This document shows, in pieces, positions 1 through 32,255 of a stretch of 32,255 nucleotides of DNA (within the stretch, counting starts at the first letter, position 1; each line of letters begins with the position of its first letter). This stretch comes from Candidatus Zixiibacteriota bacterium (GTDB taxonomy: Bacteria > Zixibacteria > MSB-5A5 > GN15 > FEB-12), in the NCBI GenBank assembly GCA_020351995.1, contig CP070674.1, positions 2,705,404 to 2,737,658 of the forward strand, given 5' to 3'. The notes beneath the pieces were generated by a model that did no database searches, was not told where the DNA came from, and saw only the letters and a program-made list of their open reading frames with translations. A program made the position numbers and the translations under genes.

Positions 1-1
1 C

Positions 2-1372
2 GCCGATACCATCGGGGTTTTCCAGGTTGAGTCGCGCGCCCAGATGGCCACCCTTCCCCGCCATCGGCCCAATTGTTTCTATGATCTGGTGGTCGAGGTG
101 GCTTTGATAAGGCCGGGGCCGATTCAGGGCGATATGGTACACCCGTACCTTCGGCGAAGAAATGGCGAAAAAGAGGTAACTTATCCGCATCCCTGTCTGG
201 AGCCTATTTTGAAAAAGACGCTCGGGGTCCCTCTCTTTCAGGAGCAGGGGATGAAAGTGGCGGTGGTCGCGGCAGGGTTTTCGGCCAGCGAGGCCGACGA
301 GCTTCGCCGGGCCATGGGACACAAACGCTCGTGGGAAAAGATGGAAGCTATCAGCGAACGGTTAATTTTGGGGATGGTTAAAAACGGCATCAAGTTTCAC
401 GACGCGGAAAAGATTTATAAGCAGCTTGCCGCGTTCTCCGATTTTGGGTTTGCCGAGTCGCACGCGGCCTCGTTCGCGCTTTTGGTTTACGTGTCCGCTT
501 TTCTCAAGCTGTACTATCCCGCGGAATTTTATTGCGCCCTTTTAAACTCGCAACCGATGGGGTTTTATTCGCCGGCCACTATTATTTATGAGATGCGGCG
601 CAAGGGTGTAAAGGTTGCCAATGTCGATATTTCGAGAAGTGAGTTGGACTGCACCGTTGAAGGTGAAGCGGTCAGACTGGGTTATCGCTATGTGAAGAGT
701 TTCGGCGAGAATACCCGGGAAAAAATCGAGAAGGCCAGAGCCGAAGGGCCGTTTCAATCCGCGAGAGATTTTGTTTTCCGCACCGGTTTGAACCAGAGGG
801 AATTGTCACAGCTGGCACAGGCTGACGGGTTCAGTTGTTTCGGCCTCACCCGCAGGCAGGCGTTGTGGGAGATTCTGTCACTCTGCCGTCAGTTATCCGA
901 TGAACTTCAGGTCAGCGTAAAAGAACAGGGGCAGCTTTTGTTACCGGAAGCAACCACCGGCGACACTCTCATAGCTGATTTCAAAAGCATGGGAGTATCA
1001 CCCGGGCCGCACCCGATGCAGCTTATAAGGGACAGGTTAAAGAAAAAAGGCGTGCTGACTTCGAGAGACCTGGCATATCATCCAGCCAACAAGATGGTTA
1101 AAGTAGCCGGGATAGTCATTATCCGGCAGCGGCCGATGACGGCCAAGGGTTTTGTTTTTCTCACTCTGGAGGATGAAACGGGACTTTCGAACATAGTCGT
1201 TAAACCCCACCTGGCCGGACAATGCCGCAAGGCCGTGGTTCACTCGAAGGCTCTCATGGTAAAGGGCTGGTTGGAGAAAAAAGACGGCGTCATCAATGTC
1301 ATCGGGCACGAATTCATTCCCTTCATGATCAACAACACCAACCTCGGACCCAAAAGCCGGGATTTCAGGTAA
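2..1372 (+). CDS. dnaE2: Error-prone DNA polymerase III alpha subunit, DnaE2 type (C-terminal part, cut by window edge)
   Basis: The frame is open from base 2, so the true start lies outside the window; about 456 codons are present of the roughly 1,050 usual for DnaE2. The visible part begins with the C-family polymerase motif DTIGVFQVESRAQM and continues with RPGPIQGDMVHPYLRRRNG and ESHAASFALLVY, wording typical of DnaE2 (ImuC) rather than of replicative DnaE1. Residues about 365-445 of the fragment look like the OB-fold (VKVAGIVIIRQRPMTAKGFV then FLTLEDETG). The PHP domain and catalytic aspartates would lie upstream and cannot be checked. DnaE2 enzymes carry out translesion synthesis, usually with ImuA/ImuB under the SOS response; neither partner is visible here. 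The gene ends normally with TAA and converges on the cytochrome gene. Confidence 0.93.
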   Translation, partial: ADTIGVFQVESRAQMATLPRHRPNCFYDLVVEVALIRPGPIQGDMVHPYLRRRNGEKEVTYPHPCLEPILKKTLGVPLFQEQGMKVAVVAAGFSASEADELRRAMGHKRSWEKMEAISERLILGMVKNGIKFHDAEKIYKQLAAFSDFGFAESHAASFALLVYVSAFLKLYYPAEFYCALLNSQPMGFYSPATIIYEMRRKGVKVANVDISRSELDCTVEGEAVRLGYRYVKSFGENTREKIEKARAEGPFQSARDFVFRTGLNQRELSQLAQADGFSCFGLTRRQALWEILSLCRQLSDELQVSVKEQGQLLLPEATTGDTLIADFKSMGVSPGPHPMQLIRDRLKKKGVLTSRDLAYHPANKMVKVAGIVIIRQRPMTAKGFVFLTLEDETGLSNIVVKPHLAGQCRKAVVHSKALMVKGWLEKKDGVINVIGHEFIPFMINNTNLGPKSRDFR

Positions 1373-1519
1373 GTCATTTTCGCAAGTCTTCCAAGATAAG
1401 ACAAGTACCAGGATTTGGGTGCTCTTCGGGCCGGACAGAGCGGCGTCTTCCGGGAAGCCCACTGATGTGATTAAGGACAGGGTGTCACGATTCTTTGAAG
1501 GGAATCTGTTTGCCAGCCG

Positions 1520-4500
1520 CTACCCGGAGAAGGTATGACAAATGATACACAGTTTCCTGCCTTTTTCAGCCACAAGTATGGCAGCGTGGTCCGACGAGTG
1601 AGCTGAGTGGCAGCCCACACAGCTGAGCACCTTTTGTGTACGTGGATCGGTCACGCCCGCACCCATGGGATGGTAGTGTGTCTCAACCGCGTCATCATGG
1701 CAACTGGTGCACAACTCTATAACATCGGCGGCTAGCAGCAGACCTTCGTTGGTGCTCGTATGCGGTTCATGACAGTTGCCACAGTCCTCGAAAGCCACGG
1801 CGTGCTTGATAGTCCCTTCAAAATCATCGTTGTCGTGGCAGGCAAGACAGAGCTGGATACCTTGCTTGTACAAAAGGCTGCTCCCGTAGCCCACATGCGG
1901 CCCATGACAACCGACACAGCCTTCATCCTGCTGAAGCGGAGCGTGAACAACGGAACTTGTGGCCTCACTCACAAAATCCTCGTGACATGCGAAGCAGAGC
2001 TGGTTGACACCTGAGACCAGCCTGTGCGGTTGCAGGCCGTCATGACAGGTGGTGCAGTCACCATCGGCAAACGGCGCATGACTGTCGGGAAGCAACAAAC
2101 CTTTCGAGCCGGCCACTCCGGCGTGGGCGGCGTGGCAGCTCTGGCAATCGACGCCATCGAGCGAGAACCCTTTATGAGCCGTACGCAGTTCACGCGCCTG
2201 CATGTCATGACAGTCGCCGCACAGGACCGATTTGGCCTGTGTAAGCAAGGCAGGCTGCTGGCCGGCGTGTGGAAGGTGGCAGGAACCGCATTCACCGCCC
2301 ACCGCGGGAGCATGCGGTTCGCCCTGAGCTATTTGCTGACCGAGTTCCTCATGGCAACTGAAACAGAGACTCTCAGATGGTCTGGTGGTCAAGGCCGCGT
2401 ACGGAGAGGCGTGCGGACGATGACACTGAAGGCACTCACCGCGCTCAAATGGATCATGTATGACCGTCTGATGTTGCATATCCTTGAGATCGTCGTGGCA
2501 CGAAAGACACAAATCGCCTCCCTGGGCCTTGAGCAGGTTCTCGTTATCGGCGGTGTGTAATCGGTGACAACCTCCGCAATCGTCCCCGGCAAACGGACCG
2601 TGGAGATACTTCATCTCCAGACCCTCCGATACCGACTCATGGCAGGCCGAACATATCTCGGTCATTTCGCCGACCGGTACCATTTTGTTCTCGGCGTCCT
2701 TTTCATGACAGCTTTCGCAATCTCCTTCGGCGAACGGCGGGTGCGAAAGATTCCTGACCAATTTGGGCTGGTCTGAAATATGAGGGTTATGACAATCCAG
2801 GCAGTCGGCTATGGTAAGGTCGTATCCACCGTGAGCGACAAACAGGGAATCATCCAGGGCGTGGCACGTCCCGCACAATTCGGCCGCCTCGCCAGTTACA
2901 AATCCGGGAAAGGGCGAACCGTGCGCGGCGTGGCAGGCATCGCAATCGCCCTCGGCGACAGGGGCATGGGCGTTCTGCTGACGAAACTTTTCGACGAGGT
3001 CTTTGTGGCAGGTATAACACAGGTCGGACGAAACGCCGGTCAGTTTCGGCAATTGCCCCACTTTGAGGCCGGCAACTTCAACAAAGGTCATCCGGCCGGT
3101 GACCAGTTTATCCTCATTCCCGCCATGGGGATTGTGACAACCGGTGCAGTCACCTTCTTTGGCCGAGGTGTGTACATATGATTCAGTCAAATTCAATTCA
3201 TCAAAATCGTGACACGATGAACACAGGTCGTTGTTGCCGGATGTGAGTAAGTGAAGGTTGTCGGCGTAGTGAGGGGCATGACAGGCCTGGCAATCATCGA
3301 CAGCGGGGGCGTGAGGTACAGCCATCTCCAGACGCTTTGTCACATCGACGTGGCAATTCAGGCACAGGTCGACGCCGCCTTCAACCAGGTGAGCGCTCCG
3401 GCTGAAATGGGGTAAGTGGCAGTCCGCGCAATTTCCGGTTAAATACGGTTGGTGACCCGATTCCGCTGTCAGAGCTTCGCGATCGATTTCATGGCAATCG
3501 CGGCAGAGCTGATCCGGTTCTTTGCTAAGAATCCCCGCCTGCCAGCCCTCGTGGGGGCTGTGACAACCGAGACAGTCATCTACCGCCGCGTGTATTACCG
3601 CCGCCGCGTCCTTCATTGCGGCAAAGTCTTTATGACAGTCCAGACATAGACTGGCATCATCGGTTTTGACCAGACCGTCGCGGCTGGATCCGTGAACATC
3701 GTGACAACTTCCGCAATCGCCAGTCACTGCGGGCACATGCGGCGTCTTGCCGGTGCCGGTGAGGACGTCCTCATGGCACTCTCCGCAGATCGTGGCCTGG
3801 TCGGTTTTGAGCAGATGGTCAAAGCGGGACGAATGGGAATCATGACAGTTGTCGCAGTTTTCGGCTTCCACCGCAGGATGCGGGAAAGCGGCCGAAGTCA
3901 TATCAACAATATCATCGTGACAGGCACCGCAAACCTGTCCGGGCGTTACGCCTTCCTCGAAACCGATCTTACCCTCGGCGTCCGGAAGGGAATGGCAAAT
4001 TTCACAATCACCGCTGGCGAACGGGGCGTGAGCATTATCGGCCATAAGACCTTTCGTGTCCGATGAATGCCCGGAGTGACAATCGCCACATGGAAGTCCA
4101 ATAGCGCTATGACTTTCATGCGTCTGCAACCAGGCATTATCATTCACGTCATGGCATGAGCCGCACAGCGTGTTCAACTCGCTGACGAATAGCCCGGCGT
4201 GAGGGCTGTTATGCGAGGCGTGACAGGTCATACACTCCAGCTGTTCGAATGGGGCGTGGACAAACCCGCGTTCCATATCAGCTTTGACGATTTCTTCGTG
4301 GCAGACCTCGCACAGGTTTCGCCGGTCCTTGCCCTCCGGAATGGATCGTATCATTTTCGAGTTATTCGAACCGTGAGGATTGTGACAATCCCAGCACTTG
4401 CCCTCGGCCACCGGAAAGTGAACCTCGCCCTGATTGTACTTAACTTCCAGGTCAGGGTGGCAACTATAACACAAACCCGAGGTTACGTTCTTGAGAATAA

Positions 4501-4714
4501 GTTCCTGGGCGAAACCGTGCGGCTTATGGCAACGCTCGCAATCCTGGTCTTCCACCGGTTTATGCTTGTGGTCGAATTTAGAGTATCTCTCTTTAGCGTC
4601 CTTATGGCAATCATAGCATGTCTCGGCTGCCCGGGCCGAATCCGGCCCTCCAATCAGCCCCATGATTACAAGTATAGAAACGGCAAGAATCCAGTTAGTA
4701 TGTGTTTCGCGCAC
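1520..4714 (-). CDS. Secreted multiheme c-type cytochrome with about 42 CxxCH haem sites (doubled-CXXCH repeats)
   Basis: A 1064-residue protein with a Sec signal peptide (hydrophobic residues about 8-22, likely cleavage after ARAA at about 30). I count 42 CxxCH haem-attachment motifs spread over the whole mature length. They occur in the paired pattern of the doubled-CXXCH family: H-x-P, about 6 residues, C-x2-C-H, x2-H, about 12-20 residues with a Leu, L-C-x2-C-H. Extra His residues (HAPF, HSPH, NPHG) fit bis-His ligation. No C-terminal anchor, lipobox or other domain is seen. The family works in periplasmic or extracellular electron transfer; partners here are unknown. The start is GTG at 4714, just 9 nt after the upstream gene's stop with a GAAAGTGAGAG stretch before it, so the two genes are probably co-transcribed. 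Confidence 0.93.
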   Translation of the reverse strand: MRETHTNWILAVSILVIMGLIGGPDSARAAETCYDCHKDAKERYSKFDHKHKPVEDQDCERCHKPHGFAQELILKNVTSGLCYSCHPDLEVKYNQGEVHFPVAEGKCWDCHNPHGSNNSKMIRSIPEGKDRRNLCEVCHEEIVKADMERGFVHAPFEQLECMTCHASHNSPHAGLFVSELNTLCGSCHDVNDNAWLQTHESHSAIGLPCGDCHSGHSSDTKGLMADNAHAPFASGDCEICHSLPDAEGKIGFEEGVTPGQVCGACHDDIVDMTSAAFPHPAVEAENCDNCHDSHSSRFDHLLKTDQATICGECHEDVLTGTGKTPHVPAVTGDCGSCHDVHGSSRDGLVKTDDASLCLDCHKDFAAMKDAAAVIHAAVDDCLGCHSPHEGWQAGILSKEPDQLCRDCHEIDREALTAESGHQPYLTGNCADCHLPHFSRSAHLVEGGVDLCLNCHVDVTKRLEMAVPHAPAVDDCQACHAPHYADNLHLLTSGNNDLCSSCHDFDELNLTESYVHTSAKEGDCTGCHNPHGGNEDKLVTGRMTFVEVAGLKVGQLPKLTGVSSDLCYTCHKDLVEKFRQQNAHAPVAEGDCDACHAAHGSPFPGFVTGEAAELCGTCHALDDSLFVAHGGYDLTIADCLDCHNPHISDQPKLVRNLSHPPFAEGDCESCHEKDAENKMVPVGEMTEICSACHESVSEGLEMKYLHGPFAGDDCGGCHRLHTADNENLLKAQGGDLCLSCHDDLKDMQHQTVIHDPFERGECLQCHRPHASPYAALTTRPSESLCFSCHEELGQQIAQGEPHAPAVGGECGSCHLPHAGQQPALLTQAKSVLCGDCHDMQARELRTAHKGFSLDGVDCQSCHAAHAGVAGSKGLLLPDSHAPFADGDCTTCHDGLQPHRLVSGVNQLCFACHEDFVSEATSSVVHAPLQQDEGCVGCHGPHVGYGSSLLYKQGIQLCLACHDNDDFEGTIKHAVAFEDCGNCHEPHTSTNEGLLLAADVIELCTSCHDDAVETHYHPMGAGVTDPRTQKVLSCVGCHSAHSSDHAAILVAEKGRKLCIICHTFSG

Positions 4715-4723
4715 GGCAAACTC

Positions 4724-5206
4724 TCACTTTCCGGCTGGTGCCTCAATGTATTTCTCGCTTACTTTGAAATCGACCAGGCGAAAAGCAAAGAGGTTTTTCC
4801 GACAAAAGTGCGGCGCTGTCATAACGGAAAACCCCCAGCTTTCCTGCTGAACCTCTTCACCGAGAGAAACCCGGGCCTTGACGGCCGGGTTATGGAGTGT
4901 CTCGGACACCTGCAGGGCTTCGCCCCTGGTCGCGATTCCCAGATTCGGATTGAAGGCTATTACCTCGCCCTTATTCTCATCCTCGCCAACAAAGAACGGT
5001 TCGTTCATCCCACCCGTGTCCATCTGGCTGAAATTGGGGAACAGCCGGTGGCGAGCTTCGGTTAAGTAATACTCTTTTTGTAAGTCTACTTTGGTGGAAT
5101 CGGTCTCTTCGGCTGAAACTTGAGCGAGGGGGTCTATTGTTAACACAAGTAGGATAATCAGCGTTGCGGTCAACGGTTTTATCGGCTTCATAGGTCTTTG
5201 TTTCAC
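4724..5206 (-). CDS. Small secreted protein of unknown function upstream of the multiheme cytochrome
   Basis: 160 residues from GTG 5206, or 155 from the in-frame ATG at 5191 (sixth codon). The ATG gives a more ordinary signal-peptide n-region (MKPIKPL) and neither start has a strong Shine-Dalgarno sequence. A hydrophobic segment (LTATLIILLVLTI) followed by a VSA|EE-like cleavage site indicates export. The mature part is about 120 residues, polar, with a single Cys (APHFCRKN) near the C-terminus and no CxxCH, so it is not itself a c-type cytochrome. I recognise no family. A good promoter lies just upstream, and the 9-nt gap to the 42-haem cytochrome suggests one transcript. A role in maturation, docking or surface placement of the cytochrome is possible but is inference from position only. 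Confidence 0.72.
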   Translation of the reverse strand: MKQRPMKPIKPLTATLIILLVLTIDPLAQVSAEETDSTKVDLQKEYYLTEARHRLFPNFSQMDTGGMNEPFFVGEDENKGEVIAFNPNLGIATRGEALQVSETLHNPAVKARVSLGEEVQQESWGFSVMTAPHFCRKNLFAFRLVDFKVSEKYIEAPAGK

Positions 5207-5228
5207 AGTTTACAGGGGCCTTGTGAAT

Positions 5229-5256
5229 AAAATAACAAATTTTGTCCTGTTGTCAA
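5229..5256 (-). promoter_or_regulatory. Putative sigma70-type promoter for the secreted protein/multiheme cytochrome pair
   Basis: On the minus strand TTGACA (5256-5251) is followed after 16 nt by TATTTT (5234-5229). The -35 matches consensus fully and the -10 matches at 4 of 6 positions. Initiation near 5222 would give a leader of about 16 nt to GTG 5206 or about 31 nt to ATG 5191; the latter favours ATG 5191. It also implies that the cytochrome pair is transcribed separately from the exporter gene ending at 5421. Confidence 0.5.
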
Positions 5257-5420
5257 CTTTTACTTATTTTTATACCGGGGCTCTGTCATGTACCAGGCTA
5301 AGTGTGAAGTTACTAAGGATACACCTGTTGCCCCGCATATTAGGGGGTGTTTACAGCGAATCGACAACAGTTAAAATCGCTGGCGCGATCGGCAAAAACT
5401 ATACTGATCGGGGTAATTGT

Positions 5421-7181
5421 TCACAACAGCAGTTGTTTGCTGGCTAATTCTCGGTAGAGTGGCGAACTGCTCAGCAGGGCGTCATGAGTCCCTTCATCGA
5501 CAATGCGGCCCCGGTCGATAACGATGATCCGGTCGGCATGCCGAACGGTGGCCAGGCGATGCGCCACGACAATAGCGGTCTTGTTCGTCAGAAGCTGCTT
5601 GAGGGCCTGCTGGATTAACTCCTCTGATTTCGAATCGAGGGCCGAGGTTGCCTCGTCGAGCAGGATGATCGGCGGATCGCGCAGAACGGCACGCGCCAGA
5701 CACAGGCGCTGTTTTTCGCCACCGGACACGGTCACGCCTCTCTCCCCCACTTCTGTCCCGTAACCACCTTTGAGACCGATAACAAATTCGTGGATGTTGG
5801 CGATCCTGGCCGCCTGCTCAACATCGTCAACAGTCGCGTCGGGGTCGGAATAGGCGATATTATCGAATATGGACATCTTGAACAGCACCGGATCCTGGTC
5901 GACAAGAGCCATACACCGACGCAACGATTTTAGCTCAATCCGCCTCACATCGACACCATCAATGGTTATCTGCCCGGAATCGGTATCAAAGAACCGAAGT
6001 AGCAAATTCACCAGGGTTGTCTTTCCGGAGCCCGAAGGGCCTACGATGGCCACGGTTTCGCCGGGCTGGATGCTTAACGAGATATCCTCGAGAGCGAATC
6101 CGGAGTCATTGTAGCGGAAGTTGACATTTTTGAATTCGATGGCGCCGCGCACATTCTCCAGTTTCACCGGCTGGGGGTCTTCTGTTATCGCCGGGGGCAT
6201 ATCGAGGTATTCGAAAACGCGGTTGACCGACGCCATAGATGCCTGAACATCCACATTGATGGAAGCCAGATCCTGCACGGGTTCATAGAGGTAGGTGAGC
6301 AACATGTAGAAGGCCATGAGTGAACCCAGCTTCATACTGCCACTTGCGATGAGGTATGTTCCCCAGGCCAGAACCACCACCGGCCCGAGCATATTAACGA
6401 AATGCACCAGATTGTAGGCCAGCGAAGTCACCACGGAATTCTTGACATAGAGGTCCCTGAGCGAATTGAGCACACCATCGACTTTTCTCGCCTCGGCTTT
6501 TTCCTGTCCAAAGGCCCTGACCGTTTTCAGTCCCGACAACGCTTCCAGCAGACGCCCCTGCAGACGAGCGATTGTTTCCTGAAGGCGGCGGGCAAGCTCG
6601 TGGACTTTGACACCGAAGAAGTGCGACGCCAGAATCGTCAGGGGGACCGGTATCAGGGCCACCAGAGTCATCTTCCAGTTCACGTAGAGCAGGAAGACAA
6701 AAATGCCGATGAGAAGGAGCACGTTTTGAATGAAGACGAGAAGGGTAACGGCCAGCAGGTTCTGCATACGGTTGGCGTCGGACATGATGCGAGATGTGAT
6801 TTCGCCAATCTGATTTTTTTGATAAAACCAGAACGAGACGGTTTCGAGATGTGAGAAGAGTTCGGAACGAACATCGCTAATGATACTGGCGCCGATGCGT
6901 GTGGCCATGTAATCCTGGGCCAGACCGAATACCACGCGGGAGAAGTAAATAACTATCAGGGCCAGACCGAACCACACCGCCGGATGCCAGTTAATGCCGC
7001 CTCCTTCAGTGGTGGCCAGCAACTGTGGAATCAGGTCATCAATCATGTACTTGACAGCTGCGGGAATAGCCAGGGCAAGGCCGGCCAGAACCATCATTAC
7101 CAGGAAGGTTGCGACCTGGAGATACCAGTACGGCTTCAGATAGCGCCAGAGGCGTTTTATGATTTTCCTGCTGGGAAGCAT
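5421..7181 (-). CDS. ABC exporter, fused transmembrane and ATPase domains (MsbA/peptide-exporter type)
   Basis: A 586-residue half-transporter. The N-terminal type-IV exporter membrane domain (about residues 15-320) shows six hydrophobic segments and the family phrases QIGEITSRIMSD and LQGRLLEALSGLKTVRAFGQ. The ATPase domain has Walker [10 protein letters not shown] (381-389), Q-loop Q429, signature VSGGEKQRL (485-493), Walker B IILLDEATSALD (505-516) and H-loop His541, so it should be catalytically competent as a homodimer. There is no N-terminal C39 peptidase domain, so it would not cleave a leader itself. It is the last gene of the radical SAM/peptide cassette, 53 nt after the second radical SAM gene, which suggests export of the modified peptide. 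A lipid flippase role is possible on sequence alone. The ATG at 7181 has AAGGA directly before it, a poor spacing. Confidence 0.92.
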   Translation of the reverse strand: MLPSRKIIKRLWRYLKPYWYLQVATFLVMMVLAGLALAIPAAVKYMIDDLIPQLLATTEGGGINWHPAVWFGLALIVIYFSRVVFGLAQDYMATRIGASIISDVRSELFSHLETVSFWFYQKNQIGEITSRIMSDANRMQNLLAVTLLVFIQNVLLLIGIFVFLLYVNWKMTLVALIPVPLTILASHFFGVKVHELARRLQETIARLQGRLLEALSGLKTVRAFGQEKAEARKVDGVLNSLRDLYVKNSVVTSLAYNLVHFVNMLGPVVVLAWGTYLIASGSMKLGSLMAFYMLLTYLYEPVQDLASINVDVQASMASVNRVFEYLDMPPAITEDPQPVKLENVRGAIEFKNVNFRYNDSGFALEDISLSIQPGETVAIVGPSGSGKTTLVNLLLRFFDTDSGQITIDGVDVRRIELKSLRRCMALVDQDPVLFKMSIFDNIAYSDPDATVDDVEQAARIANIHEFVIGLKGGYGTEVGERGVTVSGGEKQRLCLARAVLRDPPIILLDEATSALDSKSEELIQQALKQLLTNKTAIVVAHRLATVRHADRIIVIDRGRIVDEGTHDALLSSSPLYRELASKQLLL

Positions 7182-7234
7182 TCCTTGTCTACGACCTTGT
7201 TTCGACCCTCGCGGCGTCGGTCAGCGATCGACAG

Positions 7235-8317
7235 TTACTCCTTTATCAGCTCAAGGAGCTTCGTGATCATTTCCGTATCTTCAGGCTCAATTCCGTTCTT
7301 CCGCTCGATTTGATAGATGCAGTAAGGGTTGTTGGCCCGTTCGCCCGTTGCCGAAACTGATGTTGTGGCGCATCCTCCCCGGCACAACGGCAGATAACGG
7401 CACTCCTTGCAGGGGCCGGAAGCCGTCTGCCGCGTGAAGCGGCGATTGTATAAGAACCCCTCATCGTTGTTCCAGATCTCGCTAAAGGACGAATCCCTTA
7501 TATTCCCTTCGACAAATTCCTCGGGCATCGACAGGCAGCCTTTAATGTTGCCGTTGGATTCTATTCCGGCCACCCTGGTTCCGGCATAGCACCCCAGGTA
7601 CGGATTGATGCCCCAGAGCCTGGTGCCTTTACAGCCATAATACCCGATATTCTCACCGACATCAATCCTAATTTCGTCATTCTTCTGTTTGAACTCCATC
7701 AGCTTGTCGATTAGCCGGGGGTAGTTATCGAGGCTGAGAACGAGATCCTTGTGCATCCGGCCGGTAAAGGTAGTCATCTGAACTCGCCAGAGTTTGCATC
7801 CCAGATCTATCAGGGTCTGGCGAATATCGTCCAATTCACCCAGGTTGATATTGGAGACCTGAGTTACGGCACAGAACAGCAGCCCGTGCTTAGCCAGCAG
7901 GCTCATGGCGTTCACGGCGCGCTGCCAACTGTCTTCACGCTGTCTGATATAGTTGTGAGTCTTCTCGGTACCGTCGAAACTGATACCAACATTGTCTATC
8001 CCGACCCGCTTCAACTCAAGGGCGGTTTCCTCGGTAAAAGCGTGTCCGTTGGAGATGAAGTAGACTTTCATCCCCCGCTCTTTGCCGCGCGCAGCCAGCA
8101 TAGGCCAGTCTTCGCGCATAAGCGGCTCGCCGCCGGAGAGGGTCAGGGACCTGGTCCCGAGTTCCGCCAGTTCATCTATCAGGTTCAGGGCCTCTTCGGT
8201 AGTTAGTTCATCGGGGCGTTTTTTCCCGGCCGAGGTGCCGCAGTGAATGCATCGCATGTTACAGGCAAAAGTAATTTCCCACACCACTTTCTCGGGAAAG
8301 AATTCGAAACTGGTCAT
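7235..8317 (-). CDS. Radical SAM/SPASM peptide-maturase-like enzyme (second of two)
   Basis: 360 residues. The radical SAM cluster motif is C19-x3-C23-x2-C26 (CNMRCIHC) and the SAM-binding GGEP is at 62-65. A C-terminal SPASM domain is complete: C243-x12-G-x4-C261, then C303-x2-C306-x5-C312-x3-C316 and C333, the seven-cysteine pattern that binds auxiliary [4Fe-4S] clusters. Proteins of this build modify ribosomal peptides (thioether or C-C cross-links, as in sactipeptides, ranthipeptides and PQQ) or related substrates. It begins with ATG overlapping the TGA of the preceding radical SAM gene (4-nt ATGA overlap), so the two are translationally coupled. It lacks the long N-terminal region of its neighbour, and the two differ clearly in sequence, so they probably catalyse different steps rather than being a recent duplication. 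Confidence 0.9.
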   Translation of the reverse strand: MTSFEFFPEKVVWEITFACNMRCIHCGTSAGKKRPDELTTEEALNLIDELAELGTRSLTLSGGEPLMREDWPMLAARGKERGMKVYFISNGHAFTEETALELKRVGIDNVGISFDGTEKTHNYIRQREDSWQRAVNAMSLLAKHGLLFCAVTQVSNINLGELDDIRQTLIDLGCKLWRVQMTTFTGRMHKDLVLSLDNYPRLIDKLMEFKQKNDEIRIDVGENIGYYGCKGTRLWGINPYLGCYAGTRVAGIESNGNIKGCLSMPEEFVEGNIRDSSFSEIWNNDEGFLYNRRFTRQTASGPCKECRYLPLCRGGCATTSVSATGERANNPYCIYQIERKNGIEPEDTEMITKLLELIKE

Positions 8318-9675
8318 GACTGATCTCCGGTATTCCGGTCCTCCTGCTTTAGCTCGGCCTCAAGCTGTTTGAAAGCGGCTATTATCTCCAGCATTGGCTG
8401 AAGATTATATTTCCAGCTTTCGCATATTTCTTCGCCGGCAAGATTGCGGTCCACTCTTTTTGCCGGGCAACCACCCATGCAGATGGGGAGTAGGTTACAC
8501 TCGCGACAGGCTTTTTCTTCGAAAGGATTTACGTCAAAAAGCCGCAGGAAGTAGGGATGCTGAAAGTCGATGGTGTCACGGATATTGCCCATCGATTTCC
8601 CCACGTCGCCGACATAGTTCCAGCATCGATACATGTAGCCGTTTGAGTCGATTACAAAGGCATTCACAATCTGGGCCATACAGGTAACACTGGAAGGCGC
8701 CGGCAATTTGTCTATGCGAAAGCCCTCGGCCAGTAACTGGCGGTAGAAGTCAGCCTCGGTTTTGGAGAAGGCCTCGGTCTCGTAACAGGACTCGGCTATA
8801 TTGGCACACACCTCGGTAGCCGGTTCAAGATGCCCGAAGCTGATTGAAATTTTCTGATGAAGCCCGGCGTTTTTCAATTCCTCCAGAAGCTCCTTGATGG
8901 TGTCCACTGTGAAGCTCTGGTCGATGTTCACGCGGACACCTATTCTCATCTTGGGGGCCGCATAGACAAGATTATCGATTATGGTCTCGAAACTGTCCTT
9001 ACCGTTTTTCAAGGGCCGTTTCTTGTTATGCACCCGGGCCGGCCCATCAAGGGTCACCTGAGCGTTTCGAACCATGAACTTGACCAGCTTATCGGCAACA
9101 TCGGGGGTCATCAGGTAGCCGTTGGTGACAATACCGGAGCTATATCCGACCCGGTGTTCGCGAGCCATCTCGAAAAACCTCTCGGTCAAGTCCTCTACAA
9201 TATCCATAGCCAACAAGGGCTCGCCGCCATACCAGGTGACATCCATCTGGCGCATTTCGGTAAGATGACTTTTGACGAACTCCATCAACTCGTCGCGAAT
9301 CTCTTTCGACATGCGACCTGTTTTGTTCTCCTCGTAGCAATACTCACAACCCATATTGCATGCCATGGTCGGAGCGATCACCAGCCCCAGTGTGGACCGG
9401 CCGTACCGGCCAAGATAGTGCTCAAATTTCAAGGCCTGGAGCTCATCAAAATGTTTATCGCACACATACTTGCCATATTTCAGCTGTTCCAGCAGTTTTG
9501 ACTCTTCATCACTCAAAGGAGAGTCCGGATTGGCCGCCAGTTTCTCCAGCATTCGGCCGTACATATCGTAGTTTTCCATAGTCATCAACGCCACCGCACC
9601 GGATCGAGCGTTATAGGCGAGCAAGTGCTGGTCATCGTATGGCTGGAAATGATTGTAAAGGGACTTTTTCGACAT
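8314..9675 (-). CDS. Radical SAM/SPASM peptide-maturase-like enzyme (first of two, with N-terminal extension)
   Basis: 453 residues, close to the size of SCIFF/ranthipeptide-type maturases. Residues 1-95 form an N-terminal region with the phrase LLAYNARSGAVALMT, a type of segment common in peptide-modifying SPASM enzymes and possibly involved in leader binding (inference). The core has C106-x3-C110-x2-C113 (CNMGCEYCYEE) and GGEP at 150-153. The SPASM domain is complete: C332-x13-G-x4-C351, C390-x2-C393-x5-C399-x3-C403 and C418. It lies 208 nt downstream of the second Cys-rich peptide gene and overlaps the next radical SAM gene by 4 nt. The ATG at 9675 has no strong ribosome site, so it should be made at lower level than the peptides, which have near-perfect sites. 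The exact reaction cannot be told from sequence. Confidence 0.91.
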   Translation of the reverse strand: MSKKSLYNHFQPYDDQHLLAYNARSGAVALMTMENYDMYGRMLEKLAANPDSPLSDEESKLLEQLKYGKYVCDKHFDELQALKFEHYLGRYGRSTLGLVIAPTMACNMGCEYCYEENKTGRMSKEIRDELMEFVKSHLTEMRQMDVTWYGGEPLLAMDIVEDLTERFFEMAREHRVGYSSGIVTNGYLMTPDVADKLVKFMVRNAQVTLDGPARVHNKKRPLKNGKDSFETIIDNLVYAAPKMRIGVRVNIDQSFTVDTIKELLEELKNAGLHQKISISFGHLEPATEVCANIAESCYETEAFSKTEADFYRQLLAEGFRIDKLPAPSSVTCMAQIVNAFVIDSNGYMYRCWNYVGDVGKSMGNIRDTIDFQHPYFLRLFDVNPFEEKACRECNLLPICMGGCPAKRVDRNLAGEEICESWKYNLQPMLEIIAAFKQLEAELKQEDRNTGDQS

Positions 9676-9704
9676 CTTAAGTATCCATTTGTTCTTTTAC
9701 AGGA

Positions 9705-9731
9705 TGTGGGGCGGCATAGGCCCGCCCCACA
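9705..9731. promoter_or_regulatory. Perfect 10-bp palindrome between the peptide genes and the maturases
   Basis: TGTGGGGCGG and CCGCCCCACA pair perfectly around a 7-nt loop. The hairpin sits 30 nt upstream of the first radical SAM start and after both peptide genes. There is no U-tract on either strand, so it is not a classical terminator. It could stabilise the 3' end of a processed peptide mRNA or attenuate read-through, which would give more peptide than enzyme. It could equally be a dispersed REP-like palindrome. Confidence 0.6.
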
Positions 9732-9883
9732 ATTAACAATCACTAAATACTGGGCGCAGCACTCCTGTGTTAAGCCCGCCCATGAACGCCTGGCGTGAAG
9801 AGAATCCGGGGCGATGCCACACGGACGTGACGATGTGCCTTCTACATACCTTAGCGTTCATAAGTTGTCCGCCGCACTAACCG

Positions 9884-10027
9884 TTAGATTGGCGGGATAC
9901 CGTATAGCGGAACATTCTCCGGGTTGCAAATATAATACAGTTTGCACAGGTCGGGGCAGTAAATATCGCAAGTCTTCTTCGGGCACTTCTTACCTTTCAG
10001 GTTTCCCGGATCGATTAAAAAGACCAT
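9884..10027 (-). CDS. Cys-rich small peptide 1, candidate RiPP precursor for the radical SAM pair
   Basis: 47 residues, shorter than usual gene-calling limits. It starts MVFLIDPGNLKGKK, has five Cys (15, 20, 24, 28, 34; spacing x4, x3, x3, x5) and ends VPLYGIPPI before TAA. The ribosome site is near-perfect: AGGAGG 7 nt before ATG 10027. It is clearly homologous to the 48-residue peptide encoded at 10197-10343. Both share MV-[FY]-LIDP-x2-L at the start, a lysine-rich stretch, five Cys and PLYG-[IV]-PP at the end, while the residues between the cysteines differ. A conserved head and tail around a variable Cys core, placed directly before two SPASM radical SAM enzymes and an exporter, is what a RiPP precursor looks like. 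It resembles SCIFF/ranthipeptide precursors in Cys density, but the leader is not one I know. A small metal-binding protein is the main alternative. Confidence 0.8.
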   Translation of the reverse strand: MVFLIDPGNLKGKKCPKKTCDIYCPDLCKLYYICNPENVPLYGIPPI

Positions 10028-10196
10028 CAACTCACCTCCTCAAGGTCGTTTGAGGTTTCCCGAATACGGCATGGGAGCGCGTGGTAAAACAGCCCACGGA
10101 GGAACAGCTTCACCGGAGCTACCAGCTTCTTCGAAGTCAGGGTTGTATAGAATCCTGTGTAACTATTATTCTTATTGCTCCGTTAACGACGCTATC

Positions 10197-10343
10197 TTAC
10201 TGCGGCGGCGGTGGTACTCCGTACAGCGGCGTGATCCTCCCAATGCAGAGCGGAGTGCAGAGTTTACATACGATCTGACAACCCTTCTTCTTGCAGCCGT
10301 TGCCGCCCTTGATAAGGTCTCTGGGATCGATTAAATAGACCAT
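10197..10343 (-). CDS. Cys-rich small peptide 2, candidate RiPP precursor (paralogue of peptide 1)
   Basis: 48 residues with head MVYLIDPRDLIKGGNG, five Cys (17, 22, 26, 29, 33; spacing x4, x3, x2, x3) and tail ITPLYGVPPPPQ, then TAA. AAGGAGG lies 7 nt before ATG 10343. From AGGAGG through codon 7 the DNA is almost identical to the other peptide gene (31 of 33 positions), whereas the Cys core and the 169-nt spacer between them have diverged. That indicates duplication with a constrained leader and a changing core. It is the first gene after the promoter at 10612-10639. The Pro-rich tail and the conserved PLYG-x-PP might be a recognition or follower element. No cleavage motif such as Gly-Gly at a leader/core boundary is shared by both peptides, although this one has KGGNG just before its first Cys. 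Confidence 0.8.
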   Translation of the reverse strand: MVYLIDPRDLIKGGNGCKKKGCQIVCKLCTPLCIGRITPLYGVPPPPQ

Positions 10344-10520
10344 CAATTCACCTCCTTCGGGGTCTGTTTAAAATTCCCTTCTCCGTCAGCGGAACCAAGC
10401 ACAATCTCTGTCAGCACAATCATGGAAGGCTCGTCTAACACCAGGTCTTAAGCTAAGTTGACTTTGATGTTCGTTTGTCCACACCCAAAATACCAGTGTT
10501 AGAACGTGCTGCTTTTACAG

Positions 10521-10576
10521 AAGTGAGGCGTTCTGCTATTCCACCATAACAATGAGTTGTTAAAGTGAGGGGTTCT
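10521..10576. repeat. Pair of 14-nt direct repeats in the leader of the peptide operon
   Basis: AAGTGAGGCGTTCT (10521-10534) and AAGTGAGGGGTTCT (10563-10576) differ at one position and are spaced 42 bp start to start, about four helical turns. They lie downstream of the -10 box at 10612-10617, between promoter and first peptide gene. Same-face spacing is typical of operator pairs; binding by a regulator is inference. Confidence 0.5.
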
Positions 10577-10611
10577 CTCTTGAACCGCAAACTTAGCCAA
10601 GATTAATATAT

Positions 10612-10639
10612 AGTATAATACAAACCCTAATTCTGTCAA
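10612..10639 (-). promoter_or_regulatory. Putative sigma70-type promoter of the Cys-rich peptide/radical SAM operon
   Basis: On the minus strand TTGACA (10639-10634) and TATACT (10617-10612) are separated by 16 nt, with an AT-rich flank. The -35 is full consensus and the -10 matches at 5 of 6 positions. Transcription from about 10605 would give an untranslated leader of roughly 260 nt before the first peptide gene, without any good small ORF, and containing the 14-nt direct repeats. It is one of the best promoter matches in the window. Confidence 0.6.
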
Positions 10640-10662
10640 GGGCAATCGATTCCGTCGATAGC

Positions 10663-10695
10663 GGCCGGCGCGGCACTGGTGCGCCGCCTCCGGCC
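10663..10695. terminator. GC-rich hairpin downstream of the DUF4412-like gene
   Basis: GGCCGG (10663-10668) pairs with CCGGCC (10690-10695), with further GC-rich pairing inside (GGCGC with GCGCC). It lies just after the stop of the gene at 10708-11481 and before the peptide-operon promoter. No U-run follows, so it is at best a factor-dependent terminator or 3'-end stabiliser that insulates the two units. Confidence 0.4.
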
Positions 10696-10707
10696 CGCAC
10701 TCACAAC

Positions 10708-11481
10708 CTACTGTCCGGTGGGGGACTGCATCACATCGACTTTCCTGTACCCTTCCGGTACCGCGAAAGTCCCGGCCGGAGCATCCTTGGTAAGGAACTC
10801 CAGAATCTCCACGGTAGATTTGACCTCAACACCCATAACTTGAGTGCTGGTGACGCTATATACCGGGATGCCCTTAATCTTTTTTGTTTCCTCCAGCATC
10901 TGCTCAAAACCGGGCATGGCCGCCATCTGGCTGTTGGCCATGGCCTGGAAGCTTTCCCAATCCGCCTCGACATCGTCGGTCACCCACATCTCGGTGGTGG
11001 CATTGCCCATGGGCATGCTCATCTCCATCATATACCTGGTCGTGTTCCAGTCACCGATCTTCTTGGTTTCCTCGGTCGGCGTTACGGTCAGCCGCATTGA
11101 CTGCATCATCTGTTGCTGCATAGCCTCGGCCATAGCGCGCTCTTCATCATCCATATCCGCCATAGCTTCTTCAAGCGCGGCAGCGGCATCGGTAGAAGTT
11201 TCGGAATATTTCCTGGCGTTATGGTCCACGACATAGAGCTTCATATCGTCCGCGATGTAGATATATGATTCATCGCCACTGGTCAGCATACACGATTTGC
11301 CCTCAGTCAACCATATTACAGTAGTATCATCCACAGCCGCTTGCTTCTGACCCATAATCTCGTAGGCGTCGGTGTGGTGCACTTGCCTGATGAAATGGTC
11401 GCCCACGGCCGGGCTGGCCAAAACGAAAACCGCCAGCAAAACTGTAACGCCGGTCACAAATGACCTGAACGGGTAATTCAC
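10708..11481 (-). CDS. Secreted DUF4412-like protein
   Basis: 257 residues from GTG 11481, which has an excellent AGGAGG 5 nt upstream. A signal peptide (about residues 1-27, cleavage near AVG|DH) precedes a domain with the phrases SYIYIADDMKLYVVDHNARKY, EETKKIGDWNTTRYMMEM and TTEMWVTDDVEADWESF. This order (stored value, link to YIAD/DH, 'kkIg...ttrY', 'tE.Wvtddv') is the pattern of the DUF4412 group of periplasmic proteins, whose function is unknown. The middle (about 100-130) is unusual: an acidic, Met- and Gln-rich helix (MADMDDEERAMAEAMQQQMM). The gene is alone, divergent from tricorn across a 280-nt region, and separated from the downstream peptide operon by a hairpin and a promoter. Fold similarity to LolA-type lipid carriers is possible but not shown. 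Confidence 0.8.
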   Translation of the reverse strand: MNYPFRSFVTGVTVLLAVFVLASPAVGDHFIRQVHHTDAYEIMGQKQAAVDDTTVIWLTEGKSCMLTSGDESYIYIADDMKLYVVDHNARKYSETSTDAAAALEEAMADMDDEERAMAEAMQQQMMQSMRLTVTPTEETKKIGDWNTTRYMMEMSMPMGNATTEMWVTDDVEADWESFQAMANSQMAAMPGFEQMLEETKKIKGIPVYSVTSTQVMGVEVKSTVEILEFLTKDAPAGTFAVPEGYRKVDVMQSPTGQ

Positions 11482-11535
11482 ACTATCCTCCTAAATTGAA
11501 TTGTTGATTCACTCCCTGCGACCTATAATTGCCAA

Positions 11536-11544
11536 ATTATATCA
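11536..11544 (-). promoter_or_regulatory. Putative extended -10 promoter for the DUF4412-like gene
   Basis: On the minus strand TGATATAAT is an exact extended -10 element (TGn plus TATAAT) without a convincing -35. Start of transcription near 11529 would give a leader of about 48 nt ending in the strong AGGAGG site. Confidence 0.42.
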
Positions 11545-11668
11545 CACTGTCAACGAAAACCGCCTGCCGTGGTGCACTCCATCGGGGCAGTCTTCCGGCT
11601 GCACGCCGAAGCCATTAGCGGAATGTAACTTATCAGAGCTAACCTCGTACAAGCAAATAAGATTGGCA

Positions 11669-11697
11669 TTGACTGACATTCTCGATGAGTATATTTT
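11669..11697 (+). promoter_or_regulatory. Putative sigma70-type promoter for the tricorn protease gene
   Basis: TTGACT (11669-11674), 17-nt spacer, TATTTT (11692-11697). Start near 11704 gives a leader of about 58 nt before ATG 11762. This also argues against the longer open frame beginning at 11501 being the true protein. Confidence 0.45.
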
Positions 11698-11761
11698 CAC
11701 CTATCACATTCAGAATTCCCACCCCGCCCCGAATGCGGGTGTGAAAACAAGGGAGAAACGC

Positions 11762-14700
11762 ATGCAGAGGTTATTTTTAGCTAAGATCACCATTATTTTG
11801 ATTCACCTTGCCGTTCTGTTTTCGGTATCTAACGCGGACACGAACAGCGCCTCACACACTCGCAAGGGATATTACCGCCAGCCGGCAATCCATAATGAAA
11901 CAGTGGTGTTCGTCGCCGAGGGGGATCTGTGGAAAGTCGATGCCTCCGGCGGCGTAGCCCAGAGACTCACGTCTCACCCGGGTCTGGAGTCAAACCCGGC
12001 TATATCGCCAGACGGCAAGTGGCTGGCTTTCACCGGTCAATATGAGGGAGTGACCGAAGCCTATATGATGCCTCTCGACGGCGGTCTTCCTACCCGCTTG
12101 ACCTACTTCGGGCGCAGGGCCAACGCGGTGGGATGGACCCCGGCCGGGAAAGTGATCGTCACCACATATCATTACTCTACCTTACCCAGTCGGCAGTTGA
12201 TTACGGTCGACCCGGTCACGATCGAGCATTCTCTGATCCCGCTGAGTCAGGCAGCGGAAGGATGTTATGATGAGAATGGCAAGACCCTGTTTTTCACCCG
12301 CTGGCCTTTTCAGGGCAGCTATACCAAGCGTTACAAAGGCGGCACAGCCCAGAATATCTGGAAATTCACTGAGGGTCAGCCGGAGGCTATCCCGTTGACG
12401 TCCGATTACCCCGGTCAGAGCAATTCCCCGATGTGGTTTGGTGGCCGGGTGTATTTCGCCAGCGACCGAGACGGTACCATGAACATCTGGTCGATGGATG
12501 AAAACGGCGGTGATTTGAAACAGGAGACGTCACATGTCGGCTGGGATGTCAAGTCGCCATCACAGTCAAAGGGAAAGATCGCGTACCAGATCGGTGCCGA
12601 TATACACACCTACGAGATCTCCTCGAAGACTGACAGAAAGCTCCCGATAGTACTGGCCTCGGACTTTGATCAACTGCGTGAGAACTGGATCGACAAGCCG
12701 TTCGACTATGTTACCTCGGTCCATCTCTCTCCTGACGGGGAGCGAGTGGTCATTACCGCCCGGGGTGCTCTTTTTGTCGTACCAGGGAAGGGCGGTCGCT
12801 TTGTCGAAGCTACTCGCGAAAGCGGCATCCGTTATCGCGGTGGGCGTTTCATGCCGGATGGCAAGTCACTGCTCGCTCTGAGCGACGCTACCGGCGAACT
12901 CGAATTCTGGACGGTCCCCGCCGACGGTCTCGGTAAAACCGAGCAGATAACCGACGACGGTACCATCCTGCGCTTTAACGGCATACCTTCGCCCGACGGT
13001 AAAATGATAGCGTACGACGATGCGAATCAGGCACTCTGGATACATGATATTGAGGGTGGAACGACAACCCTGGTAGACTCGTCCGATACGTGGGAGTTTT
13101 CGGGACTTGCCTGGTCCTCTGACAACCGCTGGCTGGCCTACGCAAAGCCTTCTCATACTTTCCTCAATCAGATATTTATCTACGATGTGACCAATCGGGA
13201 ATCGGTTGCCGTTACAAGCGAACGTTACATCGATCAAAGTCCGGCGTGGAGCGCGGATGGCAAGTGGTTGTACTTTCTATCCAACCGCGATGTTTCTACC
13301 GTGGTACCGTATGTTTGGGCCCTTAACCAGCCTTTTCCGCTAATCGACAAGATGACCAAGATATATATGGTTCCCCTTACACCCGGACTCCGCTCGCCGT
13401 TTGAGCCCGACAACGAACTAACAGCCGCCGACGAGGAGGCAAAGGACAAAGAGAAAGATTCGGAGGATTCTACGGTGGCCGTCCGGATCGATTTTGACAA
13501 TATCCAACAGCGAATAATGGAAGTCCCGGCACCCGCGGGTAACTACAGTAGCCTGGAAGCCACCGACAAGCAATTGTTGTGGATATCGCGGCAAACACTG
13601 GGCAATCGCCAGCGAGAACTGCAAACGATCGAGATAAAAAACGAAGACCCGAAAGTGGAAATGCTGGGCGCCGGCATCGGGGGATTCGAGGTTTCGAAGG
13701 ACTTCAAGAAGATGTTGGTCCGCAAGAACAACAGTCTGTATATCGAGGACCTTCCGGCCAAATCCTCACTGGACTTGAGCAAGTCAAAGGTGGACTTGTC
13801 CGGCTGGGCTTTTTCGGTGACCCCGGCGGAAGAGTGGCGACAGATGTTTATCGATGCCTGGAGACTGGAACGCGATTACTTTTATGACCCGAATATGCAT
13901 GGGGTTGACTGGGAGGCTATAAGAGATAAATATCTTCCCCTTGTGGACCGCATCACGGATCGATACGAATTGAGTGACCTTCTCGGTGAGCTGGTTTCGG
14001 AGCTGTCCGCTTTGCACATATATGTGTTCGGAGGAGAGTTTAGAAAAGGTCAGGACAATATTGCCCCGGCTTCTCTGGGTGCCGTGCTGGTTCGCGACGA
14101 ATACGCGGAGGGCTACCGGGTTGAGCAAATATACCGGACCGACCCGGACGAACCGCAGTATATTTCTCCTCTTCTTCGTCCCGGTGTGGACATGTCGAAG
14201 GGTGATGTTATCACTGAGGTCAATGGCGTTTCCACTCTCTCGGTAGGTGCCGTTGAAGAGTTGCTCAGAAAGGCCGCCGGACAGGAGGTTCTCCTGACGG
14301 TGATGCCACATGACGCGGACAGTGTGAGAAGGACTATCGTGAAACCCATTTCCTGGGAACAGGCTAGGGATTTGCGTTACAGGGCATGGGAGTATAGCCG
14401 GCGGAGGATCGTGGAGGAGGCCGCCGACAACGAGATCGGTTATGTCCATCTGAGGGCCACGACCACCGAAGACTACGGTCAATGGGTTCGCGATTTCTTC
14501 CCCATCCTTGACCGTAAGGGCCTGGTAATTGATATGAGAAACAACAACGGGGGAAATATCGATAGCTGGATCCTCACGTCACTGCTCCGAACGCCATGGG
14601 CTTACTGGCAATCGCGCGTGGGTATTCCGTATCCCAACATGCAGTTGTCATTCAACGGTCACATCGCAGTGTTATGTAATGAGTGGACCGCATCCGACGG

Positions 14701-15046
14701 CGAGCTCTTCTGTGAGGGTATTCGGAGATTAGGGCTCGGCAAGGTTTTCGGAACCCGTACCTGGGGAGGAGAAATCTGGCTTTCCTACAACAACCGGCTC
14801 GTTGACAGAGGCATTGCCTCGGCGGCGCAATCCGGTGTTTTCGCGCCGGAGGGTATCTGGTTGATTGAAGGGCATGGATTTGAACCGGATATCGAGGTTG
14901 ATAACCTTCCCCACGCGACATTCAATGGTGAGGATGCTCAGCTTCAGGCGGCTATAGAATATTTGAAACAGGAAATTGAAAAAGACCCGCGTGAATTGCC
15001 GGATCAACCGCCATACCCGGATAAGTCGTTCAAGAAAGGTCAGTAA
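11762..15046 (+). CDS. Tricorn-type protease (S41 family) with beta-propellers and PDZ domain
   Basis: 1094 residues from ATG 11762, chosen because GGGAG lies 6 nt upstream and a signal peptide (LFLAKITIILIHLAVLFSV) follows; the frame is open to 11501 but that part looks non-coding. Two beta-propellers occupy about 35-640, with WD-like repeats such as NPAISPDGKWLAFTG and SPAWSADGKWLYFLSN. A charged linker (about 555-575), the C1 domain, a PDZ domain (about 765-860) and the C2/S41 domain follow. By comparison with Thermoplasma tricorn (Ser745, His746, Ser965, Glu1023), His752, nucleophile Ser978 (TASDGE) and Glu1036 (IEGHGFEPDIEV) are present; the Ser-to-Glu distance of 58 is identical. The residue before the His is Leu751 rather than Ser. 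Tricorn trims oligopeptides from larger proteases. The signal peptide places this one in the periplasm, alongside oligopeptide uptake genes further downstream. Confidence 0.93.
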   Translation: MQRLFLAKITIILIHLAVLFSVSNADTNSASHTRKGYYRQPAIHNETVVFVAEGDLWKVDASGGVAQRLTSHPGLESNPAISPDGKWLAFTGQYEGVTEAYMMPLDGGLPTRLTYFGRRANAVGWTPAGKVIVTTYHYSTLPSRQLITVDPVTIEHSLIPLSQAAEGCYDENGKTLFFTRWPFQGSYTKRYKGGTAQNIWKFTEGQPEAIPLTSDYPGQSNSPMWFGGRVYFASDRDGTMNIWSMDENGGDLKQETSHVGWDVKSPSQSKGKIAYQIGADIHTYEISSKTDRKLPIVLASDFDQLRENWIDKPFDYVTSVHLSPDGERVVITARGALFVVPGKGGRFVEATRESGIRYRGGRFMPDGKSLLALSDATGELEFWTVPADGLGKTEQITDDGTILRFNGIPSPDGKMIAYDDANQALWIHDIEGGTTTLVDSSDTWEFSGLAWSSDNRWLAYAKPSHTFLNQIFIYDVTNRESVAVTSERYIDQSPAWSADGKWLYFLSNRDVSTVVPYVWALNQPFPLIDKMTKIYMVPLTPGLRSPFEPDNELTAADEEAKDKEKDSEDSTVAVRIDFDNIQQRIMEVPAPAGNYSSLEATDKQLLWISRQTLGNRQRELQTIEIKNEDPKVEMLGAGIGGFEVSKDFKKMLVRKNNSLYIEDLPAKSSLDLSKSKVDLSGWAFSVTPAEEWRQMFIDAWRLERDYFYDPNMHGVDWEAIRDKYLPLVDRITDRYELSDLLGELVSELSALHIYVFGGEFRKGQDNIAPASLGAVLVRDEYAEGYRVEQIYRTDPDEPQYISPLLRPGVDMSKGDVITEVNGVSTLSVGAVEELLRKAAGQEVLLTVMPHDADSVRRTIVKPISWEQARDLRYRAWEYSRRRIVEEAADNEIGYVHLRATTTEDYGQWVRDFFPILDRKGLVIDMRNNNGGNIDSWILTSLLRTPWAYWQSRVGIPYPNMQLSFNGHIAVLCNEWTASDGELFCEGIRRLGLGKVFGTRTWGGEIWLSYNNRLVDRGIASAAQSGVFAPEGIWLIEGHGFEPDIEVDNLPHATFNGEDAQLQAAIEYLKQEIEKDPRELPDQPPYPDKSFKKGQ

Positions 15047-15061
15047 GAAGATTGCCGGGAA

Positions 15062-15322
15062 TTAGACTATCTTGATAAGATGAATCACGCCGGCGATCAA
15101 TAGTACGACTATTAATAACGGCAGGGCCAGGGCAAAAACAGTCGCGGCGACTCCAATAATGGCGCCAAAGAGTCCCGCAACTAATCCGAAAATCGCCCCC
15201 GCGATTCCGAGTACCAGTCCCACGGCTCCACCTACAAGCCCCACGACGAGGCTGAATCCGCCGTGGCCCAGAATCAACAGCCCCAGAACAATCAGTCCGG
15301 CCACTATGATGGCTTTACCCAC
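15062..15322 (-). CDS. Small glycine-rich membrane protein of unknown function
   Basis: 86 residues, almost wholly hydrophobic: Gly, Val, Leu, Ile and Ala make up most of it, with only Lys3, His20, Phe and a terminal HLIKIV breaking the pattern. Two or three membrane-spanning helices with small-residue (GxxxG-like) packing faces are likely, for example GLVGGAVGLVLGIAGAIFGLV. GTG at 15322 has GGGAG 10 nt upstream. Its stop lies 15 bp from the convergent tricorn gene. No family can be named; short membrane proteins of this kind are common and often stress-linked, but nothing here shows the role. Confidence 0.65.
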   Translation of the reverse strand: MGKAIIVAGLIVLGLLILGHGGFSLVVGLVGGAVGLVLGIAGAIFGLVAGLFGAIIGVAATVFALALPLLIVVLLIAGVIHLIKIV

Positions 15323-15621
15323 AACTATGCGCTCCCATTAACGAACGGAGTTAACTCCCATTGGCTATATTTTGATATACGAACATGACCAAAAAATGTT
15401 TACCGCACCGTGAATAGTCAATACCAACCTTTCAAAGCGGTATTCACCGTTGTTTTTCACCCGCACCGGGCCGGATAGGCTCGAACACGCGGCCCTCCGT
15501 GGAGTGGGCTTTTCAACTTCTACTGTAAAGTGCGATTGTATCTTGACGTGCCGCTTCCGGCGGCACCAAGCAGTGACAACCGAGCTGTAGTCAGCCGGTT
15601 ATAGGCAATGATGGCGATGCG
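15323..15621. other. Intergenic stretch with hairpins, no gene seen
   Basis: About 300 nt between two minus-strand genes. I see no ORF with a ribosome site. It holds a 7-bp hairpin GTGCCGC-TTCCG-GCGGCAC (15548-15566) without a U-tract, and two mutually exclusive pairings that share bases 15441-15444: TGAATA (15411-15416) with TATTCA (15441-15446), and AATACC (15420-15425) with GGTATT (15439-15444). The latter lie about 90-125 nt upstream of the small membrane protein gene on its coding strand. Confidence 0.5.
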
Positions 15622-15966
15622 TCACATCGTGAAATAGCGCTCGCCTTTTAGGATCAGGTTAAGAATCTGGACTGACTTTTCAGTCGGCGCCTGCATAATA
15701 TCCGATGCGTTAAAAGTTTCCCTTACAGCCTCTCTGAGCCGCGAGGCTCCGTCCAGTTTGCTGGCCATTCGCACTTTCTTCTTGTGCACCAGGTTGTAGC
15801 GACGCTGGTATTCGCGGGCCTTTTCCCTGTTGGCCTCGTAGTAGCGCCTCAAATATGCTCGCCGCGCCTCGCTGATCTTGCGCACCGGCCGGGACGACGG
15901 GCTTGCCGGGGCCCTGGCTGGTCGTTCACCCAGTTCACTGTTGAGTATCATCTGAAGTTGATGCAT
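15622..15966 (-). CDS. Small basic protein with an Arg/Tyr-rich helix, function unknown
   Basis: 114 residues. The centre (about 30-70) is strongly basic and helical, with the repeating phrase ARRAYLRRYYEANREKAREY followed by QRRYNLVHKKKVR. This YxxxNREKxxEYxxRY pattern is seen in small DNA-associated and phage-type proteins; nucleic-acid binding is plausible but inferred. The last 40 residues (SRLREAVRETF to KSVQILNLILKGERYFTM) look like a separate small helical segment. ATG 15966 has GAGGAG 11 nt upstream, a slightly long spacing. It follows the gene at 16093-16494 by 126 nt on the same strand, so they may form an operon. No family is recognised. Confidence 0.65.
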   Translation of the reverse strand: MHQLQMILNSELGERPARAPASPSSRPVRKISEARRAYLRRYYEANREKAREYQRRYNLVHKKKVRMASKLDGASRLREAVRETFNASDIMQAPTEKSVQILNLILKGERYFTM

Positions 15967-16092
15967 CGAGTGTAAGTCTCCTCTTTTGTTGTGAATGATC
16001 GTGGTGACAATACTTACATAACTTCTCGTAGCCGCTCTGGCTCCTGATTGAACTCCATGCGTGTTTACGCTTGCCGGGAAAGCTCGTCGCCT

Positions 16093-16494
16093 TCATAGCA
16101 TCATCGAGCTCCCATCCAGCCTGGGATATAAGCCACTCTGGCTTTGTCCGCCCGCGGTCGTGTCAGGATCTCCCGAATCAGCCATACTGCTGAAATCAGA
16201 CGGCTGTTGATCTAGGGCGTTCCCAGTACCTGCTCCGAATCCTTGGTTGGCTGGGTTCGAAACGGCAGATGCCTGGTTCTGGTACACATGGGTTCTCAGA
16301 ATCTCACCCAGAACTTCGACCGATCTAATCTTGGCCGTTATTCGGTCGCGCTCGAGAGTGAGATCCTTATTGAGGCTGTCAATTTTCTCCGACAGTCGAA
16401 CCACCTCAGGAATGAGCTGATTGAGCCGGGTAACATGACTGCTCAATACGGCCATTTTCTGGATGACTCTCCTGATTTCGTGAAAGGTTATCAC
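16093..16494 (-). CDS. Small coiled-coil protein with low-complexity tail, function unknown
   Basis: 133 residues from GTG 16494, preceded at 6 nt by AGGAGA. Residues about 1-70 form a long amphipathic helix with heptad-like Leu/Ile/Val spacing (VIQKMAVLSSHVTRLNQLIP then EVVRLSEKIDSLNKDLTLER), likely a coiled coil. Residues about 75-133 are Gly/Ser/Gln/Asp-rich and probably disordered. There is no signal peptide or membrane segment, so it is cytoplasmic, perhaps a scaffold or partner subunit. I cannot name a family. Its mRNA leader carries a strong G-quadruplex motif 42 nt before the start codon. Confidence 0.62.
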   Translation of the reverse strand: MITFHEIRRVIQKMAVLSSHVTRLNQLIPEVVRLSEKIDSLNKDLTLERDRITAKIRSVEVLGEILRTHVYQNQASAVSNPANQGFGAGTGNALDQQPSDFSSMADSGDPDTTAGGQSQSGLYPRLDGSSMML

Positions 16495-16536
16495 GGTTGT
16501 TCTCCTACCCTTGCTTGCTATTCAACGTTCTTTCAG

Positions 16537-16556
16537 CCCAACCCTCCCCTGCCCCC
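16537..16556 (-). promoter_or_regulatory. G-quadruplex-forming motif in an mRNA leader
   Basis: On the minus strand GGGGGCAGGGGAGGGTTGGG has four G-runs of at least three with loops of 2, 1 and 2 nt, a pattern that predicts a very stable quadruplex. It lies on the coding strand 42 nt upstream of GTG 16494, upstream of the ribosome site, so it would be in the RNA if transcription starts further upstream. An effect on translation or transcription of the coiled-coil gene is inference. Confidence 0.55.
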
Positions 16557-17169
16557 ACTTACACGGCCAGAAAAAATACCAGCTAAGCCGTCGATAAGCG
16601 ATCACGTGTCGACTACAGTACTTCGGGTTAGCACCTCCTTTCCGGCCGGAACGCCGGCCGACCGAACAGTAAATTTCGCTGCGATACGGGTGTGGTCATG
16701 GAGACGGGTAAATGCAACCGTCACATCCGACCGCTCCCGGTGGAAGGGAAGCACGAGTTAAAAGGAAAGGTGCTTTAAGACGACAACAGATTTTGAATGG
16801 GAAATAGTGGAAGTAGCCGGGTCAGACTACAGGATGGTTCACTGATCTGAACCTATCTTTATTTCTCAATACAAACGCCCACATTAATAGTCAAGGCGGC
16901 AAATATGGTTAAATGGACATTTTTTGAATCGTTTGTAATTAAGTGTTTTACATCAGTTGAGCAGCATCACGTGCTTCAAACGGGTCCCAACAATCCGGTA
17001 AATTGACATTTTAAATCTTCTAACATTTCTCCTGTCAATTCGTTATAACCCAAACAACTCAACGTGAACCCTGCCGGTCGGCATGACCGGAGCGGAGCCA
17101 TTCGGTATCCATCGTGGACGATTAACGTGCGTTGAATGTTTCAACAAACGATCCCAGAGAGAGAATGGA

Positions 17170-17203
17170 ACGGCGCAAGCGTTCCGTTGTGCGCTTGCGC
17201 CGT
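17170..17203. repeat. Perfect 12-bp inverted repeat
   Basis: ACGGCGCAAGCG (17170-17181) and CGCTTGCGCCGT (17192-17203) are exact reverse complements around a 10-nt loop. On the minus strand the hairpin is followed by a pyrimidine-rich tract (TCCATTCTCTC), so it may end the transcript of the large regulator gene about 460 nt upstream, although that is far. A protein-binding palindrome is the alternative. Confidence 0.55.
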
Positions 17204-17660
17204 CTAGAGGGGAGGCATAGTGTAGCCGGGAGTCATATTCTTACGGCACCGGACAGATAAGTCATAGATGCGACATGTCTATCAACGAAGCGATGTGCCC
17301 GAAGTCGTTTCTGTTGCATGCTCCAACTCGTATGATGCGTACACCTATCCGGTGCGCTTAAACGACGAGCGGCTATAATCCTTAAAACGAATTCATACAA
17401 TTAGTACTATTAAGGCCTGCCCTTTCTCCAATCCCTTGCTGACTGGACGTAATATCCTGTCCTGCACTGCGAGGGAACGACAAATGTCTCACCCCGCGGC
17501 GACCCGAACCACTTCCACGTTGTCGGTCAATCTCGCTCTCAATGGACAATCAATGCCGTAGGCGATAACCGACTTCACAACTTCCACAAACCCAAGTTAC
17601 TCAAATAATTGTGCTCGTCAATGAGGGGAAAATACGTATTTAATGCGTATAAGCGGGAAA

Positions 17661-20600
17661 TCAGTGGGACTGAAGGTAGGCGCTCAGGTTGATACCTTTG
17701 CTGGTTATGCCCAGTTTTCGGCGAATCTGCTCTCGGTGCTTATGGACCGTCAGAAGAGAGACATTCAGCCGTTCGGAAATCTCTTTTGACGACATCTTGG
17801 CCTTGATCAGATCGCAGACCTCCAACTCCCGGGGTGACAGCTTGGCATAGCGGTTCCGGAATACATCAACATCCTTGGCCAGCAGGGCGTCCAGTTGGGT
17901 CTCCAGAGCCTCAATATCCCGGGCTCTCTCGCCGTTAGCAATCAGTTTGAGCTTGGTCATCAGGGGTTCAACGGCCTGGCCGACGTCGCGACAGATCGAC
18001 TGCTTGTAATTCTGGCGTTCCTTTTCGATGTGGTCGAGGATTTCTTTGAGGGCGATGTTTTTCTGCGTCAAGGCTTCCCTTTCCGTGCGAAGCAGTTCCG
18101 TGGCCTGGCGGAGTTTATCCTCGGCTCGTTTACGTTCCGAGATGTCGGTGATCACCGCCACCGACCCGGCCACGCTACCGGTGGCGTCGCGAACGGGAAC
18201 CGGTGACACAATCGTAGTGACTTTGTTACCCACGCGTCGGGTCCACTCCAGTTCGTAAGGTTCCGTGGTCCCCGTCGTTCGGGCTCCCATCAGTGATGAG
18301 ATAACAGTCTGGTTCTCCTGATCAAGATAGTCAAGCAAGTTACTGTTCAGTACTTCGTTGGATGTATAACCCAGCATGTCACAGAATTTCCGGTTGGCGA
18401 ACATGATTATGTTATTGTTGTCACAGACTGCCAGACCCTCGTTCATGGTCTCGACCAGGGACCGATAATGTTCCTCACTCTCCCGCAGGGCCTCTTCGGC
18501 CAACTTTCTTTCTACGGCCATGGAGATGTGTCTCGAAACAAATGTCATAAGATCCATATCGCTTTCCTGGTAGGTCGAGGGATCGGTATAACTTTGCACG
18601 GCCACCACGCCGATTACACGCTGCGACGTAATCAGCGGCACACCCAACCAGACCTTCGACGGGTGACCGACCACAGCCACTTCTCCCAGCGCCTGCAGCT
18701 CCAGGTCCTTTTTCTCATCGGCCAGAAGCGAGGTACCGGTGCGCCGCACGTAGTCGGTAAAGGTCTTTTTCAATTGTTCCGGTTCCAGGTCGGCGCTCTT
18801 GTGATATTCGTCTACCAGGTAGGGGAAGGTATAAGTGTCGGTGGATGAGTCGTAGAGTGCCACGTAGAAGTTCGTGGTATCGATTAACCGGCCCAGGGTT
18901 TTGTGAATCGTGCCCAGAAGTTCTTCAAGGCTTCCGGTTAGATTTGTCGCTTCGGAGATTTCAAACAGTGCTGACTGAACTCGTTCCATGTGCTGACGCT
19001 CGGTGATATCCAGTCCGGAGCTAAGGGTTCCCTTGATTTCTCCGGTGTCATCCTCGATAACGGTGTTATACCAGGCAATGACTCTTTCCTTAGTGTTTCT
19101 GGTGATAACGGGACACTCGAAGTACTCGGCCGAGTCGGAACCGCTATTGATAAGTTTCTCGAACACCTCGCGAGCCTCATCGCGGTAGCTTGGCGGCAGA
19201 AAATGATCAAACCAATTGCGACCCACAACGTCGAGCTCACCACAACCAAGAATCTGGCAGCCCTTTCGATTAATGAGAACGACGCGTCCCCCTTTGTCCA
19301 GAGCGAGCAGTATGGTGCCGGCAACATCAAGATACCTCTGAGCGCGGTCGCGCTCGCGGCGAACGGCCTCTTCGGCGTGTTTACGGTCAGTTATATCACG
19401 GTTGGAGGCCCGTCTGCCCAGGAATGTCCCGTCGCCGGCATAAACCGGCTGGCACACATGGTTTATCCAGCGCTCTTCACCATCACGAGTAGTTATCCTG
19501 AAGTCGAGTAATGTTACCTTTCCGGGTTCATCTTTGTCGGCCATATGCTTATCAAGCGCGGGAAGGTCTTCCGGGTGCGTAATCCTCTGTAACAAACCAA
19601 CATCCTTTTCAAACTCCGCGGCCCTGTAGCCGGTTGTGGTTTCGATCGAAGGCGATACGTACACGCAACTCCCGTCGGCACCAAGCCAGTACTCCCAGTC
19701 GTAGGTGAAATCGGCCATGGTACGAAATCTTTGTTCGCTGGCCGCAAGCTTCTCAGCGGCGAGCTTCCGATCGGTAACATCATAGATCGAGCCCTGTACG
19801 AATATCGGCTCTCCGCTCTCATCGCATATATTCTGTATTTGCTCGTGGATCCATCTGATTTGTTTGTCCTTACGGATTATTCGGTATTCTCTTTGCGTGG
19901 AGTAATTCGGCACGGTGGCTATCTTGTGGACCGAATCGGTCATATCGGGCCAGTCGTCGGGATGTATCAGCTGGTCCCAGCGCGGACTACCAGCCACGAA
20001 ATCCGCCTCAGTATAACCCGTAAGGCTTTCGACCGCACCGTTAAAGAACAGGGGAATCCAATCCATGCGCGCTCGATAAGCTATACCCTGGAAATTTTGT
20101 ACGAAGGAACGGTATTTCTGTTCGCTTTCGCGGAGCGCCTGCTCGGTCTGTTCTCTTTCGAGAGCCGTGGTCAGCATCTCGCCGATTATTTTCAGAAGAG
20201 CTATCTCGTCACTGGACCAGGTTTTTTCGCATCTCACCGAATCGAGACCCATAAATCCAATTATCTTCCCCTGACGCAACATGGGCACGCAAATAAGGGA
20301 CTGAATCTTTTCACGCTCGAACTCGGCCTTTTCGGCTGCGGCATCTTCAGGAAGATCGGCCACCCTTGGAACGTGAAAAACTTCACCTCCCATCATCATT
20401 CTGAGGGAATAAGCGAAAGCCTCGACCGGCAGACCCTGTAGTTCGTTGATTTGCGGGGCAATCCCGCGGGCGCACCATTCGTGAGTGTTGTCCATGGTCT
20501 TTTCGTCATCGGACAGCCTGAAAACATAACATCGATCCGCGTTCGTAAACCCGCCGACTGTGCTCAGAACGTGGAGAATGTTTTCGCCTGTTTCAGCGGG

Positions 20601-21908
20601 GGCAATCGAGATGAAGCGGGAAGATAAGGACATTATGATACGCTCGAATTCAAGACGATACTGGAGCTGGTCCTGAACTCTTTTTAAATCAGTAATGTCG
20701 CTGCCGACCGATTGAAACTCAAGAATACGGCCCCGGTCGTCAAATATGGCGCGATTCGTCCACTGATGCCAGTGCACCTCACCGTTGGGGGCCAGTACCT
20801 GGTGAACATGGGTCTGTACCGGAAGTTGCGGTGTAAACGAGTCAAAATGTTCCTGAACGCTCCGGCGCGAGGTTTCAGGAATCAGCGACATGAAGCTCCG
20901 GCCGATCAGTTCATCGACACTTTTGTCAAAATAGCGGCAGTAAGCTTCATTGACAAAAGTCAGTATTCCGTCCGGTGTCCACTGACAGACGAGTTCTGTC
21001 TGATTCTCGACGATGGTCCGGTATTTTTCCTCACTCTCACGCAGGGCCTGCTGAATTCGCTTACGCTCGGTAATATTGCGGGTGACAATCTGGACAGCAT
21101 CCCTGCCAATGTATCTCAAGGCAACGCAGGCGACCTCAACCTCCACGATCGTGCCATCGGGACGAATCCGGCGCTGTTCGACAAACGGCGTGGGTTTCCT
21201 GGTCATGATCGCGTCCTTAATCCATTGCACCACCGCCTGCCGATCATCCCGCGGCACGAAATCTATCATTTTCATGCCTATCAGATCATCCGGGTTTTTC
21301 GCACCAAGTATCCCAGCGCAGGCGGCATTCATAAACACAATCGTGCCGTCAATCTGCACGCAGATACCGTTGGGAGAAAGCTCGGCCACCATTCTGAATC
21401 GCTCCTCGGACTCGCGAATGCGCTCCGCGGCCATTTGCCCGTGCAGTATGGCTTCACGTATAGCCTCTGATATAGAGAATGAATCCGAGTCTTTGAAGAT
21501 AACACTTTCAGGTCCAAAACTGATTACCCGCAATCGTTCATCACCCGCGTTCACTTCCTGGCAGTGCGCGGCAACATCAAAGGCTTCCCCGCTTTTGCGC
21601 TCACCGCTGAACCTTGGACCGGTGTCGGAGGTATGTATAGCGGATGACGTTTCGTGTCCGGACTGTACACTGAATTGTTCGTCCAATTGCTCTCCGAGAA
21701 GCTCCTCGCTTCCGTAACCCAGGAACGCTTCCGCTCTGGAGTTGAGATATAAAACTTGATAATCGCTGTCGGTGATTATGATGGGCCTGGATACGGCCTC
21801 TGCGATGCGCAGGCTACTACGCTGTTGCTGATGCCACCCGGCCATGACTTCCTTCGAGGGTGTCCTGGCGGTTTTGTGAAGCAATTTGAGCTTTTTTCGT
21901 GCGCCCAT
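17661..21908 (-). CDS. Multi-PAS/GAF sensor with C-terminal LuxR-type HTH (no kinase domain)
   Basis: 1415 residues, soluble, with no membrane segment. I see seven PAS domains, most opening with an E-x-x-[YF]-R phrase and closing with DITERK/DVTDRK-type linkers. They start near residues 35, 168, 290, 600, 725, 860 and 1145. Two GAF domains lie at about 425-590 and 985-1140. A coiled-coil linker (about 1260-1350) leads to a LuxR-type HTH (1357-1415: LSPRELEVCDLI, then SSKEISERLNVSLLTVHKHR). No histidine kinase, GGDEF, EAL or receiver domain is present, so this looks like a one-protein sensor that binds DNA directly. Ligands are unknown. The start at 21908 has a weak ribosome site; ATG 21845 (codon 22) has AAGGAAG just upstream and may be the true start. 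It is divergent from the oligopeptide transporter gene, which could be a target. Confidence 0.9.
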   Translation of the reverse strand: MGARKKLKLLHKTARTPSKEVMAGWHQQQRSSLRIAEAVSRPIIITDSDYQVLYLNSRAEAFLGYGSEELLGEQLDEQFSVQSGHETSSAIHTSDTGPRFSGERKSGEAFDVAAHCQEVNAGDERLRVISFGPESVIFKDSDSFSISEAIREAILHGQMAAERIRESEERFRMVAELSPNGICVQIDGTIVFMNAACAGILGAKNPDDLIGMKMIDFVPRDDRQAVVQWIKDAIMTRKPTPFVEQRRIRPDGTIVEVEVACVALRYIGRDAVQIVTRNITERKRIQQALRESEEKYRTIVENQTELVCQWTPDGILTFVNEAYCRYFDKSVDELIGRSFMSLIPETSRRSVQEHFDSFTPQLPVQTHVHQVLAPNGEVHWHQWTNRAIFDDRGRILEFQSVGSDITDLKRVQDQLQYRLEFERIIMSLSSRFISIAPAETGENILHVLSTVGGFTNADRCYVFRLSDDEKTMDNTHEWCARGIAPQINELQGLPVEAFAYSLRMMMGGEVFHVPRVADLPEDAAAEKAEFEREKIQSLICVPMLRQGKIIGFMGLDSVRCEKTWSSDEIALLKIIGEMLTTALEREQTEQALRESEQKYRSFVQNFQGIAYRARMDWIPLFFNGAVESLTGYTEADFVAGSPRWDQLIHPDDWPDMTDSVHKIATVPNYSTQREYRIIRKDKQIRWIHEQIQNICDESGEPIFVQGSIYDVTDRKLAAEKLAASEQRFRTMADFTYDWEYWLGADGSCVYVSPSIETTTGYRAAEFEKDVGLLQRITHPEDLPALDKHMADKDEPGKVTLLDFRITTRDGEERWINHVCQPVYAGDGTFLGRRASNRDITDRKHAEEAVRRERDRAQRYLDVAGTILLALDKGGRVVLINRKGCQILGCGELDVVGRNWFDHFLPPSYRDEAREVFEKLINSGSDSAEYFECPVITRNTKERVIAWYNTVIEDDTGEIKGTLSSGLDITERQHMERVQSALFEISEATNLTGSLEELLGTIHKTLGRLIDTTNFYVALYDSSTDTYTFPYLVDEYHKSADLEPEQLKKTFTDYVRRTGTSLLADEKKDLELQALGEVAVVGHPSKVWLGVPLITSQRVIGVVAVQSYTDPSTYQESDMDLMTFVSRHISMAVERKLAEEALRESEEHYRSLVETMNEGLAVCDNNNIIMFANRKFCDMLGYTSNEVLNSNLLDYLDQENQTVISSLMGARTTGTTEPYELEWTRRVGNKVTTIVSPVPVRDATGSVAGSVAVITDISERKRAEDKLRQATELLRTEREALTQKNIALKEILDHIEKERQNYKQSICRDVGQAVEPLMTKLKLIANGERARDIEALETQLDALLAKDVDVFRNRYAKLSPRELEVCDLIKAKMSSKEISERLNVSLLTVHKHREQIRRKLGITSKGINLSAYLQSH

Positions 21909-22447
21909 GCTGTCAGTCCGCTACTATTGCTTCGAAGAACTCCCGACCCGGTCGATGGCGACCGAACCTGTGCTCGCCGGCTGTTCTGACGAAGCCCTAC
22001 CGGGCGCCTGTGACGCCTTGATACCTGATTGTGGACCTCCCTGGCCCACAGCCTGTTTGCTGACTTGCTTCGGAAACAAGCGGATTTATCGGTTCTAAGC
22101 CGAGTAATCAGAAACCATCAGCGACTTTTGATGTCGCAAGTGAGTAATAGAACTGCACTCCAATAACCGTATGTCGAAATCACTGGAGAACTTAATGTGT
22201 ACTTTTTAACTTATACGTAATGTTCGGTAATGTCAACAAAGAAAATCATTCCGGTCTTTTTTACCGCATTCTCCCGTCGGAACCCTCTTCCAGTTGGCCG
22301 CCTCGCCCCAAATTATTGACCAGCAACAATTTATCTTAATCGACAAGTTTCCTTGAGCGTGGAACCGGAGGTCCCGCAAAAAAGGCTTGAATGTAAATGT
22401 CCCCGATACTATGTTCCCGGTAATACGGAAAGCGAAAGGAACAGGAC
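21909..22447. other. Divergent intergenic region between the PAS-LuxR regulator and the oligopeptide transporter
   Basis: More than 500 nt. It carries a promoter-like site on the minus strand (22210-22236), a weak 5-bp hairpin GCGAC/GTCGC (22121-22135), and a plus-strand ribosome-like GAAAGGA (22434-22440) ahead of the transporter reading frame. No further gene is supported. It is the natural place for regulator binding sites, but I see no clear repeated operator. Confidence 0.45.
22210..22236 (-). promoter_or_regulatory. Putative promoter for the PAS-LuxR regulator
   Basis: On the minus strand TTGACA (22236-22231) and TATAAG (22215-22210) are separated by 15 nt, one or two short of ideal. 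Start near 22203 would give a leader of about 295 nt to ATG 21908. Confidence 0.35.
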
Positions 22448-22537
22448 ATCCGCAGCGACCCCGCAGCCAAACCGAGCGACGATTTCACTCCGTATGTTGC
22501 TCCCCAGGAAAGCCCAGCCGAGTTTACCATTAAATCA

Positions 22538-24397
22538 GTGGTGATGGGCGTCATATTCGGCATCCTGTTTGGGGCGGCTAACACCTACCTTGGTCTTCTG
22601 GCCGGAATCACGGTCTCAACATCGATACCGGTCGCGGTAATGACAGTCGGCTTTTTCCGCCTGATCAGAAGATTTACTAACCCGGCGACGATTCTGGAGA
22701 GCAACATGGCCCAGACGGTCGGCTCAGCCAGTTCGTCACTGGCGTCCGGGGTTATCTTCACTATTCCGGCCCTATATTTATGGGGGCTCGATCCGTCAAT
22801 CTTCCAGGTGGCCGGACTCGCGGTTCTTGGCGGATTGCTCGGCATCCTTTTCATGATCCCCCTGCGTCGACTTTTGATAAAGCAGGAACATGGTAAACTT
22901 CCCTATCCCGAAGGTACTGCCTGCGCCAAGGTGCTGGTGGCTGCCGAGAAGGGCGGTTCGGGGGCTGGCAATGTGTTCCTCGGAATTGGCGTGGGTGTTA
23001 TATACAAATTGTGCATTGCCTTTCTGTATCTCTGGAAGGACACCGTCTACGCTTATTTGCCGCTGGTGAACAAGGCCCAGATCGGTATGAAGGCTACCCC
23101 GGCCCTACTTGCTGTCGGCTACATTCTCGGGTACCGGGTGGCGGCGATCATGGTGGCTGGAAGTCTCATTTCATGGGTGGTGCTAATCCCGCTTCTGGCT
23201 TTCGTTGGTGATCATCTCACGACACCACTCTGGCCGGAGTCCGGCAGCCTGATTGCCGACATGAGCCCTACCGAAATATGGAACCGCTACATACGTTACA
23301 TCGGAGCGGGGGCAGTCGCCTTTGGCGGCATCATTACAATTGTCAGATCCACTCCCACCATGGTCAGGTCCTTCAAGATTGGTGTGAGCGAGATGAGTGC
23401 CAGGCTTGGAAGCACTCCCAGTGTATCCAGTACCGTTCCTTCAGAGGAGAGAACCAATAGGGACCTTCCATGGAAGACTGTCATAATAGGGGTAGTGATA
23501 GTCATAGCGGTACTGGCCCTGACTCCGAATCTTCTGGGCGGAACGGCTTCGCTCACCATGCGTCTCGTGGCAGCACCGGCCATTGCCCTTTTTGCTTTTC
23601 TCTTTGTTACGGTATCATCCCGGATTGTCGGATTGGTCGGTGTTTCGAGCAACCCCACTTCGGGGATGACCATCGTGACCCTGCTCGGGGTAGCCATGAT
23701 TTTTGTCTACCTGGGCTGGACCGATACAGTTGGAAAAGTAACCGCCCTGACTATTGGCACGGTTGTCTGTGTGGCGGCCTCAATAGCCGGTGATACGTCT
23801 CAGGACCTTAAGACCGGTTTTCTTCTCGGCGCCACGCCTTACCGGCAACAGGTGGGCGAACTGATCGGCGCCGCTTCATCGGCGCTGGCCGTCGCAGCTT
23901 CGATTGTGATCCTTGACAGCGCCTATCAGTTTGGCTCAGCGGAACTCCCGGCGCCACAAGCCACCCTCATGAAAACTATCGTCGAGGGGGTTCTTGAATC
24001 CGGTGTACCCTGGCGACTGGTTCTTATCGGAGCATTCCTTGGAGCCATCGTGGAACTGGTTTCGATACCGTCACTTCCGTTCGCTGTAGGACTTTACCTT
24101 CCGGTGTCCACGATGACGCCGATATTTGTCGGCGGATGCATCAGATACTTCATTGAAAGAAAACACAAAGATGACCCAGCCACCCTGAACAAGAGGCGTG
24201 AAAGCGGTATCCTGTTCAGTTCGGGACTGATCGGCGGAGAGGGGCTGTTGAGCGTTGGCATTGCCCTCTATGCCTTCTACTGGGGTAAACCGCAGGGGAT
24301 TGGTGTTTCCTGGTCATCCCCATGGGGTGAACTGGTTTCACTGGCCATTTTCACCCTGCTGGGATTTCTGCTCTGGAGAAGAACCCGAGTGAAGTAA
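22538..24397 (+). CDS. OPT-family oligopeptide transporter (5' end uncertain)
   Basis: 619 residues from the first canonical start, GTG 22538. Many hydrophobic segments (about 14) span the inner membrane, with the OPT-family phrases GILFGAANTYLGLLAGITVS, ILESNMAQTVGSASSSLASG, KLPYPEGTACAKVL and SIAGDTSQDLKTGFLLGATP. The family imports oligopeptides or metal-chelate complexes by proton symport. The reading frame is open back to 22424 and encodes family-like residues there (DDFTPYVAPQESPAEFTIKS), so translation must begin upstream. Yet no ATG, GTG or TTG exists in that part. GAAAGGA lies 7 nt before an ATC codon at 22448, which might be a rare non-AUG start; a frameshift in the assembly is the other explanation. 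It is followed 90 nt later by a secreted S9 peptidase, which suggests linked peptide breakdown and uptake. Confidence 0.88.
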   Translation: MVMGVIFGILFGAANTYLGLLAGITVSTSIPVAVMTVGFFRLIRRFTNPATILESNMAQTVGSASSSLASGVIFTIPALYLWGLDPSIFQVAGLAVLGGLLGILFMIPLRRLLIKQEHGKLPYPEGTACAKVLVAAEKGGSGAGNVFLGIGVGVIYKLCIAFLYLWKDTVYAYLPLVNKAQIGMKATPALLAVGYILGYRVAAIMVAGSLISWVVLIPLLAFVGDHLTTPLWPESGSLIADMSPTEIWNRYIRYIGAGAVAFGGIITIVRSTPTMVRSFKIGVSEMSARLGSTPSVSSTVPSEERTNRDLPWKTVIIGVVIVIAVLALTPNLLGGTASLTMRLVAAPAIALFAFLFVTVSSRIVGLVGVSSNPTSGMTIVTLLGVAMIFVYLGWTDTVGKVTALTIGTVVCVAASIAGDTSQDLKTGFLLGATPYRQQVGELIGAASSALAVAASIVILDSAYQFGSAELPAPQATLMKTIVEGVLESGVPWRLVLIGAFLGAIVELVSIPSLPFAVGLYLPVSTMTPIFVGGCIRYFIERKHKDDPATLNKRRESGILFSSGLIGGEGLLSVGIALYAFYWGKPQGIGVSWSSPWGELVSLAIFTLLGFLLWRRTRVK

Positions 24398-24487
24398 TAT
24401 ATATGCCGGGACCGGCGTCAGAAATTGGACGGTAGCGGCTATCAATGTAAAAATAAACAGGTCATATCTCATAGCGGGGGTCAACCA

Positions 24488-26599
24488 ATGAAAACATTCG
24501 TTACCTCAAGAGAGTGTATCCCTCTTTTGCTGTTCGTATTGGTGGCAGCAATGGCCGCACCCACGGCGAACTCCCAGCAAGTCATGACGCCGGAACACCT
24601 GGCGCTGATGAAATACGTTAACGAAGTCGCGGTGTCACCGGACGGAAATACCTTTGCCTATTCGCTGCGAGTCCAACGAAATCCGTTTATGGAGGACAAC
24701 GGGGAGGCCTGGCTAGAATTGCATGTGGCGGACCGAAGTGGACAATCGCGGCCTTACGTCACCGGGGAAATCAAAATCAGCGACATAGACTGGACACCCG
24801 ACGGCAAGTACATAAGCTATCTTGCCGAGCGCGGTGAGGACACCGTCAAGTCTCTGTATATAATCCCGGTTGACGGAGGTGAATCGAAAAAGATCACCGA
24901 CAATGTTATTACCATAAAGGACTACTCATGGGCACCCGACAGTCGGCGGGTCGCCTTTCTCGCCAAAGATCCGGTTCCCGAAGAGACATGCGAACTTCGC
25001 AAGATGGGCTTCGACCAGGAGGTCTACGAAGAAGGTCTCGAAAGAGTGGTGGGCTGGATACACGACATTCAAACACGACGCACAGATCCAAACGGGGTTA
25101 CTGTGTCCGGTTCGGCGTCGCGTATATCGTGGAGTCCGGATGGTAAACTGTTGGCGATGGCAGTGGTGCCGACTCCCCTCATCGACGATGACTACATGAA
25201 ACGTAAGGTCTGCATAGTCTCCCCTGACAGAACAGACCCGTGGCAGATGTTCGACAATCCTGGTAAGCTGGGGCAAATAGCCTGGAGCCCGGACTCCAAA
25301 CACCTCGCTATCATATCGGGCGCCGACATCAATGACCCGTCAGCAGGAGAAATCCTGGTCGCTTCTTATGAAGACGGCACGTTGTCTCCGGTGCTGACCG
25401 GCATTGATGGCCACGTACGCGATATAGCCTGGCTTGACAAGAATACGATACTGTACCGGATGAACACGGGCGTTCACACAATCATTGGAACCATAAGAAT
25501 GGACGGCTCCCAGCAGAAGACGCTTGTAGGCCCAGGACGAACGGCCTATGAAGATGTCGTCCTGTCAGACAATGGCAAGACGGTGGCGATGACCGGAAGC
25601 AGTTTCGATCATCCGTGGGAACTGTACTACTTCGATGTCGGCAAAAATAACCCAACAAGGTTGACCGACAGTAACCCAGATTGGGCCGAGTTGCGGTTTG
25701 CGCGGCAGGAAGTCGTGACTTATACCGCCCGCGACGGCCTGGAACTGCAGGGGATTCTTATACGCCCTCTTGACGAGGTGCCCGGTCAGAAATATCCCCT
25801 CATCCTGCAGGTGCACGGGGGACCGGAATCGAACTACATGAATCGCTGGATGACCTGGCACGCCGGACCGGGACAGATCGCAGCGGCTCGCGGTTTTGCG
25901 GTATTCTACCCTAATTATCGCGGAAGCACCGGGCGAGGGGTCGAGTTCTCTAAGATGGGTCAGGCCGATTATGCTGGTGGCGAATTCAACGATCTTGTCG
26001 ACGCCGTTGACCATCTGGTCAATACCGGGCTGGTGGACCGTGACAAAGTGGGTATCACCGGATGGTCCTATGGTGGTTTTGCCACAGCCTGGGGAGCCAC
26101 GGCCCTGTCAGACCATTTCGCGGCGGCCGTTATGGGAGCGGGTGTAAGTGACCTTGTTTCCAAATTCGGGACCACGGATATTCCTAACGAGATGTTCCTG
26201 GTCCACGCGCGTCGCTGGCCCCGGGACTACTGGCAATGGTACATGGAGCGCAGCCCGATATATCATGCGCAGAATCACAAGACTCCCATTTTGATAATCC
26301 ACGGTGAGGATGACACGCGAGTGCATCCAAGCCAGTCAATGGAGTTGTATCGCTATCTGAAGACGCTCGGGCAGGCTCCGGTGAGACTTGTATTTTACAA
26401 GGAAGAACCGCATGGTGTCGCCAAAGCTGCTGGGCGTTACGACATCAGCCTGCGGCAATTGCGATGGATGGAGCATTATTTGAAAGGGCCCGGTGGCGAT
26501 CCTCCGCCGTATGAGGTGGATTACTCGAAACTGAAACCAGAGACGAAAACAACCCCTGAATATGAGTTCCGTTTCAAGAAAGCAACGGAAATACCCTAA
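24488..26599 (+). CDS. Secreted S9-family (prolyl oligopeptidase/acylaminoacyl peptidase-type) serine peptidase
   Basis: 703 residues from ATG 24488, chosen because a signal peptide (about 1-31, cleavage near ANS|QQ) begins there; the frame extends to TTG 24425 without reason to use it. A beta-propeller (about 40-430) shows blade phrases such as DIDWTPDGKYISYLAERG and RISWSPDGKLLAMAV. The alpha/beta-hydrolase domain (about 440-685) has oxyanion-side HGGPES, nucleophile Ser527 in GWSYGG, Asp609 in HGEDDTRV and His642 in EEPHGV, so the triad is complete. Such enzymes cleave short peptides, often after proline, or remove acyl-amino acids; the exact specificity cannot be read here. The export signal and the adjacent oligopeptide transporter point to periplasmic peptide digestion. 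GGGGG about 8 nt before the ATG is a weak ribosome site. Confidence 0.92.
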   Translation: MKTFVTSRECIPLLLFVLVAAMAAPTANSQQVMTPEHLALMKYVNEVAVSPDGNTFAYSLRVQRNPFMEDNGEAWLELHVADRSGQSRPYVTGEIKISDIDWTPDGKYISYLAERGEDTVKSLYIIPVDGGESKKITDNVITIKDYSWAPDSRRVAFLAKDPVPEETCELRKMGFDQEVYEEGLERVVGWIHDIQTRRTDPNGVTVSGSASRISWSPDGKLLAMAVVPTPLIDDDYMKRKVCIVSPDRTDPWQMFDNPGKLGQIAWSPDSKHLAIISGADINDPSAGEILVASYEDGTLSPVLTGIDGHVRDIAWLDKNTILYRMNTGVHTIIGTIRMDGSQQKTLVGPGRTAYEDVVLSDNGKTVAMTGSSFDHPWELYYFDVGKNNPTRLTDSNPDWAELRFARQEVVTYTARDGLELQGILIRPLDEVPGQKYPLILQVHGGPESNYMNRWMTWHAGPGQIAAARGFAVFYPNYRGSTGRGVEFSKMGQADYAGGEFNDLVDAVDHLVNTGLVDRDKVGITGWSYGGFATAWGATALSDHFAAAVMGAGVSDLVSKFGTTDIPNEMFLVHARRWPRDYWQWYMERSPIYHAQNHKTPILIIHGEDDTRVHPSQSMELYRYLKTLGQAPVRLVFYKEEPHGVAKAAGRYDISLRQLRWMEHYLKGPGGDPPPYEVDYSKLKPETKTTPEYEFRFKKATEIP

Positions 26600-26640
26600 T
26601 GTAAGCCGACGGCGCACTTAGCTTCATCGACCCATCCAGG

Positions 26641-26847
26641 CTAATTCCGATAGCGACTGGGCCCGCGCAGAATTCTTGCCGGAAACGTTATAATCGCCCC
26701 CAGCAGTTGCAGAAGCCCTCCCACCGCGACGCCGACCAGCCTGAATGGCAACAAAATCAGCCATACTAGTGGGTACAAAAACAGTGCCAGCAGAGCCAGC
26801 GGCCAGCACAGCACGAATAGAATCAGCCATAGAATAAACGTAAACAT
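26641..26847 (-). CDS. Small membrane protein of unknown function
   Basis: 68 residues, with two hydrophobic helices (about 2-35 and 38-56, LILLPFRLVGVAVGGLLQLL) and a basic C-terminus (ARILRGPSRYRN), predicting an inner-membrane protein with a cytoplasmic positive tail. GAGGG lies 10 nt before ATG 26847. It converges on the S9 peptidase gene (41 bp between stops) and lies downstream of the barrel gene on the same strand, 83 nt away. Another frame over the same bases is open for similar length but has no such coherent pattern. No family is recognised. Confidence 0.6.
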   Translation of the reverse strand: MFTFILWLILFVLCWPLALLALFLYPLVWLILLPFRLVGVAVGGLLQLLGAIITFPARILRGPSRYRN

Positions 26848-26930
26848 ATAATCAATACCCTCTAACCATTATACGTCGATCAGTACTGCCTGTAAACGGT
26901 AGAAGCGGCCCGCAATCCGTTACCAGAGGC

Positions 26931-28166
26931 TCAGAAGTAATACCTGAACGAAGTGTGGTAAATATCCGGGTACACTCCAAACTCAGAACCGATATCCAGC
27001 AGGTCGCCGGGGGAAGCACCAAAGCCGATAAAAGCCCCACCACTCAGGTAGATGTTCTCGGCCACGTTGTATTCCACACTTGGAGTAAGATATATTGACT
27101 GATCGGAGAGGTTGGTGAGAATCTGCAGGCTGCCATAGACCAGGGGTGTGAACTCCCATGTAAGCCCCGGCGTCAGATAGTGTCGACCAAGAAGATATAC
27201 CGATCCATCGGCATAGGCCTTTCGCGTCGAGTTGATAAGATATTCGTCGCTGTCATCGCGGCCGGCTTGATTAAAGTGGTACTCCGCAAAGACATAAGTG
27301 TTATTGGCAAAGCTGTAATCTACCCCGACCGAAGCACTGAAATAGTCTCTTCCCTGTGGTGCGCTGCCGTTAACGAAGACCTGTGCCGCTTCAAGCCACA
27401 CACTGGCCCCGCCGACAGCTCGCGCAACATCGACACCCACCATCATATTTTCACGAAAGCGCATGATAATGGCTGACAAATCGGTGCGCGCCGCGTATCC
27501 TTTGGCCCTAAGGAAATAGGCGCTCTTATCCTGGTCAAAATCGTCGCCGAATACGCATCCGGCATCTATCTCACCCATAAAGCCCATAGGTATCCGGGCC
27601 CGAACGCCGTCGACACCGATGCGATCCTCGGTGTCGAGCGTCTCGTAGCTGTATGGCGCTATTACGTCGGTCGGATTTACGATTCGCGCGGAACCGAACG
27701 CGATCGGCTGGCGGCCAATGTATACGTCAACGACATCAGCTTCAACGGTGACAAACGCCCGGTCGAGGTTGTGAAAGACGGCGAATGAGGCTACATCAGC
27801 GCCACACTCCGGATACAATCTTGAATCAAAATCGGCCACACGGTACTGCCGGGGCTCAATCGTGGTGAGGGTTGGCGAGAGGAAAAACAGAGCCCGGTCC
27901 TGAATTCTCGGCGCGAAATCGTACGAGACTCTCAGGCTGACCCGGTTGCTTGCCCACCAGACCGTGTTAAGGCGCAGCCGTCCTGATACACTGCCCACTG
28001 GATCATCGAGACCGAAGGGATACTCATACAACTCCGAGAAATTATATACAACGGAGAAGTTCTTATAATATCCGTCAATCGAGAATCGTTCGGAGGCCGA
28101 CGCTGCTGACGTCAGTAGCATGACCGCCATTATGACCTTCATCCATCCTGAGAGCTTGAGCTTCAT
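26931..28166 (-). CDS. Putative outer-membrane beta-barrel protein of the ABC/LolA-like operon
   Basis: 411 residues from ATG 28166; the frame is open further upstream into the ATPase gene, but the signal peptide (MKVIMAVMLLTSAASA|SE) and GGGAGG fit this start. After cleavage the protein has alternating polar/apolar strands rich in Tyr, Phe, Gly and Asn (GRLRLNTVWWASNRVSLRVS, YVFAEYHFNQAGRDD). It ends in FRYYF, a C-terminal aromatic residue typical of BAM-assembled barrels. About 16-18 strands are plausible. It is the last gene of the transport operon, 7 nt after the ATPase stop, with its ribosome site inside the ATPase gene's end. It could be the outer-membrane receptor or exit for what the ABC/LolA-like system moves. 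The family is not identified, though the length and pattern resemble DUF1302-like or porin-type barrels. Confidence 0.82.
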   Translation of the reverse strand: MKLKLSGWMKVIMAVMLLTSAASASERFSIDGYYKNFSVVYNFSELYEYPFGLDDPVGSVSGRLRLNTVWWASNRVSLRVSYDFAPRIQDRALFFLSPTLTTIEPRQYRVADFDSRLYPECGADVASFAVFHNLDRAFVTVEADVVDVYIGRQPIAFGSARIVNPTDVIAPYSYETLDTEDRIGVDGVRARIPMGFMGEIDAGCVFGDDFDQDKSAYFLRAKGYAARTDLSAIIMRFRENMMVGVDVARAVGGASVWLEAAQVFVNGSAPQGRDYFSASVGVDYSFANNTYVFAEYHFNQAGRDDSDEYLINSTRKAYADGSVYLLGRHYLTPGLTWEFTPLVYGSLQILTNLSDQSIYLTPSVEYNVAENIYLSGGAFIGFGASPGDLLDIGSEFGVYPDIYHTSFRYYF

Positions 28167-28173
28167 GTTGACA

Positions 28174-28881
28174 TCATCCTCCCGTTTTAGTTTCATCGCT
28201 GAAGATTCGTCCATCCTTGAGCGTGACCAACCGGGTGGCTCTTTGCATGATCATCTGGTCGTGAGTGGAGAATACAAACGTCATTCCAGTTGACTGATTC
28301 AGCTCGCGCATCATATCGAGCAGCTCGGCACCGGTTTTCGAGTCGAGGTTCGCGGTCGGCTCGTCGGCCAGAACCAGCTTGGGGCGGGCCACCATGGCCC
28401 GCGCTACAGCTACCCGTTGCTGCTGTCCACCGGACAGTTTGGGCGGCACGCGGTCGGCATAACCGGATAATCCGACCCTCTCGAGAATCTCCCTGACCCG
28501 TTCACGACGTTCTTCTTTGGGTCTGCCCTGAAGCAGCATAATGTACTCGATATTCTCTTCAACGGTGAGGACCGGAATGAGATTGTAGGCCTGGAAAATG
28601 AATCCGATACTGTCGCGGCGGTAGTCCGATAGTTCTCGCCCGCTCATCCTTGAAAGTTCCTTTCCGCCCAACCAGACCATGCCCGAGGTAACCGAGTCCA
28701 AACCGGAGATAATATTCAGAAAGGTCGTCTTGCCGGAACCCGACGGTCCCACGATGGCGGTGAACTCACCGTATCCGATCGTCAGGTCCACCTCGTTGAC
28801 CGCTTTAACGGGGACACCGTTCTCATCATATATCTTCGTCACACCCTCGGTGACTATAACATTATTGTCTGTTTTATCCAT
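28174..28881 (-). CDS. ABC transporter ATPase, LolD/MacB type
   Basis: 235 residues, a single nucleotide-binding domain. Walker [10 protein letters not shown] (45-53), the Q-loop in [17 protein letters not shown], signature LSGGQQQR (149-156), Walker [13 protein letters not shown] (169-180) and H-loop His207 are all present. The phrases [15 protein letters not shown] and [13 protein letters not shown] are characteristic of the LolD/MacB/FtsE group, which couples ATP hydrolysis to movement of periplasmic substrates rather than to import through the membrane. AGGAGA lies 7 nt before ATG 28881. It is 11 nt downstream of the second permease gene, so the two permeases and this ATPase should form one complex. 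Confidence 0.93.
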
Positions 28882-28892
28882 AACCGATTCTC

Positions 28893-30131
28893 CTAAAATG
28901 ACTTTCTCATGGCTCTGGCGGGTGTTAGCCGCGCGGCATAGGTCGCCGGGTACAGACCCACCAACACTGTAAACAGGAAAACATATATGGGAAATTCAAT
29001 GAATTGTCTGGGCTGCATTACCGGATACAGAAGTTTGCGGAACGTGACGCCGGCGTATTCAATACCGCTATAGTCTATTCCAAAGGTTGACAGGAGGTAC
29101 GTGATGATGAAGCCCAGGGCCATGCCCATGCATATCGCGATCAGCGCCAGGGCCCCCGCCTCGAATAGAATCAACCTTCCCAGGGCAACCGGCCGGGTAC
29201 CGACGGCTCGCAGCACACCGAACTCGAACATCCGTTCATACAGTGACATGAAGAGGGTGTTGATGATTCCGAGAGCTACCACGGCAAACAGAATAACACC
29301 GAGAATCAACGTGGCCCACTGGGAGAGGTCGAGGACGGATTCCAACGTTGGCATCAATCTTGTCCATGACAAGGCTTCGTTGCCGTTCTGAGAGTACATA
29401 CTCCAGAACGGATGATCTCCGTCGCGACCAACGTTTGAATCGTGGAATTTGAGGGCTATTTGATGTACCCGGCCTTCGAGCCCAAGCATTTGCTGTGCTT
29501 TGTCGAGTCTTACGAAAGCCATTCCCTGGTCCAGCTCGAGTGATTTGAAATAATAGATGCCGGATATTCTGAACATTTCCTGGGCCAGGTCACCGGTTTC
29601 AGCCTGAGCCACGGTCATGACGACTCTGTCGCCCAACCCAACTTCAAGTAGCTCAGCCAGCTTGGCGCCAATCAAAATCTGCCGGGAGATATCCCCTTCA
29701 CCGTCAAAATAACTTCCCTCGACCATTACATCGTCGATCTCGGACAGATACGGTTCCGTTGACGGGTCAACCCCGACCATACTGACCGAACTCACATTGG
29801 CGGGAGAGCTTATCATGCCGAAGGCCAGCGTTCGCAACGTGAAATTCTCAACCAGCGGTTCCTGTTCAAGACCAGCGACTACCTGTTCGAGGTCGGCTAT
29901 GGTTCGCTCGACCTCGAAGGCCTTGCGGAAATCCTCACGGTGTATCTGGCCCTCACCCATGAACGATCCCGTAGCCGACTTAATCATGTTTTTCTCCATG
30001 CCGATTATGAGGGCATCCATGGAGATCAGGGCCGCCAGTCCGACACCGATGGCAATCCCGGCAATGAACGTCCGCCGCTTGTTGCGAAGAACATTTCGCC
30101 AGGCCAGTTTCATGTATATTCCACCAAACAT
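28893..30131 (-). CDS. ABC transporter permease, FtsX/LolC-E/MacB type (second)
   Basis: 412 residues. The start phrase MKLAWRNVLRNKRRTFIAGI puts a basic segment before transmembrane helix 1. A periplasmic MacB-like domain of about 230 residues follows, then three C-terminal helices. The FtsX-core phrase YERMFEFGVLRAVGTRP and the final LTPARAMRKSF are typical of the family. ATG 30131 has TGAGG 6 nt upstream; an internal ATG at codon 7 also has a fair site (GGTGGA). The gene starts 8 nt after its paralogue ends. The two permeases are similar in plan but clearly different in sequence, as in LolC/LolE heterodimers. Confidence 0.9.
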   Translation of the reverse strand: MFGGIYMKLAWRNVLRNKRRTFIAGIAIGVGLAALISMDALIIGMEKNMIKSATGSFMGEGQIHREDFRKAFEVERTIADLEQVVAGLEQEPLVENFTLRTLAFGMISSPANVSSVSMVGVDPSTEPYLSEIDDVMVEGSYFDGEGDISRQILIGAKLAELLEVGLGDRVVMTVAQAETGDLAQEMFRISGIYYFKSLELDQGMAFVRLDKAQQMLGLEGRVHQIALKFHDSNVGRDGDHPFWSMYSQNGNEALSWTRLMPTLESVLDLSQWATLILGVILFAVVALGIINTLFMSLYERMFEFGVLRAVGTRPVALGRLILFEAGALALIAICMGMALGFIITYLLSTFGIDYSGIEYAGVTFRKLLYPVMQPRQFIEFPIYVFLFTVLVGLYPATYAARLTPARAMRKSF

Positions 30132-30139
30132 AATTTACC

Positions 30140-31357
30140 TCAGTGCGTTCTCATCGCTCTAGCCGGTGCCGTTCGCGCCGCTTTGGCGGCCGGAAACAGA
30201 CTTACTAATAAAGCTGACACGATAACCGTTACAGCCGGGATCAAATAACTGCGGAGGTTGATTTCACTATACAGCGTAGAGAACTCGACGCCGCCGTACG
30301 TGATTGGATCCGGTATCGTAAAACCATCGATCGAGAGCCAGTAATTGACGACAAAGGAAACAATAAACCCGATGATAAGCGAGCCCATGGCCATCAGGGC
30401 CACTTCGTACAACACCAAACGTACCACCTGGAACTGGCGCACACCCATCGCACGCAGGACACCGTACTCTCGCCTCCGCTCCAGCACGGTCATCAGGACG
30501 GTGTTGAGGACACCTGTCGCTACAATCAGTACAATGATAACAAGCATTATCCAGTTGCCCTGCTGATCGGCTTTCATAGCCACATAGAACTCGTGGGCAA
30601 ATTCCTGCCAGGATTCTACATCGAGTTCAGGGTTAGCCAGATGTTCCTCTATGACATCCGTCATCATGAGGACATCGTGGAGATCTTCAATAACGATAGC
30701 CACTTCGTGAACCCGGCCATACAGCACCAGAAGTTCCTGCGCATCGGCCAGTGTCAGATAAAAGGAAGTTTGGTCGGCCATGGCATTTCCGCTCTGGAGG
30801 AGACCGACCACTCGATACAAATCGTTGGCGATAGAACCATCCGCCCCCTGCGATACTACCACTACTTCGTCACCAATATCGGCCTTTAAGACCTCGGCCA
30901 ACCCCTCGCCAAGGATTACTTCAAGCGAACTGTCCGGGTCGAAGGGCCGCCCTTTGACGATTTTCTTGTTGAAATAGGTGGTCTCGTTCTCGCGTCGCGG
31001 ATCGATTCCGATTATCCGCACCCCGGCGCTCTTGTCGTCGGCCGAGGCCAGACCCGCTGAGAAAACCCGGGGCGCCCATGAGACCACGCCTTCTAACTGC
31101 TCGACCTGGTTTCCTACGTCTTCGTAATTGTCGACGGTGTTGTACAGCGTGGGGCGATCAAGATACCCTTTTCCGTGAATCTGAATGTGGCCCAGTTGCG
31201 TCCGCGTGAATTTATCGATGATGACGTTATAGGATCCATCGGACCACGCTATGGATATAGCGGCCAGGGCGAAACCACCCATCATCGTCAGCACCGTTAG
31301 CAGGGTTCGACGTTTCTGCCTGAGCACGTTCCGAAATGCGACTTTGGCCATTATCAT
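30140..31357 (-). CDS. ABC transporter permease, FtsX/LolC-E/MacB type (first)
   Basis: 405 residues with the same plan: VAFRNVLRQKRRTLLTVLTM at the N-terminus (basic, then helix 1), a large periplasmic domain (about 45-270), then three helices with LERRREYGVLRAMGVRQFQV and the C-terminal APARAMRTH. It lies 12 nt after the LolA-like gene, and the ribosome site at ATG 31357 is weak, suggesting translational coupling. With the second permease and the LolD-like ATPase it should form a four-helix-per-subunit mechanotransmission-type transporter that hands substrate to a periplasmic carrier. Confidence 0.9.
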   Translation of the reverse strand: MIMAKVAFRNVLRQKRRTLLTVLTMMGGFALAAISIAWSDGSYNVIIDKFTRTQLGHIQIHGKGYLDRPTLYNTVDNYEDVGNQVEQLEGVVSWAPRVFSAGLASADDKSAGVRIIGIDPRRENETTYFNKKIVKGRPFDPDSSLEVILGEGLAEVLKADIGDEVVVVSQGADGSIANDLYRVVGLLQSGNAMADQTSFYLTLADAQELLVLYGRVHEVAIVIEDLHDVLMMTDVIEEHLANPELDVESWQEFAHEFYVAMKADQQGNWIMLVIIVLIVATGVLNTVLMTVLERRREYGVLRAMGVRQFQVVRLVLYEVALMAMGSLIIGFIVSFVVNYWLSIDGFTIPDPITYGGVEFSTLYSEINLRSYLIPAVTVIVSALLVSLFPAAKAARTAPARAMRTH

Positions 31358-31369
31358 CGGTCAATCACC

Positions 31370-32122
31370 CTATCTCTGGGTCCGAAGGTTTCTCAGGGTA
31401 AAGGTCTCCTCGTCCAGCGGGACGTCAAACTTAGCCTCAAGATAGCGGACAACCGTCTTGTGGCCTTCCTTATGTTGAGGCACCAGTTCCATCACCGCCG
31501 GAATGATCCGGCCGTCAAAATTCCTGACATCGGAGTAATTCATCACCCGCATCAACTCGCCCTTTTCGTCATAGTACTTTTGCCACGCCGGCAGGCTGTC
31601 CGCTTTGTTGACGGCTATAACTATATTACCCCATACCACGGCCAGATCTTCACGAGGAATACAATTGATGTAATACAGTTTATCCTGGGCGCTGTCGACA
31701 TCTATGAGTTCGTAACTGTAATCTTCGAAGAGTGACGACTCTTTGACGATATCATCGTTGGTGAAGTCGGAGCCCATCCATGAGCCCATCATCATCGACG
31801 GCGGTATCTTCATGACTTTGTTTGTCTTGGGCAGATAGTTCCACATCTCGTTTTCGATTCTGAGAGTGGCCACGCCTTTTTCCTTGGCCGGTGACGTGAT
31901 ACGGATAAAAGTCTTATCCATACCCTCGCTCCAACCGTACATCGAGAGCGTGCGCTGCCAATGAGGAGTGACTATTTCCATCTCCAACTCGGTGTAGCTG
32001 GTTTTTGAGCGGTACATCCGATCGACTTCTCTGATGAGGTCGTTAACATCAACTGAATCCTGCGCGTGCGCTACACCGGTTAACATGCAGGCGGCCACCA
32101 ATATTATAAGCACTTTCATCAT
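31370..32122 (-). CDS. LolA-like periplasmic protein (outer-membrane lipoprotein-sorting family)
   Basis: 250 residues. A signal peptide (MMKVLIILVAACMLTGVAHA|QD) precedes a single domain with the phrases RTLSMYGWSEGMDKTFIRIT, SPAKEKGVATLRIENEMWNY, LPKTNKVMKIPPSMMMGSWM and GSDFTNDDIVKES. That order is the signature of the LolA-like family often annotated as outer-membrane lipoprotein-sorting protein, with a convex beta-sheet fold that carries acyl chains. Proteins of this group frequently neighbour FtsX-like permeases or RND/MMPL transporters. AAGGGAG lies directly upstream of ATG 32122, and its start overlaps the regulator's stop by 4 nt (ATGA). It probably shuttles lipid or lipoprotein from the ABC complex across the periplasm; the actual cargo is unknown. 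Confidence 0.9.
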   Translation of the reverse strand: MMKVLIILVAACMLTGVAHAQDSVDVNDLIREVDRMYRSKTSYTELEMEIVTPHWQRTLSMYGWSEGMDKTFIRITSPAKEKGVATLRIENEMWNYLPKTNKVMKIPPSMMMGSWMGSDFTNDDIVKESSLFEDYSYELIDVDSAQDKLYYINCIPREDLAVVWGNIVIAVNKADSLPAWQKYYDEKGELMRVMNYSDVRNFDGRIIPAVMELVPQHKEGHKTVVRYLEAKFDVPLDEETFTLRNLRTQR

Positions 32123-32255
32123 ATTCTCCCTTGCTCCGTTTCTTTTAACAATCCGTTGACAATTGTATCGCGAAGGCTGGCGCTGAGCTTTTGCGGATCC
32201 ATCTTCAGGACACCAATAGCGGCCTGAAATATGAAACCATCAAGGACAGCTACTA
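32119..32255 (-). CDS. C-terminal end of a TetR/AcrR-type regulator (partial)
   Basis: The frame is open from the right edge to TGA at 32121-32119, giving 45 codons. It reads VAVLDGFIFQAAIGVLKMDP and ends LLKETEQGRI. The phrase 'vaVLDGfifQa' followed by D-x-x-x-L and a final helix is the usual end of a TetR C-terminal ligand domain; the HTH is outside the window, so the call is tentative. It overlaps the LolA-like gene by 4 nt, so the regulator would be the first gene of the operon and may control it. Confidence 0.6.
   Translation of the reverse strand, partial: VAVLDGFIFQAAIGVLKMDPQKLSASLRDTIVNGLLKETEQGRI

Follow-up and report, generated by a model that had tools for sequence, protein, structure and literature searches.

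Clo7bot loci (TIGR04333/TIGR04334), represented here by that on the Paraclostridium bifermentans plasmid NZ_CP079738.1, encode tandem, small, Cys-rich peptides and have an ABC exporter gene nearby. The peptides begin with a seven-residue head, M-K-[FY]-I-x-[KQ]-P, and have their first Cys near residue 16. In the thioether-forming SCIFF/ranthipeptide maturase CteB the N-terminal RRE binds its leader as a beta strand, and PqqE uses a separate protein, PqqD (PMC8326336). In the cyanobactin precursors, short conserved addresses (RSI-RSIII) flank a hypervariable core, with different enzymes reading different addresses (PMC4663559). Here, a locus in a 32,255-nucleotide stretch of DNA (the window) from the 3.6 Mb single-contig genome of a Candidatus Zixiibacteriota bacterium is compared with these systems.

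The order of genes on the minus strand of the window is P2, P1, rSAM A, rSAM B and ABC exporter, with the peptide genes leading the operon and rSAM B overlapping rSAM A by 4 bases (Table 1). The two minus-strand ORFs named in the original prediction were recovered at exactly the positions it gave, as were the Cys spacings that it described (x4-x3-x3-x5 and x4-x3-x2-x3) and the PLYG-x-PP tails of both peptides. P1 and P2 share the head M-V-[FY]-L-I-D-P and the tail P-L-Y-G-x-P-P, and contain five Cys residues apiece, unlike in spacing. The sequence AGGAGGTGA precedes the ATG of both genes, in which AGGAGG is an ordinary ribosome-binding site, and pattern matching found no terminator-like site between 9600 and 10720. 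Pfam and NCBIfam searches with P1 and P2 returned no family, and a PDB sequence search using the peptide profile returned no match. Downstream of the cassette (window 1520-4714, minus strand) lies a gene for a 1064-aa multihaem cytochrome-like protein that contains 42 CxxCH motifs; this gene adjoins the cassette in the two cassette-bearing genomes of the same genus and not elsewhere.

Table 1. Features of the peptide cassette in the window (positions are those of the window).
Feature	Position	Strand	Basis
Precursor P2, 48 aa: MVYLIDPRDLIKGGNGCKKKGCQIVCKLCTPLCIGRITPLYGVPPPPQ	10197..10343	minus	ORF with strong Shine-Dalgarno; ~70 relatives
Precursor P1, 47 aa: MVFLIDPGNLKGKKCPKKTCDIYCPDLCKLYYICNPENVPLYGIPPI	9884..10027	minus	ORF with strong Shine-Dalgarno; ~70 relatives
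P2 head MVYLIDP, putative rSAM A docking segment	10323..10343	minus	Conservation in relatives; Clo7bot head geometry
P1 head MVFLIDP, putative rSAM A docking segment	10007..10027	minus	Conservation in relatives
P2 variable Cys core	10230..10322	minus	High non-Cys entropy in relatives; constrained in same-genus orthologue
P1 variable Cys core	9911..10006	minus	High non-Cys entropy in relatives
P2 tail PLYGVPPPPQ + stop, putative rSAM B site	10197..10229	minus	Conservation; tail tracks rSAM B
P1 tail PLYGIPPI + stop, putative rSAM B site	9884..9910	minus	Conservation; tail tracks rSAM B
Shine-Dalgarno AGGAGG of P2	10351..10356	minus	Sequence
Shine-Dalgarno AGGAGG of P1	10035..10040	minus	Sequence
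Promoter-like site TTGACA-16-TATACT, upstream of P2	10612..10639	minus	11/12 consensus bases; consensus match only
rSAM A, radical SAM/SPASM maturase, 453 aa, CX3CX2C + 9 further conserved Cys, N-terminal RRE-like region	8314..9675	minus	NCBIfam, model, conserved Cys
rSAM B, second radical SAM/SPASM enzyme, 360 aa, without N-terminal RRE region	7235..8317	minus	Family search, model
ABC exporter (TMD + NBD), without C39 peptidase domain	5421..7181	minus	Family searches

The two peptide genes had been predicted to match at 31 of 33 bases from AGGAGG through codon 7, and the leader to be conserved as DNA. The count is correct, but the 33 bases end one base before the end of codon 7, inclusion of the full codon giving 31 of 34. 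The match is not random, the next-best ungapped match on either strand of the window being 20/33 (mean 8.2, sd 2.5). Conservation of leader DNA likewise holds for the window pair, whose heads are 90% identical as DNA, but this lies at the high end among within-locus pairs. Indeed, median identities in 56 within-locus pairs of relatives are 76% (DNA) and 71% (protein) for the head, and 67% (DNA) and 80% (protein) for the tail. Because paired heads in other loci differ at many codon positions, the constraint on the head is considered to be mainly on the protein, and selection on the head at the DNA level was rejected.

The same cassette was recovered in approximately 36 of 132 genomes of the phylum (Zixibacteria), in the form of rSAM A orthologues of ~40-63% identity with an adjoining rSAM B. 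Searching the retrieved loci by profile and by pattern yielded ~70 peptides, at one to eight per locus, with the peptide genes directly upstream of the two radical SAM/SPASM maturase-like genes in ~37 loci and the synteny peptide(s)-rSAM A-rSAM B retained at essentially every locus. Short precursor genes with a conserved leader and a variable core, situated next to a maturase, are the general features of a RiPP cassette, and all are found here. An ABC exporter gene is present in most of the cassettes. About half of the loci also have a B12-binding radical SAM gene, absent from the window, which is near TIGR04013 and rSAM_ocin_1 (below the cutoffs) and is possibly a C-methyltransferase acting in a tailoring step; it lies between rSAM B and the ABC gene in L041, L043, L045, L048 and others. 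No protease was found among the genes common to the cassettes, so that cleavage of a leader or follower is at most putative.

The original prediction envisaged a fixed recognition segment joined to a variable product, and the position-by-position comparison of 53 aligned peptides bears this out: the head and the tail are almost invariant, and the core differs from peptide to peptide in length, number of Cys and sequence. Within the head, M1, P7 and Y/F3 are each present in 53/53 peptides and D6 in 43/53; within the tail, P, Y and G/S are each present in 53/53, followed by I, V, L or T. In 10 of the 53 peptides the tail is P-C-Y-G, with a Cys inside this conserved segment. The core is 12-31 residues long with between one and five Cys, the first of which falls at residue 14-17 in 49 of the peptides, with x3 the commonest spacing; the tail often begins 2-4 residues past the last. 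Entropy at non-Cys core positions is 2.2-3.6 bits, and the cores of paralogues at one locus have a median of 25% of their non-Cys residues in common. Uniform conservation of the core in orthologues, the outcome named beforehand as contrary to the prediction, is thus not the general pattern. The notion of a freely varying core holds between paralogues and lineages but not for every orthologue. In the P2 orthologue of a same-genus genome (G026), 20 of 21 core residues are kept while 12 codons differ synonymously, which indicates that this product is under purifying selection there. Since a given product can be so constrained, the variability lies between paralogues and lineages. The tail of the G026 orthologue has drifted to P-I-Y-S-T-P, with Pro and Tyr retained, and rSAM B is present in that genome.

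The best NCBIfam match of rSAM A is TIGR04334, the Clo7bot maturase, at 377.5 bits against a cutoff of 600; scores against TIGR04463 (293 bits, cutoff 525) and CefB (219 bits, cutoff 600) also fall short. Its AlphaFold2 model (pLDDT 88), in which the N-terminal elements are ordered as strands, two helices, a short strand and a helix, superposes on CteB (5why) over residues 5-434 (Z 28.1), N-terminal RRE region included, and on TigE over residues 1-437 (Z 24.3). The radical SAM/SPASM maturase with N-terminal RRE that characterizes ranthipeptide and sactipeptide systems is therefore present as a predicted fold. The rSAM B model (pLDDT 91) opens directly with the radical SAM core, and its match to SuiB extends only from residue 98 of that protein onwards. 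Matches of rSAM B to the mycofactocin maturase MftC (TIGR03962; 159.4 bits, cutoff 265) and to the GDL-motif maturase family TIGR03913 (235 bits, cutoff 591.75) are likewise below cutoff. Of the two enzymes rSAM B is the more conserved, with a mean column identity of 67% as against 62% for rSAM A; the invariant Cys residues number 10 and 12, respectively. Among the genomes of the phylum, no rSAM B at ≥56% identity occurs without rSAM A in the same genome. At the loci of the two rSAM B-like matches outside the phylum (41-43% identity), neither a comparably similar rSAM A nor an obvious P-x-Y-G peptide was seen.

Loci with rSAM A paralogues were likewise retrieved from genomes of the phylum and screened with a head-only pattern that is blind to the tail. 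Beside rSAM B (type I loci), 67 of 72 peptides have a P-[LMCI]-Y-[GS] tail. Beside a different second enzyme, B', which is 26-29% identical to rSAM B over the alignments (type II loci), the P-x-Y-G tail occurs in 0/27 peptides and an ILPP-like tail, as in MKFIEKPKTAQAKPCPCYNRLFYILPPNPVK, in 19/27. Loci without a second enzyme have the P-x-Y-G tail in 0/16 peptides and an ILPP-type tail in 1/16. The five non-matching hits beside rSAM B comprise three at L042, one at L043 and one, apparently spurious, at L052. The three at L042 lie near an extra rSAM A and fail the strict tail motif, but the tail-like remnants YLYAWP and PPFSIP can be read in them, and this locus was accordingly dropped as a clean within-clade loss of the tail with rSAM B. 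One more tailed peptide was found at L077, on a contig that ends within rSAM A. Neither the ABC gene nor the B12-type radical SAM gene tracks the tail, which occurs both with and without each of them. The kind of tail thus goes with the kind of second radical SAM enzyme, which supports the earlier proposal of the tail as a second recognition element. In a quick tree of rSAM A, in which the position of the long Clo7bot branch is unsure, type I, type II and B-less loci each form one side of a branch, so that few independent changes underlie the association between tail and rSAM B. Fisher p-values for the association take no account of shared ancestry and were not used to judge its strength.

The screen also brought to light further cassettes. 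The window's own genome has a second cassette, of type II (L086; G000:C1:2166000-2184000), with an rSAM A paralogue (33%) and B' (enzymes at 8116-9321 and 11018-12046) and four peptides, at 9438, 9670, 9918 and 10834, such as VKFIVPPTKGGNGPKCPPKTNPCEVVCSTFCTTLCKIFFPIIPPW. A distinct sub-type without rSAM B (L115, 3222-4711) has tandem peptides that begin M-[EQH]-F-[MIL]-x-x-P, end in LGCCC..LT.[ST] and lie beside another rSAM A paralogue. At L108 (7120-7706), L110 (7240) and L114 (5118-5327), where rSAM A and an ABC gene are present but rSAM B is not, the peptides have heads MDFLIQP, MDFMIEP or MEILIQP and CxC-rich cores. Long cores rich in Cys and aromatic residues behind a head [MV][NK]W[LI][VA].P, again without rSAM B, were found at L088 (1541 and 1718), L093 (6988), L101 (7562) and L112 (4924 and 5196).

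It seems probable that P1 and P2 belong, as RiPP precursors, to a Clo7bot-like system, in which the head serves rSAM A, the core is cross-linked by that enzyme and the tail serves rSAM B. We infer binding, chemistry, order of steps and export to be as follows. The head, M-x-[YF]-L-[IV]-D-P, would be a short leader, the strand-like MxYLIDP segment docking on the RRE-like N-terminal region of the modelled rSAM A, probably as a beta strand. The variable core, which begins ~8 residues past the head, would then be cross-linked by rSAM A, most likely through Cys thioethers, while the tail P-x-Y-[GS]-[IV] could be the address or the modification site of the RRE-less rSAM B, and the ABC protein would export the product. 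Across the phylum the P-x-Y-G motif was found only where rSAM B is present, which suggests that the two ends of the peptide are read by different enzymes. A further reading, with somewhat less than an even chance, is a modular two-address RiPP, in which the head recruits the RRE-bearing enzyme, the tail independently recruits the RRE-less one, and evolution has replaced the tail along with the second enzyme (P-x-Y-G where B occurs, ILPP where B' occurs, neither in the absence of B). The degenerate tail (PIYST) of the G026 P2 orthologue, despite the presence of rSAM B, counts against assignment of the tail to that enzyme.

In the phylogeny the type of tail cannot be separated from the clade of rSAM A, and the tail might just as well fit the type I clade; the rSAM A enzymes of that clade would then themselves read both ends of the peptide as a two-ended clamp, leaving rSAM B to modify the core or another residue. 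The short distance that often separates the last Cys from the tail would be in keeping with such a clamp, yet rSAM A is already equipped with an RRE-like region suited to docking of the head, and B-less relatives of rSAM A pair with tail-less peptides, which makes the clamp unlikely on balance. The complete conservation of Pro and Tyr in the tail, together with a cassette lacking a protease, such that the tail may remain on the product, could instead mean that the tail belongs to the conserved pharmacophore of the finished product and is not an enzyme address. This appears decidedly unlikely, as a constant end joined to a Cys core that differs in every paralogue fits an address better, and the tail changes type along with the enzyme; modification of the Tyr by rSAM B would, nevertheless, fuse the pharmacophore reading with the preferred explanation. 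The occurrence of an ABC exporter in most cassettes raises a role for the tail as an export or cleavage signal, for the transporter or for a protease encoded elsewhere. Such a role is very improbable: four loci (L065, L071, L074 and L075) have tailed peptides but no ABC gene within the stretch that was retrieved, the B-less loci L108, L110, L111, L113 and L114 have a related ABC protein (262-365 bits to that of the window) with no tailed peptide found, the ABC protein lacks a peptidase domain, and no protease is among the shared genes. Finally, an identity of the peptides as small zinc-finger-like proteins, with a structural metal-binding role and no relation to the enzymes, is scarcely credible, for although they are Cys-rich and the core of P2 is kept in a single orthologue from the same genus, Cys number (1-5) and spacing vary, the Pfam search gave no zinc family match of note, and linkage to the radical SAM genes is strict.

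To our knowledge, conserved followers are uncommon among radical SAM RiPPs. Radical SAM enzymes without an RRE pose the question of how the substrate is found. Here that question can be put to a direct test, since a short C-terminal motif differs according to the second enzyme, and the ~70 type I precursors and a sister set with another tail and enzyme provide a natural library. If this reading of the tail is true, the tail would offer a short, portable C-terminal tag with which to direct a second radical SAM reaction, and the phylum, which has almost no cultured members, would harbour a sizeable unexplored peptide family.

A search of a limited set of papers for Clo7bot, three TIGR accessions and the PLYG motif found no earlier description of this family, which does not show that the wider literature has none. 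With TIGR04333 (cutoff 31 bits), neither P1 nor P2 was matched and nothing in the window's whole own genome scored above the cutoff; 3 of 56 relatives matched, with a best E value of 3.2e-4. The geometry of the window peptides is nonetheless like that of Clo7bot, the family having a Clo7bot-type head, M-x-[FY]-[IL]-x-x-P, and a Cys-rich core starting near residue 15, and the Clo7bot radical SAM/SPASM maturase is homologous to rSAM A (35% identity). Conversely, the head differs in charge (KP in Clo7bot, DP in the window), Clo7bot peptides lack the P-x-Y-G tail and the Clo7bot locus shows no second radical SAM gene. Because the curated cutoffs are missed, and a tail and rSAM B are added, the family is set apart from Clo7bot as a variant. 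Among the TIGR04463/CefB RiPP maturases, one examined locus has as its annotated precursor a long peptide with a Cys at every fifth position. CteB (5wgg, 5why) resembles rSAM A in overall fold, including the N-terminal RRE region, but at 18% sequence identity, and the window precursors are not SCIFF peptides. With the cyanobactins the window system shares the logic of its addresses; the enzymes and chemistry are unrelated, and the comparison is one of how the systems work, not of kinship.
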